The notes below the pieces were generated by a model. That model did not search any database, was not told the origin of the DNA, and saw only the letters and a list, made by a program, of their open reading frames with translations. Shown here piece by piece: positions 1-64,000 of a DNA stretch of 64,000 nucleotides (position 1 is its first letter; every line of letters starts with the position of its first letter). This DNA is from a virus. The stretch covers positions 1 through 64,000 of the IMG/VR virus record IMGVR_UViG_3300010334_000023, one strand, 5' to 3'. A program made the translations under genes and the position numbers.

Positions 1-232
1 CTCCAAAGTATGCCTTCATATCATTCGCCAAAACATCTTGTAATGCTTGGATAGCGATATCAGTCTGTCCTGCTGCTTGGATAGTAGGTTGAGTGACACA
101 TCTAGCACATTCCCGCACAATCAGCTCGGCAAACTTTTGTTGAATTCTTTCTCCATCTGGAATAGCATTTGGATACTGTTCCCAATCCAATTTACAAGCC
201 TGATCATGTAGTTCTTTAATTCGCTTGTTCAT
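1..232 (-). CDS. Small hypothetical protein, 3' part cut by window edge
   Basis: The reading frame starts at the ATG at 232-230 and runs off the left edge of the window without a stop, giving 77 visible residues beginning MNKRIKELHDQA. The opening resembles the short helical N-termini of many T4-like phage early proteins, but I do not recognise a family. Its start overlaps the stop of the next upstream gene (TGATG), so it is read as part of the same transcript as the zinc-ribbon-like gene and RNA ligase. Function unknown. Confidence 0.7.
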   Translation of the reverse strand, partial: MNKRIKELHDQACKLDWEQYPNAIPDGERIQQKFAELIVRECARCVTQPTIQAAGQTDIAIQALQDVLANDMKAYFG

Positions 233-474
233 CACTCTGCTTCCCTGATCTTCAGTCCGCATCTTGGACAAAACACGCCATGTTGCTTGTAGCTGCCATA
301 GTTACTGTGATCACAGGTCGTGGGAACCAGTCGTTGGCTGCGCTCTAACATGTCGACGATACCCTGGGCTGTGCGCAGGCTATGGTGGCTAGGTCCTCCC
401 ATGTACACGCTGGGATGATCCAGCATCCCAGCGATCTGTTGCACGATCAAGTCACGTTCTTCTGCCTGCATCAC
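232..474 (-). CDS. Small protein with possible C-terminal zinc site
   Basis: This gene encodes 80 residues starting MMQAEERD. The first two thirds look helical; the C-terminus has Cys54-Asp-His and then FCPRCG, a knuckle typical of small zinc-binding phage proteins. No enzyme motif is visible. It is coupled on both sides by 1-4 bp overlaps: its start overlaps the RNA ligase stop and its own stop overlaps the next start. Being co-transcribed with RNA ligase suggests an early role, but the function is unknown. Confidence 0.7.
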   Translation of the reverse strand: MMQAEERDLIVQQIAGMLDHPSVYMGGPSHHSLRTAQGIVDMLERSQRLVPTTCDHSNYGSYKQHGVFCPRCGLKIREAE

Positions 475-1730
475 AGGTCTCCGTCAAACTGATAGCTCCA
501 ACGAGCACCGTCCCAGAGATCGCGCACACTGTCGATCTTGGTCTGGCTGCCAGTGTTCTTCTTGATAGCTTCCAGCAACATGGTACGGCTGTCCTTGCCA
601 TCAAACTTGCCAAACACAAACTGAGGAGCAAAGGGATCGTTTTCCTTGATGGTTGGCATCCAGTTCAGAGCATAGGTCTTGCGATCCAATCCGCTGCCCT
701 GTACCATTCCCCAATAGGCATCATACTTGCGCACGTTGGCGGCCACTCCGATCCAGAAGTCCGTCTCAAACTCTTCAACACGCCGGCGATCGTCGTCCAG
801 CATGAAGGCCTTGATGTCGTCCAGCTTGTCGTTGACCAGCATGTCTACCACGTTCTTCTCGTGGGTCAGCATGTCCTTGGCCTTGTGTATGCGCACGTAC
901 CAGTCGCCCTTGACCTTGACCATGTGGCCGTCAGCAAAGCGCATGATCCAACCCTCGATGCCTTCAGCAGCGCGAGTCTTTGCGATCAGATGCTGCATGC
1001 TTTCAACAGTGCCAGGATAAGCACGCACCACGTCCAAGGCATTGCCCTCAGCTTGTGCACGCATGTCAGCATAGCTCATGTAGGTACCTTCTACCGTGCG
1101 GCGCACAGCGATCAGCACCAGTCGATCGATCACGTAGTCTATCACGATGCGCTGCTTGCGGCTGCACCACTCAAAGATTGGCGTCCAACCCTGATCCAGC
1201 ATGCGAGCTGCCCAGCGTGCTATGTCAGGGCGAGTGGCAATGAATTCCTCGGCCTGCATGCTGACCTCGGTTATGCCCATCTTGGTGCCCCAGCGCAGGC
1301 CAGCAGCAGTCACCACGGGAGTGATCATGCTGCCGTCCAGCTTTTCCAGGATCACGTGAGGCTTGCTGAGATCGATCAGGGTGTGCTGCGTCTCATCACG
1401 CTCGTTCACGTTGAAGAACTTGTGCAGCCGGCGCGCCATGATGGTGCCGTCTGGGTGGAACAGCAGGCCGCGGCATTCGCGGCGCACAGCAGCCAAGTTG
1501 ATGAAGGGTGGGCAACGCTGAGACCCACAGCCCAGAGCCTGATCATAGGGCAGCTTGCAGCCTGGGCACCACCATTGGTCATCGGCTACCTCAGGAAAGG
1601 TGTCAGACATGCTGACCATGTAGTTGACCACATAGCCCCAGTCGCGCTCTGCGATGATGAACTCGTCGCGGCCCTCGATGGCTGCGAGGACGTCGTCCAA
1701 GTGGCGTATCTCGGGGAATTCGTACTGCAT
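471..1730 (-). CDS. rnlA: RNA ligase, T4 RnlA (Rnl1) type
   Basis: This 419-residue protein is an ATP-dependent RNA ligase of the T4 RNA ligase 1 family, which seals 5'-phosphate and 3'-OH ends, classically in tRNAs cut by host anticodon nucleases. The nucleotidyl-lysine motif I is EKLDGS with the probable adenylated Lys130. Other visible motifs are an ECRG/FFN.NE block near 85-110 as in T4 Rnl1, a motif IIIa-like FEW near 186, motif IV IEGWIM near 258-263 and motif V VKVKGDW near 271. An unusual feature is four cysteines (55, 58, 68, 73) ahead of ECRG that could bind zinc. The ATG follows an AGGAGCTGATC leader and a strong sigma70-like promoter, so expression is probably early. It fits with the kinase (8.8 kb), phosphatase (12.1 kb) and cREC-like (11.7 kb) genes as an RNA repair set. 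Confidence 0.95.
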   Translation of the reverse strand: MQYEFPEIRHLDDVLAAIEGRDEFIIAERDWGYVVNYMVSMSDTFPEVADDQWWCPGCKLPYDQALGCGSQRCPPFINLAAVRRECRGLLFHPDGTIMARRLHKFFNVNERDETQHTLIDLSKPHVILEKLDGSMITPVVTAAGLRWGTKMGITEVSMQAEEFIATRPDIARWAARMLDQGWTPIFEWCSRKQRIVIDYVIDRLVLIAVRRTVEGTYMSYADMRAQAEGNALDVVRAYPGTVESMQHLIAKTRAAEGIEGWIMRFADGHMVKVKGDWYVRIHKAKDMLTHEKNVVDMLVNDKLDDIKAFMLDDDRRRVEEFETDFWIGVAANVRKYDAYWGMVQGSGLDRKTYALNWMPTIKENDPFAPQFVFGKFDGKDSRTMLLEAIKKNTGSQTKIDSVRDLWDGARWSYQFDGDL

Positions 1731-1751
1731 GATCAGCTCCTGTTACTGCTT

Positions 1752-1779
1752 ATACTAGCATGGATGCGCAGGCTGTCAA
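1752..1779 (-). promoter_or_regulatory. Sigma70-like early promoter for rnlA
   Basis: On the minus strand TTGACA (1779-1774) lies 16 bp before TAGTAT (1757-1752), about 20 bp upstream of the RNA ligase start with a GGAG ribosome site in between. It belongs to the recurring promoter family of this genome. Confidence 0.75.
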
Positions 1780-1795
1780 CCGATTTTGCAGGCAG

Positions 1796-2065
1796 CTATT
1801 GTGCGAGAATCTTGAGCACAGCTGGATGGATTTGTGCTACGACGCGCAGGGCATTGCTTTGATCTTGCAGCTGGTCGATGACGTACTGCAGCTGAGACAG
1901 GCTAGCATTGGTGCTGACCTCGCGCATGTAGGCTGCGTTAGCAGAGGTGATAGGCTGGTGGAAAGCAGCAAGCACGCGCACAGCAACTGGTTGGTTGAGA
2001 GTGGGCGTTTTGCGCACGAAGGCTTTGACATACAGAGTGGAGATGCGGGGTGCGGTGTGGCGCAT
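1796..2065 (-). CDS. Hypothetical helical protein
   Basis: This encodes an 89-residue basic protein (MRHTAPRIST...). The C-terminal half, from LSQLQYVIDQLQDQ on, looks like one or two amphipathic helices able to form a coiled coil. No family is recognised. The start is well supported: AAGGAG sits 8 bp before the ATG and a near-consensus promoter lies just upstream, so the gene appears to be an independently transcribed early gene. It is followed by a gap and the rnlA promoter. Confidence 0.7.
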   Translation of the reverse strand: MRHTAPRISTLYVKAFVRKTPTLNQPVAVRVLAAFHQPITSANAAYMREVSTNASLSQLQYVIDQLQDQSNALRVVAQIHPAVLKILAQ

Positions 2066-2095
2066 GTGCTGGCTCCTTGCTGGCTGTTAAAACGT

Positions 2096-2123
2096 ACAAT
2101 AGCACGTATGTCCAAGATGTCAA
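2096..2123 (-). promoter_or_regulatory. Sigma70-like early promoter
   Basis: TTGACA (2123-2118), 16 bp, TATTGT (2101-2096) on the minus strand, preceded by GG and containing GTGCTATTGTACG around the -10, as at 8.7 and 9.4 kb. It overlaps the stop end of the GNAT-like gene and drives the 89-residue protein. Confidence 0.8.
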
Positions 2124-2788
2124 CCGAGATTATATGCCTGAGCAAGCTCTGCTAAATCTTTGATCTTGCTGTCTCTTTGGCAAAGATTTAAGTAGGTTTT
2201 GCGGTCTGTGCTCCACTCACTGCCCGTCCACCACTCAAATCCTGGCAGATGAGCCTTGTATGCGCTGCTCTGCTCGTAGCCGCTGCCTATGTACAGATGT
2301 GCCAAGCCCCGGGTCTTGGACAGGGCTATCTCATGATCGATCATGATCCTGCCCAGGTTGATGTCGCAGTCTGTGTAGGCGTTGTATTGCGCCTCCAACC
2401 CGCCGTGATAGGCATGCAGCTTGGTAAAGCCCACTGCTCCCCCCGCAGCATCACGGGCCACCAACCATATAGCAGCATGGTCCAGATGCCCAGGATCATA
2501 GTGGGCAGAAAAGCCCTTGCGTTCTAGGTAATCGCACCATATGGCCTTAAGCTCGTGTTTGTAATCCGTACCCAGTTCAAAGGAATATCCCGGTGTTGCC
2601 AAGGGCCAATCGTAAGCATCACAACACAGTCGAGTGCTGCGGCTCTGATACCATCTGCCTTGGTGCTGTAACCAACCCAGTGCCAGTGCTGTTGATTGCT
2701 CCTGTGCCTCACACTCCAGCTCGGCCCTGTAGCAGCAGAGATCAAGATGTTCCTGAGAACCGTGGTAGTGACTGTAGGTGACGCGCAT
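2120..2788 (-). CDS. GNAT-fold protein resembling arginyl-tRNA-protein transferase C-domain
   Basis: This protein has about 222 residues. Its C-terminal half contains LAHLYIGSGYEQSSAYKAHL followed by PGFEWWTGSEW, which resembles the hLYlGyy...YKa.f.P.e pattern of arginyl/leucyl-tRNA-protein transferases (ATE/Bpt GNAT fold), enzymes that add an amino acid from a charged tRNA to a protein or small-molecule amine. The cysteine-rich N-terminal domain of true ATE1 is not evident, although LDLCCYRAELEC is Cys-rich. The ATG at 2788 is used; a GTG two codons upstream is possible. It is divergent from the 2801 gene with only 12 bp between. The substrate is unknown; the assignment is a family-level inference. 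Confidence 0.55.
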   Translation of the reverse strand: MRVTYSHYHGSQEHLDLCCYRAELECEAQEQSTALALGWLQHQGRWYQSRSTRLCCDAYDWPLATPGYSFELGTDYKHELKAIWCDYLERKGFSAHYDPGHLDHAAIWLVARDAAGGAVGFTKLHAYHGGLEAQYNAYTDCDINLGRIMIDHEIALSKTRGLAHLYIGSGYEQSSAYKAHLPGFEWWTGSEWSTDRKTYLNLCQRDSKIKDLAELAQAYNLG

Positions 2789-2800
2789 GGACACAGCATA

Positions 2801-3298
2801 ATGTTAGACCTCGATACAGCCAAGAAACATGTCAGCACATGGATAGATACCGTGCTTACAGAACCCCAAGCTGAGCTCAACGGTATCAGCAGATGTCCTT
2901 TCGCAGCCACAGCGCTGGCCAAGGATCGAGTGGCCTGGGCACTGGGCTCAGACGTAGCATCTGACGTTGAGGCTGCCATAAACACCTGGCAGGACCACTC
3001 GGATATTGCTGTGATAGTTTATGATCCCAGCATTGACCCAGCGGCGTTTGCCACAGCTGTGGAATCTGCGAACCATCACATCTGCAAAGCCAGAAGCTTC
3101 GTCGCACTGGAGGATCATCCGGCGGTACCAGAACACGTGGCAGGACTGAGCATGAACCAAGGTCAGTATGCGTTGGTACTGCTAATGCCAGCTGCCAAGC
3201 TGCATCGTGCAAGCCAGATGTTGCGAGCCAGAGGCTATTATGACAACTGGAGCACAGAGGACATGGACGCTGTGGTTAATTGGAGATGGACATGCTGA
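2801..3298 (+). CDS. Conserved hypothetical protein with Cys-Pro-Phe motif
   Basis: From the ATG at 2801 this encodes 165 residues (MLDLDTAKKH...). A motif RCPFAATALAKDRV near residues 30-44 vaguely recalls the LCPFA motif of DUF1415 proteins, but the match is too weak to name it. The rest alternates strands and helices with no catalytic signature. It overlaps the amidinotransferase start by 7 bp, so the two are probably translationally coupled and work together. An in-frame upstream start exists but would overlap the divergent gene. Confidence 0.65.
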   Translation: MLDLDTAKKHVSTWIDTVLTEPQAELNGISRCPFAATALAKDRVAWALGSDVASDVEAAINTWQDHSDIAVIVYDPSIDPAAFATAVESANHHICKARSFVALEDHPAVPEHVAGLSMNQGQYALVLLMPAAKLHRASQMLRARGYYDNWSTEDMDAVVNWRWTC

Positions 3299-4428
3299 GC
3301 TCGCATCAACCCTGGGACACCCTGCGTGCATGCGCAGTTGGCATCAGCTATCCACCCGAATGGTACAGCTACATCGCCAACAGCCGTGTGCGCAAGGTCA
3401 TGGAGCGCATTGCTGTCGAGACCGAGGAAGACTACCAAAAGCTGATAGCCAAGCTCAGAGAGTTCAACGTTGATGTGGTGCGTCCTGTGCTGCCTCACAG
3501 CATGGAAGAGAGATTCCTGTCCATGGGCAGATACGCCATACCGCCCATGGTCCCCAGAGATCACATGGCCATGATCGGCAATAGGTTCTTCGCAGGACGC
3601 CAGGCTCAGACCAAGACCTATCTGGGTGCGCCCAGCGACTACATGAACATAGTCAACTACGTGGCTGAGCGAGGTAATAACATAGTCTGGGACAATCGTA
3701 TCAATGGCGCCATGGTCACTCGCATAGGCAGCGATATCTACATTGGCACCAACAACAGGCATCAATTCAGGTATACATATCTCGAGACTTGGCATCTAGA
3801 TCGAGAACCAACTTGGCCTGAGAAAGCACCACACGAATGGCACGAGCTCACAGTTGGGCAGCAGGAACAGTTCGTACACAACTATACTCGCAGGATCACT
3901 GACCTGTTCTCAGACTATCGCACTCACATAGTTGACACGCAGGGCCACACAGACGGGTCGTTCTCTCCGGTCTGCCCCGGGCTGATCGTGAGCTTGGTAG
4001 ATGTGCAGAACTATGCAGAGACCTTTCCTGGTTGGGAAGTGATATATCTACCAGAACAGAGCTGGAATGCCATAACTGATTTCACCAAACTCAAGCGCAA
4101 GAACAACGGAAAATGGTGGGTGCCGGGCGAGGAGCTCAATGACGACTTCACAGAGTTCGTTGAACTTTGGTTGAACCAGTGGGTTGGCTACGTGGAAGAA
4201 ACAGTGTTTGACGTGAACATGCTGGTCATAGATCGCAAGAACGTGCTGTGTAACAACTACAACAAAGCAGTGTTTGATGCTCTAGAGCGTCACGGCATGA
4301 CTCCTCACATCATCAACTTCCGACATCGCTATTTCTGGGACGGTGGCCTACACTGCATAACCAGCGACCTCGATCGCATCGGCGAACGACAGGACTGGTT
4401 CCCTGAAAGGTCGCAGAAGGCTATGTAG
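3292..4428 (+). CDS. Amidinotransferase (glycine amidinotransferase-like)
   Basis: This 378-residue protein is a member of the guanidine-modifying (pentein) superfamily, nearest to arginine:glycine amidinotransferase, which moves the amidino group of arginine to an amine acceptor through a Cys thioester. The C-terminal GGLHC motif followed by a conserved acidic/Arg stretch is the signature around the catalytic cysteine. Internal WDNRINGAMVTRIG and DVNMLVIDRKNVLCN segments match the repeated pentein blades. The start at 3292 is chosen because GGAG lies 6 bp upstream; TTG (3280) and ATG (3286) are alternatives. The gene is coupled to the 2801 gene. The acceptor substrate cannot be read from sequence. 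Confidence 0.85.
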   Translation: MLSSHQPWDTLRACAVGISYPPEWYSYIANSRVRKVMERIAVETEEDYQKLIAKLREFNVDVVRPVLPHSMEERFLSMGRYAIPPMVPRDHMAMIGNRFFAGRQAQTKTYLGAPSDYMNIVNYVAERGNNIVWDNRINGAMVTRIGSDIYIGTNNRHQFRYTYLETWHLDREPTWPEKAPHEWHELTVGQQEQFVHNYTRRITDLFSDYRTHIVDTQGHTDGSFSPVCPGLIVSLVDVQNYAETFPGWEVIYLPEQSWNAITDFTKLKRKNNGKWWVPGEELNDDFTEFVELWLNQWVGYVEETVFDVNMLVIDRKNVLCNNYNKAVFDALERHGMTPHIINFRHRYFWDGGLHCITSDLDRIGERQDWFPERSQKAM

Positions 4429-4438
4429 CAGATTGCTG

Positions 4439-4903
4439 CTAAACCAACAGCGGATTTGCCTTGAACTGTGCATAGATTTCCTCGTAGGTCTTATCAAATA
4501 TGGAAATCTTGAGCAGTATACGTTCTTCTGGCCCATTGGTCACGCTGTGGCGTCGTTGCGTGTTAAGCAATGCTGACCGGTATAGATAATCTATGCCTTC
4601 AATGGTGATTGGCGCAGCATTTTCACTGATTATGAAATTCACTGAGCATTCCGTGCCATTGTCAGTGTGCTCTTTCAGACTGGCAAATGGCTTTAACCAA
4701 TAGAATCTTGGCCTGGCATTGATTCCCAGATCTGCGATGATCTTTTCGATATACTCGCTGGTATGCTTTTTTATCAACCAATCAGGCGTGCCCAATCCGG
4801 GTCTCGGATCAACATACACAGATGCTGATGATTTAATCTCAGCCGCTTGCTGCAGTAGTATTTCCTTGTCTACTGTGTATTTCAGATGCAGAATTGGTTC
4901 CAT
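4439..4903 (-). CDS. 2OG-Fe(II) oxygenase-like protein (AspH/cupin fold)
   Basis: This 154-residue protein resembles phage 2-oxoglutarate/Fe(II)-dependent oxygenases of the aspartyl/asparaginyl hydroxylase type. The metal triad can be read as H-T-D in SLKEHTDNGTECSVNF and the distal His in QRRHSVTNGPEERILL, where the Arg would hold 2-oxoglutarate. It is short, as is common in marine T4-like phages, whose genomes carry several such genes. AAGGATC precedes the ATG and a TTGTGA-17-TATTAT promoter lies upstream. The substrate is unknown. Confidence 0.7.
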   Translation of the reverse strand: MEPILHLKYTVDKEILLQQAAEIKSSASVYVDPRPGLGTPDWLIKKHTSEYIEKIIADLGINARPRFYWLKPFASLKEHTDNGTECSVNFIISENAAPITIEGIDYLYRSALLNTQRRHSVTNGPEERILLKISIFDKTYEEIYAQFKANPLLV

Positions 4904-4936
4904 GGTATTGATCCTTAGACTCTAAGCAATGATCCT

Positions 4937-4965
4937 ATAATATCATATACGCGATCATTTCACAA
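4937..4965 (-). promoter_or_regulatory. Sigma70-like promoter for oxygenase-like gene
   Basis: TTGTGA (4965-4960), 17 bp, TATTAT (4942-4937) on the minus strand, 35 bp upstream of the ATG at 4903. Weaker -35 than the other early promoters. Confidence 0.5.
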
Positions 4966-5976
4966 GAATTCATCCAGTAGATGATCCACATCTTCGTGCT
5001 TGACCAGATTCCGTTTGAACTGCTGCCAAGCTGCGGGCCAATTATAGCGAGCCTGTGCTATCTCAGCACAGACGTTGCGATCCAAGGTCAGCGCAGATTG
5101 TATCGCAGCGCCGATGTCTCGGTCCATGGCTCCAGTCTGGGGCAATATCACGTCTACGGGACCCTGCACTGGATAGGCTGCCACCGGTGTGCCCAGCACT
5201 TGGCTCTCTATCATCACCAATCCAAACGTGTCAGATTGGCTGGTGAACACCATGCAGTCAGCCTTGGAATATTCGTTGGCCAGATCCGCGCCGCGCAGCA
5301 TGCCTAGGAACTGCACACCTGGGTAGCGAGATCTCAGTGCTGGCAGATGTGGGCCATCGCCTACCATGACTAGTTCATAGACAGTGCTGTCCAGCTCACA
5401 GAAAGCTTCTAGGTTCTTTTCCTTGCTGATGCGTCCAACGCTGAGCAACCTTGGTTTGTCATTGAATGTGTGGCTAACGTAGGGCGTTAGGTTGCTGAGA
5501 TCCACACCTCTGCCAAACAGCACTACTTCGGCCTTGATGCTCTGTGCGATCAGCTCGGCTCTGATGCTGGGTGTTGGTACCATGACCTTACCATGCTGAT
5601 GGAACCAGCGCAGGAATCTCCAAGTCACTGTCTCTGGTATGTGGAACAGTCGGTTGAAATACTGTGCCCACTGCGTGTGATAGGCCGTGGTCAGCGCCAA
5701 GCGTCGAAAGCTGATGCGTGCCATCAGTCCCAGTGGACCTTCTGTGGCAATATGCAGGTGATCAGGTGCGAAACTGCGCACCATCTTGCGCACGCCCCAG
5801 GGCCAACACAGCTGCACCTCTGGATACCCAGGAGCTGGCCGATTTGGAAACAGTCCCGGATGTATGACCAAGACTTCCCAGCCATCAGCCTTGGCCTCGC
5901 GCACCAGATTGGTCAGCGTGGTCACCACGCCGTTGATCTGAGGTCGCCATGCGTCTGTGACTATGCAGAGCTTCAA
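4960..5976 (-). CDS. Glycosyltransferase family 4
   Basis: This 338-residue GT-B glycosyltransferase resembles GDP-mannose-dependent alpha-mannosyltransferases (MgtA-like) and SQD2-like enzymes. The N-terminal domain starts with VTDAWRPQINGVVTTL, the glycine-rich acceptor-side loop; the C-terminal domain has LSVGRISKEKNLEAF, VMVGDGPHLPALR and the E-x7-E-type region DTFGLVMIESQVLG that binds the donor. No membrane segment or signal peptide is seen, so it is cytosolic. The start is TTG, overlapping the stop of the 47-residue gene (TTGA). With the LpxH-like gene upstream it suggests modification of a host envelope lipid or polysaccharide. Confidence 0.9.
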   Translation of the reverse strand: MKLCIVTDAWRPQINGVVTTLTNLVREAKADGWEVLVIHPGLFPNRPAPGYPEVQLCWPWGVRKMVRSFAPDHLHIATEGPLGLMARISFRRLALTTAYHTQWAQYFNRLFHIPETVTWRFLRWFHQHGKVMVPTPSIRAELIAQSIKAEVVLFGRGVDLSNLTPYVSHTFNDKPRLLSVGRISKEKNLEAFCELDSTVYELVMVGDGPHLPALRSRYPGVQFLGMLRGADLANEYSKADCMVFTSQSDTFGLVMIESQVLGTPVAAYPVQGPVDVILPQTGAMDRDIGAAIQSALTLDRNVCAEIAQARYNWPAAWQQFKRNLVKHEDVDHLLDEFL

Positions 5977-6116
5977 CGCAGCCTCTCGCAGCTGCCCGTG
6001 ATCTTGAATCGATCAAACTTCAGCTGATAGGTCATGCTGTTCAGTGCTGTCCTGCAGGCTTCTTCCGTGCGGAATTCCAAGCGTATGCGCCCTGGCACGT
6101 CACTGGGGTCACTCAC
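5973..6116 (-). CDS. 47-residue hypothetical protein
   Basis: This short frame from GTG at 6116 reads MSDPSDVPGR... and ends GSCERLR. It exactly fills the gap between the LpxH-like gene (8 bp overlap, GTGAGTGA) and the glycosyltransferase (TTGA overlap), the coupling style used throughout this genome, which is the main reason to accept it. The predicted product is basic with a beta-strand-like RIRLEF segment. No family is recognised. Confidence 0.6.
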   Translation of the reverse strand: MSDPSDVPGRIRLEFRTEEACRTALNSMTYQLKFDRFKITGSCERLR

Positions 6117-6879
6117 GTGTATCGCCAACAGAACCAGGACCCACATCCCGTTCTCCCCATCGCACTATCTCCCAGCGTCCATCCTCATGCTCAACCAATG
6201 CGGTGCAGCTTTCCACCCAGTCTCCGCAGTTCATGTAGGCAATACCATCCACGTCTCGGATGTTGGCATGATGTATGTGCCCACAGATGATGCCATCGCA
6301 GCCATGTGTGCGAGCGTAGCCGCTGAGATTCTCTTCGTAGTCCCCTATGAAGTTCACAGCCTGCTTGACCTTGTACTTGGCCCAAGCTGACAGGCTCCAA
6401 GGTCTCAGTCCCAGCATGCGCCTTGAGCCACTTACTACCACGTTGAGGCCTATGAGCGCATCATAGGCCCAGCTGCCAAGATGTGCTAGCCACTTGGCAT
6501 GCTTGATCACCACGTCGAACTGATCACCATGCATGACCTTGTAGCGCTTGCCATTGGCACCTCTGTACACGCAGGTATCAACCAAGCGTATGTTGCCAAA
6601 GTCGTGATCGCCAAAGCTGCGCAGGAACTCGTCGTGGTTGCCAGGCAGATATGTGACGTTAGTGCCCTTGCGTGCCTGCCTCAGTATCTTCTGTATGACG
6701 TCGTTGTGCACCTGCGGCCACATGAAGCTCTTGCTCATGGCCCATCCGTCAATGATGTCACCCACTAGAAACAGGTTGTCAGTCTCGAATGTCTTGAAGA
6801 AATCTAACAGCGCAGCAGCGTTGCTCATCTTGGTGCCCAGGTGAACGTCACTGATCCAGACGCTCCTGTACTCCATCAT
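6109..6879 (-). CDS. LpxH-like metallophosphoesterase
   Basis: This 256-residue calcineurin-type phosphoesterase is of the UDP-2,3-diacylglucosamine hydrolase (LpxH, COG2908) type, which cleaves a pyrophosphate bond in lipid A synthesis. The complete metal motif set is visible: SDVHLG (10-15), GDIIDGW, GNHDEF, MHGDQFD and CGHIHHA. Length matches bacterial LpxH. It lies between a nucleotidyltransferase-like gene and a GT4 glycosyltransferase with overlaps, suggesting action on a sugar-lipid or nucleotide-linked intermediate. Exact substrate is inferred, since COG2908 also includes other phosphoesterases. Confidence 0.88.
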   Translation of the reverse strand: MMEYRSVWISDVHLGTKMSNAAALLDFFKTFETDNLFLVGDIIDGWAMSKSFMWPQVHNDVIQKILRQARKGTNVTYLPGNHDEFLRSFGDHDFGNIRLVDTCVYRGANGKRYKVMHGDQFDVVIKHAKWLAHLGSWAYDALIGLNVVVSGSRRMLGLRPWSLSAWAKYKVKQAVNFIGDYEENLSGYARTHGCDGIICGHIHHANIRDVDGIAYMNCGDWVESCTALVEHEDGRWEIVRWGERDVGPGSVGDTRE

Positions 6880-7904
6880 AGGTTAAACAGAGCCTTCACT
6901 GTGTCTAAGCCGTTCAACACTTTCTGTCGATCTGCTTCAGCACGGGCCTTGGCTTCTGCGGTCTCGGCCTTGTCACGCTTCTTGGCATTGACGTCTGTCA
7001 TGGCTTTCTGTTCGTAGCGATCCACGAACTTGGCCAAGAAGTCATGCGCATCTGCAAACCCAGCCAGGTCTTTCTTGCCGTACATGTGGTTAAGCTCAAA
7101 GCTGCGTGCCAAGCCTTTCACTGCGTTGACCAGCTTGGCGATCTTGACGTCACTGGGATCGTTGCCACGGAAACGGTTCAGCAAGGTATCCAGCTTGGCA
7201 GTGCTGGGCTCTCGTCCAGTGATCTGCTCATACTCGTTGACAAAGATGTCGTAGATAAAACTTTCTGGATCAGTGCTGATGGTCTTGATCACCGTGTTCT
7301 TCTGCTTGCTGAACGGCACATGCACATCATCCACGGTCTTGAGCTGCACGCCCGCATGCTGTATGCTCATATCCAACAGCTCGCCCAGCACGCTGAACAT
7401 GTTACCAGTGAGCAGGCCTTTGACCCCGCGCTCTGGTGTCACTCTGGCAGCACCCCAGGCCCTTAGCTGAGGTGGGTGCCACATGAAGTCCACCTGCACG
7501 TACTGATCGGGTCCTATCTGGAATATGGGATGGCCTGGCTTGCTCTCGCCCGTGTGTATGTAATCCGGCTGAGTGCTTTTCACGAACTGATCAGCCAGCT
7601 GGTTCCAGTGGTTGGTGTATTGACCGTAGCTGGCACCCATCACATCTGGCGCTATCATCTGCAGATCGATGTCACCGTAGATCTTGTCTGGATGCTCTTT
7701 GCTATCTATCTCATGATAGGTGCCAGATCCAGTGGGCCGACCCAGCTCTACCTGACCTTGATTCATAGCACTGAGCCAGCGATTGAAGTCTCGCACAAAC
7801 TGCTGCACCTTGGCCAGCGTGATCTTGACAGTGGCTGGTTTGATCACCGTGCCCTGTGTTACTGTGGTGTCCCAGCCACCTTCGAGGAGTTCTGTTATGC
7901 GCAT
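6876..7904 (-). CDS. Nucleotidyltransferase-like protein with possible capsid-targeting N-terminus
   Basis: This 342-residue protein contains a polymerase-beta-superfamily-like signature: GSGTYHEIDS followed by YGDIDLQMIA (two acidic residues), with a third acidic residue likely in VQVDFMW. The C-terminal 60 residues are a charged, Ala/Lys-rich helix. The N-terminus MRITELLEGG contains a LLE|G site like the T4 prohead protease consensus (L/I)xE|(A/G), as on packaged T4 internal proteins. Substrate unknown. It overlaps the LpxH-like gene by 4 bp. The nucleotidyltransferase call rests on this motif pattern only. Confidence 0.6.
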   Translation of the reverse strand: MRITELLEGGWDTTVTQGTVIKPATVKITLAKVQQFVRDFNRWLSAMNQGQVELGRPTGSGTYHEIDSKEHPDKIYGDIDLQMIAPDVMGASYGQYTNHWNQLADQFVKSTQPDYIHTGESKPGHPIFQIGPDQYVQVDFMWHPPQLRAWGAARVTPERGVKGLLTGNMFSVLGELLDMSIQHAGVQLKTVDDVHVPFSKQKNTVIKTISTDPESFIYDIFVNEYEQITGREPSTAKLDTLLNRFRGNDPSDVKIAKLVNAVKGLARSFELNHMYGKKDLAGFADAHDFLAKFVDRYEQKAMTDVNAKKRDKAETAEAKARAEADRQKVLNGLDTVKALFNL

Positions 7905-7911
7905 GAGCTAT

Positions 7912-8238
7912 TTACACACTGCCCCACTTGAGCAGATCAAACATCGTGGTGTATTCCCAGTGATCAAAGGATGGCGCAAACTCACGGCCCGGCCCAGCAT
8001 GATGGTCTATCACGCGCCTTCGCAGTATGCGCTTCAGCCACACGATCTTGCCCAGCTTGATCGGACAGTCTGTGCTGAACGGTGCTTGATCATGCCAATA
8101 CAACATCTGCACTGGTCGCCACGCAAACCATGATTCCCATCGCTGGCGTTCTGGCCTGATATAGAATCTATGACCGTAGAGGTTATCTAAATCGTAGCGA
8201 CTGTAGCAACTTGTCATGCAGCAGCATAGTGCAGACAT
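7912..8238 (-). CDS. Small hypothetical protein, start uncertain
   Basis: This encodes about 108 residues rich in Trp, Arg and His (RWESWFAWRPVQMLYW...). The N-terminus MSALCCCMTSC contains a lipobox-like MTSC, but lacks the positive n-region expected of a lipoprotein signal. A TTG start at 8256 and ATG at 8217 are alternatives; the TTG falls inside a stem-loop, so I prefer an ATG. No family recognised. Confidence 0.5.
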   Translation of the reverse strand: MSALCCCMTSCYSRYDLDNLYGHRFYIRPERQRWESWFAWRPVQMLYWHDQAPFSTDCPIKLGKIVWLKRILRRRVIDHHAGPGREFAPSFDHWEYTTMFDLLKWGSV

Positions 8239-8240
8239 GG

Positions 8241-8273
8241 CTAGGGCAGCAATCAATCTGGTTGCTGCCCTAG
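8241..8273 (-). terminator. Strong stem-loop between genes, possible terminator
   Basis: A perfect 12-bp inverted repeat (CTAGGGCAGCAA / TTGCTGCCCTAG) with a 9-base loop lies 18 bp after the stop of the 8292-8633 gene. It lacks a clear T-run on either strand, so it may be an RNA-processing or stabilising hairpin rather than an intrinsic terminator. Confidence 0.5.
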
Positions 8274-8291
8274 AATGTTATTAGCCTGCGA

Positions 8292-8633
8292 TTAGATCGC
8301 TTCGCGCATGCCCGCACGCTCTTCCATCTTTTGGATGCGTTCGGAAGTCTTGATCATGGTCTCGAGGTTCTTGGCGCGGATGGCAGCAATGTCCTTGACC
8401 TCAGCCACGGTCTCTGCCTGCGCTACAGCCTTGCCCTCTGCTTTGACAGCTGCCTTGCCTTCGATGAAAGCCAGCGCAGCTTCCTTGGACATGGCCTGCG
8501 GCAGCGCCTGCAGCTGGATGTCCGTATGTCCATTGCGTGCGAGGACCTTGACGCGATCCATAGAAGTAGCAAAGCGAGCCTTGGTCTCGCCGTTGAGAGT
8601 GCTGTAACCAGCGACCGTGAAAAGCTTTTCCAT
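8292..8633 (-). CDS. Hypothetical early protein, Ala/Lys-rich helical
   Basis: From the ATG at 8633, preceded by ACAGGAG, this encodes 113 residues (MEKLFTVAGYST...). The first half looks globular; the second half (EGKAAVKAEGKAVAQAETVAEVKD...) is a long amphipathic helix likely to form a coiled coil. No family is known to me. It is a single-gene unit: a strong early promoter lies about 50 bp upstream and a stem-loop follows the stop, suggesting high early expression. Confidence 0.75.
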   Translation of the reverse strand: MEKLFTVAGYSTLNGETKARFATSMDRVKVLARNGHTDIQLQALPQAMSKEAALAFIEGKAAVKAEGKAVAQAETVAEVKDIAAIRAKNLETMIKTSERIQKMEERAGMREAI

Positions 8634-8682
8634 GTGTAACTCCTGTGTGTGTTGCGTTGTGTGTGTTTGCTTCAACATGTGT

Positions 8683-8710
8683 ACAATAGCACGGTTATAC
8701 AGCACGTCAA
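8683..8710 (-). promoter_or_regulatory. Sigma70-like early promoter
   Basis: TTGACG (8710-8705), 16 bp, TATTGT (8688-8683) on the minus strand, with the shared GTGCTATTGTAC context. Drives the 113-residue protein. Confidence 0.78.
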
Positions 8711-8772
8711 CCACTTTTTTCCAGTTTTTTCACCAAAGATCTCAGTAATTTAGCCCTAGCTGAACTGCGTTC

Positions 8773-9258
8773 TCAGCCCTTTTTAGCCACAGGGACGTGG
8801 TAGATCTCGTCGAAATCCTCGCCGGGACCCGGGGGTTCCAAGCTGGCGATCATGCTGGTCATGACCCCAGCAGGGATGGTCTTGCCCGCCCGGCCAGCCA
8901 AGCGCCGCTCCAATTCTGCCCCGTCCGGGGTAGGAAAGAACAACGCGATGCGCTCATAGCTCTTGGGCACCTGTCCCAGCTTGCCTCGGCGGGTCTTGGC
9001 CGTGAGGTTGGTCTGGTCCCAGATGATGTCTCGCCGGTCGCGCACGGCCTGCTTCACGGTTTCGCGCAGTGCTGCTGTAGCAGCCTTGATCTCAGTCTCA
9101 AAGACTTCGTTATAGGTCAGGCCCTGCGCAGCTGCCGCAGCTTCTATGTAGTCATCTGTGCTGGCTATCACAGCCTCATGGCTGTGCTCGCGTATCCATG
9201 TGCTCTTGCCCGAGCCAGGAACGCCTATGAGCATGAACAACTTTGGCATGTCATTCAC
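8773..9258 (-). CDS. Polynucleotide kinase-like P-loop kinase
   Basis: This 161-residue P-loop protein resembles the 5'-kinase domain of T4 polynucleotide kinase (PseT) and the COG4639/COG0645 kinases. Walker A is GVPGSGKST (12-20), followed by STDDY and DQTNLTAKTRRG, the latter typical of these kinases (D-x-T-N-x-T). It has only the kinase half; a separate HAD phosphatase lies at 12.1 kb, so the two activities fused in T4 PseT appear split here. It overlaps the small membrane protein gene upstream by 8 bp and shares its early promoter. Nucleic-acid specificity is inferred. Confidence 0.8.
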   Translation of the reverse strand: MNDMPKLFMLIGVPGSGKSTWIREHSHEAVIASTDDYIEAAAAAQGLTYNEVFETEIKAATAALRETVKQAVRDRRDIIWDQTNLTAKTRRGKLGQVPKSYERIALFFPTPDGAELERRLAGRAGKTIPAGVMTSMIASLEPPGPGEDFDEIYHVPVAKKG

Positions 9259-9379
9259 CGGTGCGCTGGGTGCGATTGCGCCACATGGCCTGCGGGATGC
9301 CCAAGCGCAGTGCCCAGAGCAGATCCATGACGATTGCCCCGATCACTGCACCCACGAACATGGCTGCTAGAGTGTACAT
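9251..9379 (-). CDS. Small single-pass membrane protein
   Basis: This 42-residue protein (MYTLAAMFVG...) has one hydrophobic segment at about residues 3-24 and a basic C-terminus (RNRTQRTGE), implying N-out/C-in insertion. The start is fixed by AAGGAG 8 bp upstream and a strong promoter. A longer in-frame start would lie upstream of the -10 element and is rejected. Function unknown; co-transcribed with the kinase. Confidence 0.7.
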   Translation of the reverse strand: MYTLAAMFVGAVIGAIVMDLLWALRLGIPQAMWRNRTQRTGE

Positions 9380-9407
9380 GTCTGTGCTCCTTGTTTGCTT
9401 ATATCGT

Positions 9408-9435
9408 ACAATAGCACAGATCAAGTGCCTGTCAA
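9408..9435 (-). promoter_or_regulatory. Sigma70-like early promoter
   Basis: TTGACA (9435-9430), 16 bp, TATTGT (9413-9408) on the minus strand; GTGCTATTGTACG repeats the context seen at 2.1 kb. Drives the small membrane protein and the kinase. Confidence 0.82.
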
Positions 9436-9453
9436 CCAAGATTTTCTCACTGA

Positions 9454-9675
9454 TTAGCTCCAACGCAACACCCACATCATGCGAGTTTCGTGGTTGGGAA
9501 ACCACAGAACCACACCATGTCGCTCGGCTCCCAGATCTTGGAGATCAGCTTCCAGCTCTGTTTGATTCTGCATCCAGTAGCCAATATCACCAATTATCAC
9601 GGTGCTACCAGTCAGAGGTATCACGCTGCTCTGGGTGACCTCAGGTCCCAGCACCCAACGCTGAGAGCTCGGCAT
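9454..9675 (-). CDS. Small hypothetical protein related to C-terminus of its neighbour
   Basis: This encodes 73 residues with a short beta-rich pattern ending WFPNHETRMMWVLRWS. That C-terminus resembles IPYEQDRIMWMLVWND in the upstream gene, so the two appear to be partial duplicates of one domain. Its ATG overlaps the upstream stop (TGATG). No known family. Confidence 0.65.
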   Translation of the reverse strand: MPSSQRWVLGPEVTQSSVIPLTGSTVIIGDIGYWMQNQTELEADLQDLGAERHGVVLWFPNHETRMMWVLRWS

Positions 9676-10298
9676 CAGATTGCGTCCAGCTCTTCTGGAG
9701 TGGGTAACCTGTCATTCCAGACCAGCATCCACATGATGCGATCCTGTTCATATGGTATGATGAGGCTTACGCTCTTGTCATCTGACCACAGATAGAACCC
9801 ATGGCTGAGATTGCGTTCACACCATGCTTCCAATGGACCAAAATATCCAAAGAACAGAGCCTCTTGTATGGCTCGCCCGTTCTTGGCTGTTAACTGTAGC
9901 CTGAGGCTATGGTCAGGCCACTGATCAAAGATCTCTTGCCATGTATTGGTCATGGGGCCAAAGCTCTGCCCACCAGCGCCGCAGAGATTGCCAGGTTTGT
10001 CCAGCTCGCCCACTGGGCCATGCACATGGCCACGCTGCATGGTGTAGCCCATGAGCTCGTGAGCTAGCCAACGGCGCAGCTTGCGTTTGAGGCTGCGCTG
10101 CCACCATTGCCAGCCAACTGTTCCTGCTATGACACCAAGCTGGATGGCATACATGGCCAGCACACCCCAGTCGATGTTTATGATAAACAGTGGTATCACG
10201 ATCAGCAATGCGATACCAAAGGCAGTGGCAGGCCAGGTCCATGGCGGAGCATGCCTTCCGTAGCACTTGTGTAACCATGCTCGCATCGTGCTAACCAT
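9675..10298 (-). CDS. Membrane-anchored hypothetical protein
   Basis: This 207-residue protein has two adjacent hydrophobic helices (about residues 20-42 and 47-65), then a basic RSLKRKLRRW stretch and a soluble domain of about 130 residues ending with the same domain found in the downstream 73-residue protein. Two transmembrane helices with the soluble domain likely on the cytoplasmic side. No family recognised. Confidence 0.65.
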   Translation of the reverse strand: MVSTMRAWLHKCYGRHAPPWTWPATAFGIALLIVIPLFIINIDWGVLAMYAIQLGVIAGTVGWQWWQRSLKRKLRRWLAHELMGYTMQRGHVHGPVGELDKPGNLCGAGGQSFGPMTNTWQEIFDQWPDHSLRLQLTAKNGRAIQEALFFGYFGPLEAWCERNLSHGFYLWSDDKSVSLIIPYEQDRIMWMLVWNDRLPTPEELDAI

Positions 10299-10309
10299 TA
10301 AATAACATC

Positions 10310-10423
10310 ATGGAAACCTGGGAAGACTGGGAGAAGGTCATAGGCGGCACTGTGCTGGCTATAACCATCTCCGTGGCGGTCACCGTGGACGTGGTGCGCA
10401 GCATTTTCTTTCACGAGCACTGA
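10310..10423 (+). CDS. Tiny single-pass membrane protein
   Basis: This plus-strand frame of 37 residues (METWEDWEKV...) has one hydrophobic helix (VIGGTVLAITISVAVTVDVV). It fits exactly between two minus-strand genes, one base from the ATPase stop. TTAAATAA just upstream resembles the late promoter core but there is no obvious ribosome site, so the call is moderate. Confidence 0.45.
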   Translation: METWEDWEKVIGGTVLAITISVAVTVDVVRSIFFHEH

Positions 10424-11488
10424 TCAAAAGTCAATCCAATAGTTGGTCTTGGCCTTGGTGATGCGAGTCAGCACCAGCGTGCCATCCTCGTTGGTGAACT
10501 GGAACTTGCCTTCTCTGGGATCAACCTTGTTGAGGTCGCGCCCATTCCAGCTGTAGGTGACCCAACCGTCCTGCTCACCGGCATCGTCGTAGTCGCGCAC
10601 CTCCACTTCGATGTCACCGCCTAGGGGATTGCCGCTCCACTTGCTGTTGTTCTCCACGTCCTTGGCTTCCACTGGAGCATTGTCCACGATCAGCTGCACC
10701 ATGTACTCGTCGTTGTTGGCAAACTCCGGCTTGGTGTTCAGCATGCGCATGGCTTCCTGAGCAGTCTCACCATAGCGGTTCATTTCTTCGATCAGTGCTT
10801 TGAGCATGTCAAAGTTGAACGCGCTGAACAGGCTGGCGATCTTGCACACGCTGTCCTTGTGCTGTGGGCTAGCAAGGTTGTCATCGCAGTATTCCTCGAT
10901 GAACTCCATGGTCAGACCAGAGTAGTCCAAGCTGTAGTAGATGCGACCAGGACGATTGCGCATGTGGCTGTCAATTCGCCACTTGTCATTGCAGGTCAGC
11001 ACAAACAGCGTCTTGCTGGGAAACACCCCGTCCAACAGCGTCAGCATCTGTTCCTGTGACTCTCTGTCATAGACCTTTTCAAACTCGTCAAACACTACGA
11101 TGCAGGGCTGCTGGATGTCTTGGATCAGCTTGTTGAAAGCATCGCCCTTCCAGGGATGGTTGATCACAATGGTAGGGATGCCCTGCTCAGCGCCCTTGAT
11201 GCTCAGCATCTTGCTCAGCAGCGTCTTGCCTGAACCCTTCTCGCCCGTGAGCAGCACGCCTGTGGCAGCTGGGCGATCGTTGAAGGTATAGAGTATGCGA
11301 TCTGCGGTTTTCAGCGTGTCACCGTAGATCTTCTTGGGGGTGGTGAAAGCATCAATCTCTTCCAAGTAGAGGTTGCCAAACTGGTCAGCCTTGATGATGT
11401 AGTTGCCCGCAGGCAACACGCTATGCAGATCCATGGCAGCGTTGGCTGCCAATCGCCATGTGTTGCCATTGCGTATGAAATGTGTCAT
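10424..11488 (-). CDS. AAA+ ATPase
   Basis: From the ATG at 11488 this encodes 354 residues. Walker A is GEKGSGKTLL, Walker B VVFDEFEKVYD, sensor-1-like TCNDKW and an arginine-finger-like RNRPGR follow in AAA+ order. The N-terminal 60 residues precede the ATPase core and the C-terminal about 90 residues form an extra acidic, Trp-containing domain. It resembles uncharacterised AAA+ proteins of T4-like marine phages; it is not clearly a clamp loader (no zinc module) and could be a chaperone-like remodeler. It has its own TTGACA promoter. Confidence 0.82.
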   Translation of the reverse strand: MTHFIRNGNTWRLAANAAMDLHSVLPAGNYIIKADQFGNLYLEEIDAFTTPKKIYGDTLKTADRILYTFNDRPAATGVLLTGEKGSGKTLLSKMLSIKGAEQGIPTIVINHPWKGDAFNKLIQDIQQPCIVVFDEFEKVYDRESQEQMLTLLDGVFPSKTLFVLTCNDKWRIDSHMRNRPGRIYYSLDYSGLTMEFIEEYCDDNLASPQHKDSVCKIASLFSAFNFDMLKALIEEMNRYGETAQEAMRMLNTKPEFANNDEYMVQLIVDNAPVEAKDVENNSKWSGNPLGGDIEVEVRDYDDAGEQDGWVTYSWNGRDLNKVDPREGKFQFTNEDGTLVLTRITKAKTNYWIDF

Positions 11489-11516
11489 TGCATCAGTCTC
11501 TCTGTTTTGATGGTTG

Positions 11517-11545
11517 AATGTATCACGATAGCGCGGAAATGTCAA
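11517..11545 (-). promoter_or_regulatory. Sigma70-like promoter for AAA+ ATPase
   Basis: TTGACA (11545-11540), 17 bp, TACATT (11522-11517) on the minus strand, about 28 bp before the ATG at 11488. Confidence 0.65.
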
Positions 11546-11549
11546 GGCA

Positions 11550-11702
11550 CTACTGATGGTTCCATCCCTTGAGATGCAACACCAACAGCCATGCCAGATC
11601 TGCTATAACCAAGGCTACGATGGCATGCGTCTCATCTAAACCCACGGCGATGGATGCGATAGCGGCTATGATGCCACTCACGATCAGCATGTACCAGCTC
11701 AT
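11550..11702 (-). CDS. Small two-helix membrane protein
   Basis: This encodes 50 residues from the ATG at 11702 (MSWYMLIVSG...), with two hydrophobic helices (about 4-20 and 27-43) separated by a short Asp-Glu turn. It is coupled to the cREC-like gene by an ATGA overlap and ends just before the next promoter. Function unknown. Confidence 0.65.
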   Translation of the reverse strand: MSWYMLIVSGIIAAIASIAVGLDETHAIVALVIADLAWLLVLHLKGWNHQ

Positions 11703-12085
11703 TCACGATCCTCCATCCACTTGGCCATGTGTTTGCGTATGTTCTCGGCACCGACTGGGTTCATGCTGTGCACGTAATATCCAAACCCGCTGGGTAGTTC
11801 CAGATCGTTATCAGCTACATGTTGGCAGAACCACTTGGCAAAATCATAACCATTGAACTCTCGCGGACGCAGCAGAGCGTTACCCAACAATAGGTGATCA
11901 TCTATAGCGCTAGGTATGCCTGGTACGGCAGCATAATGCTCAAAGGCTAGATCGTGGTCAAAGCTGATGAAGCGTGGTATGCCATAGTTGGTCACATACC
12001 ACACCGCATCATGATACCCGCGGGCAACCACCCAGCTGTTATCGGCTGGGTAACGCTCATCATCTAGGAACAACTTGTAATCCAT
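11699..12085 (-). CDS. Cyclic-phosphate processing receiver-like (cREC) protein
   Basis: This 128-residue protein opens with KLFLDDERYP and continues with FISFDHDLAF and a late HSMNPVGAENI, the pattern of the stand-alone receiver-like cREC family proposed to process cyclic phosphates on RNA ends. The acidic pocket residues are Asp8/Asp9 and Asp44/Asp46. It lies one base after the HAD phosphatase gene and shares its promoter, which supports a joint role in healing 2',3'-cyclic-phosphate RNA ends before RnlA sealing. The biochemical role is inferred from family and neighbourhood. Confidence 0.78.
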   Translation of the reverse strand: MDYKLFLDDERYPADNSWVVARGYHDAVWYVTNYGIPRFISFDHDLAFEHYAAVPGIPSAIDDHLLLGNALLRPREFNGYDFAKWFCQHVADNDLELPSGFGYYVHSMNPVGAENIRKHMAKWMEDRE

Positions 12086-12086
12086 C

Positions 12087-12527
12087 TCAGAAATCTCCTG
12101 GGGCTACCTGCATGACGCGGACGCCCTGCGCACGTATTGCATCCACGACCTGGTTTCTATCGTCAAACCATAACCATGGTTCACCATGCTCCGCACGGAT
12201 ACGTTCCAATAGCTCGACCTTGACGATGCTGTCCTGCCTGTGGTCCCTGTGACCTCTCATGTAGAGATCATCAAAGAAGATACCGTTGGTGTTCAACCAT
12301 GTGTTGGTCACAGCACGGCTGTCTTCGCCGCGTCCACTGCAGAGTATTATAGTGTGACCCTGTGCGGCAAAGTTGGTGTTGATCCACTTGATGTCCTCGT
12401 ACACCGTGTCCAGTGACATGCCAGCATTGAACGCAGCCCAGTTCTTGGGCTTGCTGGCCACCCAATGTCGCCGATGCTCTATATTAGCGATGGTTCCATC
12501 GATGTCAAACACTATGATCTTGGTCAT
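12087..12527 (-). CDS. HAD-family phosphatase, PseT 3'-phosphatase-like
   Basis: From the ATG at 12527 (AAGGAG upstream) this encodes 146 residues. HAD motif I is VFDIDGT (6-12), followed by EHRRHWVASKPKNW; motif II is LCSGRG and motif IV WFDDRN. This order and size match the 3'-phosphatase half of T4 polynucleotide kinase and related phage phosphatases. Together with the kinase-only gene at 8.8 kb it would give the complete end-healing activity in two polypeptides. First gene after a strong early promoter. Confidence 0.82.
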   Translation of the reverse strand: MTKIIVFDIDGTIANIEHRRHWVASKPKNWAAFNAGMSLDTVYEDIKWINTNFAAQGHTIILCSGRGEDSRAVTNTWLNTNGIFFDDLYMRGHRDHRQDSIVKVELLERIRAEHGEPWLWFDDRNQVVDAIRAQGVRVMQVAPGDF

Positions 12528-12545
12528 GATCTGCTCCTTGATCAC

Positions 12546-12573
12546 ACGTTAGCACAGTTTGATCGGCTGTCAA
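12546..12573 (-). promoter_or_regulatory. Sigma70-like early promoter for end-healing genes
   Basis: TTGACA (12573-12568), 16 bp, TAACGT (12551-12546) on the minus strand; TGTGCTA context shared with the other early promoters. Confidence 0.75.
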
Positions 12574-12650
12574 CCGGATATTTTGTAACAATTGAAAATC
12601 GTTCGTGAGGTTTGTTGCGCCGCAAGATCTTGATTTCTCGTTCAGAATAG

Positions 12651-12658
12651 TTAAATAT
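12651..12658 (+). promoter_or_regulatory. Possible late promoter for outer-membrane protein
   Basis: TTAAATAT on the plus strand about 80 bp before the barrel-protein ATG, resembling the TATAAATA late core. The leader ends with GAAGGAAATACT, a good ribosome site. Confidence 0.4.
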
Positions 12659-12738
12659 AGCTAGCCAGTCATGGCAAATGGTTAACCAGGCCGGTCGCAC
12701 GGATCCAAAGCGTCCCGCTCAAACATGAAGGAAATACT

Positions 12739-13386
12739 ATGAAGATCATCACCACAGCATTGGTTGCTCTCCTGGCCTCTGCCAGCATCGCAGCCGCTAC
12801 TGACCTACCAAACAAGAAGGCAGCTCCAGCTGCTCCAGTTGCTGCTATTGAAGCTGCTCCAGCAGCTAGCTCAGACAGCATCTCTGCCAGCTATGGCCAA
12901 GAGTTTGATCCTGCTGGCTACACCAGCAAGAAGAACGACACCTACGGCGTGAACTATACTCACACCATGGGCCAGTTCACTCTCGGTGGCGCAGCAAGCA
13001 CCACACAGGCCAGCGACAACAGCCTCAAGCAGACAATCGAAGCACAGGCTGGCTACAAGCTGCCAAGCGTTTACGGTGTGCTCGTGAGTGGCAAGGTTGG
13101 CGTCGGTGAGCGTTTCCAGAGCAGCGGTAACTTTGCTTACTATGCGCTCTATGGCAATGCTGACTACGCATTCAACGACAGCATCACTTGGAATGCGGTA
13201 CAGTATCGCTATCGCAATGCGTTCGACACGTCCAACAGCTTCGAGACGCATCGCATCGGCACTGGCGTGACCTTCAATGTCACCAAGAACATTGGTTTAG
13301 CTGCAACCGTCTACCGTGACTACGTTAGCGGTTTCAACACTGCTAGCTATAACGGCGTACAGCTTGGTGCTGTTGTTAAGTTCTGA
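12739..13386 (+). CDS. Outer-membrane beta-barrel protein with signal peptide
   Basis: This encodes 215 residues. The N-terminus MKIITTALVALLASASIAAA is a clear Sec signal peptide with cleavage after the Ala-rich end. An Ala/Pro linker (22-48) precedes alternating strands rich in Gly, Tyr and Ser, ending in ...VQLGAVVKF, the C-terminal aromatic residue required for BAM insertion of barrels. The style matches small alphaproteobacterial outer-membrane proteins. It is a monocistronic plus-strand gene with a strong ribosome site and terminator, so it is probably highly expressed. Possible roles are superinfection exclusion or envelope modification; a host-derived origin is likely. Confidence 0.85.
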   Translation: MKIITTALVALLASASIAAATDLPNKKAAPAAPVAAIEAAPAASSDSISASYGQEFDPAGYTSKKNDTYGVNYTHTMGQFTLGGAASTTQASDNSLKQTIEAQAGYKLPSVYGVLVSGKVGVGERFQSSGNFAYYALYGNADYAFNDSITWNAVQYRYRNAFDTSNSFETHRIGTGVTFNVTKNIGLAATVYRDYVSGFNTASYNGVQLGAVVKF

Positions 13387-13405
13387 TATCCAACTAGGCG
13401 AAAAG

Positions 13406-13434
13406 AACCCGGGAGCAATCCCGGGTTTTCTTTT
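13406..13434 (+). terminator. Intrinsic terminator
   Basis: A 9-bp GC-rich stem AACCCGGGA / TCCCGGGTT with a GCAA loop is followed by TTCTTTT, 19 bp after the barrel-protein stop. Textbook rho-independent terminator. Confidence 0.92.
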
Positions 13435-13437
13435 GAC

Positions 13438-13695
13438 CTAAATTCCCAGAGTCAGCTGTAGTTCCATCTGCTGTTCAACTGTGAGGTCAGCCCAGAACGT
13501 GGTGATTATCCAGCGCCCATCCGCATCCCTGTGTCGCACGTTTTCCACGCAGAGATGAAGCTGTCGATCAGCTAGCCAATCAGCCACTTCAGTGAGATCC
13601 TGTATGCCTATCCTAAGATCACGATGCTCTGCACTGTTGATGAACCGCCAATCATAGTCAGACTTGTACTTGTGCCTGCTGAGTATGATGCGCAT
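13438..13695 (-). CDS. Hypothetical protein
   Basis: This encodes 85 residues (MRIILSRHKYKSDYD...), mixed alpha/beta, with a run of His/Asp/Arg residues (VRHRDADGRW) but no recognisable motif. Its ATG overlaps the stop of the Nudix gene by one base, so the two are co-translated. Confidence 0.65.
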   Translation of the reverse strand: MRIILSRHKYKSDYDWRFINSAEHRDLRIGIQDLTEVADWLADRQLHLCVENVRHRDADGRWIITTFWADLTVEQQMELQLTLGI

Positions 13696-14102
13696 CAGAG
13701 TCTGCTGAGCACGCGAGCCATGTCTGGGTTCATCTTGGCTATGGCATCTGGCCAGCCAATCAGCGCATAACCATCCATCTCAGGTATGAGCCTGCCCTCG
13801 TCATCCTCAAACTCACTGAAACACCAGCAGTCATCCAGCTTGGGCAAACTGGTGGTATGAAAGCGAAACAGTGCTAGATCCTTGTGTGGCTTGTAGTCAT
13901 GCACACCAAGGTCTTCCAGCAGGTCAGCGGTCAATCTTATGCCAGTCTCTTCTCTGAGCTCGCGCAGCGCGGTCTGCACATGCGTCTCACCTGGATCCTG
14001 TCGGCCCTTGGGTATGTCCCAGTAGCTTTGGCCAGTTGGATGGCAGATCAACAGCAGATTACCATCTGTTATCAGCACGCCGCAGGTTGTTTTCTTGCTC
14101 AT
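13695..14102 (-). CDS. Nudix hydrolase
   Basis: This 135-residue protein has a complete Nudix box at residues 33-55, G-x5-E-x7-REL-x-EE-x-G-I. The flanking WDIPKG before the box resembles diadenosine/nucleoside-polyphosphate hydrolases and RppH-like enzymes. Probable roles are clearing modified or signalling nucleotides or decapping RNA. A second, different Nudix gene is at 16.2 kb. The product is cytosolic. Confidence 0.9.
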   Translation of the reverse strand: MSKKTTCGVLITDGNLLLICHPTGQSYWDIPKGRQDPGETHVQTALRELREETGIRLTADLLEDLGVHDYKPHKDLALFRFHTTSLPKLDDCWCFSEFEDDEGRLIPEMDGYALIGWPDAIAKMNPDMARVLSRL

Positions 14103-14114
14103 GGCCCTATTTAT

Positions 14115-14381
14115 CTAGGCCCAATGCAGCCAACAGGTCATGGCTGCCACATTATCTTCCAGCAGCACATCCAGCATGTACATGCCCTTTTCCACGCCCA
14201 AGGGCTTGACCCTGAACTTGCCGCCTCGGTAACCTGCCACGCCCACGCCCATGGTACCATCCCAGTGATAGTGCCCACCGTGCTCTTGGTGCAGCCATTC
14301 TATGACTTCTGGGATCACTGTATAGTCCATGGGTCCGAGGCGAACGATGGGACCACCTGACCACCTGGCAAAATCAGGCAC
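14115..14381 (-). CDS. Hypothetical protein
   Basis: This encodes 88 residues from a GTG (MPDFARWSGG...). It contains an aromatic and glycine-rich centre (GHYHWDGTMGVGVAGYRG), beta-rich in character, and no known motif. Start overlaps the stop of the upstream membrane-protein gene by 8 bp. Confidence 0.6.
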   Translation of the reverse strand: MPDFARWSGGPIVRLGPMDYTVIPEVIEWLHQEHGGHYHWDGTMGVGVAGYRGGKFRVKPLGVEKGMYMLDVLLEDNVAAMTCWLHWA

Positions 14382-14589
14382 GCTTGCTCTCGATACGAGC
14401 GATAATCATGAAGTTTATCCACTGCATGGCCAACCATGTCCAAAAGTTCATGGGAATGTTCAGCTGAGGGAACAGGGTGTTCAGGCTCCATATGGTCATG
14501 AATGGTGTGAATATAGCAGCTAGGATCAGTATGATCGCTACCAGCAACATTGTGTCTGCGCCAACCTTGGCTCCGGTGCTCATACCCAT
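14374..14589 (-). CDS. Small two-helix membrane protein
   Basis: This encodes 71 residues with two hydrophobic helices (about 14-34 and 48-63) and a basic C-terminus ESKRA. Size and topology are compatible with a holin but also with many small phage membrane proteins, so no function is assigned. It overlaps genes on both sides by 8-10 bp. Confidence 0.6.
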   Translation of the reverse strand: MGMSTGAKVGADTMLLVAIILILAAIFTPFMTIWSLNTLFPQLNIPMNFWTWLAMQWINFMIIARIESKRA

Positions 14590-14765
14590 TCCTCCGCGAT
14601 GCCGATCAGTTCTGCCAGCAGCAGACCGCAGGCTAGTATGAGCGTGCCATCTGGCAGATCCAGCAGCACTCCGAGGCAGGCTGCGATGCGAGCTGCGCTC
14701 TTGGTGTAGCTTAATCTAGTGTGCCAAGTTCTGTACTTGGTCTCAAAGTCCTCGGGTCGTGGCAC
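14580..14765 (-). CDS. Small membrane-associated protein
   Basis: This encodes 61 residues from a GTG (MPRPEDFETK...), a charged N-terminal third followed by a hydrophobic region (AARIAACLGVLLDLPDGTLI and LACGLLLAELIG). It could be a hairpin membrane protein. Overlaps both neighbours. Confidence 0.55.
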   Translation of the reverse strand: MPRPEDFETKYRTWHTRLSYTKSAARIAACLGVLLDLPDGTLILACGLLLAELIGIAEEWV

Positions 14766-14895
14766 GCGGCTTTCCTTTCAGTTCAAGAATCCAGTCTCTG
14801 AAGATCATCCAGGGAAGGCATGCGATGCAGACTGCGTAGAGCAGTATCACGAATCCCACCATCCAGAGCTCTTCCTTTAGGTCGATTCGCTGCAT
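14743..14895 (-). CDS. Tiny single-pass membrane protein
   Basis: This encodes 50 residues (MQRIDLKEELWMVG...) with one hydrophobic helix at about 11-33 and a basic tail (KGKPRATTRG). AAGGAG lies 5 bp before the ATG, which makes the gene convincing despite its length. It overlaps the end of the 48-residue gene and the start of the next. Confidence 0.6.
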   Translation of the reverse strand: MQRIDLKEELWMVGFVILLYAVCIACLPWMIFRDWILELKGKPRATTRGL

Positions 14896-15023
14896 AGTAT
14901 CTCCTTGATGCGAGCCTCCAGCACCGCTATCGCGGTGTGTATGTGCCCGGTGTCATGCGGCTGCAGGCGCGCCCTGAGTATTGCTATCTCCAGCTCTAAC
15001 GCCTTGACATGATCATGATCCAA
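14877..15023 (-). CDS. Tiny coiled-coil-like protein
   Basis: This encodes 48 residues from a TTG at 15023 (MDHDHVKALELE...). Heptad-like Leu/Ile spacing (ALELEIAILRARL, AIAVLEARIKEIL) suggests a short coiled coil. CAGGAG sits 6 bp upstream and the frame overlaps both neighbours by 11-19 bp, supporting translation. Confidence 0.5.
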   Translation of the reverse strand: MDHDHVKALELEIAILRARLQPHDTGHIHTAIAVLEARIKEILCSEST

Positions 15024-15237
15024 TGTGAGCTCCTGCCATCATGATTTCTTCGAAAGTAAACTGATCATCAGTAAGCACGCCGTTGACCCAATTCATCCCA
15101 GCTTCTACCACGTATAGATAGCTGTAGCCTTGGAATGATCGCCTAGCCCAAGGCACGCCGTCTATGTTGAAATCTACCATGCAGTAGCCTTCCTTGCCCG
15201 GAGGCGCAGCTATCTCGTGGATTTCGTAGTCCTTCAT
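15013..15237 (-). CDS. Hypothetical protein
   Basis: This encodes 74 residues (MKDYEIHEIAAPP...), acidic, mixed alpha/beta, no known motif. It heads the string of small overlapping genes down to 13.4 kb and is preceded directly by a TTGACA promoter, so these small genes are probably an early operon. Confidence 0.65.
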   Translation of the reverse strand: MKDYEIHEIAAPPGKEGYCMVDFNIDGVPWARRSFQGYSYLYVVEAGMNWVNGVLTDDQFTFEEIMMAGAHIGS

Positions 15238-15243
15238 AGTGCT

Positions 15244-15271
15244 AGGATAATGCTTTCTGCTGCATTGTCAA
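15244..15271 (-). promoter_or_regulatory. Sigma70-like early promoter for small-gene cluster
   Basis: TTGACA (15271-15266), 16 bp, TATCCT (15249-15244) on the minus strand. The -10 ends only 7 bp before the ATG at 15237, so the mRNA would be nearly leaderless. Confidence 0.65.
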
Positions 15272-15936
15272 GTGGCACGGCGTATGGCAATGACCTTGCT
15301 GGCAGCGAACATGCTTACCCTGACGCTGTTGCTTTGGTTACCACCCAGCACCTTGTAATAGAGCTGACCATTGACCATGGCCGAACCAACCAGGAATCCC
15401 ACATGTGTGAGGCTACGCCGGCTCACGCCCTTGAGAACCACTATGTCACCCTGTGCTGGCTGTTTGACCGGCTGCCCATAGCGCATAAAGCTCATGGTTT
15501 CGATGCTGCCACTGAACGCATGTCCAGTCTGTACCAGTATGGCATTGGCAAATGCCGCACACCAAGCTGTGTGCTGCGGATTTATGCGGAGGTCAAGCTG
15601 CTCATTGAACAGCTTAGACAGAGCAGCTGCGTCCCTGTTTTGGTTCAAACCTTCATAGGCACTGGCAGCAGTGATCACTACAGCCATTGGTCCTTCTGGC
15701 AGATCAGACTCACTAGATATGAGCCAGTTGCCGTGATGCCCAACGGCATGACGTGTGTGGTGGTGTTTGGCGCAGGCCTTGCGTGATTTAGCCGCACAGG
15801 ATCTAGCGTGGTGGTGATGATGGTGCAGAGGGGCAATCTTGGCGCCGTGATGCTCTGTAGCATGTGCCACTTGGATGATCGCCGTAGCTGCCCATATCAG
15901 CACCGCTAGCGGTACCGAAACAGACCGATAAGCCAT
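15268..15936 (-). CDS. Secreted CHAP/NlpC-P60-like amidase with His-rich linker
   Basis: This 222-residue protein has an N-terminal hydrophobic signal sequence ending near VAHA (25), then a His-rich linker (28-68) with six consecutive histidines, then a TIGR02594/CHAP-type domain. Catalytic Cys126 lies in TAWCAAF and the likely His178 in SLTHVGF, followed by a LGGNQSNSV motif as in these peptidoglycan amidases. It is therefore a candidate periplasmic endolysin or peptidoglycan remodeler. GAGGAG precedes the ATG. A weak late-like motif (GATAAATT) lies 75 bp upstream. The His cluster could bind Ni/Zn or be pH-sensitive. Confidence 0.8.
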   Translation of the reverse strand: MAYRSVSVPLAVLIWAATAIIQVAHATEHHGAKIAPLHHHHHHARSCAAKSRKACAKHHHTRHAVGHHGNWLISSESDLPEGPMAVVITAASAYEGLNQNRDAAALSKLFNEQLDLRINPQHTAWCAAFANAILVQTGHAFSGSIETMSFMRYGQPVKQPAQGDIVVLKGVSRRSLTHVGFLVGSAMVNGQLYYKVLGGNQSNSVRVSMFAASKVIAIRRAT

Positions 15937-16073
15937 CTATTCTCCTCGTTGTGGTGCACTGGTATGCACGCATGTTATGGAGCACTCCTTACCGAGATGC
16001 TACACTAATTTATCTCCTGAGCACAATAATTACAAGTTAAGCAAGGTAGATTACGTAAAGTAATAAAATATAA

Positions 16074-16091
16074 GCTGTGCCAAGGCACAGC
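16074..16091 (-). terminator. Stem-loop, probable terminator
   Basis: A perfect 8-bp inverted repeat (GCTGTGCC / GGCACAGC) with a 2-base loop (effectively 7 bp with 4) is followed on the minus strand by TTATATTTTATT. It lies 64 bp after the stop of the Nudix gene at 16155. Confidence 0.6.
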
Positions 16092-16154
16092 ACGCGGATA
16101 TTGCTGAGATATCACGTTGATCCAATTGGATAATATACAGGATTTTTGTAGGTT

Positions 16155-16604
16155 TTAGCCCAACTCTCGGCAGCGTTTCTGGAACAGCCGCAGTCTCTCT
16201 GCTGCGCTGTCGTTGCTGATCAGCATGTTCACGTTCCAAGTCACTGGTTCTGGCATGCTGTCCAGCGCACACCACTTGTGATCAACGTTTTCCCAGTCCA
16301 AGCTGGGCGTGAACTGCTGAGGCACGCAGATCGCATAATCAACTGCCACGAACCTTGGTTCCTGGGTGATGCGCTTGCTGAGCATGATGTATGGTGCCGA
16401 ACCAAGTTCCCAGTCCATTTCTTCTGTCAGCTCTCTGCGCAGTGCTATGATGTGCTTCTCACCTGGCTCCACATGCCCACCCGGTAGATCCCACTGCAGC
16501 GGCCTGTCCACTAGGTCGCTGCGCAGCAGAAACAGATAGGTATCATCCAATCTGCTCCATATCAGGGCCTTGCTGCTGCCGTGGTTCAATTCAGAGATTC
16601 GCAT
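16155..16604 (-). CDS. Nudix hydrolase
   Basis: This 149-residue protein has a Nudix box at about 43-65 (GHVEPGEKHIIALRRELTEE). The preceding QWDLPGG is typical of MutT/ADP-ribose pyrophosphatase-like enzymes. The N-terminus MRISELNHG resembles the MR-x-x-E leaders of other proteins here but has no protease site. Substrate unknown. It differs clearly from the Nudix protein at 13.7 kb. Confidence 0.9.
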   Translation of the reverse strand: MRISELNHGSSKALIWSRLDDTYLFLLRSDLVDRPLQWDLPGGHVEPGEKHIIALRRELTEEMDWELGSAPYIMLSKRITQEPRFVAVDYAICVPQQFTPSLDWENVDHKWCALDSMPEPVTWNVNMLISNDSAAERLRLFQKRCRELG

Positions 16605-16618
16605 GTGCTTAATTATTC

Positions 16619-17491
16619 CTAACGTGACAGCAACCTGTCGTAGTTTGCTAACATGATGCGATTGACCTCATGCTTCTGCCAGTTTCTATCAAGATTGCTA
16701 CCCATCAATGACTGTGCTCCAAGATCAACGATAATCCGCAGATTGCCCTCTACCCAAGACCGCAATGCTACCTGATCGTGCTCTGCGATGGGGCCGAGAT
16801 GTAGATGGTCCATCATACGCATGAATGGCGTCAACGACGTGTCTGTCAGCAGCTGGCCAGCACTGACCATGAGATCTGAGTTTGATTGTATGTGCTTGCG
16901 CTGATTCGCTGCTATGTAATGCCTGCCATCCAGCCAATGTTCGTATGACCAGTGGCAGTCTGTGCTGCTTATCAGCCAACCAGGCACCCAGCCAACTGCG
17001 TCAAAATGTGCCTTGATATGATCAGCATATAGGTAACTGTCGATGTTGTCTGGTAATTCCCAGTGGCGTCGCATGTATGACTTGGCAGAATGCATGATCT
17101 CTGCTAACCACCAGTCTTGCGGCTCATATAAGAGATCAACGATGATCGTATCAACGAAAACTTTCCTGAGATTGACGCTATTTGATATCCTGTAATGGCT
17201 AAGTCCTATGCGTTTATCAGTATTTTTATTCCTCATGATACGCACAAAAGTCGATAGGCTATCCTGATCCATCAGAGGCCAATCCTGACAGCGTATGCCA
17301 CAGAGATCAGCAAGCTGTTGATCTGGTCCATGTGTGATCATCGCGCGATCAAACTGATCACTGTAATGCCCTCGGTTATGATCATCCCAGGTGATACCAT
17401 CTGGTATCCTATCCATGTGTCTTGACAGCAACTGTGCCACGGTGTCACCACCGCATCCACCAGCTCGTCTCAGCAGCACATTATTAGTCAT
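16619..17491 (-). CDS. P-loop-like protein, paralog A
   Basis: From the ATG at 17491 this encodes 290 residues. The N-terminus NNVLLRRAGGCGGDTVAQLL is a glycine-rich loop after a beta-strand, recalling the PAPS-binding loop of sulfotransferase-like phage proteins, but Lys/Ser positions are not canonical. It aligns end to end with the next gene: GGCGG(D/E)xV, HY(R/N)-S/W, WxxxWLxSxC, SNLM, GQLxxDxSL and NLRIIxxLGAxxxxG. The two are tandem duplicates that have diverged. No named function. Confidence 0.7.
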   Translation of the reverse strand: MTNNVLLRRAGGCGGDTVAQLLSRHMDRIPDGITWDDHNRGHYSDQFDRAMITHGPDQQLADLCGIRCQDWPLMDQDSLSTFVRIMRNKNTDKRIGLSHYRISNSVNLRKVFVDTIIVDLLYEPQDWWLAEIMHSAKSYMRRHWELPDNIDSYLYADHIKAHFDAVGWVPGWLISSTDCHWSYEHWLDGRHYIAANQRKHIQSNSDLMVSAGQLLTDTSLTPFMRMMDHLHLGPIAEHDQVALRSWVEGNLRIIVDLGAQSLMGSNLDRNWQKHEVNRIMLANYDRLLSR

Positions 17492-17496
17492 GGCTT

Positions 17497-18393
17497 CTAA
17501 AACCACGCATCTGGTCGTGCCATGAGCTGGTCGTACTGCGGCAAGAGTATGTCCTTGATCAGCTGCTTCTGCTCTGCCTTGGTCATGGCCATGCCAATGT
17601 ACCCGGTAGCTCCCAGTTGATCTATGATCCGCAGGTTTCCAGCTGCCCAGTTCTCTAGATTGATCCGATCGCTGTCATCCAGGCTGCCTGCCCCAACGAT
17701 GTGCAGTATCTGTTCAAATCCTCGCAGTGATCGATCAGACACTAGCTGGCCGCCATCCAGCATGAGATTGCTGGTTAGCCTTAGCTTCTCACGTCGCTGC
17801 TTGTCTGGGTAACCTCTGTTGTCGAGGAACTCACTGAAAGAGCCTATGGGAACGCAGTCGCTGAGCCACCAGTGCGGTATCCAACCATGTTCTGCGTGAT
17901 GTTGTACCATGATATCATAGCTGGGATATCTGGCATTGTCCCTGTCGCTGGGCAGATGCTTGGTCTTGCGTAGAGCACCTTTGAAAAGCTGCAGCAGCTG
18001 AATCAACCAGAAATTACCGTCGTCTGGTAGTATGTCAATGAACGTGGTATCAGGGCCAAAGGCTGCGCGCCAGTCTAGGTCCCAGCTGAAATTATAGTGG
18101 CACATGCCCACTCTGTGATCGGGCCACAGCTGTCGCATGCCATCCACGTAGGTCCTGATCTGCTCAGCAGTCATGGCTTCCCAGGGTCCCAATGGCAGTC
18201 CAAATGCTTCTGACTGTGCCACCGTGATGGTCTCATGCAGCATCTCGTACTCAAAGAGGTCTACTCGGCCCGATCCTGCCCTGTTGCGTGGGTCAACGCT
18301 GAGATCCTTGACCTGTCCATCTAGGTGTTTGCTGATCAATCTCACCACGGCTTCGCCGCCACAACCGCCTTTGAATCGCACCAGCACGTTCAT
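17497..18393 (-). CDS. P-loop-like protein, paralog B
   Basis: This encodes 298 residues beginning MNVLVRFKGGCGGEAVVRL. It shares with its downstream neighbour the N-terminal glycine loop, a central WIPHWWLSDC block and the C-terminal AAGNLRIIDQLGATGYIG. Sulfotransferase-like or nucleotide-binding function is possible but unproven. It overlaps the DNA glycosylase stop by 4 bp. Confidence 0.7.
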   Translation of the reverse strand: MNVLVRFKGGCGGEAVVRLISKHLDGQVKDLSVDPRNRAGSGRVDLFEYEMLHETITVAQSEAFGLPLGPWEAMTAEQIRTYVDGMRQLWPDHRVGMCHYNFSWDLDWRAAFGPDTTFIDILPDDGNFWLIQLLQLFKGALRKTKHLPSDRDNARYPSYDIMVQHHAEHGWIPHWWLSDCVPIGSFSEFLDNRGYPDKQRREKLRLTSNLMLDGGQLVSDRSLRGFEQILHIVGAGSLDDSDRINLENWAAGNLRIIDQLGATGYIGMAMTKAEQKQLIKDILLPQYDQLMARPDAWF

Positions 18394-18803
18394 TTTTCAG
18401 ACTTTCCCAGCTGTGGATAGCCAAGATGGCGACGCAGTTCCTTGTCCTGCGGCTCAAAGCGCTCACCCCGGAAGAATATCCTGTAGCTTTCTGATCCGTA
18501 TTGGCCAATGCCATACAGCTTGGTAGCATCTGCGCCGTCCCAGCCAAGGAAGTCTTGGCTCATGCGGCGGAAGGTATTCTCTCTGCGATTGTAGAAGCCC
18601 AGAGGTCGTATCACTGCCTTTACCTCATCCGGATCACTGGCAAGATATGCCTCGGGTGTGGGCCAGCGCTCAAGGAACTCTGGCAGCACCGTTTTCACAG
18701 GTTTGCGGCCCGTTTGATTGAGCATCACAACACCTATCATATGTTGCCATGGGCCGTTGATCTGCTGTTGGACCATGAGATCATCACGCAGTGGCTGTGC
18801 CAT
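18390..18803 (-). CDS. MBD4-like HhH DNA glycosylase
   Basis: This 137-residue HhH-GPD protein resembles the catalytic domain of MBD4, which removes thymine or uracil from G:T/G:U mismatches. Aligning features are WQHMIGVVMLNQTGRK near 19-34, PLGFYNRRENTF at 67-78, the hairpin-helix-hairpin LYGIGQYGSESYRIF (97-110), and catalytic Asp120 in FEPQDKELRRHL. No Fe-S cluster cysteines of the EndoIII type are present, as expected for MBD4. It overlaps the S4-domain gene by 20 bp. Possible roles are repair of deaminated bases or attack on modified host DNA. Confidence 0.85.
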   Translation of the reverse strand: MAQPLRDDLMVQQQINGPWQHMIGVVMLNQTGRKPVKTVLPEFLERWPTPEAYLASDPDEVKAVIRPLGFYNRRENTFRRMSQDFLGWDGADATKLYGIGQYGSESYRIFFRGERFEPQDKELRRHLGYPQLGKSEK

Positions 18804-19026
18804 GTACCTTGCTCACGTCTATGCCTAGCAGATAGAATTGCTTGCGGTCTGGTGTGACGAACACGTATGTGTTTGGATCAGTTACTTTTTGATCGTTGAT
18901 GCGTATGCCACCCTGTGCGATCAGCCTGCGGCCTTCGCCCTTGCTCTTGGTCCAACCCATCTGTACCATGAGGTCAACCAACTCGTGCGCCGTGCACCAT
19001 TCAATGACTTCTTCAACGGTCATCAC
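18784..19026 (-). CDS. Stand-alone S4 RNA-binding domain protein
   Basis: This 80-residue protein contains LVDLMVQMGWTKSKGEGRR and then LIAQGGIRINDQKVTD, a very good S4 domain, closest in style to the C-terminal S4 domain of tyrosyl-tRNA synthetase. S4 domains bind structured RNA in ribosomal proteins, pseudouridine synthases and Hsp15-type ribosome rescue factors. As a lone domain it could target rRNA, tRNA or the phage tmRNA; this is inference. Confidence 0.8.
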   Translation of the reverse strand: MMTVEEVIEWCTAHELVDLMVQMGWTKSKGEGRRLIAQGGIRINDQKVTDPNTYVFVTPDRKQFYLLGIDVSKVHGTATA

Positions 19027-19226
19027 GCGAACCTCGGCATGTTGGAGTAGATGCCCGTATATGCGAGCTGACCCAGGCTAGTCGCAAGAGAGTCTAGATA
19101 ACTCTCAGCGCACTTATGGACACGCAATCGTGGTTCCTTGCTGTGATCAGATACCATGTAGAACAGGTGGAGATAACCTGTGTCCAGCTGTGGTTTGAAT
19201 ATTTCCCGGAGTTCGTCTAAGGTCAT
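19023..19226 (-). CDS. Hypothetical protein
   Basis: This encodes 67 residues (MTLDELREIFKPQ...), mixed, with one Cys and no known motif. It is coupled to both neighbours by 4 bp overlaps within a run of small genes ending in the MBD4-like gene. Confidence 0.6.
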   Translation of the reverse strand: MTLDELREIFKPQLDTGYLHLFYMVSDHSKEPRLRVHKCAESYLDSLATSLGQLAYTGIYSNMPRFA

Positions 19227-19315
19227 GGCGCACCAAACAGTATGAACATGTCAGCTAGCAATCCAATCAGCGTCACGGCCACGCAGATCGCTAATACTCG
19301 GGTGGGAATCATCAT
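19223..19315 (-). CDS. 30-residue membrane peptide
   Basis: A frame of 30 codons from ATGATG at 19315 encodes MMIPTRVLAI..., essentially one hydrophobic helix (VLAICVAVTLIGLLADMFIL). It starts directly after the upstream TAA with AAGGA as ribosome site and ends in an ATGA overlap. This exact fit supports a real gene. Confidence 0.5.
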   Translation of the reverse strand: MMIPTRVLAICVAVTLIGLLADMFILFGAP

Positions 19316-19642
19316 TTATCCTTGTTTCTCAACAGTCATCATTTCACGAACCTCGACGAGGGTCTTGTCTACCTCTTTGAGGTCATCCAGATAGGGCAGC
19401 AGCGGTGATGGATAAGCGTATGGTTCAAAGCTGGTCTGCGAGCCGTCAAACCATCGCATGCGATAGAGCACACCAGCTGACTCCGTCTTGAGCACGCACA
19501 TGCGCGGATCGTTACACACGCCCCAGTCTTCACCTGCTACTAGATTCTCTCGCAGCCATTCCACTCGTTCCATGGCTTCCCAATCATCAAGCCGGCGCCA
19601 ATCCAACACCCAGATCTGTTCCCTGGTGGTATCGTCTATCAT
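19316..19642 (-). CDS. Hypothetical protein
   Basis: This encodes 108 residues, acidic, Trp-rich in the first third (IWVLDWRRLDDWEAMERVEW), and helical at the C-terminus. No family recognised. Coupled by overlap to the 212-residue gene upstream. Confidence 0.65.
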   Translation of the reverse strand: MIDDTTREQIWVLDWRRLDDWEAMERVEWLRENLVAGEDWGVCNDPRMCVLKTESAGVLYRMRWFDGSQTSFEPYAYPSPLLPYLDDLKEVDKTLVEVREMMTVEKQG

Positions 19643-20277
19643 AGTAATCCGCTCAGTTCTCGCATCCTGCGTGTGCGGAAGAAGCTCAGCGTCTCCCCAA
19701 ACTTCTCAGTCTCGCTCAACACGAACTGATACCTCTTGTAGGCATCGTCATGGTGTTTGAAAAACTGATCCATCTCTGCCGCATCCGTGAATGTGGTGTA
19801 GCTGGTACCGGGTTCCTTGCGATCATACACTGATATCTTATGTCCCAGTGCGAACAGCTTCTTCCAAATCTTAAAACCATCGTCGCTGAGCTGCCTGTCG
19901 CTCATCACTCTGATGCTTACATCACTGTCCTTGAGTATGGCATCATAGAGATCAGCAGCCCACGGTGCCTTGCCCTTGTAGGCAGGGTTCTTGCCAATGG
20001 CATTGACCACCAAGGCCTGACGCTGTGCCGACAGTTCCGCAGCTAACACGATGTCTGTGCCCTGCTGGTACCAATAGAACTTGGTCTGGCTACCTTCGAT
20101 CTTCTTGAGATCGTTGGGCAGGTCAATCACAGTAGCACCCTGTGCGATGCGCTTGTTAATGCTAGCCACGATGAAATCGTACGTATCTATTTCTCCAATA
20201 CCACTAGGCATCTCGCTCAACCAGGATTCATGGAAATCTGTTCTGCTGTCGCCGATGGGCTCCCTGTGTGCTGTCAT
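19639..20277 (-). CDS. Conserved hypothetical protein
   Basis: This 212-residue protein has alternating alpha/beta character with segments such as TKFYWYQQGTDIVLAAEL and VSIRVMSDRQLSDDGFKIW, suggestive of an acyltransferase-like or nuclease-like fold, but no diagnostic motif. It is the largest gene of the 18.8-20.5 kb early-type operon. Function unknown. Confidence 0.65.
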   Translation of the reverse strand: MTAHREPIGDSRTDFHESWLSEMPSGIGEIDTYDFIVASINKRIAQGATVIDLPNDLKKIEGSQTKFYWYQQGTDIVLAAELSAQRQALVVNAIGKNPAYKGKAPWAADLYDAILKDSDVSIRVMSDRQLSDDGFKIWKKLFALGHKISVYDRKEPGTSYTTFTDAAEMDQFFKHHDDAYKRYQFVLSETEKFGETLSFFRTRRMRELSGLL

Positions 20278-20495
20278 CGCTTGACCTTCTTGGCACGTTC
20301 ATACCAATGCTTGCTGGCAACCCGCAGCTTGTCGTTGCTCTCTCGCACATGCTCCAGCAGTGCCTTGGCAGCCGTGGCCTGGCTCAGGCGATGTGCGCCA
20401 TTGTCCTGATCCACCATGTGATCCATGATCTCTATGATCATGTCAATGTATGGGCAGGTGTTCTCCGGTATCAGCGGTTTCAGTTCCGTGCTCAT
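20274..20495 (-). CDS. Hypothetical helical protein
   Basis: This encodes 73 residues, largely helical with a strongly basic C-terminus (HWYERAKKVKR). First gene after the TTGACA promoter at 20.5 kb. No family recognised. Confidence 0.6.
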   Translation of the reverse strand: MSTELKPLIPENTCPYIDMIIEIMDHMVDQDNGAHRLSQATAAKALLEHVRESNDKLRVASKHWYERAKKVKR

Positions 20496-20522
20496 GCTGC
20501 TAACCTTTGCTTGATAGCCTCC

Positions 20523-20550
20523 AGCATAGCACAGGCTAGGGCAATGTCAA
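20523..20550 (-). promoter_or_regulatory. Sigma70-like early promoter
   Basis: TTGACA (20550-20545), 16 bp, TATGCT (20528-20523) on the minus strand, with TGTGCTATG context. Heads the operon from 20495 down to about 16.6 kb. Confidence 0.75.
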
Positions 20551-20565
20551 CCGTAGCGCCGTCCA

Positions 20566-20787
20566 TCAGGCATCCTTGCTGTCTGGGTACAGGGATTGCC
20601 TAGCCAGCTTGATGAAATGGTCACGCTGCAGGCGTATCTTGTCGTGGCTGAGCTCATAACCATCATGCGCGATGATGCCCAGATTATAACGATGGCGTGC
20701 CAATTCTGCCTCAGCAGCTGCCAGCTTGGTCCAAGCGTCTTCCAGCTTGGCCTGTGTTTCTGTTGCGGTTACCAACCAATCAGTCAT
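20566..20787 (-). CDS. Hypothetical coiled-coil protein
   Basis: This encodes 73 residues with a helical heptad-like middle (QAKLEDAWTKLAAAEAELAR). No known family. Overlaps the next upstream gene by 4 bp. Confidence 0.6.
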   Translation of the reverse strand: MTDWLVTATETQAKLEDAWTKLAAAEAELARHRYNLGIIAHDGYELSHDKIRLQRDHFIKLARQSLYPDSKDA

Positions 20788-20984
20788 TGCCCTAGCTCCT
20801 TGATCCTCTGGCTGAGATAGTCTCGCACCAAGAGCAGCAGCGTGAGTCGTTGATCTTCTTGGTATGTCCTGTCTTGTTTGTTTTGCAGCCGATCAACTTC
20901 AATGTCAAGGTGGTTGTTGATGTCATATTGGAAAGCAGTCTTCAGCATGTAGCTCACCGAGACGTTGTGCGTGTGATCAACCAT
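20784..20984 (-). CDS. Hypothetical protein
   Basis: This encodes 66 residues, charged and helical (DIEVDRLQNKQDRTYQEDQR). It follows the topoisomerase subunit gene by 14 bp and may be co-transcribed with it. No family recognised. Confidence 0.6.
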   Translation of the reverse strand: MVDHTHNVSVSYMLKTAFQYDINNHLDIEVDRLQNKQDRTYQEDQRLTLLLLVRDYLSQRIKELGQ

Positions 20985-20998
20985 TGGTGTTCCCGAGG

Positions 20999-22363
20999 TT
21001 ATCTGTCTACTTTTGGCAGCTTCTTCAGTGCCAGCACTTCCTTCTTATATATGTCTTTTTGCTTCACAGGATCTGATAATACTGCCATGTGCGATGCGAT
21101 CTCTGCTGATAGGTCGCTGATCTTGGCAGTGACTTCAGCCAGCGTGTCCTTGGCCCAACGATAGCTGGGAAGACCAGCCAGCCTATCGATCTGATCTTCG
21201 TCTACAGCTATGGCCTTGGATTCCACGATCTCCGTGACCTTGCTTACCACACCTGCTCGATCTGCTGCTTGCGGTAAGAAAGCTGGTAGCTGCCCTTCGA
21301 TGCAGGCCTTGATGGCTGAATTCCAGTTCAGCTGATAGGTCAGATCAGCTATCATCTTCTCATAGCGTGTCTTGTACCAACCCAGTCGCCAAGACACGAA
21401 CTCAGCAACTACCTGCTCAGCAGTCTCAAATTGGCGAACGCTGTTGCCATTCCAATCCAGCACCACGATGCGCTCTGTGGCCTTGCTGCGCAGCTTGAAG
21501 TAATCTATGGCAGTGTCTTCGGTCCAGTCCTTGATAGCACCGCGCTTGAATCGTATCTCGATGCGGATCTCCTTGGTGCTGCGATCTATGTAGGTCTGGA
21601 TCTTGTCCTCTTCCTCCATGGTGTTGAGCCGAGCCTTGAACTTTTCAAGGCTGAGATCCGGAGGCAGTTCTTCGATCCAAACCGTGCTACCGTCTATGCG
21701 GCAGCGCCCTGTGAACTCCCAGGTATTGCCAGCGATGTTGCGCACCTTGCAGCTGAGGTAGTCATAGCGAGGTACCATGGTCTTGATCGGTTTACCATCT
21801 ATGGCCGACACTGTGGCTTCAATGATGTCATCCAAGCCTCTGGGTAGGATGTCAGTGCTCCAACCAACTGCGATGCCTGAGATACCGTTGAGCAGAACCA
21901 TGGGAACCAGCGGTAGATAGTTCTTGGGCTCAAACACAGATCCGTCGTAGTTTTCTTTCAGAGGCACGATGTCATAGTCAGTGAACACCAGCGCATCAGT
22001 CTGGGCATTGCGCTTGAGATAGGTATAGCGTGCTGCTCCCCAGTCAGTGGGTCCAACCTTGGTGCCAAAAGCACCAATGCCCTGCAGCAGAGGCACGTTG
22101 TTACAGTAGGGTGCTGCCATGAGGCTCAGCGTCTCCGCAGCCGATGCGTCACCGTGCAGGTAGACGTTTTGGCTGATCATCTCACCTGCCAGCGAGATGG
22201 TCTTGATCTTGTCGCCCTTGGGTTTGATCACGAACAGTGCCTTGCGCTGTGCGTCCTTGAGCCCGTCGCACACGCTGGGTATGCCGCGTGTTTGGCACAC
22301 ATAGATCGAGTAATCTCGGCTGGTACCCTTGATATAATCAGTGGTGTTAGCGTATGTGCTCAT
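20999..22363 (-). CDS. 52: DNA topoisomerase II medium subunit (T4 gp52-like, GyrA/ParC type)
   Basis: This 454-residue protein is the DNA-cleaving subunit of a T4-type type II topoisomerase. The breakage-reunion domain includes VCDGLKDAQRKALF (31-44), LHGDASAAETL (69-79) and catalytic Tyr113 in GAARYTYLK. GISGIAVGWST near 180 matches GyrA NGSEGIAVGMAT. The C-terminus ends in the coiled-coil region without GyrA beta-pinwheel repeats, as in T4 gp52. Its partner ATPase subunit is at 23.4-25.3 kb. It acts in phage replication and DNA untangling. Start ATG with AGGATAGGG upstream. Confidence 0.95.
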   Translation of the reverse strand: MSTYANTTDYIKGTSRDYSIYVCQTRGIPSVCDGLKDAQRKALFVIKPKGDKIKTISLAGEMISQNVYLHGDASAAETLSLMAAPYCNNVPLLQGIGAFGTKVGPTDWGAARYTYLKRNAQTDALVFTDYDIVPLKENYDGSVFEPKNYLPLVPMVLLNGISGIAVGWSTDILPRGLDDIIEATVSAIDGKPIKTMVPRYDYLSCKVRNIAGNTWEFTGRCRIDGSTVWIEELPPDLSLEKFKARLNTMEEEDKIQTYIDRSTKEIRIEIRFKRGAIKDWTEDTAIDYFKLRSKATERIVVLDWNGNSVRQFETAEQVVAEFVSWRLGWYKTRYEKMIADLTYQLNWNSAIKACIEGQLPAFLPQAADRAGVVSKVTEIVESKAIAVDEDQIDRLAGLPSYRWAKDTLAEVTAKISDLSAEIASHMAVLSDPVKQKDIYKKEVLALKKLPKVDR

Positions 22364-22410
22364 GAATCCCTATCCTATTCTAGATCTAGCTTAACACATG
22401 ATCTGGTTCT

Positions 22411-22418
22411 TGTAAATA
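22411..22418 (+). promoter_or_regulatory. Late-type promoter core
   Basis: TGTAAATA on the plus strand 24 bp before the ATG of the glycosyltransferase-like gene; the leader contains AGAGAGCAGG. Confidence 0.5.
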
Positions 22419-22441
22419 CCTAATAAACGCAGAGAGCAGGC

Positions 22442-23149
22442 ATGAGCGATCTCATAGTTACCAGCTATTTCACGGCCAAGAGCGATCGAGGCAAGGCCTT
22501 AGCTCCTCGTGATGATATCAGCTACATTGGATCTTGGTACCGCAGCGTGGTATCTCTGGGTTTGAACGGATTGATCCTGCATGATGGTCTCAGCGCAGAT
22601 TTCATGTCTGCTCACAGCACTGACAGGATCAGCTTCCAGTATCATGATAGCCATAGATGGAGCCCCAATGACGAGCGTTACATAGGGCTGTTGGATGTAT
22701 TAGAAACTACTTCTCATGATAGGATACTCCTGACCGATGGCAACGATGTCACGGTGAATCGCGATCCATTCGAGTTCATGACCGAACACAGGCTCTATTG
22801 CGGCACTGACATGCCCCAGGTTCATCGCCTGCGTGACAATGGCAGCTGCATGCAGAAGTGGCGCACGCTCAGACCATTGCTGGGTGTCAGTGATGAGGAA
22901 AGCGAACAATTCCTAGAGTTTGATCACGCGGCCGTGGGAATCTGCGGCGGACCCAGGGATCTCATGTTGTTACTGTTCAGATTGGTAGCCAGCGAGATGC
23001 GCAGGATCAACGACGATCGGAACCACAACTTCATGCTGATCAATTGGCTGCTGTGGAAGCACAGATTTTCGTTCTGGAAGGGTGCGCCATTTACCAGCCC
23101 GTTGTTTACCTTTGACAAATCCAGTGATTACTATCTCACTCACAAGTGA
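22442..23149 (+). CDS. Glycosyltransferase-like protein (GT-A fold)
   Basis: This 235-residue protein has ILLTDGNDVTVNRDPFEFM at about 94-112, a GT-A-like D-x-D metal site, plus HAAVGICGGPRD and a C-terminal region where a conserved FDKSSDYYLTH occurs. It resembles small glycosyltransferases of marine T4-like phages. It is the only plus-strand gene between the two topoisomerase genes, and has its own late-type promoter. Donor and acceptor unknown. Confidence 0.65.
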   Translation: MSDLIVTSYFTAKSDRGKALAPRDDISYIGSWYRSVVSLGLNGLILHDGLSADFMSAHSTDRISFQYHDSHRWSPNDERYIGLLDVLETTSHDRILLTDGNDVTVNRDPFEFMTEHRLYCGTDMPQVHRLRDNGSCMQKWRTLRPLLGVSDEESEQFLEFDHAAVGICGGPRDLMLLLFRLVASEMRRINDDRNHNFMLINWLLWKHRFSFWKGAPFTSPLFTFDKSSDYYLTHK

Positions 23150-23158
23150 GATATGATG

Positions 23159-23419
23159 CTAAGAAAACCTCAGGCGAGCAGCCACGGCTTCTGTTTGGCT
23201 TAGATTGCGCAGCTCTACCGTCCATTCTGTGTGATACCTACCCCACTCGTTGGGCCAGATGGACAGCTTGCGCTCGTCCAATGCAGCGAGGTTCGCAAGA
23301 CACCATTCCCTGATATCAGGATGGCTTCTGAAGAAGTGGTGCATCATGTCGCTGCTGTCCATGGTTTCAGCCATGTCTGCGTTGGTAAGCACGGTTCCCA
23401 GACGCACAGTGTCAGGCAT
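23159..23419 (-). CDS. Hypothetical protein
   Basis: From ATG 23419, overlapping the gp39-like stop by 8 bp (ATGCCTGA), this encodes 86 residues containing HHFFRSHPDIREWCLANLA. No family recognised. Presumably translated with the topoisomerase large subunit. Confidence 0.55.
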   Translation of the reverse strand: MPDTVRLGTVLTNADMAETMDSSDMMHHFFRSHPDIREWCLANLAALDERKLSIWPNEWGRYHTEWTVELRNLSQTEAVAARLRFS

Positions 23420-25298
23420 CGAGCGCGATCCAATCCTTGCGAGCGTCTGCGCCCTTGGGATCAAATATCAGCTTGAGAGCATCGCCGAGACCACCGTCGT
23501 CGTTGATAGCTATCAGCTTGGGCTTGACAAGGCTGTGGCCCCAATCTGCTTCTTCCAACGAACCCAGACCCTTGGCTCGCGTTGGCTTTGGAGCACCCTT
23601 CCAGTCCCGGGCATCATAGGTGTGATAGTCGTCGGCGTACCAATAGTGCCTGTTCTTGCCCTTTTCCTGGATGATGAACGGCGTCTGCAGAGCATAGAAG
23701 AACGTGGGCAACTTGGGATCAAACAGCTCGGGCCAATGCAGATAAAAGAAATTGACCAGCAGCGCAGTGATGTTGGCACCATCTGGATCTTGGTCAGCTG
23801 CCAACCATACCTGTCCATAGCGCAGCGCTGCCCGATCTGCGCGTTGCCCAAGCGCCACACCGATGCTGGTCATGAGGTCCATGAGGATCTGATTGTCCAG
23901 CAATGCTTTTGGAGCTTCGCCGCGAACATTGAGGATCTTGCCTCTGAGTGGCAGCGCACCATGAACTTCTGGATCGCGCACAGCACTGACCATGGTCTTG
24001 GCACTGTCACCTTCCGTGATCAGCAACACGCACTTGGTGCGATCCTTGCCGTTGGCATCCAGCAGCTTGGGCACCTTGGTGCGCATCATCTTGCGAGCCT
24101 GCTTGGCCAGCTCTGCATCGTCTTTCTTCTGCGTGCGTGCGGCACAGCGAGCATAGATCTCGTCAATCCAAGCCTTGTTGGTCTTGATGATGTTTTTCAG
24201 CGTGGCTTCATCTTCCAACACGGTCTTGATATAGCCATCAACATCGTCGTTGATCAGCCGCGTCTTTGATTGGCTGTCAAAGTTTGGTGCATGCATCACA
24301 GTTACATTGTAGATCAACAGTCCATCTGCGATGTCTGAACGATTGGGTGTCAGTCCTCGACGCTTGCTCTCACGTTCCAGCGCACGTATCAATCCACCGT
24401 AGAACAGCCGCTTGAAGGTGTCAATATGCTGGCCGCCGTTGAACGCAGGGATATCGTTCACTGTGGTGTGCAGGTATTCGCCATCTTCGGCAAAATTAGG
24501 TACTAGGTAAAAGCTGCTCTTGAAATGCTTGTCCTTGACGTCGATGTTTATCACGGTTTTTCCGTCAAAGAACGTGCGAGCCACGGTTGGCTTAACTGCC
24601 ACGCGCGACCCATTGAAACTAAAGCGAATCTTTGGATGATTTGCCGCTATTTCTGTCATGCGTGCCTTGACGAAGGCCAAGGGCAGGTTGGCTTTCTTGA
24701 AAACATCCTTGCTGAGCTTGAACTCAACCGTGGTCCCTGTCTTACCACCATTCTTGGTGATCTTTGGTTCACGGATGTCCAGCTCGTCAAACGCAGCATT
24801 GCCCTCGCGGAACGTCTGCTGGAATCTCTGCCCGTCTCTGATGATGTCTATGGTGAAATGCTCACTGCAGCTGACCACGGTGCTGGCACCAATGCCATTG
24901 GTTCCGCGCACCTCCTCGCGAGCACCAAAGTTGCGTCCAGCGCGTGCCTGTGTGAGTGCCAACGTGGCTTTGTGCATGTTCTCGTTGTCGTCCCAGTCAA
25001 TGGGAATGCCGCGTCCATCATCGCTGACGGTAAACAGCATTTCCTTGGGATCATAGCTGACTTCCACGCTGGTACCATGACCGTGTCCAACCACTTCATC
25101 CAACGCATTGTCAAGTATCTCACGGAAAGCGCAGTAGACAGCTGGTGTCCAAGTCATCTCCATGGGTTTCAGCGCCTTGCCGTCCCAGTTGACGATGGTC
25201 TGGCTATGCGGGCTACGACTGCCCAGATACATCTCGGTGCGCAACCGGTGATGTTGGTAGTCGGTCAGCTTTTGGATATCGTTTGACTGTTTTTTCAT
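23412..25298 (-). CDS. 39: DNA topoisomerase II large subunit (T4 gp39-like, GyrB/ParE type)
   Basis: This 628-residue protein is the ATPase subunit of the phage topoisomerase. GHKL motifs are FREILDNALDEVV (59-70, with catalytic Glu60 and Mg-binding Asn64) and DDGRGIPI (93-100); GTNGIGAST is the ATP lid. The TOPRIM domain has LLITEGDSAK with Glu429 and DQDPDGAN with Asp502/504/506. Unlike T4, where the subunit is split into gp39 and gp60, it is one continuous frame. It pairs with gp52-like at 21 kb. Extended -10 promoter upstream. Confidence 0.95.
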   Translation of the reverse strand: MKKQSNDIQKLTDYQHHRLRTEMYLGSRSPHSQTIVNWDGKALKPMEMTWTPAVYCAFREILDNALDEVVGHGHGTSVEVSYDPKEMLFTVSDDGRGIPIDWDDNENMHKATLALTQARAGRNFGAREEVRGTNGIGASTVVSCSEHFTIDIIRDGQRFQQTFREGNAAFDELDIREPKITKNGGKTGTTVEFKLSKDVFKKANLPLAFVKARMTEIAANHPKIRFSFNGSRVAVKPTVARTFFDGKTVINIDVKDKHFKSSFYLVPNFAEDGEYLHTTVNDIPAFNGGQHIDTFKRLFYGGLIRALERESKRRGLTPNRSDIADGLLIYNVTVMHAPNFDSQSKTRLINDDVDGYIKTVLEDEATLKNIIKTNKAWIDEIYARCAARTQKKDDAELAKQARKMMRTKVPKLLDANGKDRTKCVLLITEGDSAKTMVSAVRDPEVHGALPLRGKILNVRGEAPKALLDNQILMDLMTSIGVALGQRADRAALRYGQVWLAADQDPDGANITALLVNFFYLHWPELFDPKLPTFFYALQTPFIIQEKGKNRHYWYADDYHTYDARDWKGAPKPTRAKGLGSLEEADWGHSLVKPKLIAINDDGGLGDALKLIFDPKGADARKDWIALDA

Positions 25299-25304
25299 CA
25301 GCTA

Positions 25305-25333
25305 GTTATAGCACAGTATCTGTGATCACACAA
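25305..25333 (-). promoter_or_regulatory. Sigma70-like promoter for topoisomerase large subunit
   Basis: TTGTGT (25333-25328), 17 bp, TATAAC (25310-25305) on the minus strand, with TGTGCTATAAC shared with the early promoter family. Confidence 0.65.
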
Positions 25334-25976
25334 GAGCCGGGTTCAGTACCGCCACTTTGATGTCACCTTTGGGGTAATTCTGCCTGTGAGCTGGCGGAGG
25401 AGTGATGCCCAATCGTTGGCACAGATGCAGGTTGTCCACCACGTCAAAGTCCACGTCTCGCTGTGCTGCGGCGTTGAGTATGCCGTTGTTCTGGAAATCT
25501 ATGTGCCACGCCATCCTGGTTAGGTCCTTGTACCAAACATAACTGGGATAGGTTATGTCAAACCCACCGCTGCGCATCCACCATCCCAGGCAGGCATCGT
25601 TGGATCTATGCACCATCACTATAGGGCAGTCGGGCCAGTTTACCTGCAGGAAGTCTATCTGAGTGGCGAACACATGGCTCTTGATTATCTTGATACCCCC
25701 ATTATTGCTGAAGATCCACGGGCGATCGAACTCAGCCTCGCATGCTTCCCTTGTATGCTGATCAAGCTGGTCGAACCAATCGCCAAATTCCATACCAGGA
25801 TCAAAATATGCGCCAAAGTGATTGAGTAGCTTGTTTCCGTTGCCGCTGCCAAAGTCGTAGTAGGTGCGATCTTCGCTGTAGTCTCCGCGATCTATGTCGG
25901 CGCCGTAGTAGATGTTCTTGACCACGCTGCTCCACTTGCTGCCGGGAGCGCCAGTGACGAATATGTATTTGGGCAT
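25326..25976 (-). CDS. P-loop sulfotransferase-like protein
   Basis: From ATG 25976 this encodes 216 residues. YIFVTGAPGSKWSSVV (4-19) has the form of the 5'-PSB loop of sulfotransferases (GxxGS...), and VMVHRSNDACLGWWMRSGG resembles the 3'-phosphate-binding VxRxPxd region. Such proteins in cyanophages and pelagiphages are annotated sulfotransferase-like, with no proven substrate. Last gene of the 29.3-25.3 kb operon; start overlaps DUF2061 stop (TGATG). Confidence 0.6.
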   Translation of the reverse strand: MPKYIFVTGAPGSKWSSVVKNIYYGADIDRGDYSEDRTYYDFGSGNGNKLLNHFGAYFDPGMEFGDWFDQLDQHTREACEAEFDRPWIFSNNGGIKIIKSHVFATQIDFLQVNWPDCPIVMVHRSNDACLGWWMRSGGFDITYPSYVWYKDLTRMAWHIDFQNNGILNAAAQRDVDFDVVDNLHLCQRLGITPPPAHRQNYPKGDIKVAVLNPALV

Positions 25977-26179
25977 CAGACTCTCTTTATGGTACTGAGC
26001 CAAGCTCGCTCATGCAGATAGTATAGCATGATCTTGCTAAAGAACTCAACACCAGATATGGTCAATGCCAGCTGTGCTTGTCCAGTGACCCACCAACTCA
26101 CCACAAAGGTGTCAAGGGTACCCACTGCTCGCCAGCTGACAGCTTTGGCGATCAACAGCATGTCTCTGGAGATCTTCAT
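25976..26179 (-). CDS. DUF2061 membrane protein
   Basis: This 67-residue protein matches DUF2061: KAVSWRAVGTLDTFVVSWWV, then GVEFFSKIMLYYLHERAW at the C-terminus. Two transmembrane helices are predicted at about 18-34 and 38-54. In bacteria DUF2061 genes sit next to sulfate-assimilation and sulfotransferase genes, so its place beside a sulfotransferase-like gene is notable. Function of the family unknown. Confidence 0.85.
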   Translation of the reverse strand: MKISRDMLLIAKAVSWRAVGTLDTFVVSWWVTGQAQLALTISGVEFFSKIMLYYLHERAWLSTIKRV

Positions 26180-26859
26180 AGCGGGTAAATGGTGCCGTAG
26201 TTTGCGGCTGCCAACAGCTCACGTGTCTTGGCAGTCTTGCGTCCGGTTACCTGCAGGGCTGGACGTATCTTGCGGCTGGCATTGGCCGTGGCATGAGGCA
26301 CGTTAGGCCAATCAAACACATGCGCATCGCCTGCGCGCCACCTGTCATAGACCAAGTTGCCATACATGTAGAACTGTCCAGGTTCCCAGTCCTCTAGCAT
26401 CACCGTGAGCCTTATCACGTTGTCAGGTTCAGCATCCACGTCCCAGAGCTTGTCTATGTGCATGTTAAACATGTCACCCAGCTTCTGCACATGAACTCGT
26501 ATCTTTGGCTGCTCTATGGCAAAGAAATCAACCATCTTGCTGAGAACTGGATAGTCACTCAGCTGATCCCACATGTGAGTTATGGTCATCTTGGGATCAC
26601 CGCCTACCACAGCTATGTCTCTTTCCTCTTGGGCCAGCATGGGGCTATAACGCAGATCGTTTGGTCCGTAGAACTTGCGAGTCTCCCAGTTCATGGGCAG
26701 TGCTTTGGTCTTGATGTCGTCAATCTCAGCCTGCCAGTCCCCGGTAAATCTACCAAGCTTGGTGAACCAATCGCCCGGTCTGTCCTCGCGCCACTTGTCA
26801 AAATGGTAGTTGCTGCGCTCAACTGTCCAAGCCCAGCTGCTGTCATGTTCCTGTGTCAT
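26176..26859 (-). CDS. 2OG-Fe(II) oxygenase-like protein (AspH type)
   Basis: This 227-residue protein has MHIDKLWD (H-x-D) near 133-140, an FxMYGNLVYDRWRAGDAHVF beta-strand pair, then VPHATANASRKIRPALQVTG with the distal His and an Arg for 2-oxoglutarate. This is the double-stranded beta-helix layout of aspartyl/asparaginyl beta-hydroxylase-like enzymes. It lies inside the symporter-amidohydrolase operon with 4 bp overlaps on both sides, so a protein or small-molecule hydroxylation step tied to that cassette is possible. Confidence 0.75.
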   Translation of the reverse strand: MTQEHDSSWAWTVERSNYHFDKWREDRPGDWFTKLGRFTGDWQAEIDDIKTKALPMNWETRKFYGPNDLRYSPMLAQEERDIAVVGGDPKMTITHMWDQLSDYPVLSKMVDFFAIEQPKIRVHVQKLGDMFNMHIDKLWDVDAEPDNVIRLTVMLEDWEPGQFYMYGNLVYDRWRAGDAHVFDWPNVPHATANASRKIRPALQVTGRKTAKTRELLAAANYGTIYPL

Positions 26860-27866
26860 CTGTCTGTGTCTTTCTCTATGAACAATCTCTGTGCGTTCTT
26901 GTAGGCTATCTGCTCTGCCACATCAGCGTCAAGCTGTCCTAGTATCTCGCGCCAAGTGTCAATGATGATGTCATAGTGCTGCCAGCGCCAGTCCTTGTGG
27001 CAATCAGTGGCAAACAGCATGCGATCGGGCCACTTGGTCATGATGTGTCGCCACTGGTAATTTATCCTGCCATCGAGGTCTATCACCGGAGAACCCAGCT
27101 TGCTCTGTTTCTGCTTGCTGGTTGGTCCCGCGCCATTGGGCCAGAAACCTCGCCAAGTGTACCACCACCGCCCCACGTGTATGAGATCCTTCTTGCTCAG
27201 CAACAGATACACGTTGTCAAAGCGGTTAAGCAGCTCATTGCTGTAGACGGCACGTCCAAACCCACAGTGCGCGATCATAAAGTTGATGCGGGGGTATCGC
27301 TCGAACAGTGCGAAGAATCCAGGATGGTCTCGCTCCCAGTCATAGAACTCCCAGTGAAGCATCACCGGAATGCCCTTGCCGTCCAGTGCGTCCATGAGAT
27401 CAAGGAAGTTAGGCGACAAGGGATTGATGTAGCGTTCACCACGCAGCGTGGTTTCGTTGCCCCACTTGCCCGGATGCTTGTCGGCATGCACGCACTGCAG
27501 TTCGCCTATGAAGTGATAGAGGCCGCTGTCGCAGCCAGCTATGGCCTGCTCCACGAAACGCGCCCTGATATCATCCCTGTGATCAAAGCCTTTGGGTGCT
27601 CCCAGCACGAACATGTCAGGATATCGATTCTTGATATCTATCATGTGTTGCGTGCTGTCGTGTGGCTGCTGCTGCCTAGCAAAGATCATCATCTGGATGA
27701 CGTTGTGCTGGTGCATCTTGGCCACAACGTCCTCGCCGGATCTGGTAGCACTGAACTGCATCATGGCATCTATCAGAGGACCTTCATACTTCTTGCGCGG
27801 TCCACAGAAAAGACCGTTCAACTTGATCCTCAGATATTTCGCCGCGTTCTTGACGTCTGACCACAT
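26856..27866 (-). CDS. Amidohydrolase-family protein (amidohydrolase 2 type) lacking the HxH motif
   Basis: This 336-residue TIM-barrel protein resembles amidohydrolase-2 (ACMSD-like) hydrolases or decarboxylases. Visible barrel motifs are FIGELQ (Glu), PVMLHWEF (His), FMIAHCGFG (His) and MLFATDCHKDW (Asp). The usual strand-1 IDxHxH is replaced by LIDAMMQF, so two metal ligands are missing. It may be inactive, use a different metal set, or bind rather than turn over ligand. It is coupled to the oxygenase gene and 22 bp after the symporter gene. Substrate unknown. Confidence 0.75.
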   Translation of the reverse strand: MWSDVKNAAKYLRIKLNGLFCGPRKKYEGPLIDAMMQFSATRSGEDVVAKMHQHNVIQMMIFARQQQPHDSTQHMIDIKNRYPDMFVLGAPKGFDHRDDIRARFVEQAIAGCDSGLYHFIGELQCVHADKHPGKWGNETTLRGERYINPLSPNFLDLMDALDGKGIPVMLHWEFYDWERDHPGFFALFERYPRINFMIAHCGFGRAVYSNELLNRFDNVYLLLSKKDLIHVGRWWYTWRGFWPNGAGPTSKQKQSKLGSPVIDLDGRINYQWRHIMTKWPDRMLFATDCHKDWRWQHYDIIIDTWREILGQLDADVAEQIAYKNAQRLFIEKDTDR

Positions 27867-27888
27867 GTTAGCAGTTCCTATTTAAGGT

Positions 27889-29346
27889 TTATATAGCCAA
27901 GGCAGCTGGCCGCGGAGCAGTGAGATAGCTCACCACCACGTTGGCCGCCGCGCTGCCGATCACCTGCACTCCTGTGCCTATGACCATTATCACTGGTCCA
28001 CCACCGAACAGCAAACCATACACATAGATCGGGCTGCCAATGCAGATTCCAACGAATGCGCCAGCATAAAAGCCCCAGCGAGTGATGAAGTTGCGTGCCA
28101 GCAGTGCGATCACATAGTTGCCAGCCAGTGACAGTCCTATGGCCTTGCCAAACATGAAGAAAGTACCGATATCCAATCCGGGTATGTTTGCCATGGCGAT
28201 ACCAACCGCTGCCAGTATGAACATGGCAGCGAAACCCCAGCGCATTGGGTTGTCGGCCTTGGCCGCGTCGTGGAAATCATTGCTGCTGATGGTAGCACTG
28301 GTCATCAATATGGTATCGATCAAGCTAACCAAACCGCTGAAGACCACTGCTAGATACATCAGTGCCAACCAAGGGCCTACCACGGTGGCCATCATGATGA
28401 TGTTGATGAACTGTGTGTTTGGACCAGTGACACCAACATGCATGCCAGCAGCCAAGAATCCAAGACCGCCGCCAATGATAGGCAGTGGCAACCAATAAAA
28501 TGGAGCCAAGATGAAAGCAGGGATGATGGTGTTCTTTTTCTGGCTTAGAGCATTCTCATAGAACGCATGATCAGTCCATGGTCCCATGAAATGTCCTACC
28601 ACGGTTGGCACACCAAAGCCCATTAACACACCCAGGGCGAAGCTGTTGCCCCAGAGAGTGGTACCATTACCCGTGACGCCTCCCAGTCCTGCCCACACCG
28701 GCTCGAGACCAGTGGTTCCGAAAACCGTGATGGCTATGATAGCCATACCAATCCAGATAACACCAATCTTGACCATGTCAGTGATGAACGTAGCCTTGAT
28801 GCCGCCGCGCAAGGTATAAACCAGCGCTATGGCTACTAGGAACACGCTGGTGATCAGCGGGCTCAGCCCTGTCAAGAACTCCACGCTCTTGCTGCCCGCG
28901 AACAGGCTGAACGTGACCTGCTGCACAGTACTTACGGTTATCTGTGCAACTATGATGAACTGCACGATCTTGCCCAGACGTGTGCCCAGGAACTGGCTGA
29001 GTGTATAGCCATCTGGATACTTGTTGCGGAAGTAATTCACACCAAAAGCAAATATCATCAGCGTCAAGAAGTTACCGATGCTGAAATAGAACAGTCCAGT
29101 TAAACCATTGGTATATGCCTGTTGTGCTGCTACAAACAGCCCCGGAGCCTGTATCCATGCTGCTCCTGCTCCCATGCTGCCCTGCAGCCAGCCTATCTTG
29201 CGATTGGCCACAAGGAAGGATTCCTTGTCTTTGTTGTATCCCCTGCTGTACCAGCTGGTCACAGCAAATATGAACAGAGCATAGGCCGCAATGACAGTGA
29301 AACCTGTCATTGGACTGAACATTGGGAACATGTGCGCGATATCCAT
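27889..29346 (-). CDS. Sodium:solute symporter (SSS family)
   Basis: This 485-residue integral membrane protein has about 13 hydrophobic segments and clear SSS features: SWYSRGYNKDKESFLVANRK after TM1, GAGAAWIQAPGLFVAA in TM2, and VYTLRGGIKATFITDMVKIG (the conserved SSS stretch with GG-x-A-T...TD). Overall length and layout match bacterial symporters for urea, proline, pantothenate or carboxylates; the substrate cannot be fixed. It is the first gene of an operon with amidohydrolase, oxygenase, DUF2061 and sulfotransferase-like genes. GGAG precedes the ATG. A complete transporter is unusual in a phage and suggests nutrient uptake during infection. Confidence 0.93.
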   Translation of the reverse strand: MDIAHMFPMFSPMTGFTVIAAYALFIFAVTSWYSRGYNKDKESFLVANRKIGWLQGSMGAGAAWIQAPGLFVAAQQAYTNGLTGLFYFSIGNFLTLMIFAFGVNYFRNKYPDGYTLSQFLGTRLGKIVQFIIVAQITVSTVQQVTFSLFAGSKSVEFLTGLSPLITSVFLVAIALVYTLRGGIKATFITDMVKIGVIWIGMAIIAITVFGTTGLEPVWAGLGGVTGNGTTLWGNSFALGVLMGFGVPTVVGHFMGPWTDHAFYENALSQKKNTIIPAFILAPFYWLPLPIIGGGLGFLAAGMHVGVTGPNTQFINIIMMATVVGPWLALMYLAVVFSGLVSLIDTILMTSATISSNDFHDAAKADNPMRWGFAAMFILAAVGIAMANIPGLDIGTFFMFGKAIGLSLAGNYVIALLARNFITRWGFYAGAFVGICIGSPIYVYGLLFGGGPVIMVIGTGVQVIGSAAANVVVSYLTAPRPAALAI

Positions 29347-29429
29347 TCTTTTCTCCAGATTATTTGATCATCACCGAGATGATATATGCTATATATGTAA
29401 AAATATCGGCTCTAGTGGAAGAAATCAAT

Positions 29430-30203
29430 ATGAACAGAAGAATAAACGAGCATCTGGTGAAAAATCTCAAGGCCACGTTCAATTTAGAGCGCTGGCGCGA
29501 GATAAACGAGCAAATCAGCAGAGAAACGCTGCTGGAGAGACTGCCATGGACCAGCAAGCGCAGAGAGAAGTTCACTCAGATGCTAGCCAGCACCTTTGGT
29601 GTCGCTGCTGAGCTGCGCGGCACGGTGGCAGAACTGACCAACAGCCTGGATCAAGCCTACTGTGAGCATTTCTGGCAGAAAGTTTGGCAGCCGCGTACCG
29701 AGAATTACACCTATACTGGTTGGCAGGCAGTTGATGAGATACTGAGCAGGAATCCAAGGTCAGTGTTGGACGTTGGCTGCGGTTATAACCAGTTCAAGAC
29801 CAAGATACCAAACCTAGTCGGCATAGACAAGTACAACCCTGCTGCTGACTACATGGTCGACATCTTGGACTTTGATGTCGACCCTGAAAGCTATGATGCT
29901 GTCATGGTATTTGGTAGCATAAACTTTGGCGACTATGAGGATGTGGCCTGTAGGTTTGCCAAGGTCTTTGAGCTCACTGCGCCTGGTGGCAGGATATATG
30001 TACGAGCCAATCCCGGCTACAGCCACCCCACTGGCCCATGGATAGACATATTTGCCTGGGACTTTGCCACAGCTCATCGCGTGGCCAAGGACAACAATGC
30101 CACTATGTTGACGTTCAAGCATGACCAAGATCAGCCACAGGATAGCAGCGTTGATCCGGGTCACGGCCAAGGTAATCGTCTTTATTTTGTCTATGAGAAG
30201 TGA
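29430..30203 (+). CDS. SAM-dependent methyltransferase
   Basis: From the ATG at 29430 (GGAAGAAATCAAT upstream) this encodes 257 residues. The class I methyltransferase core starts at SVLDVGCGYNQFKTKI, followed by VGIDKYNPAADYMVDILDFD (acidic ribose-binding end of strand 2) and YDAVMVFGSINFGD (motif IV-like). An N-terminal helical domain of about 90 residues precedes it. Target unknown; no nucleic-acid-specific NPPY/DPPY motif, so small-molecule, sugar or protein methylation is more likely than DNA. It converges with the tmRNA, only 2 bp from its terminal stem. Confidence 0.82.
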   Translation: MNRRINEHLVKNLKATFNLERWREINEQISRETLLERLPWTSKRREKFTQMLASTFGVAAELRGTVAELTNSLDQAYCEHFWQKVWQPRTENYTYTGWQAVDEILSRNPRSVLDVGCGYNQFKTKIPNLVGIDKYNPAADYMVDILDFDVDPESYDAVMVFGSINFGDYEDVACRFAKVFELTAPGGRIYVRANPGYSHPTGPWIDIFAWDFATAHRVAKDNNATMLTFKHDQDQPQDSSVDPGHGQGNRLYFVYEK

Positions 30204-30205
30204 GT

Positions 30206-30533
30206 GATGGGTTTATTCTGTTTCCAAGGAAACCCATCGAAAACTCATTGAGGTTACGCCGCTAGGCGAATCTCAGATGCAACGAAGTTGTCGTTTGCAG
30301 TTAGAAAATTGGACAATCCGGTTACCCGGAGGCGTGCCTAACCTGCTGACTCCTGCTACCCTTTACACGTCTGTCGATCCTATTTCGCCCCCATCAAAGA
30401 TACACACCTAAAGCTAGAATGCCTCATAGGGTCACGAAGCAACTAGGGACTTCAACCCTCGCATGTATCTATGGTGGAGGCGCCGGGTACCGCCCCCGGG
30501 TCCAGACCGCTTATTACGATGCTATCAACATCA
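30206..30533 (-). ncRNA. ssrA: Circularly permuted (two-piece) tmRNA
   Basis: Read on the minus strand, the acceptor piece comes first (about 30533 to 30472) and ends in the T-arm and CGCCTCCACCA; a spacer follows (30471-30393); the coding piece starts GGGGGCG at 30392 and runs to about 30206. GGGGGCG and CGCCTCC form the 7-bp acceptor stem with a G3-U70 pair and A73, the alanyl-tRNA synthetase determinants. The coding piece carries GATCGAC, a GTTAG/CTAAC pseudoknot-like pairing and the tag frame at 30298-30254. The spacer ends pair over 7 bp (30470-30464 with 30404-30398), as expected for a permuted precursor cut into two RNAs. A 9-bp stem (30206-30238) closes the 3' side. Permuted tmRNAs are typical of alphaproteobacteria. 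Exact outer ends are estimates. Confidence 0.93.
30254..30298 (-). other. tmRNA tag reading frame
   Basis: From the resume codon GCA at 30298 the frame encodes ANDNFVASEIRLAA and TAA. ANDN at the start and LAA at the end are the hallmarks of proteobacterial SsrA degradation tags (ClpXP recognition of the terminal LAA). Confidence 0.93.
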
Positions 30534-30534
30534 A

Positions 30535-30759
30535 CTAGGTATTTATAGCAGGTTTTTTGTACAAGTCAACCCTGGCCCACTCGCAGCTGCACTTAACATC
30601 GCAGAATCCCAGATTGCGCTGGGCGTTGTGGTACAGTGGTGCCCAATAGCTCCACTGCCGGTCACCACCCTGGAACTGGTGCAGTATGGCTTCGGTTGGC
30701 TTACCGCAATGGCTGCAGGGCTGTCCCTGGATCCAGGTCATAGTTGGAGTTGGCTGCAT
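30535..30759 (-). CDS. Small zinc-finger-like protein
   Basis: This encodes 74 residues with CSHC (15-18) and FCDVKCSCEW (52-61), a likely four-cysteine zinc site of the treble-clef/MYM style. Its start is 3 bases after the LSm-like stop, so they are co-transcribed. The 3' end of the gene overlaps the late promoter of the tmRNA. Function unknown. Confidence 0.65.
   Translation of the reverse strand: MQPTPTMTWIQGQPCSHCGKPTEAILHQFQGGDRQWSYWAPLYHNAQRNLGFCDVKCSCEWARVDLYKKPAINT
30540..30547 (-). promoter_or_regulatory. Late promoter (perfect TATAAATA) for tmRNA
   Basis: The exact T4 late consensus TATAAATA reads on the minus strand at 30547-30540. Initiation 6-7 bp downstream would start at about 30533, exactly where the acceptor piece is expected to begin. 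Confidence 0.8.
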
Positions 30760-30762
30760 CTA

Positions 30763-31101
30763 TCAAGCAAACTTGCTGGGAATGCCACCTGCGGGTATGC
30801 TCAAGCTGCTGGTCATGCTGAGATAGCTCTTCTTAACGCTGTCTTCTGTCAGAGTGATGAACAGCACATGGCTCAGGCTGACTTTGAGCTTGGCATCCAC
30901 GGTTACCGTGAGAGCGAAGCCAGGCATCAGCTGCATACCCATGCGGCCCGTGTTAGGGTCTACGCTGATCTGCACGCTAAGCGGCTTGTTCATGGTTATA
31001 GTGTTCTCGTCAGCTGCTGTGATCTTGGTGATTATCTCTTCTCCGCTGGTCATCTTGACCGTGCAGATGTCGTCTACCTTCCAGGATTTCTCTATGAGCA
31101 T
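30763..31101 (-). CDS. LSm/Hfq-like protein
   Basis: This 112-residue protein has an Sm1-like motif (VKMTSGEEIITKI, about 15-27), then TITMNKPLSVQI as in the Sm fold third strand and a long strand pair MGMQLMPGFALTVTV. Similar Sm-fold proteins are common in T4-like cyanophages. Sm-fold proteins form rings that bind U-rich or A-rich RNA. AGGAG precedes the ATG, and a TTGCGC-17-TAAAAT promoter lies upstream. Confidence 0.7.
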   Translation of the reverse strand: MLIEKSWKVDDICTVKMTSGEEIITKITAADENTITMNKPLSVQISVDPNTGRMGMQLMPGFALTVTVDAKLKVSLSHVLFITLTEDSVKKSYLSMTSSLSIPAGGIPSKFA

Positions 31102-31124
31102 GTTGGTTCTCCTATGCGTGCTTG

Positions 31125-31153
31125 ATTTTACGGTGCAGCCAGCTGTCGCGCAA
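31125..31153 (-). promoter_or_regulatory. Probable sigma70-like promoter for LSm-like gene
   Basis: TTGCGC (31153-31148), 17 bp, TAAAAT (31130-31125) on the minus strand, 24 bp before the ATG. Confidence 0.5.
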
Positions 31154-31155
31154 TA

Positions 31156-32109
31156 TTAGCGCGTCTTGACATGGCCGCCACCTGTCAGCGAGCCAACTAT
31201 AGGCTTGTCAGCTTCTGGAGGTATGTCCCAGGCACGGCCCACGAACTTTCTGTATCGATAGTTGTTTAAGAAGTTAGTCTCTGTGAGGTCATGCCCTTGG
31301 TTGCCACCTAGCAGACGCACTCTTCCGGAACTTGGATCAACACCTCGCACAAATGCCACGTGATGGTTTCTGCCGTTCTCGCTGACGAAGATATCATTTC
31401 TACGCCACTGCGTTGGATCATTTATAGATATGGCTTTGGCTCCGCATTTACGTACCCAGTCAGTGGCATAGCTGTCAGCTGTTGCCGTTTTTAGAGCTGG
31501 TATACCCAGCGATTGTAGCACAGTACCAACAAAAGCAGCACACCATGGACACTTATCACCTGGTTCGATTCTCTTGGCATTGGCTATACCAATGGTGTGA
31601 GCATAGCAGTTGAGTATGTTGGGATTGCCGGGTTCAGTCCGCGTCGCTTTCCATTTGCCAGCTTCTCCTTCTGCTTTCAACTGATTGAGATAGCTTTCCA
31701 ACGAGCCCCACAGACCAGCAGCACCACTAGGCGGAGGTGTCACTCCAGATGATATTGGTTCCGGATCACCTGCATGGTCATTTGGATCGCTTGTGCGAGG
31801 TCCAGGAGGAGGAGCTTCTGCTTGTTTTGTTATCGTACCATCATCATTTTCAAGTTCATCTGGATTTGCGTCTGCATATGCCTGGGCAGCCTTATAGTTT
31901 TTGATCTGTTCTGGATTTGGGGCATAATCAGCAACTGGTGGTGGCACTGGTATGTTCAGTGCGGTGAGAAAGCTATTACCAAGCTGGGGCGGTAACCATA
32001 GTGCTGCCTGTACATTGTTGATGAACACGTTTGGGCTATAGTAAACGTCTTCAACACCTGCATCTATGAGGTCCAGTGCCTGTGGAAATCCGCGAGGTAG
32101 GTAAGGCAT
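31156..32109 (-). CDS. PAAR-like spike protein with C-terminal CHAP/TIGR02594 lytic domain
   Basis: This 317-residue protein appears modular. Residues 24-40 (YSPNVFINNVQAALWLP) resemble a PAAR-type strand repeat that tips phage spikes. A Pro/Gly/Asp-rich linker covers about 55-135. The C-terminal domain has KCPWCAAFVG with catalytic Cys190, NHHVAFVRG with His249/250 and LLGGNQGHDL, the CHAP-like peptidoglycan hydrolase layout also seen in the 15.3 kb protein. This suits a baseplate-associated cell-wall-degrading tip (T4 gp5 analogue). The spike role is inferred. Confidence 0.7.
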   Translation of the reverse strand: MPYLPRGFPQALDLIDAGVEDVYYSPNVFINNVQAALWLPPQLGNSFLTALNIPVPPPVADYAPNPEQIKNYKAAQAYADANPDELENDDGTITKQAEAPPPGPRTSDPNDHAGDPEPISSGVTPPPSGAAGLWGSLESYLNQLKAEGEAGKWKATRTEPGNPNILNCYAHTIGIANAKRIEPGDKCPWCAAFVGTVLQSLGIPALKTATADSYATDWVRKCGAKAISINDPTQWRRNDIFVSENGRNHHVAFVRGVDPSSGRVRLLGGNQGHDLTETNFLNNYRYRKFVGRAWDIPPEADKPIVGSLTGGGHVKTR

Positions 32110-32116
32110 GTTGGTC

Positions 32117-32383
32117 TCACTTGCTCCCTAGATGCTTGACCAGATCATCATGGCCACCGATGTGCGTTCCGTCTAGCCATATCTGTGGCACGGTCTTAGC
32201 ATCTGGACAGACTGCCAGAAGTTCTGTGCGATCGCTCAGTGATTGGTTTGATTTCAGCTTGCGGTCATCACCATTAGTTACGCCGATGATCTTCTCGTCA
32301 TAGGTGATGCTGTGTTTGTCAAACAATGCTTTAGCTCTAGTGCAGTATGGGCAGTGATCTTTGGTGTAAATGATGGCATGCAT
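32117..32383 (-). CDS. nrdC: Glutaredoxin
   Basis: This 88-residue thioredoxin-fold protein has the redox motif CPYC (11-14), TVPQIWLDGTHIGG with the cis-Pro, and the GGHDDL end. It would reduce the phage ribonucleotide reductase encoded at 33.1-36.6 kb. Late-like AATAAATA lies 18 bp upstream; GAGGAT is the ribosome site. Confidence 0.92.
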   Translation of the reverse strand: MHAIIYTKDHCPYCTRAKALFDKHSITYDEKIIGVTNGDDRKLKSNQSLSDRTELLAVCPDAKTVPQIWLDGTHIGGHDDLVKHLGSK

Positions 32384-32400
32384 CGGCGTATCCTCTGGAA

Positions 32401-32408
32401 TATTTATT
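32401..32408 (-). promoter_or_regulatory. Possible late promoter upstream of glutaredoxin
   Basis: AATAAATA on the minus strand, 18 bp before the glutaredoxin ATG. Imperfect match, and a late promoter on a nucleotide-metabolism gene would be unusual, so support is limited. Confidence 0.35.
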
Positions 32409-33093
32409 GGTGTATAACGTGGCTCAATGAACCATCAGCGTTGGTATGTATCCACACAGTACCATCGGGTATAGGCCAACCAGCATATTCATAATGCCAA
32501 GCCCAGCGTGTGACATAAACTACAGTAGGTTCATCACTGCGCACTATACCAAGTCCAAGATCCATCACTGCCTTAGCGAAATATCTATCGCTCCACAGTT
32601 GTTGTCCTGGTTCGACTATCCAGCCTGTCATGGCCGGCAGGGCCTTGCGGGTGAGGAACCAGCTGTTGGTATCCACCATGTTCTCACCGTTGCTTTCCAC
32701 ACGATCAACGTACATTTCACGATCGTCTTGGCTGTGTATGACCCTGGTGGCTATCACACCATCAGCACCGCTCTCAGACAAGATGTCTACCATGAGCTCA
32801 ACGTGATTGGGCTTGAGATAGCAATCAGCGTCGATGAATCCCACAGCATCGTAGCCTTGGCTAAATGCGCTGAGAGCTGCTACTGCCCGCGGTGTCGCGC
32901 CTGCATCGGCGTGAGTTTTAGGTAGCTTGATGTGGTCTACCGTATCAAGCTTGTCTACCATGGGATGAGGGTTACCATCACTTACCAAGATGTGTCGAAT
33001 GTTAGCATAGGTCTGAGCCTTTACGCTGCCATGACACCTGCGCAGAGTGGCAGCATCCTCGGCATGATAGGGTGTGATCATAGCAACACGCAT
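32404..33093 (-). CDS. Glycosyltransferase family 2-like protein
   Basis: This 229-residue GT-A protein begins RVAMITPYHAEDAATLRRCH, has ILVSDGNPHP at strand 2 and VGFIDADCYLKPNH with the D-x-D at about 103-105. The LTRKAL...WSDRYFA region fits the acceptor-site helix. It is coupled to nrdB by one base and lies before glutaredoxin, an odd place for a sugar transferase. The sugar target (DNA base, capsid or host surface) is not evident. Confidence 0.82.
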   Translation of the reverse strand: MRVAMITPYHAEDAATLRRCHGSVKAQTYANIRHILVSDGNPHPMVDKLDTVDHIKLPKTHADAGATPRAVAALSAFSQGYDAVGFIDADCYLKPNHVELMVDILSESGADGVIATRVIHSQDDREMYVDRVESNGENMVDTNSWFLTRKALPAMTGWIVEPGQQLWSDRYFAKAVMDLGLGIVRSDEPTVVYVTRWAWHYEYAGWPIPDGTVWIHTNADGSLSHVIHQ

Positions 33094-34190
33094 CAGAGGC
33101 TAAATCCCTTGAAGCTGTCTGAGCCCACGTCCTGCTTGGTACCACCGCTCACATAGCTGCTGAGCTCCACTTCCTGAGGAGCAACCTGCACTTCTCCGCC
33201 AGCAATCCATTTCTGCGTCCATGGCAAAGGATTGGTACCTCCCTTGTACTTGCTGGGCAATCCCACGGCAGTCATGCGCTTGTTAGCGATCCATTCCACA
33301 TAATCGCTGAGCAGCTGATTGTTTAGGCCGATCATGCTGCCATCCTTGAACAGATAATCTGCCCAACGCTTCTCTTGATCCACAGCATCTTCAAACATCT
33401 TGATGGCTTCAGCTTGAAGCTCAACTTCAATCTTGGCATAGTCGGGATCATCCTTGGGTAGGATCTTCAGCAGCGTCTGTGTGCTGGCCAAGTGCAGATT
33501 CTCGTCACGTGCGATGAACTTGATGATCTTGGCATTGCCTTCCATCTTCTTGACTTCAGCAAACGCCCAGCTGCAGGCAAAGCTCACGTAGAAGCGCACA
33601 CCTTCGAGGATGTTCACGCTCATCATGCATAACCAGATCAGCTGCTTGTGGCGATAGACATCATAATCGCTGGCATTCACGGCCAGCTTGTTGTTCATGT
33701 CTATGAGCTCGTCATAATACTTACTGATATCACCTGCACAGTCAACGATCTCAGCGATGTCCATGAGTTCATCAAAGATCTTGCTGGGATTGCTGTAGAC
33801 GTTGCGTATGATGTGAGTGTAGCTGCGGCTGTGTATGGTCTCAGAAAACGTCCAAGTGGTGATCCAGTTCTCCAGCTCGGGCAAGCTGCAGATTGGGCCA
33901 AAAGCCACGCTGGGTGCGCGACCTTGCACGCTGTCTAGCAGTATCTGTCGCTTGAGATTGCTGGTGAAGATGTGCTGTTCGTGCGCAGTGAGATCCTTGA
34001 AGTCCTTGGCATCCTTGAAGATGTCAACCTCAGTGGGCAACCAAAAGAATCCCAGCTGCTTCTCTGTGAGCTTGTCCAGAGTCTTGTACTTCATGGTATC
34101 ATAGCGCTGGATGCTCACACCGCCGTTGGGATCAAGGAACGCTAGGCTCTTGGTGTGGTCCGATCGGTTAGCAACGTCAAAAACGCTCAT
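33093..34190 (-). CDS. nrdB: Ribonucleotide reductase class Ia beta subunit
   Basis: This 365-residue R2 protein carries the di-iron ligands in the expected order: a Glu/Asp in the first helix region, EQHIF, ETIHSRSYTHII (about 123-134), and ENLHLAS in the C-terminal pair. Together with NrdA it converts ribonucleoside diphosphates to deoxy forms. Own promoter TTGGCA-17-TATAAT and AGGAAACA ribosome site. The downstream partner nrdC-like gene supports a complete reductase set. Confidence 0.96.
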   Translation of the reverse strand: MSVFDVANRSDHTKSLAFLDPNGGVSIQRYDTMKYKTLDKLTEKQLGFFWLPTEVDIFKDAKDFKDLTAHEQHIFTSNLKRQILLDSVQGRAPSVAFGPICSLPELENWITTWTFSETIHSRSYTHIIRNVYSNPSKIFDELMDIAEIVDCAGDISKYYDELIDMNNKLAVNASDYDVYRHKQLIWLCMMSVNILEGVRFYVSFACSWAFAEVKKMEGNAKIIKFIARDENLHLASTQTLLKILPKDDPDYAKIEVELQAEAIKMFEDAVDQEKRWADYLFKDGSMIGLNNQLLSDYVEWIANKRMTAVGLPSKYKGGTNPLPWTQKWIAGGEVQVAPQEVELSSYVSGGTKQDVGSDSFKGFSL

Positions 34191-34216
34191 GATTGTTTCC
34201 TCATCTGTATGTGTTA

Positions 34217-34245
34217 ATTATAGAGCAGGTAGGTTTGGTTGCCAA
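34217..34245 (-). promoter_or_regulatory. Sigma70-like promoter for nrdB
   Basis: TTGGCA (34245-34240), 17 bp, perfect TATAAT (34222-34217) on the minus strand. Confidence 0.75.
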
Positions 34246-34250
34246 CCTGC

Positions 34251-36566
34251 TTAGATGGTGCAGCTATCGCAATCAGCTTCGTTGATGGGTGGCAACTCAG
34301 ACACGTCATCTGAGATCATCTTAGTGACGTTGATCTCACCCTGTCCATCATAGGTGTTGAAGTAATAAAGCTGCTTTCCACCATACTTGTAGAACATCAA
34401 CAAGTGGCCCAGCATCTCGCTAAGTGGGATCTTATCATCTTGATAATGCTGAGGATTGTAACTCGTATTCACCGATATGCCTTGGTCGATGTACTTCTGT
34501 AGCACTGCGCATATCTTGAGATAGCCTTCTGGGCTCTTCTGATCCCAGAGCAGCTCGTACTTGTTCTTTAAGCGGCGAAACTCTGGGACTACCTGCTTGA
34601 GCACACCATGCTTGCTTTGCTTGACGCTGATCAAGCTGCGTGGCGGCTCTATGCCGTTGGTAGCATTGGCTATCTGTGCTGAAGTTTCTGCTGGCATCAC
34701 TGCCATCAGCGTACTGTTGCGAATGCCTACTACCTGCAGATCTTCACGCAGCTCTGCCCAGGGCATGCGCTCAACATGCGGTACCAACTCATCGATGTCA
34801 CGCTTGCGTGTGTCAATTGGCACGATGCCATTGCCATACTTGGTCTCTTCGCTCTTGGCACAGGCACCCTTGGTACGTGCGAGATCTACGCTGGCCTTGA
34901 TCAGATAGTAGCTCATGGCCTCCATGTATTCATCTACCAGAGGCAGTGCCGTGGGATCGCTGTAGCTCACGCCATTCTTGGCCAGCCAGTAAGCAAAGTT
35001 GATTATGCCAACACCCAGAGGACGGCGGTTCATGGTGCTGAGATATGCTGCCTTCACTGGATAGGTCTGATAATCAAGCAGATTGTCCAGCGCCATCACT
35101 GCCAGCTTGCAGGGCTTTTCAAAGTCAGAAGGGCTGCGTATGTTACCCCAGTTGATGGCGCTCAGCGTGCAGAGGCTGATCTCGCCTTGCTCATCGTTGA
35201 GATCATTTAAGGGCTTGGTTGGCAAGTCAATCTCAGAACAGAGATTGCTCTGCTTGATGGGTGCAATGCTTTCGATGAACGCGCCATGTTGGTTGGCATT
35301 GTCCACGTTCTGTAGATAGATGCGGCCTGTGTCCTTGCGTTCCTGCATGAAGCTGCTGAACAGATCAATGGCCTTGACCGTCTTCTTGCGCAGCTTCTTG
35401 TTCTTTTCAGCTGCTTCGTACAGCACACGGAATCGGTCTTGATCAGCAAAGAACGCATCATACAATCCGGGTACATCGCTGGGTGAGAACAGCGTGATGT
35501 CTCCGCCTTGTATCAACCGCTCGTAGAACAGCTTGCTGAACTGCACGCCGTAATCCATGTGTCGCACTCTGTTGTCTTCGGTGCCTCGATTGTTCTTGAG
35601 CACCAGCATCTCTTCAACTTCTAGATGCCAGATTGGATAGTAAAGAGTAGCTGCTCCATTGCGCACACCGCCCTGTGAGCAAGAACGAGTGGCTGCCTGG
35701 AACAGCTTGTAGAAAGGTACCACGCCTGTGTGGCTGGCATCACCGTTCCTGATAGGACTGCCAATAGCACGAATAGACCCAGCACCGATGCCGATACCAG
35801 CCTTTTGGCTCACATACTTGACCACTGCGCTGGCAGTGGCATTGATGCTGTCTAAGCTGTCACCAGTCTCTATCAACACGCAGCTGCTGAACTGGCGCTG
35901 CGGCGTGCGCACGCCTGCCATGATAGGTGTGGGCAAGCTGATGTCATGCTTGCTGATGGCTTCATAATAATCGCGGATTACATTCAATCTAGCGGGCTTA
36001 TCGTGGCGTATGAACAGCGTGGCTGCTATCAGCGCATAGGCCATCTGCGGCGTCTCTTTGATATCACCGGTCACGCGATTCTGTACCAAGTATTTGCCGC
36101 GCATCTGTTCCATGGCCACATAGGTGAGGCTGGCATCGCGCTCGTGATCGATGAAACGATTGATCACGTCCCATTCGCCTTCGGTGTATTCTTCCAACAG
36201 CTGCGAATCGTAAAAGCCATCAGCTACGTTCTTCTTGATGAGATCAAGTATGTGCCATGGCTTATAATTGCCATAGACTTCCTTGCGCAGATGGTAATTG
36301 ACCAAGCGCCCGGCCACATACTGATAGTTGGGAGTCTCTTCGCTGATCAGATCAGCTGCAGCCTTGATCAGAGTTTCCTGTAGATCCTGCGTCTTGATAC
36401 CATTATAGAACTGTATCTGGCTGCGGATCTCGACTTCGCTGGCACTGACACCCTGGATACCCTCAGTTGCCCAGAAAACTACCTTGTGTAGCTTCTCGAT
36501 GTTCAGTGGCTCCTTGTTCCCGTTGCGCTTGGTTACTAGTATCTCGTTCTTGGGTGAAGTGGCCAT
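34251..36566 (-). CDS. nrdA: Ribonucleotide reductase class Ia alpha subunit
   Basis: From the ATG at 36566 (GAGAGATGATC upstream) this is about 771 residues. An N-terminal ATP-cone (KRNGNKEPLNIEKLHK) precedes the barrel. Active-site regions include FSSCVLIETGDS (first catalytic Cys), NLCSEIDLPTKPL (second Cys and catalytic loop, Asn-x-Cys-x-Glu), and PAETSAQIANATNGIEPP. The C-terminal CDSC pair is the electron shuttle to glutaredoxin. Upstream in-frame starts at 36620 and 36572 are possible but overlap the promoter. Confidence 0.96.
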   Translation of the reverse strand: MATSPKNEILVTKRNGNKEPLNIEKLHKVVFWATEGIQGVSASEVEIRSQIQFYNGIKTQDLQETLIKAAADLISEETPNYQYVAGRLVNYHLRKEVYGNYKPWHILDLIKKNVADGFYDSQLLEEYTEGEWDVINRFIDHERDASLTYVAMEQMRGKYLVQNRVTGDIKETPQMAYALIAATLFIRHDKPARLNVIRDYYEAISKHDISLPTPIMAGVRTPQRQFSSCVLIETGDSLDSINATASAVVKYVSQKAGIGIGAGSIRAIGSPIRNGDASHTGVVPFYKLFQAATRSCSQGGVRNGAATLYYPIWHLEVEEMLVLKNNRGTEDNRVRHMDYGVQFSKLFYERLIQGGDITLFSPSDVPGLYDAFFADQDRFRVLYEAAEKNKKLRKKTVKAIDLFSSFMQERKDTGRIYLQNVDNANQHGAFIESIAPIKQSNLCSEIDLPTKPLNDLNDEQGEISLCTLSAINWGNIRSPSDFEKPCKLAVMALDNLLDYQTYPVKAAYLSTMNRRPLGVGIINFAYWLAKNGVSYSDPTALPLVDEYMEAMSYYLIKASVDLARTKGACAKSEETKYGNGIVPIDTRKRDIDELVPHVERMPWAELREDLQVVGIRNSTLMAVMPAETSAQIANATNGIEPPRSLISVKQSKHGVLKQVVPEFRRLKNKYELLWDQKSPEGYLKICAVLQKYIDQGISVNTSYNPQHYQDDKIPLSEMLGHLLMFYKYGGKQLYYFNTYDGQGEINVTKMISDDVSELPPINEADCDSCTI

Positions 36567-36591
36567 GATCATCTCTCTATCTTTCCCTGCT

Positions 36592-36620
36592 ATTGTAAGG
36601 TGGACTGCTGCTTTCAGCAA
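36592..36620 (-). promoter_or_regulatory. Sigma70-like promoter for nrdA
   Basis: TTGCTG (36620-36615), 17 bp, TACAAT (36597-36592) on the minus strand. The rest of the 240-bp gap to 36807 is AT-rich and holds a late-like TTAAATAT near 36625 but no convincing gene. Confidence 0.5.
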
Positions 36621-36807
36621 CAGGTATATTTAACCATTTGGACGGTGCCCAAAATGCTACGATCAAGCTTACATTTACATTGATTTTATTGATAAAATGG
36701 TAGAAAATGCCTGATAATACTGGTTTTCATTGGTATGGCAGAATACCAGCATTAACCATCAAAACGTCGGTACATCTCATTGAAATCATGTTTGCAATCT
36801 TGCGTTT

Positions 36808-37305
36808 TCACGCGCCTAGCTGCGACATATGGTAGTGATCAGTCTCTACGATCTTGCGCTTATGCCTATCATATTTGTAGGTATGCAAGCAGGTAATATT
36901 AGGCATTTCACTAGCATCGACCACAGCCTGCCTGTCATAGTTCAGCAGCCATCTGTCATCGACCATGCATACCAATCGTTCCCAGCATTGTTCTCCGTTC
37001 CTGATCAAAAACAGAGTGAGCCTATCTGCCGTCCAAGACCTGTCGTCGCTCAGCAACAGGGTATAAAACATGCCAAGTGCCACGGAATTGATGTCCAGGT
37101 GCTTGGCATCTATTAGGTTCCAGGGATCTGGCCATGATCCAGTGTCAAGATAATCTAGGAAAGGAGAGCCTATCGGTGCATGGTTCCAGAATTTCTGTAC
37201 CAATGACAGCTTTTGTGACAGCGACAGATCAGTCGATATCTCAGCCCGGAGGTCCTTCCAAGTCTTCTGTAGCTGCTGCGGATGCAGCAGGAATGGATTA
37301 TGCAT
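36808..37305 (-). CDS. Hypothetical protein
   Basis: This 165-residue protein (MHNPFLLHPQQL...) is helical with a Trp/Asp-rich stretch (SWPDPWNLID) and a His/Tyr-rich C-terminus. It follows the tail-spike-like gene by 9 bp and is probably co-transcribed from its late promoter, hinting at a virion-assembly or chaperone-like role. Not recognised. Confidence 0.65.
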   Translation of the reverse strand: MHNPFLLHPQQLQKTWKDLRAEISTDLSLSQKLSLVQKFWNHAPIGSPFLDYLDTGSWPDPWNLIDAKHLDINSVALGMFYTLLLSDDRSWTADRLTLFLIRNGEQCWERLVCMVDDRWLLNYDRQAVVDASEMPNITCLHTYKYDRHKRKIVETDHYHMSQLGA

Positions 37306-37314
37306 GGTGGATTT

Positions 37315-38853
37315 TCAGTACTGCCACGTTGTGTAGATGTATTTCATTATGCCTGTGCTAGCAGTGCCGCTAGTGGTATAGAACAGCTGTAGATCGGTTC
37401 CTACCAAACCCACTGACCAAACCACCGATGCAGCAGCATTGAGATCAGTGCTGGTATCAGTGAGCTTGGCGGTGTGACCGTCCGTTATGATCTGCATCTG
37501 ACCTGTCCGTACATAGGTTCCCATGCTTATGGTATACTGTATCTGCACAGTCAACAGGCTTACTATACCAAGTACGCTCCAGACAGCATTGCTACCGTAA
37601 TTGATCTGGTTGGGTCGTAGACTGAATGACAGGGGTGTTGGTTGATTAATTGGTATCTCAGTCTGTTGTGCGTCAATGACCAGCGAATTAGCTGGATTTC
37701 CGTTTCTGATCCTACCGTTCCTGTAGAGGTTGCTGAAGATGTCACCAACGCTGGTACATCCATCGGAGTTTACGCTCCAGTACAGCGCAGCATTGCTGTC
37801 AATATTGCTGCCGCAATCGTTATAGAAATTACCAAGGCTAGCCACACCTGTGTTGTAGGTCTCAACTCGGATTCCATGAGATGATATATTTTTGAATTCG
37901 CAGAGGTTGGCCTGCACGAAGCTTGGCCCATTGTAACCACCAGTGAGATTGATACCATAGTGACAGTTGCGTATCTGGCTCTGCGTGACGAATATGCGCT
38001 GCACCGGATCACCACAAGCTAGACCATAGCTTACGTGCTGTATGGTGCTATTTTCCACGGTTATGTCGGAGGTTACCACGGCATTTCCAAGGCTCTGGAT
38101 GTTCACACCACCCTTGTAGGTGTTTGGATTGTCACCAATTGTGTAAGCTCCGACTATATCACAGTATTGTAGGCTAACATTGTTGCACCTCTGTAGCAAT
38201 ACCACATCAGTGGTGTAATCAGCGCTGCCATCTATAGTCATGTATCGCAGGGTTATAGCTTCTGGCAGCACAGCACCATTAGTGCCTATGCTGGCGTCAG
38301 TCTGTCCAAGACTGTCTGCGGTGCGGAACACCGGTCCGGTTGACCCAGCCATCAGCCTTATCTCAGTGTGTGAGATACCTTCGCCCTGCAGAGTAATAAA
38401 CGGATACAGCAAGATTGACTGCGAAACCAAGTATGTTCCAGCAGGAAAATAGATGATGTTACGGCTGCTTAGGGCTGTTGCGGGAGGATTAGCGATGCGA
38501 GCCCATTCGTCTGCTATGGCATTCTGTATAGCTATGGTATCGTCTGTGAGCCCATCTCCTACCGCTCCGTAGTCCTTGACGTTCAGAGTGTCATCTAGTA
38601 TGCTGCCCAGCTGTCTAGGTATGGTACCTGTGGCATTGATACCCGTGTCACCTTGGTAAGCATGGGTGATGATCTGATCATTGGGGCTCCACTGGCTGAG
38701 TATCTGGCTATTACCAGTGAAAGTATTGCCGTTGCCTATGAATAGCTGGCGCGTGTCTAAGCACCAACCAAATTCACCCTCATATAGATTGGTTGGGAGA
38801 TCCGAGAATAGGCCTCGCCGTTGCTGTAACCTGCTGATTGATACGATCGCCAT
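37315..38853 (-). CDS. Tail spike/fibre protein with pectate-lyase-like beta-helix
   Basis: This 512-residue protein has an N-terminal attachment module (LQQRRGLFSDLPTNLYEGEF, then GWCLDTRQLFIGNG) typical of phage fibre and tropism-determinant proteins. Next is NVKDYGAVGDGLTDDTIAIQ, the signature start of pectate-lyase/glycosyl hydrolase 28-like right-handed beta-helices, continuing to about 380 through repeated turns. The C-terminal about 120 residues form a beta-rich trimerisation or binding domain. It probably binds or cuts host surface polysaccharide. GATAAATA late promoter upstream. Confidence 0.88.
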   Translation of the reverse strand: MAIVSISRLQQRRGLFSDLPTNLYEGEFGWCLDTRQLFIGNGNTFTGNSQILSQWSPNDQIITHAYQGDTGINATGTIPRQLGSILDDTLNVKDYGAVGDGLTDDTIAIQNAIADEWARIANPPATALSSRNIIYFPAGTYLVSQSILLYPFITLQGEGISHTEIRLMAGSTGPVFRTADSLGQTDASIGTNGAVLPEAITLRYMTIDGSADYTTDVVLLQRCNNVSLQYCDIVGAYTIGDNPNTYKGGVNIQSLGNAVVTSDITVENSTIQHVSYGLACGDPVQRIFVTQSQIRNCHYGINLTGGYNGPSFVQANLCEFKNISSHGIRVETYNTGVASLGNFYNDCGSNIDSNAALYWSVNSDGCTSVGDIFSNLYRNGRIRNGNPANSLVIDAQQTEIPINQPTPLSFSLRPNQINYGSNAVWSVLGIVSLLTVQIQYTISMGTYVRTGQMQIITDGHTAKLTDTSTDLNAAASVVWSVGLVGTDLQLFYTTSGTASTGIMKYIYTTWQY

Positions 38854-38880
38854 CCTGAGATCTACTCCGTGTATGCTGGA

Positions 38881-38888
38881 TATTTATC
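38881..38888 (-). promoter_or_regulatory. Late promoter for tail spike gene
   Basis: GATAAATA on the minus strand, 27 bp before the ATG at 38853. Confidence 0.65.
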
Positions 38889-38911
38889 GCAGCTCACGGA
38901 AGCAATCTGTC

Positions 38912-39595
38912 TTAGAACACGAAGCGCTCGTAATAGTCAGCCACTTTTTGGCTCCACAGCATGGTGCTTTCTTCAAACTCGTGCCCGCTCCACACGAACT
39001 TCTGGAACTCGCATTCTCGGCTGACCATGAACACCACGGTGGTATCAATGTTGGTGCTATGTATGTTATTGTGTGCCATGGCATAAGCTGCTAGCTGTAG
39101 TCGATAGTCTTCAACCCATTCGCGCTTCTTGGGCTTGATAGTGGTCTTGAAATCCATGATAGCCGGGCGACCCATGTACATGCCAACCAAGTCAGTGGTA
39201 CCAGCCCAGAGGTTCTCGTAGTACAGATGGCTTTCAACGCCCCATACCTCATCCACATCAATGAGACCTTCTGCGATCACGGTATCAGCCATGCGTTCTG
39301 CCATGAGCCTGCCATAGTTGTTGCCCCCAGGACGTGGCTCACCTAGCACATAAGCTTCTAGATGAGCATGCATGGTGGTTCCAAGTCCAGCTGATTCTTC
39401 AGTGATCTGCTTGGCTTTGTCCTCACCTATGCGCTTCTTCCACGCTATGAGATGTGTCATGTCCTTGGTCTTGCTGAGGATAGTCGTCACGCTGGGGATC
39501 TTGTTGCCCACATCATCCACATACACTCGGCCCTGTCCGCCGCCGTCTTGCCTGTCCAGTTTCTTGTAAGTGTATATGGGATTAAACTTGATCAT
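38912..39595 (-). CDS. PD-(D/E)XK exonuclease-like protein
   Basis: From ATG 39595 this encodes 227 residues. IPSVTTILSKTKD followed by LIAWKKRIGED and GLGTTMHAHLEAYV is the N-terminal helical part of Cas4/RecB/MGME1-like nucleases; the catalytic core is GTTDLVGMYMG then AIMDFKTT, giving the Asp and D-x-K residues, and YRLQLAAYAMA is the motif after the core. Such nucleases act in phage recombination or end processing. GAGAGG precedes the start. It lies between virion genes. Confidence 0.82.
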   Translation of the reverse strand: MIKFNPIYTYKKLDRQDGGGQGRVYVDDVGNKIPSVTTILSKTKDMTHLIAWKKRIGEDKAKQITEESAGLGTTMHAHLEAYVLGEPRPGGNNYGRLMAERMADTVIAEGLIDVDEVWGVESHLYYENLWAGTTDLVGMYMGRPAIMDFKTTIKPKKREWVEDYRLQLAAYAMAHNNIHSTNIDTTVVFMVSRECEFQKFVWSGHEFEESTMLWSQKVADYYERFVF

Positions 39596-39634
39596 CTGAG
39601 CCTCTCCATTGGAAATAAAGTTTAGCAGCAAACA

Positions 39635-39886
39635 TCAACTTTGTCTAGCCAGCTCCGGATGATACTTGGCTATCATCATGTCGGCCAATAATTCAGCTCG
39701 AGCAGCTGACTGTGCTTGATCACCCTGTTTCTTGATGTTCTTGAGTCCAAGCTTGACATCTGATTTTTCTGGAAGCGCATCTATCTCTTCTATGCTCATG
39801 CTGTGAGCTCTGGCTACCAAGGCTTGTATGTGAGGTTTCTTGCTCTTGAGTAGGAACGCTTCTGGTCCATGTAGAGTGCTGCGCAT
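39635..39886 (-). CDS. Hypothetical helical protein
   Basis: This 83-residue basic, helical protein (MRSTLHGPEAFLL...) contains SIEEIDALPEKSDVKLGLKN and ends in an Ala-rich helix. It follows the multi-HTH gene by 1 bp. Not recognised. Confidence 0.6.
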   Translation of the reverse strand: MRSTLHGPEAFLLKSKKPHIQALVARAHSMSIEEIDALPEKSDVKLGLKNIKKQGDQAQSAARAELLADMMIAKYHPELARQS

Positions 39887-39887
39887 C

Positions 39888-40721
39888 TTAAATCTTCTTC
39901 GGTGTAAACACGCCGTACATATGTTTGCTACTAGGTCCTTTGCTGCGGCGATTATCTATAGTTCCGGCTCGGTATATCTTACGATTAGCTGGTAATTTAG
40001 GTGCCACTCTTTGCCGATTTTTTTCCCAGTCTGCTCTAAGTTGTGCGTAATCTGGCTGTTTAACCATAGTTGCTAATACGGTGCGTGGTACCACAACATT
40101 ACCTAGCTTATCGCTTATGTCTGTTAAGCTTGTGCCTTGTTGATATAGATATCGCATTGTTTTTAGCATTTCCGGCGTGACCTTACCAGCTAAATGATCA
40201 GTACCGGGTTGTGATCGCTTTAATTCCACATCTTTCTTTACTGTACCTTGCCCTAGAATCTCATCTATCCATTGCTGTGCAGTGCTATGATCTATTTCGT
40301 ATTTCTTACCTATGTCGCGCAAGTTCATGCCCGACCTCCAGAGATCTGCCACCTCACGTTTGACATCAGGTGTACCCAGCGTGGTTTGCGGTTTCTGGAA
40401 TTGTTTATTGGGCCTGTTTGGATAGTATGCAGACAACAGATGATCAATTCTGCGCAGTTTCAGTCCCATTAGTTCAGCTATCTCTTCTCTGCGCCAACCT
40501 TCATCCCATAGGTTCTTGAGAGTTTCTATGGTATCAGGTGTCACAAAAGTGAATTTTTTCTCACGGTCAGGATAATGACGTTTGATGTCTGATCTAATCT
40601 TTTCTACAGGCTTATTGAATTTGTCTGCGATGTCATTGCTAGTGAAACCTTGGTCAACCAATGATCTTAGCTGATCAATGTAGGTTTGATCAGCTTCAAC
40701 AATGAATTCCCAGGCTCTCAT
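39888..40721 (-). CDS. Multi-HTH DNA-binding protein with capsid-targeting-like N-terminus
   Basis: From ATG 40721 this encodes 277 residues. Four or more helix-turn-helix-like units repeat: GFTSNDIADKFNKPVEKI, GWRREEIAELMGLKLRRI, GMNLRDIGKKYEIDHSTA, and GTSLTDISDKLGNVVVPR. The N-terminus MRAWEFIVEA strongly resembles the T4 internal-protein leader MKTYQEFIAEA, with an I-V-E|A prohead-protease site. I infer a DNA-binding protein packaged in the head and injected, or a scaffold component. Alternative: a cytosolic transcription regulator. Confidence 0.65.
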   Translation of the reverse strand: MRAWEFIVEADQTYIDQLRSLVDQGFTSNDIADKFNKPVEKIRSDIKRHYPDREKKFTFVTPDTIETLKNLWDEGWRREEIAELMGLKLRRIDHLLSAYYPNRPNKQFQKPQTTLGTPDVKREVADLWRSGMNLRDIGKKYEIDHSTAQQWIDEILGQGTVKKDVELKRSQPGTDHLAGKVTPEMLKTMRYLYQQGTSLTDISDKLGNVVVPRTVLATMVKQPDYAQLRADWEKNRQRVAPKLPANRKIYRAGTIDNRRSKGPSSKHMYGVFTPKKI

Positions 40722-40725
40722 AGCG

Positions 40726-43236
40726 TCACCACTGCACGTTCCACTGGAACGTCCTATTGGTTTTGGGATTGGTCTGCTGCTGTATGGTATAACCAAGATT
40801 AGTGAAGTAATTGATTATAGTGCCCATCTGATCAGCATAGGGGCGTGTTTGGTTTGGATCCAGCGCATTGCCGCCTTGCCACACTTGGAAGTAATCATAG
40901 CTGGCAGGATAACCGATAACGCTCATGGTACCACTACCATAACCTATGGTAGCTGTTGCTGTAGCAATGTTACCCCCTAGGTTCTGAGGAGCGCTGACTG
41001 TGATAGTAGGTATGCTTTGGTATCCCTGACCTTGATCGGTGATTGCTATGGTGGCCAAGCTGTAACCAATCACAGTAGTAGTGCTTGGTTGAACCGGCTG
41101 CGTTGTCTCGCCTGCGCCAGCGATAACATTTACCTGCGGCACGTTGCTGTAGTCCTGTCCACCATTTGTGACCACGATCTGCTGTATGCCTGTGCTGTAT
41201 AGGCTCACGTTGGCAGTGGCTGATCCGCTCACGGTCACGTTTGGAATGCTGGTATAATTGATGCCTTGATTGGTGATGGTCAAGCTTGCTATCGCAGTTG
41301 GCATCAGCTGAGCTGTGGCTGTAGCTCCGGTACCATCGCCTGTGATCTGCACCTGCGGAGCGCTGGTATAGCCATAACCACCGTTGGTGACAATTATGTT
41401 GTTGATAGCACCACCAGATATCACAGCAGTGGCTTCTGCACCCATGCCGTATGTGCTGCTGAAGTTTACCTGTGCGGTAGTATAGCCGCTTCCTGCGTTG
41501 CCCACGTTGACAAACTGCACAGATGTAACTGCTAGGTTAGCAGATGCTGTAGCACCGCTGCCACTGGTTATGGTTACTTCTGGTGCCTGCACATATCCTA
41601 AGCCAGGAGAAGTAATCACTACGTTGCTCACGCTTCCATTGTCTAGCAGAGTATAGGCTGCTGCTCCTGTGCCAACGCCATCTTGAGCTGCTATCAGCAC
41701 CGTTGGTGGCTGCGTGTAATTTGACCCACCTGAACTTAGCACCACGCTGCTGAGCCCAGCTGTGAGATTGAAAGCTGCGGCCTGTCCGCTACCACCGTAT
41801 GCCGCGTTGCCCTGCATGGCGGGTAGTATGCTGTACAAACCGCTGGTCAGCAGCGTGAAGTTTACGATGCTACCAGCAGCATCAACTAGGTTAACTATGA
41901 TGGTGGCACTGGCCGAACCTTCGCCTCCAGACACTATCAACGTATCACCAACCACATATTGGCTGCCAGCACCACCTGTGGTCAGGGTCGCTGTGAGTAT
42001 CTGCATGAATACTCCGCTCACAGCCGCACCAGATCCCACTGCTGTGATGGTGATGCTTGGGGATTGTGTGTATGTACCGCTGTTGGTCAAAATATTGATG
42101 TCACCCACCCCGGTTGGCTGCAGATATGCTGTAGCCAAAGCTCCACTGCCGCTGGTGATTTCTATGGCAGGTTGGCTCACATATCCAGTGCCAGGTGCTG
42201 ACACGCCTATGGTACTGACCGTGCCAGCTGATAGTGTAGTGTAAGCCTGTGCTCCTGTGCCGCCTCCACCCGCTATGGTTACCAACGGCGGAGCTGTATA
42301 CTGCAGTCCAGTACTGGCCACAGCAATGGTGCCTATGCCCATGCTGAGATCAAGCGTACAACCAGTACCACCACCCGGTGACACAGTGGTCATCACGTTG
42401 CCAAGCTGCGGCAGTGTGCTGTACAGCCCAGGCATAGAAAGCGCCACTGCCTGCACTGATCCGTTGTTATCAGCACTTGTTATCGTGGCTTTGGTTGGCG
42501 AGCCCACACCTCCCACTATGCTGAGAACGTCACCTATGGCGTAGTTGATACCAGATTGATTAACTATGGCACTGACTGCAGCAAAAGATGCTGGTCCTGC
42601 CACAGCACCGCTGCCCTGCCCAACGATCTCTACAGTGGGAGGATAGTGATAACCGGTGCCATTGCTGCCGACCACGATGTAGCTCACGGCTCCATAGGGA
42701 GCTAGATATGCCTGTGCTGTGGCTGACACAGTAGCGTTGCCACCGGTAATGGTCACAGTTGGTGTTGCTGAATAACCGTTGCCCTCATCTGTGAGCACTA
42801 TGCTGGTCAATCCGCTGCTGATGGATATTGCTATCGGTCTAGCTGCTAGGGCTGCCTGCTTGCTAGCAGCCAACCTAATGTTGTTGGCATCCACGAAGAT
42901 TACATAGTATATGTTGTTTAGCTGTAGTGGGCTTGGTAGCTCACCTGTGCTGTTTACAAAAACCTCATCTCCGGTGTTCCAAGGATGATTTGGCACTTCA
43001 AAAGTGCTGGTGCTGTCGTTGATGTCGTATACTTGCTCGGTCACGCCATAGTTCTGCGTCATGGTAGTGCCGCCATTGATCAGAGCATTGTAGAAACCTG
43101 TGCGAACAGCTTCAAGTATTGCTGCGCTTATCGCTGTACCCTCATCAAAGACCACTCTCTCGCGTATGGGATTCTGCCTGGCATCAGCAGCTGTGATGAA
43201 GATGCTGCTGGCAGTTGTACCGAAATTAGTTGGCAT
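40726..43236 (-). CDS. Large repeat-rich virion protein
   Basis: This 836-residue protein has an N-terminal module (1-140), then a long array of Gly/Thr/Val-rich beta repeats of the form GxGYxxxPxVxIxGGxGxGAxAxA, roughly a dozen or more copies, and a C-terminal domain ending DYFQVWQGGNALDPNQTRPY and FQWNVQW. The same repeat type occurs in the 62.2 kb protein. This is typical of fibrous tail or capsid-decorating proteins of T4-like marine phages. It overlaps the next gene by 11 bp. Confidence 0.8.
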   Translation of the reverse strand: MPTNFGTTASSIFITAADARQNPIRERVVFDEGTAISAAILEAVRTGFYNALINGGTTMTQNYGVTEQVYDINDSTSTFEVPNHPWNTGDEVFVNSTGELPSPLQLNNIYYVIFVDANNIRLAASKQAALAARPIAISISSGLTSIVLTDEGNGYSATPTVTITGGNATVSATAQAYLAPYGAVSYIVVGSNGTGYHYPPTVEIVGQGSGAVAGPASFAAVSAIVNQSGINYAIGDVLSIVGGVGSPTKATITSADNNGSVQAVALSMPGLYSTLPQLGNVMTTVSPGGGTGCTLDLSMGIGTIAVASTGLQYTAPPLVTIAGGGGTGAQAYTTLSAGTVSTIGVSAPGTGYVSQPAIEITSGSGALATAYLQPTGVGDINILTNSGTYTQSPSITITAVGSGAAVSGVFMQILTATLTTGGAGSQYVVGDTLIVSGGEGSASATIIVNLVDAAGSIVNFTLLTSGLYSILPAMQGNAAYGGSGQAAAFNLTAGLSSVVLSSGGSNYTQPPTVLIAAQDGVGTGAAAYTLLDNGSVSNVVITSPGLGYVQAPEVTITSGSGATASANLAVTSVQFVNVGNAGSGYTTAQVNFSSTYGMGAEATAVISGGAINNIIVTNGGYGYTSAPQVQITGDGTGATATAQLMPTAIASLTITNQGINYTSIPNVTVSGSATANVSLYSTGIQQIVVTNGGQDYSNVPQVNVIAGAGETTQPVQPSTTTVIGYSLATIAITDQGQGYQSIPTITVSAPQNLGGNIATATATIGYGSGTMSVIGYPASYDYFQVWQGGNALDPNQTRPYADQMGTIINYFTNLGYTIQQQTNPKTNRTFQWNVQW

Positions 43237-43570
43237 CGTTCACGCCCTTCCTGGCTGCTTTGCTAGCCATCTTCTGGACTTTCTCTTGGCTCTTTTCCAG
43301 TTCATCACTGCCTGGCACCGATGATTCTATCTCGTCCTGTTCAAGCTCTACCCTGTCAGGCAATATACGCTTTACACCACTCTTGTCCTTGAGAGTATCC
43401 ATGACCCAGCGTGTATTAGCATCAAAGCCTTGGTTGTGCATGGCACTGAGGATCTCCTTCATGGGGATGCTTGCCTCATCCTTGCTGCGATAGATGCTCA
43501 CCATATCCATCAGGGAGTTCTGTGCCTCTTCTGGACTGCTAGGCAGGCTGGTGATCTCGCTGTATCGCAT
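43226..43570 (-). CDS. Small acidic/basic helical protein, possible prohead component
   Basis: This 114-residue protein (MRYSEITSLPSSP...) has a helical middle and a charged Lys/Glu-rich C-terminus (DELEKSQEKVQKMASKAARK). Its MR-x-x-E opening recalls other proteins here. Located between two large late genes, so probably virion-related. Not recognised. Confidence 0.6.
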   Translation of the reverse strand: MRYSEITSLPSSPEEAQNSLMDMVSIYRSKDEASIPMKEILSAMHNQGFDANTRWVMDTLKDKSGVKRILPDRVELEQDEIESSVPGSDELEKSQEKVQKMASKAARKGVNDAN

Positions 43571-43582
43571 GATATCACCTGC

Positions 43583-46219
43583 TCACTTGGAAGCTACAGC
43601 ATCGAGATGTTCTGGATTAATGAGTGCCACCTTGAGACTGTCATTCAACTGAGCCCAGTAATCGCGTGCCTTCTGATCTTCAAAGAACTTGGTCTTGCGC
43701 TTGCCCTGTGACTCGTACATCACACCCCATGGCTTGGTAGCTTTGGCCTTGTCAAAGCGTGCTGCCTTGCGCTCTTCCTTGATAGCTGCTAGCAGCTTGG
43801 CCTTGCTGTTGGATTCTAAAACACGTATCTGGTTCTTGAGGTTAGCTGTCATGGCTGTGACTTCTGCGATCTTCTTTTCAAGGAGATCACCTTCCAGTCC
43901 CTGTCCGCTCTTGAGAAGATCCTTGACCTTGCCTTCTGTCACACGCTGAGCAAACTGGCTGCGATGCTCTGCTAGGTCAGCTTCATACTTGCGCTTGCCA
44001 CGCAATGCTTTTTCTACCAGTCCATTCAGTCTCTTGATGCTCTCGTCCGTGCCTTCGATGCTAGCACCGATCTCATGCGCACGCTTTACTACCTTCTTCG
44101 GAAGATCATGTGCTGGCTTCTTGGGATCCATGCCAGCTTCCTTCTTGGCCTGATACATGCCTATCGCATACGGGCTCTTGCTCTTCTTAGCAGCTTCCTT
44201 GATAGCACCAAACCTGTCTTTCTGCTTGGCACGGATGGCAAAGTCAATCTGCTTCACTGTCTTTTGTTCAGCAGCGCTGCGTGATTCCTTGTCCATGAGT
44301 TTCTTCTTCTTGGCCTTGAGATCAGCTATGGTATAACCATCCCACTTGCCCTTGTCCTTTTCAGCAGTGTGCATCTCAGTGCCCCAGGCTTCTTCTAGCT
44401 CTACTTCTGGTTCTGCAGGGGCCTTCTTGGCACGACCCAGTGGTGCGCTGCCGCCTGCTGCAGCTGGCGAAGTACCTTGTCCGTCGCTCGGTGATGCCGT
44501 GGCACCAAGGCTGGGTTCCATGTCCATGTTTTCTATATCGCTAGTGCCCTGTCCAGGTATGCCGCCGCCCTGTAATGCCAGCACAGCATCATCGCTCTGA
44601 TCCTTGGCTTCTTGTGTGGCTGACAGCAATGACTCCAATTGGTTTTTCATCACTTCGTTGTAAGCATCTGCTGCTTCTGGACCAAACTGTGTCTTCATGG
44701 TATCAACCAGCGGCATGAGATCGTCGACACCCATGCGTGCCACCTTCTCTGCCATGCTCTGCAGATCATCACTGATGCTCTTGGCAGCGATCAGCGTCTG
44801 AGCATGCTGCAGATCCTGTTCTGGTGTTTCAGCGGCTTCGCGCAGCATGCGAGCAAACTGTCCATAGCGGCTTTCGTCTAGATCAAAATCTTCGCCCGCA
44901 TGCTTTTCAAATGCCTTGTAGTCTAAGAAGTGTTTAGCGCCGCTGATGGCACCGCTGGCGCGTGTGAGCTTCATAGCTACCCAGCCTTCGAGGTGGTCAC
45001 CTGGCTGTATCATGTGGAACAGCTTCATGCTGTCTTCTACGATTCCTAGCAGGTTCATGCGTGCGATGCTGCCGCTGGTCTCGCCTAGTACTTCATCACC
45101 ATCCATGCCTTCATCGTCCATGCTGTAGTCTGGCATTGGCGCATCTTCGTCAAGAACGCCTGGTTCTGCGTTCATGTAATAGTCCATGTAATGATAGATC
45201 TTGTCCAACATGGCAGCAGCGCTGGTTAGGTTAGCTGCGATCCAAGGTTCGACTTCGTCTTCCTTGCGGATCATCTTGAGCATGTCCATGCCGTACTTGA
45301 CATTGCGGTAGAGCTCACTGCGAGCCATGCTGGCTTGGTAATCATGATGCTGCATGTGATCTTCTGTCAGGGACCGGCTTTCTTTCACAGGATACTTCTT
45401 GCCGTCTACCTCAAATTCATCCTTGTGGGCAGCTTTGGCAGCTGCTAGTGCTCCGGTGAATTCGTTGCCTTCGTCTGTGATCTCTTCGTCCATTGAATGT
45501 CCAGCATCAACGCCATATTTCTTCATCAGCGCTGCTAGCTCTGGATCCATGCTGTGTGCTGCCGCACCTTTGTCTGCCATGTGTGCCACGCTTTGTTCCT
45601 CCACTGGTGCGCTCTCTTCGGTCTTTTTAGCATGATGCTTGTCATACATCTTGTGACCCATGCGCAGTGCCATGAGGTTTTCCTTGGCTTGCCTGCGGTC
45701 ATCTTCGTCGTCATTGGTATCGCCAATGCGAGCTTCATAATAGGACATCAATTCCTTCATGCTCTTTGGAGCAAATGGTTGTCCAAGCCGCACTAGGTCT
45801 TCACCGACACGACCAAAGCTGTTGAGCATGGCCAGCAGCTTGTCATCTTTGGTGTTGGCCTTTTCAGCAAAGTCCATCATCCAACGACCAACCTTGGTAG
45901 CATGGCTCTCACTGAGGTTAGTTTCTTCGCTCTCACGCAGATGCTTTGGACGGCGCCTTGGTGCTATCTCTGTGAGATATAGGCGTACCGCTTCCATGAT
46001 CAGCATGTGCTTGGTGTATGTGGGATTGCTGTGCCAGCTGTTGAAAGCACTCTCGCTGACGATGCTGTTCTTTACTATCTCGCTGCTGTCATGGATGGCT
46101 GCAAGCTCGTCAATGCTTGATTCATCTAGCGTTAGCTGTGTGTCATACACATGCTTCAATGTATGAATGATTTGGTTGAGCCTGTGCTCAGCGCTTGCTT
46201 TTACGTCGTCGACGAACAT
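43583..46219 (-). CDS. Large charged protein with repeated domain, probable internal/prohead protein
   Basis: This 878-residue protein is highly charged and mostly helical. Two copies of one domain are visible: MDMLKMIRKEDEVEPWIAAN (near 310) and DSMKLFHMIQPGDHLEGWVA (near 395), both ending in a D-Y motif. Many (L/I)xE|(A/G) sites (MLREAA, AIKEAA, LGETSG) occur, as expected for a substrate of a T4 gp21-type prohead protease. A low-complexity Gly/Ser/Pro-rich linker lies near 555-600. Probably a head-internal or scaffold protein. Late AATAAATA promoter upstream. Confidence 0.65.
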   Translation of the reverse strand: MFVDDVKASAEHRLNQIIHTLKHVYDTQLTLDESSIDELAAIHDSSEIVKNSIVSESAFNSWHSNPTYTKHMLIMEAVRLYLTEIAPRRRPKHLRESEETNLSESHATKVGRWMMDFAEKANTKDDKLLAMLNSFGRVGEDLVRLGQPFAPKSMKELMSYYEARIGDTNDDEDDRRQAKENLMALRMGHKMYDKHHAKKTEESAPVEEQSVAHMADKGAAAHSMDPELAALMKKYGVDAGHSMDEEITDEGNEFTGALAAAKAAHKDEFEVDGKKYPVKESRSLTEDHMQHHDYQASMARSELYRNVKYGMDMLKMIRKEDEVEPWIAANLTSAAAMLDKIYHYMDYYMNAEPGVLDEDAPMPDYSMDDEGMDGDEVLGETSGSIARMNLLGIVEDSMKLFHMIQPGDHLEGWVAMKLTRASGAISGAKHFLDYKAFEKHAGEDFDLDESRYGQFARMLREAAETPEQDLQHAQTLIAAKSISDDLQSMAEKVARMGVDDLMPLVDTMKTQFGPEAADAYNEVMKNQLESLLSATQEAKDQSDDAVLALQGGGIPGQGTSDIENMDMEPSLGATASPSDGQGTSPAAAGGSAPLGRAKKAPAEPEVELEEAWGTEMHTAEKDKGKWDGYTIADLKAKKKKLMDKESRSAAEQKTVKQIDFAIRAKQKDRFGAIKEAAKKSKSPYAIGMYQAKKEAGMDPKKPAHDLPKKVVKRAHEIGASIEGTDESIKRLNGLVEKALRGKRKYEADLAEHRSQFAQRVTEGKVKDLLKSGQGLEGDLLEKKIAEVTAMTANLKNQIRVLESNSKAKLLAAIKEERKAARFDKAKATKPWGVMYESQGKRKTKFFEDQKARDYWAQLNDSLKVALINPEHLDAVASK

Positions 46220-46262
46220 GAGAACCTTCCCCGGCCAACAGGCCTTGATGCCTTTATTGTGG

Positions 46263-46270
46263 TATTTATT
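46263..46270 (-). promoter_or_regulatory. Late promoter for large internal protein
   Basis: AATAAATA within CTAAATAAATACC on the minus strand, about 44 bp before the ATG at 46219. Confidence 0.6.
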
Positions 46271-46301
46271 TAGCGATAGCAGTGATCACTGCTCATAGAC
46301 T

Positions 46302-46619
46302 TCATAGGCTGAAGCTTGTGCCACATCCACAGGTGCTAGCTGCTTCTGGTACGTCAATGGAGAAATAAGAGCCAGCAAGATCAGTCTTGTAATCAACCGT
46401 GGCATTGTCTAGAAGGTCATAGCTGATCTTGTCAATTACCACTGGACCTGTGGCCGTATCAATGATCATGTCGTCTACGTCCACTGCGTCAGTCCAGCCA
46501 AAATGCTTTTCAAATCCGTTGCATCCACCAGAACGGATTTCTATGCGCGGGTAGCAGGGATTGTCTACCCTCAGCTGGCCAAAACGTTCTATGGCTTTAT
46601 CTGTGAGCTTTACTGGCAT
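46302..46619 (-). CDS. A-type Fe-S cluster carrier (IscA/ErpA/HesB-like)
   Basis: This 105-residue protein shows the A-type carrier pattern: RIEIRSGGCNGF with the first conserved Cys region and C-terminal STCGCGTSFS with the CxC ligands, in a domain of the usual length. Such proteins deliver Fe-S or iron to apo-enzymes, and HesB-like genes are known in marine T4-like phages. It overlaps the next gene by 23 bp. Possible clients include the phage iron enzymes (oxygenases, NrdB) or host proteins. Confidence 0.88.
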   Translation of the reverse strand: MPVKLTDKAIERFGQLRVDNPCYPRIEIRSGGCNGFEKHFGWTDAVDVDDMIIDTATGPVVIDKISYDLLDNATVDYKTDLAGSYFSIDVPEAASTCGCGTSFSL

Positions 46620-47256
46620 CTTCCAACAGCTTCTTGATGTCTCTCTTGATACCGCCCGCAGTGTCCAGCGCTTTCTGGAACTTTGTAGCGTAGATATCTT
46701 CCTTGATCATGTCACCACGCAGCTCAGCTTTGCGCTGTGCTTGCCTGCTGCTCATGGCGTCTATCTTGCAGCTGGTATAACGATCATCCAGCTCAAACAG
46801 CCTACGGACCTTGCTGTCGTTAACAAAACTGTTGTTGTTAAGCATCTTGACCACAGCCAACGCTACCTCATAAAGTGTGATGTCATTGGCTATCTTTATG
46901 CCAGTGACGCTGTGTTCGATGCTGTAGTACTGTTTGCCAGCCAACCTCTTTTCGCTGAGATGTATCTCAATCTTGTATTCACCCACGCTGACACTGCTGT
47001 CGTCCCTGTGAGTCCTAGCAGCAAGTTTTTCATCGGCATTGCTTTCCATGATAACTTCATTGGTGACCTTGTTGAGAGTCTTGAGAACGTTGGCCATGGC
47101 ATGTATCTCAGCTTGGCTAGGACTGCCAGGGCCGCCTTCCGTGCTGAGGCTTTCGGTCACTAACTGAGAGGTTGTAGAAGGCGGCGGTGTTTCTCCGCTC
47201 ATTATTGCCAACATGCGTGCCATTGCTTCACGTTCTGCGTCAGTTACCACTGTCAT
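46597..47256 (-). CDS. Hypothetical protein of virion region
   Basis: This 219-residue protein is mixed, with an acidic N-terminus, a beta-rich centre (GEYKIEIHLSEKRLAGKQYY) and a basic helical C-terminus (GGIKRDIKKLLEDASKAHR). It matches the general look of conserved small late proteins in T4-like cyanophages but I cannot name it. Confidence 0.65.
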   Translation of the reverse strand: MTVVTDAEREAMARMLAIMSGETPPPSTTSQLVTESLSTEGGPGSPSQAEIHAMANVLKTLNKVTNEVIMESNADEKLAARTHRDDSSVSVGEYKIEIHLSEKRLAGKQYYSIEHSVTGIKIANDITLYEVALAVVKMLNNNSFVNDSKVRRLFELDDRYTSCKIDAMSSRQAQRKAELRGDMIKEDIYATKFQKALDTAGGIKRDIKKLLEDASKAHR

Positions 47257-47486
47257 CAGTCTCTCTCCACGTACTCAACAGTATTGTAGGTATAATAAGT
47301 CCTACCGTCAATATGTGCTCTATCCAGTACCCCCCTGAACACCAACTGTCTAGCCAGCTCTTGTTCTCGCTCATTAAGCTCCCTGCGCGGTAATGGACCT
47401 TCGTGACCTCGCACTCGTTCAGCCACCAGCATCTCGTCATTGCTGACTGGTACCATGAGACCTGCGGTGACTTCAATGAATCGCAT
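47256..47486 (-). CDS. Small hypothetical protein
   Basis: This 76-residue protein (MRFIEVTAGLMVP...) contains RRELNEREQELARQLVFRGV, a helical winged-helix-like stretch, and a C-terminal beta hairpin (GRTYYTYNTVEYV). It lies 3 bp after one gene and overlaps the other by one base. Possibly a small DNA-binding or virion accessory protein. Confidence 0.6.
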   Translation of the reverse strand: MRFIEVTAGLMVPVSNDEMLVAERVRGHEGPLPRRELNEREQELARQLVFRGVLDRAHIDGRTYYTYNTVEYVERD

Positions 47487-47489
47487 CTA

Positions 47490-48128
47490 TCACTTGCCCT
47501 TGGTCATGTCTTGACTGCTCTTGATCAGATCAGCTCCGATCGTTGCCAACGGAGTCAGTTCCTGTTTCTTGCTCTGACCAACCACAGTCTGAGGTGGGTT
47601 AGCATTGACATTGCTGCCTATCGCGCTCAGTAGTGCTCCTATCACATAGAAACGCGCTGCTTCAGCATTGCCTTTGTAAGCTGGCAGCTGTTCTGCCTGT
47701 GCTATCATCTTGCCCAGCATGTCAGCGCCCATGTCTTCCATTATAGTCTGATTTTCTTCGACAACAACAGGACCACTCTCCAGCCCTGCCAGCTGCATCA
47801 TGCGGTTAATCGCGGGCATGGCCTGCACTCCGCCCAACACACCTTCTTCGACCTTGCGGGTCACCTTGCTCTCATGTACCATCTTTAGATTCCCTTCGTG
47901 TATGATTCCCACAGTAGCTCTTGGTCCTTGGGCTATCCGCACTTCTGCTTCTCGGCCTTCGTATATCACCATGTCTCCGATCTCCAGACCCAAGAGCATG
48001 CTAGCATTTATCTTTTCTTGTTGGCTGAGATGATGCTTGGCTTGACGACTGAAACGATCAGCTGTGGTCTCATAGAGACCTTCTGAGCCATTGAGATCTA
48101 CTTGTGCGAACTTCTTGAGACGTCTCAT
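47490..48128 (-). CDS. Hypothetical protein of virion region
   Basis: From ATG 48128, 8 bp after GGAGG, this encodes 212 residues. A beta-barrel-like part (GDMVIYEGREAEVRIAQGPR, VGIIHEGNLKMVHESKV) resembles a KOW/SH3-like fold, followed by a helical half. An earlier ATG at 48170 overlaps the 57-residue gene stop and lacks a ribosome site. Function unknown. Confidence 0.6.
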   Translation of the reverse strand: MRRLKKFAQVDLNGSEGLYETTADRFSRQAKHHLSQQEKINASMLLGLEIGDMVIYEGREAEVRIAQGPRATVGIIHEGNLKMVHESKVTRKVEEGVLGGVQAMPAINRMMQLAGLESGPVVVEENQTIMEDMGADMLGKMIAQAEQLPAYKGNAEAARFYVIGALLSAIGSNVNANPPQTVVGQSKKQELTPLATIGADLIKSSQDMTKGK

Positions 48129-48162
48129 GTCATCATCCTCCGAGGTTATGGTACGTATGAAT

Positions 48163-48336
48163 TCAAGCATTGGGATCGGCGTACCTTGGTTTCTTTATGG
48201 GGAACATTGGCTTGGGAAGCTTGGGCAGATCTCGCTGTGGCCCTACCTCGCGATCAACCTTGACCAGCTGACCATCCTTGCGGACCCAGGCTCGCTTGAT
48301 GCGCTTAACGCTTTCAAATACTTCATCCAGCAGCAT
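48163..48336 (-). CDS. 57-residue basic protein
   Basis: This encodes MLLDEVFESVKRIKRAWVRK... ending ADPNA, strongly basic and Pro-rich in the second half. GGGGAG lies 8 bp before the ATG and a late promoter core (ACTAAATA) 22 bp upstream, so it is likely the first gene of a late unit. Confidence 0.6.
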   Translation of the reverse strand: MLLDEVFESVKRIKRAWVRKDGQLVKVDREVGPQRDLPKLPKPMFPIKKPRYADPNA

Positions 48337-48357
48337 CTCATGCTCTCCCCAGTGTGA

Positions 48358-48365
48358 TATTTAGT
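48358..48365 (-). promoter_or_regulatory. Late promoter core
   Basis: ACTAAATA on the minus strand, 22 bp before the ATG at 48336. Confidence 0.5.
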
Positions 48366-48376
48366 TGCTATTCATG

Positions 48377-48402
48377 CGAAAGGGCACCCGGAGGTGCCCT
48401 TC
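48377..48402 (-). terminator. Intrinsic terminator after virion gene
   Basis: A 9-bp stem (AGGGCACC core) with loop TCCG and TTTC following on the minus strand, 30 bp past the stop of the 260-residue virion protein. Isolates that gene as a single unit. Confidence 0.75.
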
Positions 48403-48431
48403 CTGTAGTTCTAAACCTGTGGTTTGATCTA

Positions 48432-49214
48432 TTAGATCAAGCCGCCTGGTAGGTTGCCAACCAGTGCAGCCATCGTGTTGGTGAGGCTTGCGCTGCTGGT
48501 GTTCCAGGTGTTGACATATGGCGCAACAGTGTTCGTGGTAGCGAAATAGTTGTTGGTAGCATATGCGCTGCTGTTGGTTGAACCGCTGAGAACCTGAGTG
48601 CTCTGCGTGTCGTAGCAGTAAAGTCCGTCTAGACCGCCGTACAGGGAGTTGTTGCTGAGAACTAGGTAACCCTGGTTGTTGGTGTTGTCTGCGGTGCCGG
48701 TGTTATAGTTGTTATAACCATAGGCTTCCCAAACGTTGTTCTTTTCAGTGCTCACGGTCACAATGGTAATTGTGTAACCAGTGGTGTAGCTGCTACCAAA
48801 CACGCTCGAAACTGATGCGTTGTTATTGTAGTAGCCAGCCTGAGCAAAGTAAACGCTGGTGTGTGCGTTGATGGTAGCACCGTTGATGCTGCTTGGCAGC
48901 GTGCTGATGCCAACCTGGACAGGATTACCACGTCCTGCGAATGTGCTCACGAGGATGTTGTAGTTCTGTTGCTGATAGAAAGCATCGAGGTAGGTGTTTA
49001 GGCTGCTGTAGGTGATAGCTGTGCCTGCACCGTTGGTCACGGTCACGTTGGTCCATGTGCCAAGGGTAGCATAGGTCTGGTAACCAGGAAGGTCAACAAC
49101 TGGAGTGTCAACATTGGTCTGAGAAACCGGTACCAGGGTGGCGAATGCCCACCACTGTGGCTGTCCACTGAGGAACGAACCAGCGCGTGCGTTACCATTT
49201 ACTTGATCGGTCAT
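48432..49214 (-). CDS. Probable abundant virion protein, Asn/Tyr/Thr-rich
   Basis: This 260-residue protein has almost no Lys and is rich in Asn, Thr, Ser, Tyr and Gly, predicted all-beta. It has no recognised family. Its transcription unit is unusually complete: a CATAAATA late promoter, an AAGGAGAGAG ribosome site and a terminator directly after it, which suggests a highly expressed structural protein, perhaps a decoration or fibre protein. Confidence 0.75.
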   Translation of the reverse strand: MTDQVNGNARAGSFLSGQPQWWAFATLVPVSQTNVDTPVVDLPGYQTYATLGTWTNVTVTNGAGTAITYSSLNTYLDAFYQQQNYNILVSTFAGRGNPVQVGISTLPSSINGATINAHTSVYFAQAGYYNNNASVSSVFGSSYTTGYTITIVTVSTEKNNVWEAYGYNNYNTGTADNTNNQGYLVLSNNSLYGGLDGLYCYDTQSTQVLSGSTNSSAYATNNYFATTNTVAPYVNTWNTSSASLTNTMAALVGNLPGGLI

Positions 49215-49257
49215 TTTCTCTCTCCTTAAGAGTTAATGCAAAACTGCTTTGCGATGA

Positions 49258-49265
49258 TATTTATG
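49258..49265 (-). promoter_or_regulatory. Late promoter for Asn/Tyr/Thr-rich virion protein
   Basis: CATAAATA on the minus strand, 43 bp before the ATG at 49214. Confidence 0.65.
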
Positions 49266-49277
49266 CCGAAACGTCTG

Positions 49278-49487
49278 TTAGATGCGCTTGCGGCTTTTCT
49301 TGGGTTTTTCTTGCTCTTCCTCGGATTCATCGTAAGGTATGTAACCAAAGAGGCTGGGTCTGCGGTTGATATTACCCATGGGATTGGCCACGCTGGCCAC
49401 ATTACCTGCCACAGTACCGCCACTGGTGCCGCTCTCTACTAGATCGAGGAACTGATCTTCTGGTTTCAATATATCTCTGATCTTCAT
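49278..49487 (-). CDS. Small conserved virion-region protein
   Basis: From ATG 49487 (ATGA overlap with upstream stop) this encodes 69 residues: MKIRDILKPEDQF..., a Gly/Ser/Ala stretch (SGTSGGTVAGNVASVANPMG) and a Lys/Glu-rich tail. The TxxGxVAxVAxPMG pattern recurs in small proteins of T4-like marine phages. LVES just before it could be a prohead-protease-like site. Confidence 0.6.
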   Translation of the reverse strand: MKIRDILKPEDQFLDLVESGTSGGTVAGNVASVANPMGNINRRPSLFGYIPYDESEEEQEKPKKSRKRI

Positions 49488-50245
49488 GTCTTTGCTGCCC
49501 TTTTGAGGAGATGATCGGCTGCTGCTAGTCCTGCTGCTATGGCCAAGCCTTTGATGAAAGTCATCTCTGGTTTCTTCTGAGCTATCTGAGGAGTGGTCAA
49601 GCAACCTTTGCCCGATTCTGGATCACACACATCTGACAGTTCGTAGTGATTCTCGTGTGCTAGTTTCTGGAACTGTTGTATGATGTCGCCTCGGCGTGCC
49701 TTGGCACGCAGAGCCTGTAGCAACCTAGTCACGGTCAGCTTCTTTTGCTCGGTGTCCAGATGTCCAGTGTCCCATTCGCTAGCCAAACGGCGCACGCTGC
49801 GATAGTTGCTGGTGGTGACATGCAGCTGCTGCTCTAGGTTCAACAGCAGCCTCTTGGCTGCGGCACCATCATAGCTGCTACGAGTCATCTGGTTCAACAG
49901 CTGCTTGACCGTGTTGGCATTAAAATGCACTTCATGCCAAAAGAGATCGTTGGCTTTTGGATTCTTGAGATCAAGTGCCATGCCGCTATCGTGATCGCGC
50001 AGCACTCTGAGAAATTGATAGAGATCAGTATTCTGTCGGTCGTCGCGGTCAAATCCGTTGTGGCTCATGGTACGACGAGCATATGCCTGCGCAAATGGTG
50101 CCGTGTCAAATTCGCAGCGCATGATATGCATGGCCAACAAGTAGAGAAAAGCAAGATCTGCCATCTCTTTGGCATTGTAATCGCTGGCATGGCTGGTCCT
50201 AAACAGGGTGTTTTCGCCCAGCATCCCTAGGAAAGCCAAGCTCAT
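49484..50245 (-). CDS. Hypothetical virion-region protein
   Basis: This 253-residue helical protein contains SVRRLASEWDTGHLDTEQKK and a hydrophobic C-terminal helix (FIKGLAIAAGLAAADHLLKR) that might insert into membrane. Not recognised. Coupled by 4 bp overlaps with both neighbours in a late operon. Confidence 0.65.
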   Translation of the reverse strand: MSLAFLGMLGENTLFRTSHASDYNAKEMADLAFLYLLAMHIMRCEFDTAPFAQAYARRTMSHNGFDRDDRQNTDLYQFLRVLRDHDSGMALDLKNPKANDLFWHEVHFNANTVKQLLNQMTRSSYDGAAAKRLLLNLEQQLHVTTSNYRSVRRLASEWDTGHLDTEQKKLTVTRLLQALRAKARRGDIIQQFQKLAHENHYELSDVCDPESGKGCLTTPQIAQKKPEMTFIKGLAIAAGLAAADHLLKRAAKT

Positions 50246-51396
50246 GGTTGATCTTCCTTCTTCATGAAGTGGGGACGGTTTACCAGCTTGATCTTGCCAC
50301 TTGGCGTGTCTGCTACATAACCCTCGTGACCTGGCACGTCTCGCAGATCTGCTCTGACCGTGCCACCAACCTGCCTATCCACATTGCTCTTCAATAGATC
50401 TTTGAGCTTGGTCAGCTGATCAGCAACCATCCATGTGGCACCATAACCTTTGGTATTCTCAGCAATCCAAGCCAGTAGATTTTCGCGTTTGCGGTCAGTG
50501 AGATCTTTGCTATTGGTCTTGGCCCATGCCAAGAAACCATTGGCAGCATCTTCCAAACCGTGAGTACCAGCATAGGCCCTGCTGTTCACATATTTCTTCA
50601 TTAGGTCTGGTAGATTAGTAAGCTGCCTTGCTGCCAAGCTAGCGGGATCTAAGAACTTATCTATACTAGCACTGTTGCTGTTGATGAAATTGCGCAGCGT
50701 TGTGATTGATTTGGTTGGCAGTGCAGTGCTTTCAAGATCTCGTATCTCTGGACCCATTATCACCAAACCCGGCGGCTCACGCAGACCACTGCTTTCAATA
50801 TCGCCAATTGCACGTGGTTCATCATCTTCTCTGCTGTCAAATCTACTGTGTACAGCAATACCAGCCCGGCTCTTGGCAATGCGCTTGCCTAAGGGGCTGT
50901 CCACAGGGATGCGATAGGTTATCTTGCTGGGCTTGAAAACATAATGACCATCTACCACTTCTGGGGTCTTGGTCCATAGCACGTCTCCCGTAAGGTATTC
51001 CTGCTTATCCTTGGGCATTGCTCGTTCCAGCATGCCATATAAACCTGCTATGCTACTTGCGTAATCTTGCCTGCCAGGATCATTTGGCTTGCGCATGAAC
51101 AGCATGGAGTTTAGATCACTGGCGCTACGAGGCATACCGCCTGGTTTCTTGCTGCCAAATCCGCTCTTGTCGGTGACTGTAAAACCGTCAGCATCGCGCC
51201 CAAATATCAGCGCAGGACTACCATCCCACTTGATGGTAACCGTGTGAGGTTGTTCAGCAGCTTGAATGAGAGCATTTAGAGCACGCTTGGCACCAGCAGA
51301 ACCTTCTTCAAACACTAGATCTTCTGGATGATCAATCCTAGCCTTGGCTTCTGTGATGAACCAACGCTGAGGTATCAGTATGTCATGATGTCTCAT
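50242..51396 (-). CDS. Nucleotidyltransferase/ligase-like protein with capsid-targeting-like N-terminus
   Basis: This 384-residue protein carries IKWDGSPALIFGRD near 55-68, a motif I of covalent nucleotidyltransferases (K-x-D-G), and EGYVADTPSGKIKLVNR near the C-terminus resembling motifs IV-V of ligases. Related proteins (DUF6267 style) are frequent in T4-like marine phages. The N-terminus MRHHDILIPQRWFITEA ends in I-T-E|A, a prohead-protease-like site, so the protein may be packaged. Ligase activity is inferred; motif III is not clear. Confidence 0.7.
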   Translation of the reverse strand: MRHHDILIPQRWFITEAKARIDHPEDLVFEEGSAGAKRALNALIQAAEQPHTVTIKWDGSPALIFGRDADGFTVTDKSGFGSKKPGGMPRSASDLNSMLFMRKPNDPGRQDYASSIAGLYGMLERAMPKDKQEYLTGDVLWTKTPEVVDGHYVFKPSKITYRIPVDSPLGKRIAKSRAGIAVHSRFDSREDDEPRAIGDIESSGLREPPGLVIMGPEIRDLESTALPTKSITTLRNFINSNSASIDKFLDPASLAARQLTNLPDLMKKYVNSRAYAGTHGLEDAANGFLAWAKTNSKDLTDRKRENLLAWIAENTKGYGATWMVADQLTKLKDLLKSNVDRQVGGTVRADLRDVPGHEGYVADTPSGKIKLVNRPHFMKKEDQP

Positions 51397-53246
51397 CTAG
51401 GGGCCTGCCTAACAGGTGGTGTCGTGACCTGCTTGGTTATGCTGGCTGCCAGAGTCTTGTAGCGCGGATCAGTGGGCATGATCTTCTCACCGTTAACCGT
51501 GATCGGTTCAGGTGTGCCTGTTGGTTGTGCTACAGGCGCAACAGGTTCTTTGTTGTCGGGCTGTGCCTGTGGAACATCAGTTGCCGGTTTGGCCAGCTTG
51601 GCTTTGAGATCCTCTAGATATTTGACCGCAGCATCAGGTCCTTGTGTGTGTAATATCTCATTGACCTTGGCATCTAGCTGGCTATTAGCTGTCTTGATGC
51701 CAGGTTGTGCCTTCTTGGCTGCTTTTACCATGGGAGCTGGTTTGCGAGGGGCAGGAACGGGAATCTTCTGTGTGCCAAAGGCAGAGTTGACCACATCAGC
51801 TGGTATGCCGATCTTGACCATCAGCGCATGTATAGCATCGCTATCTGTGGGAGATCCGCCATTCTTCCAAGCTTTTTCTAGCTTTGCTGCGGTGAACTGA
51901 TGCATAACTTCTTTGCTCTGCTTGGCAGCCCATGATCCGATCTTTCCCACTGCTCCCTTGATGTCAACTTCGCTGAGGTTGCGTGCGTCAGCAGCCACAG
52001 ATGCCGCGTTACCGCTCTGAGGTGCTGGTGGTTTCTCTCTGGCAGCAGGAGCTGCTGCTGCTCCGCCCTGTGTGGCTGCTTCCAATCCCTTGGAGATTGC
52101 CTGCACTTTGCGCATGAAGTCATCTTGGCTTTGCTCTATGGCCCTGTTAAACTCGTTGACATCAGCTAGATCCTTGCCTACGAAGTGACCCGACCATGAC
52201 AGCATCTTTGATTTGTCATCTTCGCTGGCATTCTGCAACACACTTTGATCCCAACCAATGTCCTTGTGCACGTTCCAATTTTGGTCTGCCACACCCTTGA
52301 GCAGGCTGTTGGCCTTGTCTATGTCACCGTCAGCCATGGCATCGTGTATCTTGTCCCAGGTGCTCTGCAGACGGTTTATGTCGGCAGGACTGCCCATGAC
52401 GTCAAGATAGAGATGTTTAACGAGGTCTTTGCCCGTCTCGGGATCGGTAGTCTTGATGTCCACCATCTCTCTGAAGCTGCTGAGCCAAACTTCCTTCTTG
52501 CCTGCGTCTGTGGTGACCACGAAATTGTGTATGACTGGATCGCCAAACAGATGTGCCAGCTCCTTGATGCCCATGCCTGCGATGTATGCCATAAGTCCTG
52601 ATGAAGCACCCTTGAGCAATGCCCCGCTAAGCTTTTCGCCCTTGAGCAGGCTGTTCAGCGTTCGTAGTATGAATCCTGCCACTGCGCCTGCACTGGCGCT
52701 CACTGCTGCCCCCGTGGCACTGCCACCGAGGAATGTGTAGCCAGCAGCTGTTAATCCAGTCGCAGCTGGTGCTGCTATCACGCTGACCAAGGCTGTGAGC
52801 GCTGCCAATACCAATGCCTGTTTGACTGGATTTTTCTTAGCCCATTCTGCGTATTTCTCGAGGCTGGTTACTGCCTGTGGGAATTTCTTGCCTATGGCTG
52901 TCTTGATCTGACCCATGGCCTTGTCAGCAGCGGCATCGAAGTTCTTGACTGGTTTGGTGTCCTGTGCTGCTGCTATTAGGCGATCCTTGTAGTCATTGAT
53001 GGTCTTGAGTCCCTTGGCACCAATGACAAGGCCCTTGCCGGCCGTGCCAAGCACCTTGCCAGCTGTGGTAGTGGCCTTGACCATCTTCTGCTCAAGATCA
53101 CCAAACAGGCTCTTGACTTGGTCTGGTGACAGTTCTGCTTCCCTGAGCACAGTGCTGTGTATGGCCAGTCCCTGCATCAACACTGCCATCTCCAGTATGG
53201 CTCTGTCGTTTGGCTCTATAAACGTGCGGAATTCTCTGGCTCTCAT
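51393..53246 (-). CDS. Large internal/virion protein with hydrophobic segment
   Basis: This 617-residue protein has an N-terminal leader with VLREA (L-R-E|A) near residue 36, two Gly/Ala-rich hydrophobic stretches at about 145-200 that could span or breach membranes, a middle alpha/beta part and Pro/Ala/Lys-rich linkers toward the C-terminus. The layout suits an ejected internal protein. No known family. Overlaps neighbours by 4 bp. Confidence 0.6.
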   Translation of the reverse strand: MRAREFRTFIEPNDRAILEMAVLMQGLAIHSTVLREAELSPDQVKSLFGDLEQKMVKATTTAGKVLGTAGKGLVIGAKGLKTINDYKDRLIAAAQDTKPVKNFDAAADKAMGQIKTAIGKKFPQAVTSLEKYAEWAKKNPVKQALVLAALTALVSVIAAPAATGLTAAGYTFLGGSATGAAVSASAGAVAGFILRTLNSLLKGEKLSGALLKGASSGLMAYIAGMGIKELAHLFGDPVIHNFVVTTDAGKKEVWLSSFREMVDIKTTDPETGKDLVKHLYLDVMGSPADINRLQSTWDKIHDAMADGDIDKANSLLKGVADQNWNVHKDIGWDQSVLQNASEDDKSKMLSWSGHFVGKDLADVNEFNRAIEQSQDDFMRKVQAISKGLEAATQGGAAAAPAAREKPPAPQSGNAASVAADARNLSEVDIKGAVGKIGSWAAKQSKEVMHQFTAAKLEKAWKNGGSPTDSDAIHALMVKIGIPADVVNSAFGTQKIPVPAPRKPAPMVKAAKKAQPGIKTANSQLDAKVNEILHTQGPDAAVKYLEDLKAKLAKPATDVPQAQPDNKEPVAPVAQPTGTPEPITVNGEKIMPTDPRYKTLAASITKQVTTPPVRQAPR

Positions 53247-53932
53247 TCTGCACCTCTGAGGGCTTGTATGGCTGCCATGGCAGCATCTATGTCAGTGGCA
53301 CTGGCTGTCATCTTTGGTTCCTCTGTGGCCGAGCCAGTTGATTTGGCCGAAGTTGATTTCTGTGTGGTGGTCCTGGGTTTGGATGCTGCTGGTGTTTCAG
53401 GCTGTGCTGTGCCACCGGCTGCATCGCCAAACTCCTCCATCTCCATCTTGCGAACAGCTGCTATTCCTATGAGCTTATCCAATATCATCTCAGCTGTCTT
53501 AGCGTCTGTGATCTGCCATACTCGTTCAATGGTATTACCAGCCGTGTTAAGCTGAGCAGGACTTAGCCTCGGCGGTGTCTTTACATTAGCACCCAGCAGT
53601 TTCTTGTTGGTGCTCAGTGCCTTGACTATGCCTGATATCTCAGAATCTGGTAAGCCCATGTTCTTGCGCATGTAGTAATAGATGGCTCTAGTCGGAAGCT
53701 GTTCTATGTTCTTGGTGCTGATAGGATTGTCATCCCCATCTTTGTAGCGTCCTGCTAGCTGCATCATCACAGCCAAATGCCGTGCGATGTTCTTGGTCAT
53801 CTCAGCTTCGCCACCTGCTGCCGACCTATCGTTTTTTGGAACTACTCCAACCAGCCACTGGCGCAGCCCAGCCCATACTTCATCTAGCTCTTCGGCTTCC
53901 AGTGGCACGAATGTAAATTCGCTGACTCTCAT
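53243..53932 (-). CDS. Hypothetical virion-region protein
   Basis: This 229-residue protein (MRVSEFTFVPLEAEE...) is helical (ARHLAVMMQLAGRYKDGDDN, TRAIYYYMRKNMGL) with a Thr/Ser/Ala-rich low-complexity C-terminal tail. The N-terminus resembles the MR-x-x-E-F leader but lacks a good cleavage site. Not recognised. Confidence 0.6.
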   Translation of the reverse strand: MRVSEFTFVPLEAEELDEVWAGLRQWLVGVVPKNDRSAAGGEAEMTKNIARHLAVMMQLAGRYKDGDDNPISTKNIEQLPTRAIYYYMRKNMGLPDSEISGIVKALSTNKKLLGANVKTPPRLSPAQLNTAGNTIERVWQITDAKTAEMILDKLIGIAAVRKMEMEEFGDAAGGTAQPETPAASKPRTTTQKSTSAKSTGSATEEPKMTASATDIDAAMAAIQALRGAE

Positions 53933-54180
53933 CGTTCCGTACCTCTTAGATCCTTGATCTTCCTCGAGAACTTGCGCTGATCCTCGCTGATTATGCTGCG
54001 ATGTAGTCTCTTGATCAGATCCTGCGCATCTTCTTCGCTGTAACTCTCACGAATCAGCTGCACCAGGTTGATAGCACTGGCAATGATGTGGCTAGCACGG
54101 CTTTCTATAACCGTGTGTTTGCTCTTGGCAGGGACGAACCTATCAAGTTCGTCAATGAAGCTGTTGATCTTGTCTGCCAT
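53929..54180 (-). CDS. Small conserved helical protein
   Basis: From ATG 54180 (AGAGGG upstream) this encodes 83 residues: MADKINSFIDELDRFVPAKS..., then VIESRASHIIASAINLVQLI and a basic C-terminus. All-helical; the pattern is conserved in small late proteins of T4-like marine phages. Head of a late operon reaching to about 49.3 kb. Confidence 0.65.
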   Translation of the reverse strand: MADKINSFIDELDRFVPAKSKHTVIESRASHIIASAINLVQLIRESYSEEDAQDLIKRLHRSIISEDQRKFSRKIKDLRGTER

Positions 54181-54202
54181 GCTGACCCTCTGTAAACGCC
54201 GA

Positions 54203-54210
54203 TTATTTAG
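54203..54210 (-). promoter_or_regulatory. Late promoter core
   Basis: CTAAATAA on the minus strand, 22 bp before the ATG at 54180; divergent partner of the plus-strand core at 54227. Confidence 0.5.
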
Positions 54211-54226
54211 CGATGTCACAGTAACA

Positions 54227-54234
54227 GATAAATA
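54227..54234 (+). promoter_or_regulatory. Late promoter core
   Basis: GATAAATA on the plus strand, 27 bp before the ATG at 54262; AAGGAAAGAACC is the ribosome site. Confidence 0.6.
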
Positions 54235-54261
54235 CCATTTAGCACATGCAAGGAAAGAACC

Positions 54262-54729
54262 ATGAACATTACCCTAGACTCAGATGCCATGCGCGAGCTG
54301 ATGAGACGCCTTGCTGTGGTCAATGAAGCTGACGACAATCCCAGCATATTGAATAACGAACCTCAGACAGACAACGCTGTGCCCGATGATGGCAACAGCG
54401 AAGCCATGCCAGCTGAACCAGAAACAGGCAGCGAGGATCAAACCAAAGATGATAGCGAGATCACTGACGTGATGACTGAACCACGCAGCGATAAATCTGC
54501 GAAATTCAGCGTGGGTAGCCTAGCAGGTGATCTTGGCATACAAAACACAGAACTATTCAAAGCTGCTTTCAATCAGCTGCGCAGCGGAACCGAGCCAACT
54601 GATCAAGATCAGATCAAAGAGCTGGCTGCAGCATTTACCAAGTTAATGAGCACAGACACCAGCACTGCTCAGAAAGTTGTGAACCGCCTGCGCTCTATCT
54701 ACAATCGCCCTGTGAAAGCTAGCGCCTAA
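54262..54729 (+). CDS. Acidic protein, possible prohead core component
   Basis: This 155-residue protein is very acidic between 22 and 70 (many Asp/Glu/Asn), with a helical C-terminal half (QDQIKELAAAFTKLMSTDTS). It resembles the small acidic core proteins of T4-like proheads, but the match is by composition only. It is divergently transcribed from a late promoter and converges with the helicase gene (11 bp overlap of ends). Confidence 0.6.
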   Translation: MNITLDSDAMRELMRRLAVVNEADDNPSILNNEPQTDNAVPDDGNSEAMPAEPETGSEDQTKDDSEITDVMTEPRSDKSAKFSVGSLAGDLGIQNTELFKAAFNQLRSGTEPTDQDQIKELAAAFTKLMSTDTSTAQKVVNRLRSIYNRPVKASA

Positions 54730-56164
54730 TAAGGCTGGTCAAGCTGCTGAGCTGTCCTAGGCTCTTGCTGACATCTACCTGAGGTCTTGCAGCACCAGGA
54801 GTGTCTGTCATGCCCTTGGGCGGAGGATTTAGATTCTTCCTGCGCAGATCATTGAACACGTCAGCACCAGCTCCGCCGCCACCCTGCAGCATGTTCTGCT
54901 GTTCCTCATCTAAGTCAAAAATCTTCAGCGTGTTCTGATCAAAGCCCAGATAGACTTTGCTGCCAACACCGCTAGAACTGCGTGTTTTTAGAAACTGTAT
55001 CTGATACTGTCCGCGCTCTTTCATTGCCGCGCTGGCAAAGATGGATATCACGTTATCAGCTGTCTGGATCTTGGAGATACCACCACTGATCATGCTGTGA
55101 TCATGTTCCTGTTCCTGCGTGGCACTTCTGTTCAACTGACTGGCTGTCACACAGACCATGTTGCGTTCAACCGCAAGTCCACGAAGTTCTTCAGTGACAA
55201 ACTTGTCCTTGATGAACAGGTCACTGGGATTGATCTTCTTGTTGTTGGGATAGAGCAGATCCAAGTAATCCACTACGATCACGTCACAGCGTTTCTGCGT
55301 TTCAATCTCATAGTTCTTGAGATAGGCTTTGATATCGTTCACAGTGCTACCCTGTGGTAGCTGTCGTACATGTAACAGCCCACTCTTGCGCTGTGCTGCT
55401 TTGACCTTGAGCTCAACCGTGTCTAGATTGCGGAAGATCTCTTTGCTACCAACCTCAGTGAGCATGCTATCCATGCGCATGGATGTGAGCTCTTCACTAA
55501 GTTCTAGCGTGATGTATACCACGTTCAGACCCTGCTTGACCATGTTCAAGCTCATGTTCTGCAGGAACAAGCTCTTGCCCACACCAGAACCTGCGCACCA
55601 GATGGTTATCTCACCTCTGTTGATGCCACCATACAGCTTGTCATCCACAGTCTTCCAACCAGTGGTACACTGCCCATTCTTGTCCTTGATCTTCAGCAAT
55701 CTGGCGCGCGGATCTTCAAAGTAGTTGGTACCGAGATCGCTCTGCAGGCTGACCAATATGGCTTCCCTGACCAGCTTCTCTACTTCGCCATAGTTGCCCT
55801 TGTCTATGAGATCAGCACTGCTCAGCACCGCGTCTGCCAGTGCTCTGTTCTTGCAGAACCCTTCAATCTCATCCAAGAACGCATCCTGATGTCCAGGACT
55901 GATGTCACCTATGTGTGCGAAATCCAGCCCAGTCTCGGCATTGACCTGTTCTATCTTAGGAAGCACACGATATTCTTCTGCGTGCTTGACCATGTAGCGC
56001 ACAGCTGGTCGCAGCTTGTTAATGAAGTACTTGGGATTGACGATGTTCACACAGCGCGTGAAGATGTCTTCGCTGCTTAACAGCACGTTGATCAGCAGCT
56101 TCTGCTTGTCTTCGTTGTAGTCAGTGACAGTCTCTTGCTCTTCGTTACCAAATCTATCAGCCAT
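54719..56164 (-). CDS. 41: Replicative DNA helicase (T4 gp41-like, DnaB family)
   Basis: This 481-residue RecA-fold helicase has Walker A CAGSGVGKSLF (about 190-200), Walker B-like VIVVDYLDLLYP near 300, and the DnaB-type ASQLNRSAT and MISGGISKIQTADNV segments (motifs H3/H4). A helical N-terminal domain precedes the ATPase. It unwinds DNA at the fork with the primase two genes upstream. The C-terminal Gly/Pro-rich tail may bind partners. Overlaps the cupin gene by 8 bp. Confidence 0.95.
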   Translation of the reverse strand: MADRFGNEEQETVTDYNEDKQKLLINVLLSSEDIFTRCVNIVNPKYFINKLRPAVRYMVKHAEEYRVLPKIEQVNAETGLDFAHIGDISPGHQDAFLDEIEGFCKNRALADAVLSSADLIDKGNYGEVEKLVREAILVSLQSDLGTNYFEDPRARLLKIKDKNGQCTTGWKTVDDKLYGGINRGEITIWCAGSGVGKSLFLQNMSLNMVKQGLNVVYITLELSEELTSMRMDSMLTEVGSKEIFRNLDTVELKVKAAQRKSGLLHVRQLPQGSTVNDIKAYLKNYEIETQKRCDVIVVDYLDLLYPNNKKINPSDLFIKDKFVTEELRGLAVERNMVCVTASQLNRSATQEQEHDHSMISGGISKIQTADNVISIFASAAMKERGQYQIQFLKTRSSSGVGSKVYLGFDQNTLKIFDLDEEQQNMLQGGGGAGADVFNDLRRKNLNPPPKGMTDTPGAARPQVDVSKSLGQLSSLTSLIRR

Positions 56165-56507
56165 TTATATCCATCCTCACGATGTCATCTTCCGCACAGT
56201 CAGTTCCATACTGTATCTCTATCATGCGCAGTTCTTGGTCACTGGTATTGCAGAGCTGATGCCAAGATTCTCTGTGTATCCACAAGTGTTGATGTCTACC
56301 AAAAACCCCAACTAGTTCTGAGTTGTTGCTGTCATTTAAGCTGTACACAGTGGCTTGCCCATGAGACACGAACCAAAGCTCAGATCGCAGAGCATGTTTC
56401 TGCATGCTCAGTCGCTTGCCAGGTTCCACTACTAGTTCCTTGAGCTTGACCCCACAACCGTCAGTGTGCAGAACCGTGTAATGTCCCCATGTTCTGTCAA
56501 CCCTCAT
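56157..56507 (-). CDS. Cupin, mannose-6-phosphate isomerase type II-like
   Basis: This 116-residue single-domain cupin matches the C-terminal isomerase domain of ManC/AlgA: RTWGHYTVLH, LKELVVEPGKRLSMQKHALR, SELWFVSHGQATV, WHQLCNTSDQELRMIEIQYG, EDDIVRMD. It includes metal ligands QKH and E. It could make mannose-6-phosphate or act as a sugar-binding cupin; being squeezed between helicase and primase with 4-8 bp overlaps is unusual. May supply precursor to the glycosyltransferases. Confidence 0.85.
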   Translation of the reverse strand: MRVDRTWGHYTVLHTDGCGVKLKELVVEPGKRLSMQKHALRSELWFVSHGQATVYSLNDSNNSELVGVFGRHQHLWIHRESWHQLCNTSDQELRMIEIQYGTDCAEDDIVRMDING

Positions 56508-57523
56508 CTAAACATCTTCCTCTTGGTACCAATCTGCAGTGCGCTCTGCGTCTTGCTGTCTATTATTGTACGCAGGGTAAACAGTTTTCCATAGCGGCAA
56601 CTGGCATCTGCTGCGTCTTTTATGTCGTCTTCCCAGTCAGGAAAGCTCACGCTCCAACCCTGGTCAAGAGCCACGTCTATCAGACCTTGGTTATTCTTCT
56701 GCCTGTCTGGTACCACTATGATCTCACGGTCTGTGCTGTTGAGCCAGCTTAGCTGCTGCTTGCTGAGCTTGCTGCCCAGTGCTGCCACACCATCTACAGC
56801 AATAGCATCAAATGGTCCCTCAACTAGTATGATGTATTTACGAGTGCCTTTGGTTATGGCATCACAGTTGAAAAGATAGCCAGTCTGTAGATCGCTGTTG
56901 TAATATCTAGGTGTCCCACTGGGAGGTGTGCCAGCATATCTGGCAGTCCAACCCACTATCTTGTCACGATAGTAGAAAGGTATGATGATGCGCTGATCCA
57001 AGTTCCACTTGGTACTGGGCGTCCAATGATAGTCCCAGCCCTCACCAACTGCTGTGCCTCTGCTGATCAGATACTCCACGCAGACACCAAACTCTGCGCT
57101 GAGGTCATCATCTTCCATGATTGTTTGGATGGGCCTTGCGTTTTCTGGCAGTGACACTTCCTTGAAGTCATGCAGGAAGTTTAGCTCGTTGTGATCATTC
57201 ACGGTAGTCACACCGTTGAGCTTGTTCTGCAGGACTTCCAGCTTGACCTTACGTATGTCCTCGCTGGGCATGCCCATCCAGTCCATGAGGTTCTCAAAAT
57301 TCCTGCTGATGTTGACGTTGTCAAACACAGTCTTGAAACCACAGTTGTAGCAGTTATAGGCTATGTGTCCGTCTGGTAGTATCAGCATGTTACCACGCAT
57401 GCGCGTGTCGTGCTTATGTCCGCGATGGCTGCAGCAAGGTGCGTTGAACATCAACCAGCCGCGCGGACTGGTCTTGCGCTTCTGTGGTAGGTTTTCAGCT
57501 ACTAATTGATGCATCAGGGCCAT
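56504..57523 (-). CDS. 61: DNA primase (T4 gp61-like, zinc finger + TOPRIM)
   Basis: This 339-residue DnaG-type primase has an N-terminal zinc site (PCCSHRGHKHDTR then CYNCGF), a central RNA-polymerase-like part with RIIIPFYYRDKIVGWTARYA, and a TOPRIM domain with VEGPFDAIAVDGVAALG and VVPDRQKNNQG. It makes RNA primers for lagging-strand synthesis with the gp41-like helicase downstream. Length equals T4 gp61. Confidence 0.93.
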   Translation of the reverse strand: MALMHQLVAENLPQKRKTSPRGWLMFNAPCCSHRGHKHDTRMRGNMLILPDGHIAYNCYNCGFKTVFDNVNISRNFENLMDWMGMPSEDIRKVKLEVLQNKLNGVTTVNDHNELNFLHDFKEVSLPENARPIQTIMEDDDLSAEFGVCVEYLISRGTAVGEGWDYHWTPSTKWNLDQRIIIPFYYRDKIVGWTARYAGTPPSGTPRYYNSDLQTGYLFNCDAITKGTRKYIILVEGPFDAIAVDGVAALGSKLSKQQLSWLNSTDREIIVVPDRQKNNQGLIDVALDQGWSVSFPDWEDDIKDAADASCRYGKLFTLRTIIDSKTQSALQIGTKRKMFR

Positions 57524-57543
57524 GCCTGATTATAGCATCAGTG

Positions 57544-58437
57544 TCAGTTCTTGTATAGCACTGATATGAATTGGCCATCATTGACCACCAGTTGTGCTAC
57601 CTCATCTAGGGTGATAGGATAATATTCACCGCTGCTGCCAACCAAACCACTCCAGATTGGTATGTAACCAAAGCGCACCCAGTAGGCATTGAGGTTAAAA
57701 TTGAACAAGGTTGGTCCCGGACCTTGGTTGTTTGAGCTATCAAAGGTGTACATGGGATCTGGCCCAGGTTGTAGCGGCACGAAGAACCATTCACTGGGCA
57801 TTGGATTGCTGTTGGTGAGGCTGGCCTGTATCCAGAACTTGCCAAGGAAGCGGCTCTGATACACAGCTACCGTGTGCATGCCATTGGCACGCTGTGTCTG
57901 AGCATCGCCGGGAAAGCTACCAGTGACGAACATGATGTCATTGTTGTTGCCTATGGGAGTCTGCGTAAACTGTGCCGCTGTGATCTCAGTGGCTGGGATC
58001 ATGGTGCTAAGCACACCATCGATCAGCTCAAAGCTGCCGATGCCGCTTTGGTTCACGTCAGTGTAAAATACCTGACTGATGCCATTGATGTCAGTGTTCT
58101 GTATGGTGTAGTTATAGTAGCCAGCATCTAGATCCTGTGTCTCGCCGGGGTCCAATGTCAGTCGTGCCTTGCCCTGTATGGCCACCGTGATTTCCACAGA
58201 TTTGGTCAAGACCACTTCGCCTGTGAGCTGGTTCTGTATGGTAGCCGTCATGGTGATTCCAACCAAGTTGATTGGCCGGCGCTCGTTGTTGCGCACCACG
58301 AAATCTATGTTGTTGGTCACACCTTTATAGAGCTTGGTATCATAGATTGTCATTGGCCAGTTCACCAGTTGTGGGTTGTCTTGGAACTGCAGTAGCTGCA
58401 CGTATTCCTTGAAGCTGTAGAGAAATACAGTAGGCAT
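57544..58437 (-). CDS. Virion structural protein
   Basis: This 297-residue, mostly beta protein (MPTVFLYSFKEYVQLLQF...) contains Ig-like stretches (RRPINLVGITMTATIQNQLT). It looks like a tail or neck protein of T4-like marine phages; exact name not recognised. It has a perfect TATAAATA late promoter shared back to back with the 58509 gene. Confidence 0.7.
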   Translation of the reverse strand: MPTVFLYSFKEYVQLLQFQDNPQLVNWPMTIYDTKLYKGVTNNIDFVVRNNERRPINLVGITMTATIQNQLTGEVVLTKSVEITVAIQGKARLTLDPGETQDLDAGYYNYTIQNTDINGISQVFYTDVNQSGIGSFELIDGVLSTMIPATEITAAQFTQTPIGNNNDIMFVTGSFPGDAQTQRANGMHTVAVYQSRFLGKFWIQASLTNSNPMPSEWFFVPLQPGPDPMYTFDSSNNQGPGPTLFNFNLNAYWVRFGYIPIWSGLVGSSGEYYPITLDEVAQLVVNDGQFISVLYKN

Positions 58438-58472
58438 CTGTTCCTATCATTTTGTTCCATCAACACTTGGTA

Positions 58473-58484
58473 TATTTATAAATA
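58473..58484. promoter_or_regulatory. Overlapping divergent late promoters
   Basis: TATTTATAAATA contains a perfect TATAAATA on each strand: plus 58477-58484 for the 58509 gene, and minus 58480-58473 for the structural gene ending at 57544. The two cores share TATA, so only one polymerase can bind at a time. Confidence 0.8.
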
Positions 58485-58508
58485 CCCCCACACGCAAATA
58501 GGAACGTT

Positions 58509-58880
58509 ATGTCAGATACCAAACAGGTGCTACAGGAAAAATTCCCGTTCCTCACTGTTATCAGCCATCTAGACAGGGAATATCTTGGCATAGTTCAGCA
58601 CGCAGACAACGCATTCGTGCATCTCTACGTGATGGACAACACCTTCAACGATCCCATGAAGCGAGAGTTCCTAGATTGCGGTGAGATATGGTGGTGGGAA
58701 AGCAACCGCCAGATACCAATCAACATGTTTATTAAGGACAGGTTCGCCAAGTTCAAGAGCTGCTTGCGCATATTCAGCATGAAAGAAACAGTGATACTAC
58801 AGGGACCTGTGCTGAATCTCAAGGATCTCATGAACAAGCGAGTGAAGCGCAGGACCATACAGCTGGTCAAGCACGCTTAG
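58509..58880 (+). CDS. Conserved hypothetical late protein
   Basis: This 123-residue protein (MSDTKQVLQEKF...) has beta-rich LTVISHLDREYLGIVQHADN, a Trp-rich CGEIWWWESNRQIPIN and a basic C-terminus (MNKRVKRRTIQLVK). It is of the kind widely conserved in T4-like marine phages without function. Read from a perfect late promoter; converges with the 58877 gene. Confidence 0.7.
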   Translation: MSDTKQVLQEKFPFLTVISHLDREYLGIVQHADNAFVHLYVMDNTFNDPMKREFLDCGEIWWWESNRQIPINMFIKDRFAKFKSCLRIFSMKETVILQGPVLNLKDLMNKRVKRRTIQLVKHA

Positions 58881-59350
58881 TCTCCCAGCGTGGTTACCGT
58901 AACCCTAGCACGGATACGACCATCCTTGGTCACATGAACCTTGAGAGGCTTGTTAGCTGCCTTGCGTGCCTTGGCATCAGCTTTTTCCTTGTCGTCGTCC
59001 CACTTCTCAAACTCGTTGTGACTGAACGCAAACATGGTAGCATCGCCTGCTTCTGCGATTCGCACATAGCTGATGAGCTGAGAATCCTTGTTTTCTTCAC
59101 GCTCTACTTCGGTCCATACGTTAACGGCACCAGTGAAACTCTCTACCGTGTCCCATATGGTAGCAATCAACTCAGGTGTGGCTTTTGGATTGCGGAACAG
59201 ATAGCCTTTCTTGAGCTTGGTGTTCAGCTTGGCAATGGGATCATATTGTAGATCGGTTCCAGCATTGAGGATCTCATCGCCATCGATGATCTGAACTGAT
59301 TTGCCGAACATATCGCCAATTACCTGGAATGCTAGCTTGGTACGTGCCAT
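58877..59350 (-). CDS. Hypothetical early protein
   Basis: From ATG 59350 (GAGGAG upstream) this encodes 157 residues with a mixed alpha/beta first part and a Lys/Asp-rich linker (DDDKEKADAKARKAANKP) before a beta-rich end. Own TTGACA promoter. Not recognised; the charged region suggests nucleic-acid contact. Confidence 0.65.
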   Translation of the reverse strand: MARTKLAFQVIGDMFGKSVQIIDGDEILNAGTDLQYDPIAKLNTKLKKGYLFRNPKATPELIATIWDTVESFTGAVNVWTEVEREENKDSQLISYVRIAEAGDATMFAFSHNEFEKWDDDKEKADAKARKAANKPLKVHVTKDGRIRARVTVTTLGD

Positions 59351-59372
59351 GTGAGTGCTCCTCTGATTGCTT

Positions 59373-59400
59373 ATACTAGCACAGATCTGCGTCATGTCAA
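59373..59400 (-). promoter_or_regulatory. Sigma70-like early promoter
   Basis: TTGACA (59400-59395), 16 bp, TAGTAT (59378-59373) on the minus strand, GTGCTAGTATAAGC as at 1.75 kb. Confidence 0.78.
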
Positions 59401-59492
59401 GGTGAAAATAACAGATCATATGCTATCACACCTGCGATGCAGATCACAGGAATCAGCACACCTGGTGTAGCCAACACTCGTAACCAGATCAT
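59397..59492 (-). CDS. 31-residue membrane peptide
   Basis: A frame of 31 codons from ATG 59492 encodes MIWLRVLATP..., a single hydrophobic helix (GVLIPVICIAGVIAYDLLF). It overlaps the DnaE-like stop (ATGA) and ends inside the next promoter. Coupling supports translation; function unknown. Confidence 0.45.
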   Translation of the reverse strand: MIWLRVLATPGVLIPVICIAGVIAYDLLFSP

Positions 59493-60076
59493 AGCCTGGC
59501 CTCTAACAGTAGATTAGCGTGTACATACACCAAAACTGCGTATGAAATCGCGTGTGCCTTCTTGAAGCTGTAGGTATCCTCATCAGATTTGGTCCAGATC
59601 GAGTCTGCGATGCTGTGAAATCCCTGTGTTTCACATTTGGTTTGTAAATGCTTCTTGCCTGGGCGGATCAGCGCCAAGATCATGGCGATGTGTTCAATGC
59701 TGGTTGGACGCAATCTAGCACAGAGGTCGCCATAGTTGCCCAAATGGAACAGCTTAGCCACGAAGCTTGGATCTGTAAACACTACCCAATCCAGCGGGCG
59801 TTCCATGAGATCTCTGAGATGCGCTTCATCACGCACATGCTCATAAACGCCAACGTTTAGCATGTCTATCTTGAAGAATCCTCGATCTTCTGCGGCATTG
59901 TAGTCCAAGCTAGACAACCCAGTGATTGGATCCTTGGGCACAGCATGGAAGTACACACCCGTGTTATGTCGAGCGATCTTGCCATCTCTGATGATGCTGG
60001 CAGGTGTGTGCCAGAGGCCAGACAGTGCCTGTTCTCTGTTCGCAAAATCTATGTCAATGTCGCCGCGGTTTAACAT
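59489..60076 (-). CDS. Miniature DnaE-like (C-family DNA polymerase) protein
   Basis: This 195-residue protein resembles short blocks of bacterial DNA polymerase III alpha: GDIDIDF (5-11, cf. the PDIDxDF catalytic Asp pair), RGFFKIDMLNVG (65-76, cf. K(F/I)D(F/I)LGL with the third Asp71), RLRPTSIEHIAMILALIRPG (121-140, cf. L.P..f.Dl.Al.ALyRPG) and FKKAHAISYAVLVY (171-184, cf. FNKSHAAAYALVSY). The PHP, most of fingers, beta-clamp and OB parts are absent. All three palm carboxylates are retained. It may be a reduced polymerase, a regulator of host DnaE, or an accessory factor. Confidence 0.75.
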   Translation of the reverse strand: MLNRGDIDIDFANREQALSGLWHTPASIIRDGKIARHNTGVYFHAVPKDPITGLSSLDYNAAEDRGFFKIDMLNVGVYEHVRDEAHLRDLMERPLDWVVFTDPSFVAKLFHLGNYGDLCARLRPTSIEHIAMILALIRPGKKHLQTKCETQGFHSIADSIWTKSDEDTYSFKKAHAISYAVLVYVHANLLLEARL

Positions 60077-60084
60077 TGCTAATC

Positions 60085-60381
60085 CTACTGCCTGTCAATC
60101 TTGCCGTCAAGCTGCCGTTGTAAAACACTCATCTCGGTCCTGCGCTGGCGCATGCTGTTGCCAAGCTGTCTCAGCTCATTGCGCATCTCAGATATCGTCT
60201 GTTCGCTCTGAATTAATCTTCTTTCAAGCTGCAGCACATAACCCGGATCGATGCTGCGTATCTTGGTGCCATCTATCTCAAACTCGGTTATAGCCCCCTG
60301 TGATACAATCGGTCTCTTGATATCAGCAGCAGCAATAGCTTCATCATCACTGGCACCGTACATGTCTGTGATCTCTGCCAT
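60085..60381 (-). CDS. Coiled-coil protein
   Basis: From ATG 60381 (TGATG overlap with the upstream stop) this encodes 98 residues: acidic start, a beta part (GAITEFEIDGTKIRSIDPGY) and a C-terminal coiled coil (LERRLIQSEQTISEMRNELR). Similar small coiled-coil proteins occur near replication genes in T4-like phages. Function unknown. Confidence 0.65.
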   Translation of the reverse strand: MAEITDMYGASDDEAIAAADIKRPIVSQGAITEFEIDGTKIRSIDPGYVLQLERRLIQSEQTISEMRNELRQLGNSMRQRRTEMSVLQRQLDGKIDRQ

Positions 60382-61091
60382 CATAGTCCTGCTTTCTTGA
60401 GAGTGTCCTTGACGAAGGTAGTGCTCTCTTTGTCTCTGTTGAACTTCAGCGACCACTGTGGTGCTGGTGCTATGCCTGCTATCATACCGATCTGCTCCGG
60501 TGAGCAACGCTTGAGCGCCGACTCTGCGCTGCTAGCATTATATAGCACCCAGGGGCTGATGCGACCTGTGGTCACCCAGCGTGTCATCTGGTTTGCGTTC
60601 ACTTCCCTGAAGAAGTCGTACCATGCCAGCTCATGCTGCTGTGCCCATTCTCGCATCAGCACGATGCCACGCTCCAGTGCCTGTTCTGGGCTTTCATTGC
60701 GTATGAGGTCCTTGACATATTCCTCATAGACCACGTCATGCGTCCACTTGTCAATGGGCAGATTATTCTTCAGCACGTAGTCTATGAAGCGTGCGGGTTC
60801 GGGTGCTGCTGTGTCCAGCAGATGCCTAGCAAACTTGCTGAATGCCAGATAGTACTTGCTGTCTATGAATTCCTTGTAGGTCTTCTTGTGCTTCTTGCCA
60901 GCCACAGCACTGTTCATCTCATAGAAGCGCGACCAGGCCATGAAGGCTATGCGGCCCTGAGGTTGGTCCTTCTGAAACCACCGCCGCTTCTTCTCACACA
61001 CATGATTGATCAACCTCAGCTCGTCGCTGAATTCTTTCTTACAGAACTCACAGCGGCACTGCTTAGGAATCACGCTCCAGCTTTTTGCCAT
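60381..61091 (-). CDS. Zinc-finger-containing replication-region protein
   Basis: This 236-residue protein has an N-terminal finger-like CRCEFCKKEFSDELRLINHV-C (Cys-x2-Cys...His-x-Cys) followed by a helical domain with many Trp (RWFQKDQPQGRIAFMAWSRF). It overlaps the clamp-loader candidate by 29 bp, so it belongs to the replication operon. No name recognised; a DNA-binding or loader role is possible. Confidence 0.65.
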   Translation of the reverse strand: MAKSWSVIPKQCRCEFCKKEFSDELRLINHVCEKKRRWFQKDQPQGRIAFMAWSRFYEMNSAVAGKKHKKTYKEFIDSKYYLAFSKFARHLLDTAAPEPARFIDYVLKNNLPIDKWTHDVVYEEYVKDLIRNESPEQALERGIVLMREWAQQHELAWYDFFREVNANQMTRWVTTGRISPWVLYNASSAESALKRCSPEQIGMIAGIAPAPQWSLKFNRDKESTTFVKDTLKKAGL

Positions 61092-61575
61092 CCTCGACCA
61101 ATTCTTTCAGTTCGCTGTCACTCAATCCGGCATCCTTGCCCAGCTGGCGCAGGCTTTCTTTGTCCAGCTGCGATTTCAGCAAGCTCAGTTCTTCTGCGTT
61201 GATGCTAGGGTATAGGCCCAGCAGGAACTCGTCAACCACCTTGGTCTTGCTCTTGGCGTTCTTGGCACCCACGTAGGGCCTGTACTGCTTGCGCCCTGTG
61301 CCAGCCAAGCACATCAGCTTGTGCTGCAGCTCTGGATGCTTGCCCAAGCTGAAGAATCCCAGGTTCACCAAGTCGTTGGTTGCCAGCACGGCATAGCTCT
61401 GCATGGGGCTCTGTGGGCTGAGGCTGCTCATGTAGCGCATCAGCAAGAATGGACTGTAGCCCTTGCGTTCCTCGTCAGTGAGGCGTTCATAGAAACCAAA
61501 GTCTCGGTTATCCAGCGCCTGTAGCACTGCGTCCAAGCTCAGCTTCTGCCCCTGTGTGTTTGCTTTCTTTGCCAT
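61063..61575 (-). CDS. Probable clamp-loader small subunit (T4 gp62-like)
   Basis: This 170-residue helical protein aligns loosely with T4 gp62: a short helical start, GYSPFLLMRYMSSLSP (cf. the YSxFMV...ALSxFP region), an Asn-rich helix (ATNDLVNLGFF), HPELQHKLMCL and RKQYRPYVGAK in the place of GKRYGKWAK. The C-terminal helix extension is also similar. gp62 works with gp44 to load the clamp gp45; those would lie outside the window to the right or elsewhere. Moderate confidence. Confidence 0.55.
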   Translation of the reverse strand: MAKKANTQGQKLSLDAVLQALDNRDFGFYERLTDEERKGYSPFLLMRYMSSLSPQSPMQSYAVLATNDLVNLGFFSLGKHPELQHKLMCLAGTGRKQYRPYVGAKNAKSKTKVVDEFLLGLYPSINAEELSLLKSQLDKESLRQLGKDAGLSDSELKELVEDGKKLERDS

Positions 61576-61581
61576 GTGCTT

Positions 61582-61610
61582 AGTATACGCTGATCAAACT
61601 GTTTCATCAA
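61582..61610 (-). promoter_or_regulatory. Sigma70-like promoter for clamp-loader candidate
   Basis: TTGATG (61610-61605), 17 bp, TATACT (61587-61582) on the minus strand. Confidence 0.55.
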
Positions 61611-61638
61611 CTGTGTCATACTGTGATATAATAATACC

Positions 61639-62004
61639 ATGGGCCGCCCTTTAACAGACCGATGGATTGGTATTCCCACAGGTGAATCACCAGTGCTGAT
61701 GCCAGTGATCAACAATCAAGGCCGTGTGGGTCGAGGTTGGATCATCAAGCAGGTTGGCAGCGATAGATTCTTGGTACAGGACTGTGATACTGACGAGATA
61801 GGCAGCTACAGGCTCTGTGAATCAGCCGAACCACCCATGTCAGGACTGATGAGCATCAGATTCACTGGTATGGCCTCGGGATTCGCCATGCGCATCACCA
61901 GCAGCAAGATCAAGGACTGGCATGGCAACCATCTGGAGTGGAGCATCTGGGGCCCAGAGCCCAACAGGGTACATGTGGTAGACAGCAGCTTGGTTGCTAA
62001 ATAA
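61639..62004 (+). CDS. MGRP-family protein, copy 1
   Basis: This 121-residue protein (MGRPLTDRWIGI...) shares its N-terminal MGRP and the W(I)IKQ-V/L-x-S-x-x-(F/Y) segment with the two following plus-strand genes, followed by GLMSIRFTGMASGFAMRITS. It lacks the repeat region. There is no clear ribosome site, but TATAATAATA lies just upstream, so translation may be nearly leaderless. Probably a virion protein. Confidence 0.65.
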   Translation: MGRPLTDRWIGIPTGESPVLMPVINNQGRVGRGWIIKQVGSDRFLVQDCDTDEIGSYRLCESAEPPMSGLMSIRFTGMASGFAMRITSSKIKDWHGNHLEWSIWGPEPNRVHVVDSSLVAK

Positions 62005-62029
62005 ATGCTCATAATTAGGAGTCATCTAC

Positions 62030-62068
62030 ATGGCAAAAACACCTGCCGCAGAGGCACCCAGGGCATGA
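62030..62068 (+). CDS. 12-codon leader-like reading frame
   Basis: MAKTPAAEAPRA, preceded by AGGAG (9 bp) and by a late-like CTAAATAA at 61997. Its stop falls in the centre of a 27-bp palindrome. MAKTPA is a common opening of small virion proteins in T4-like phages, so this may be a degenerate gene, a leader peptide or the first part of a recoded product. Confidence 0.35.
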   Translation: MAKTPAAEAPRA

Positions 62069-62081
62069 CATGCCCTGGGTG
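62055..62081. repeat. 27-bp perfect palindrome
   Basis: 13-bp arms (CACCCAGGGCATG / CATGCCCTGGGTG) around a single A, followed by GTTTGG. As RNA it forms a strong hairpin; it may be a terminator, a protein-binding site or a recoding element. Confidence 0.8.
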
Positions 62082-62159
62082 TTTGGCAGTGGATACGATC
62101 CCGGCTTGGCAATTGGCTGGGCTAGCATATGGACCAACGCATTAAACATCGGACCATGA
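62070..62159 (+). CDS. 29-codon frame after the palindrome, uncertain
   Basis: MPWVFGSGYDPGLAIGWASI... starts 1 base after the stop of the 12-codon frame, inside the palindrome, in a different frame. Gly/Trp-rich protein-like composition, ends at the next late promoter. AGGG lies 7 bp upstream. Could be the shifted remainder of the 62030 frame. Confidence 0.25.
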   Translation: MPWVFGSGYDPGLAIGWASIWTNALNIGP

Positions 62160-62165
62160 TAAATA
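62158..62165 (+). promoter_or_regulatory. Late promoter for MGRP copy 2
   Basis: GATAAATA on the plus strand, 62 bp before the ATG; the leader has a small GGGGCA-ACGG-TGCCCC hairpin (62183-62198) and AAGGAG. Confidence 0.65.
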
Positions 62166-62226
62166 GGTATTGAAATGATTATGGGGCAACGGTGCCCCGT
62201 AGGCTTAGAACGCCAAGGAGTTTACA

Positions 62227-63339
62227 ATGGGACGTCCCCTCAAGAAGAAATATTTTGGCAATGTCACTGCCAGCGGACAGGCAATCATAGGCAACGCATG
62301 GATACAGGGCGACACAGTCGCACGTCCAAGCTGGATAGTAAAGCAGCTGACCAGCAGCAGCTATCAGTGGCTCAGTGTCAACGGACAGGGTCCAGCAACG
62401 CCAGGCCAGTGCTATCTAGTCAACGGACCAATCACGGGTCCAGGACAGGCCAACATCGCAGTTTACCCATATGGCGGCGAAGGCGGCGGCGCAGTTGCTG
62501 CCAATGCTAACCTAGGTGTGTACGCTGGCACTGTCATAGTGGCCAACACGGGTTCTGTCACACAGGATTACGGCGTGGGCAACGTGCTCAGCTTGACAGG
62601 CGGCACATACACTGGCAACCAACAGGCCAACGTCACTGTAACCAGCGTCAAGGTCGCAGCTGACAACATATCCACAGCGGGCACACGTTACAGCGTGGGC
62701 GACACACTGACCTTCAGTGGAGCAGGTTACAGCACTCCTGTGGTTTTGACAGTTAGCTCAGCCAATGGCACAGGTGGTATCACAGGCGTGAACATCACCA
62801 ACGGCGGAGTTTACACCAGTGCTGCCTTGCCCGCAGATCCAGTGGCATCAACTTCCAACGTAGCAGCCAACGTGGATGCCAACGGTGCCACGTTCAATTT
62901 TGTCTGGGGCATCAACGCATTCAGCGTGGCAAACATAGGCGACTACACCACACTGCCTGCCAATCCGGTCAGCCTCAGCGGTGGTGGTGGTACAGGCGCA
63001 ACCATCAACGTGACTTACCAAGTCAGCAGCGTACAGGTCACCAACGGTGGCAGCGGATTTGATCCCGGCAACGAAGCCAGCGTGACATTTGGCACAGGCA
63101 ACGCCACAGCAGTGGGTGTGGTCAACGCAGCCGGTTCTGTGACCAGTGTGACTGTGACCAGTGGCGGCAGCGGCTATGTGGCATGCCCCACAGTGTCTCT
63201 GAATCCAATCAGCACACCCACACTGGCTGCGGAGATATATGACAACACTGTCAAGAACTTCATTGGTCAGACTTGGAGTTGGTTGCCAAACGGCTATCAG
63301 TTGCCTGGTCCAACCTGGGCACACTTGAACACACAATAA
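62227..63339 (+). CDS. MGRP-family virion protein with Gly-rich beta repeats, copy 2
   Basis: This 370-residue protein begins MGRPLKKKYFG, has the WIVKQLTSSSYQW block and GPITGPGQANIAVYPYG shared with the next gene, then repeats such as NGGVYTSAALPADPV, NGGSGFDPGNEAS and SGGSGYVACPTVSL, the same repeat style as the 40.7 kb virion protein. Predicted all beta, secreted nowhere, probably a capsid or tail fibre-like decoration. It has a late promoter and strong terminator, so high late expression is likely. Confidence 0.8.
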   Translation: MGRPLKKKYFGNVTASGQAIIGNAWIQGDTVARPSWIVKQLTSSSYQWLSVNGQGPATPGQCYLVNGPITGPGQANIAVYPYGGEGGGAVAANANLGVYAGTVIVANTGSVTQDYGVGNVLSLTGGTYTGNQQANVTVTSVKVAADNISTAGTRYSVGDTLTFSGAGYSTPVVLTVSSANGTGGITGVNITNGGVYTSAALPADPVASTSNVAANVDANGATFNFVWGINAFSVANIGDYTTLPANPVSLSGGGGTGATINVTYQVSSVQVTNGGSGFDPGNEASVTFGTGNATAVGVVNAAGSVTSVTVTSGGSGYVACPTVSLNPISTPTLAAEIYDNTVKNFIGQTWSWLPNGYQLPGPTWAHLNTQ

Positions 63340-63375
63340 CCCTTGCCTGCTGTTGTAGCTGGCAGACTCAGGCGA

Positions 63376-63413
63376 TGCCCCCGGAGAACCTTAGCGATCC
63401 GGGGGTTTCGTTT
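63376..63413 (+). terminator. Intrinsic terminator
   Basis: CCCCCGGA / TCCGGGGG stem (8 bp, 12-base loop) followed by TTTCGTTT, 38 bp after the copy 2 stop. Confidence 0.85.
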
Positions 63414-63415
63414 GG

Positions 63416-63423
63416 CTAAATAT
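63416..63423 (+). promoter_or_regulatory. Late promoter core for MGRP copy 3
   Basis: CTAAATAT on the plus strand directly after the terminator, 28 bp before the ATG at 63452; AGGAG is the ribosome site. Confidence 0.55.
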
Positions 63424-63451
63424 CGCACGCATAGCCACTAGGAGATATCAC

Positions 63452-64000
63452 ATGGGCCGTCCCGTAAAGAAATCATACATGGGTCCGTATACCCTGCCAA
63501 ACGTAGTGCCTCAGAGCCAGGGATCGCTGATACAGGGCACAGCATGGTTCCCTGATCTCAACGGCACGGCACTGGCATTCCTTGACAAGCAAGTTGGACC
63601 AACCAGCTACCTGTTCCGCAACGCAGCCGACTACACCATGCTCAGTGGTCCTTGTGAACTGGTACCAGGTGACGTTACTGGACCAGGACAGGCCAGCGTG
63701 TTAGTGTACCCTTACCTTTACACCGATGCGTACGGCGCAGAAGCCTACGTGGCCAACATCAGCATCGCTTCAGTGACCGTGGACAATCCGGGCACTAGTG
63801 GATTCCTTGCTGGGAACTTCCTGGCCATCAACACGGGCATATATGCTGGGGGCGAAGGCATCGTGGAAGTGCTGAGATTCACAGGCACAAACTTCGCTGT
63901 GAGCGGTGGCAGCAGCTTTACCACCAGCAGCACCATAAGTTTCAATCTGGGCACAGGTGGCACCAATCCTCTACAGGCACAGGTAGACGTGACCACGGTT
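63452..64000 (+). CDS. MGRP-family virion protein, copy 3, cut by window edge
   Basis: The frame is open to the end of the window (183 codons). It begins MGRPVKKSYMG and repeats the copy 2 landmarks: a W...DKQVGPTSYLF segment in place of WIVKQLTSSSYQW, and GDVTGPGQASVLVYPY. Beyond this it is Gly/Thr/Ser-rich and beta-like. Same family, separate late transcription unit. Confidence 0.78.
   Translation, partial: MGRPVKKSYMGPYTLPNVVPQSQGSLIQGTAWFPDLNGTALAFLDKQVGPTSYLFRNAADYTMLSGPCELVPGDVTGPGQASVLVYPYLYTDAYGAEAYVANISIASVTVDNPGTSGFLAGNFLAINTGIYAGGEGIVEVLRFTGTNFAVSGGSSFTTSSTISFNLGTGGTNPLQAQVDVTTV

Follow-up and report, generated by a model that had tools for sequence, protein, structure and literature searches.

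A permuted tmRNA in a freshwater T4-type phage and the intervening sequences of related phage tmRNAs as a putative slot for protein genes

The DNA analysed here (the window, 64,000 nucleotides of an IMG/VR virus record) encodes a permuted tmRNA, in which the acceptor piece precedes the coding piece and an intervening sequence (IVS) lies between them. Our main reading, to which we assign a probability of roughly 0.82, is that this is a working-looking phage tmRNA of the alphaproteobacterial type and that, in this lineage as in many marine phages, the IVS serves as a slot in which insertions are tolerated. The sequence anatomy of the RNA, the covariation of its acceptor stem and the coding signal of IVS open reading frames (ORFs) are established. 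Since the IVS of the window is itself non-coding, the claim that this slot carries protein genes rests on relatives.

Results

ARAGORN called a permuted tmRNA with the tag ANDNFVASEIRLAA followed by a stop codon, and cmscan placed two Rfam models on the minus strand, RF01849 (alpha_tmRNA; 30573-30206, 129.8 bits, E = 4e-35, cut-off 50) and RF04321 (tmRNA_permuted; 30535-30254, 112.8 bits, cut-off 47). The agreement of these methods bears out the original prediction of a phage-borne permuted tmRNA with both pieces and a spacer, by the Infernal and ARAGORN check that it had proposed. As positioned by the RF04321 and RF01849 alignments, the acceptor piece (30472-30535, minus strand) comprises the T-arm, the 3' acceptor strand, A73 and an encoded CCA, ending in CCTCCACCA. 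It is followed on the same strand by the 79-nt IVS (30393-30471) and the coding piece (30206-30392), which holds the 5' acceptor strand GGGGGCG, a D-like region, the tag frame and the 3' pseudoknot/hairpin region; the RF01849 score of 130 bits extends across both pieces. The tag frame (30254-30298, minus strand; ARAGORN and Rfam) is intact, as predicted, with the alanine resume codon GCA and the hydrophobic end LAA. The acceptor stem of the window retains the G3-U70 pair and A73 on which the prediction had relied, as well as CCA; among the matches listed, all 151 viral acceptor stems have G3-U70, and in 149 of them A73-CCA follows. The ends of the IVS (AGATACATGC and GTGTGTATCT) do pair, forming a terminal stem that closes it, over about 10 positions including G-U rather than over the 7 bp originally given. 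Within the IVS, no ORF from an ATG is longer than about 7 codons.

This is the sole tmRNA in the 216,498-base record. No SmpB was found in that record, so rescue function would depend on the SmpB of the host. Upstream of the tmRNA, a 74-aa ORF (30535-30759, minus strand; weak DUF7573 match below cut-off) ends within the promoter and tmRNA start, and is preceded by a conserved 112-aa neighbour gene (30763-31101, minus strand) belonging to phrog_527. On the other side, the end of a convergent ORF (29322-30203, plus strand; weak methyltransferase match below cut-off) adjoins the tmRNA 3' end; the homologous ORF of one relative, L126, also matches a methyltransferase weakly and below cut-off. Two proteins had been suggested as possible partners of the RNA: the lone S4 RNA-binding domain protein (18784-19026) scores above the Pfam cut-off, and the LSm-like protein near 30.8 kb finds no support in Pfam or PHROGs. 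The window also encodes a sodium:solute symporter-family protein (27889-29346) and an amidohydrolase-like protein (26856-27866), which are unusual cargo for a T4-type phage.

Homologues of gp23 (E = 1.6e-80) and of the T4 portal protein gp20 (E = 2.7e-107) identify this freshwater phage as T4-type, in line with the original assignment. The late promoter that had been predicted fared less evenly. A copy of TATAAATA at 30540-30547 on the minus strand is a candidate T4-type late promoter whose predicted transcript start falls at about the start of the acceptor piece. Across the whole 216-kb record, exact TATAAATA occurs 8 times versus 15 for the reversed pattern; there is thus no enrichment, and presence alone is weak evidence. 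The position of the motif is better evidence than its presence and makes late expression of the tmRNA plausible. Another copy of TATAAATA lies 32 nt upstream of a long ORF that matches the portal gene gp20; of the NATAAATA sites that do not fall within ORFs, most are 13-70 nt ahead of an ORF start. At the tmRNA locus, TATAAATA is kept in 4 clade alleles and is degenerate (CTTAAATA) in several others.

Relatives were found via the neighbour gene at 30763-31101 (ten loci) and via a conserved segment with which the acceptor piece opens (13). Independent contigs retain the tmRNA at these loci, next to the neighbour gene that it has in the window. The acceptor stem covaries within the clade, with GGGGGCG/CGCCTCC, GGGGACG/CGTCTCC, GGGGCAT/ATGCTCC and GGGGCTG/CAGCTCC all represented, and the T-arm also varies between alleles. 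Despite differing DNA, the tags of the alleles read to their end are intact (ANDNFVASEIRLAA, ANDNFVASEIALAA, ANDNNVASEIRLAA and ANDNNVAFETRLAA); one contig, L374, stops within the acceptor piece, upstream of the tag. Because the stem changes are compensatory and the tag frames stay open, we take selection in the clade to maintain a functional tRNA-like domain and a functional tag. Some clade alleles (the acceptor pieces of L126, L129 and L130) have a canonical tRNA-type T-loop, of the GTTCGAATC type, in place of the alpha-type loop.

The pairing of IVS ends is general among viral sequences. Own ends pair at 10.3 positions on average versus 5.9 for swapped ends, and at least 6 pairs form in 97% of 125 viral IVSs versus 46% when ends are swapped between sequences (among the matches listed). 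Since the ends pair, any cargo would sit in the loop of a hairpin that extends the acceptor stem.

Do these loops encode proteins? The viral sample was drawn by exact-pattern scans, is weighted towards marine data and covers permuted tmRNAs other than the cyanophage type; counts refer to the matches listed. ORFs were picked by length from dereplicated IVSs, with dinucleotide shuffles as controls. Viral IVSs range from 8 to 504 nt (153 unique, among the matches listed; L353-L355, with 376-380 nt, were read separately). Bacterial IVSs span 10-165 nt and are mostly below 50 nt (n = 42, some chosen for length); 40 of these 42 measure 10-92 nt, and the two longer ones contain no convincing ORF. Among the viral matches listed, the dereplicated IVSs whose sense ORFs exceeded the shuffles numbered 16 of 16 at 200 nt or more, 18 of 39 at 130-200 nt, 3 of 11 at 100-130 nt and 0 of 19 at 60-100 nt, while antisense ORF coverage was close to the shuffled level. 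In chosen pairs from IVS ORF families, pN/pS is 0.16-0.44 in the intended frame, accompanied by third-position bias, and 1.0-1.5 for overlapping wrong-frame ORFs on the same DNA, which serve as an internal control. These ratios indicate purifying selection on the intended frame.

Most IVS ORF starts have a Shine-Dalgarno-like site (11 of 16 among the ORFs of the long IVSs, in the matches listed), and starts typically fall 7-20 nt past CCA, deeper in the largest family. The ORFs form about twenty groups including singletons, of which the commonest encodes a small, membrane-protein-like product (..WSICADI..LLAGII..), both among the matches listed. One family has a PHROG counterpart of unknown function (E = 3e-6); the remaining families tested gave no clear match, most nested ORFs are without a known homologue, and tblastn of two IVS proteins against INPHARED returned no match. 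Two alleles (L354 and L355) stack ORFs, two or three of them, within a single IVS of 380 nt, and their 5' end motif AAAGGAGATT appears again before the second ORF set, as if the entrance of the slot had been duplicated to add a gene. In L353, whose IVS measures 376 nt, a 55-codon ORF is followed by some 190 nt that look non-coding and contain the opening motif AACACACTGG again.

One recognisable cargo gene occurs in the window's own clade. Two contigs from two metagenomes (L369 and L372), identical across a shared 4.3 kb, have an IVS of 504 nt versus 79 nt in the window, and it contains a 169-codon ORF with the motif GFLDADGS and its own TATAAATA in front. This IVS encodes a recognisable LAGLIDADG homing endonuclease, judged I-MsoI-like from its sequence: the ORF, present in the IVSs of L125, L126, L369 and L372, combines the LAGLIDADG motif with similarity to solved members, and phmmer against I-MsoI gave E = 2.7e-6 for the single-chain form, 0.0027 for 2fld and 0.026 for 1m5x. 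It also matches phrog_5046 (E = 8e-18) and Pfam LAGLIDADG_1 (E = 7e-4, slightly under the cut-off). AlphaFold, run on the single sequence without an alignment, returned a pLDDT of 35, too low for the model to be used for the fold. The ORF stops about 75 nt into the coding piece, and the closing stem of this allele is weak, with 6 pairs. A sister allele without the endonuclease (L373) has a 77-nt IVS that resembles the window's. In the record of the window, a search run without a positive control turned up no copy of the endonuclease at any other position.

The conserved junction TTTGATGGGGGCGAAATAGG between IVS and coding piece offers three frames: one has TGA one base before G1, one ends ..MGAK and a stop, and one gives a longer run into the tmRNA. 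The stops of the significant IVS ORFs are TGA at the junction in 14, before the junction in 10, the stop after MGAK in 9 and deeper inside in 4 (among the matches listed). Cargo frames that stop only in the mature tmRNA include those ending ..MGAK in GATGGGGGCGAAATAG and those running further in, as in Melnitz and the endonuclease allele.

Discussion

As a kind of RNA, the window tmRNA is not new. The novelty that the original prediction had attached to it does not hold, because 53 of 133 phage tmRNA structures have already been tallied as two-piece (PMC9004378) and a core-pattern scan of viral contigs gave at least 119 matches. Taken alone, it is one more freshwater T4-type phage on a known list, preceded by Melnitz, Mosig and dozens of other phages. 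Melnitz (a Methylophilales phage) and Mosig (a Pelagibacter phage) have two-piece ssrA genes (PMC9004378), and are likewise T4-type with a permuted tmRNA of the alphaproteobacterial type. The window phage differs from both in being freshwater, in its tag, in its neighbour genes and in having TATAAATA upstream; the authors of PMC9004378 place the Melnitz tmRNA behind an early promoter. A further difference from these phages is that the Rfam scan of the window reported no riboswitch. The Melnitz tag, ANDNYVPVDYALAA, ends in LAA like the window's and is otherwise different. The 142-nt IVS of Melnitz (MZ577097.1) has TTGGAGAAGTAT followed by an ATG that opens the frame MFKWLSKTRLVVITRDYFRERNRKADAKIPKYLSGTRSVYD..; related frames exist in L026 and L060 and a similar motif in L120, and no CDS is annotated at this ORF in MZ577097.1. 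The permuted tmRNA of Alphaproteobacteria (RF01849, Caulobacter type) shares gene order, T-loop form, acceptor stem and resume region with the window; it differs in its tag and, in the bacteria sampled, in the IVS, which is 10-92 nt in 40 of 42 compared with 8-504 nt in phages (among the matches listed). An unannotated permuted tmRNA was also called by ARAGORN at 1937-2351 of Rhodobacter phage RcRudolph (OP009285.1), with the tag ANDNVRMDAQALAA and overlapped by an annotated hypothetical protein.

Nested genes in tmRNA loci have precedents of other forms. The accessible text of PMC11915505, which describes a 2025 tmRNA database, includes group I introns with LAGLIDADG genes in tmRNA genes, and there too a homing endonuclease gene lies within a tmRNA gene; those introns are self-splicing and sit in the T-loop, whereas the phage cargo occupies the IVS of a permuted form, would be removed without splicing and has its own TATAAATA. 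The same text names two occupied IVSs, one with a tRNA-Ala and one with a repetitive element, and within that text no protein genes are named; the tRNA-Ala is nested too, though it is a lone RNA gene, from one genome that is nominally archaeal. The open-access literature that we searched gave no precedent for protein genes within a permuted-tmRNA IVS, which leaves priority unproven.

How would such a gene work? Late timing, processing, rescue activity and translation of the nested ORFs are what we infer here. The tmRNA would be transcribed late, probably from TATAAATA, and in the folded RNA the IVS would form a hairpin that lengthens the acceptor stem. One cut behind CCA, and a second made by RNase P ahead of G1, would then yield a two-piece tmRNA. 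Together with host SmpB and alanyl-tRNA synthetase, this tmRNA would free stalled ribosomes and mark their products with a ClpXP-type LAA tag. A fate of the tag unlike that of the host's, as had been proposed, is not indicated, because its C-terminus is an ordinary LAA. The mature RNA lacks the IVS, which can for that reason hold protein genes; these small genes with their own Shine-Dalgarno sites would be tolerated as long as closing stem and acceptor strands stay intact.

It could instead be argued that this is an ordinary phage tmRNA and that the IVS ORFs of relatives are frames left open by chance in AT-rich filler. IVSs below 130 nt, the window's included, are mostly without coding signal, and IVS ORFs seldom match known families. 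Chance frames would nevertheless have to account for 16 of 16 dereplicated long IVSs (among the matches listed) that beat their shuffles in the sense direction and not in antisense, for the gap in pN/pS and third-position bias between intended and wrong frames, for the Shine-Dalgarno-like sites in 11 of 16 long IVSs (again among the matches listed) and for a product that is a recognisable homing endonuclease, and we regard this explanation as very improbable. Somewhat less so, though still unlikely, is that the RNA, instead of rescuing ribosomes, serves as a decoy for host trans-translation or inhibits it. The accessible text of PMC11915505 reports that the tag-less tmRNA of phage DS6A inhibits host tmRNA in E. 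coli, and a phage RNA from a record in which no SmpB was found would compete for host SmpB; against a decoy, the tag frame is intact, runs to LAA and a stop and is kept, despite DNA divergence, in the clade members read to their end, and G3-U70 is invariant in the viral stems among the matches listed. That the locus is an assembly chimera or a piece of host chromosome, a concern raised with the original prediction, has next to no probability, and both synteny and tags led us to reject it: several Alphaproteobacteria have an identical 27-base core, yet the bacteria that share it have other tags, such as ANDNEMALAA, and the locus recurs with phage neighbours and diverged alleles in independent contigs.

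The placement of stops invites a further idea. If RNase P cuts before G1, cargo ORFs that stop inside the tmRNA would lose their stop and become non-stop messages, which the same tmRNA might tag in an arfA-like feedback, so that the product would accumulate only if rescue is saturated or the precursor unprocessed. The model for this is arfA, as described in the accessible text of PMC10107115. That the IVS of phage permuted tmRNAs generally accommodates protein genes as cargo, and that for some of them maturation makes non-stop messages which the same tmRNA tags, is a speculative proposal by analogy, which we consider doubtful; compact packing accounts for the stop positions equally well.

If the reading of the IVS as an insertion slot is true, it would describe a new gene-in-gene arrangement that spans many uncultured phages, in which protein genes occupy the stretch of a split RNA gene that maturation throws away. 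The IVS could offer an endonuclease a home that spares the RNA from harm, and the capacity to carry cargo is a possible reason for phages to keep the permuted form of tmRNA. Melnitz is in culture, and the cargo claim is therefore directly testable.
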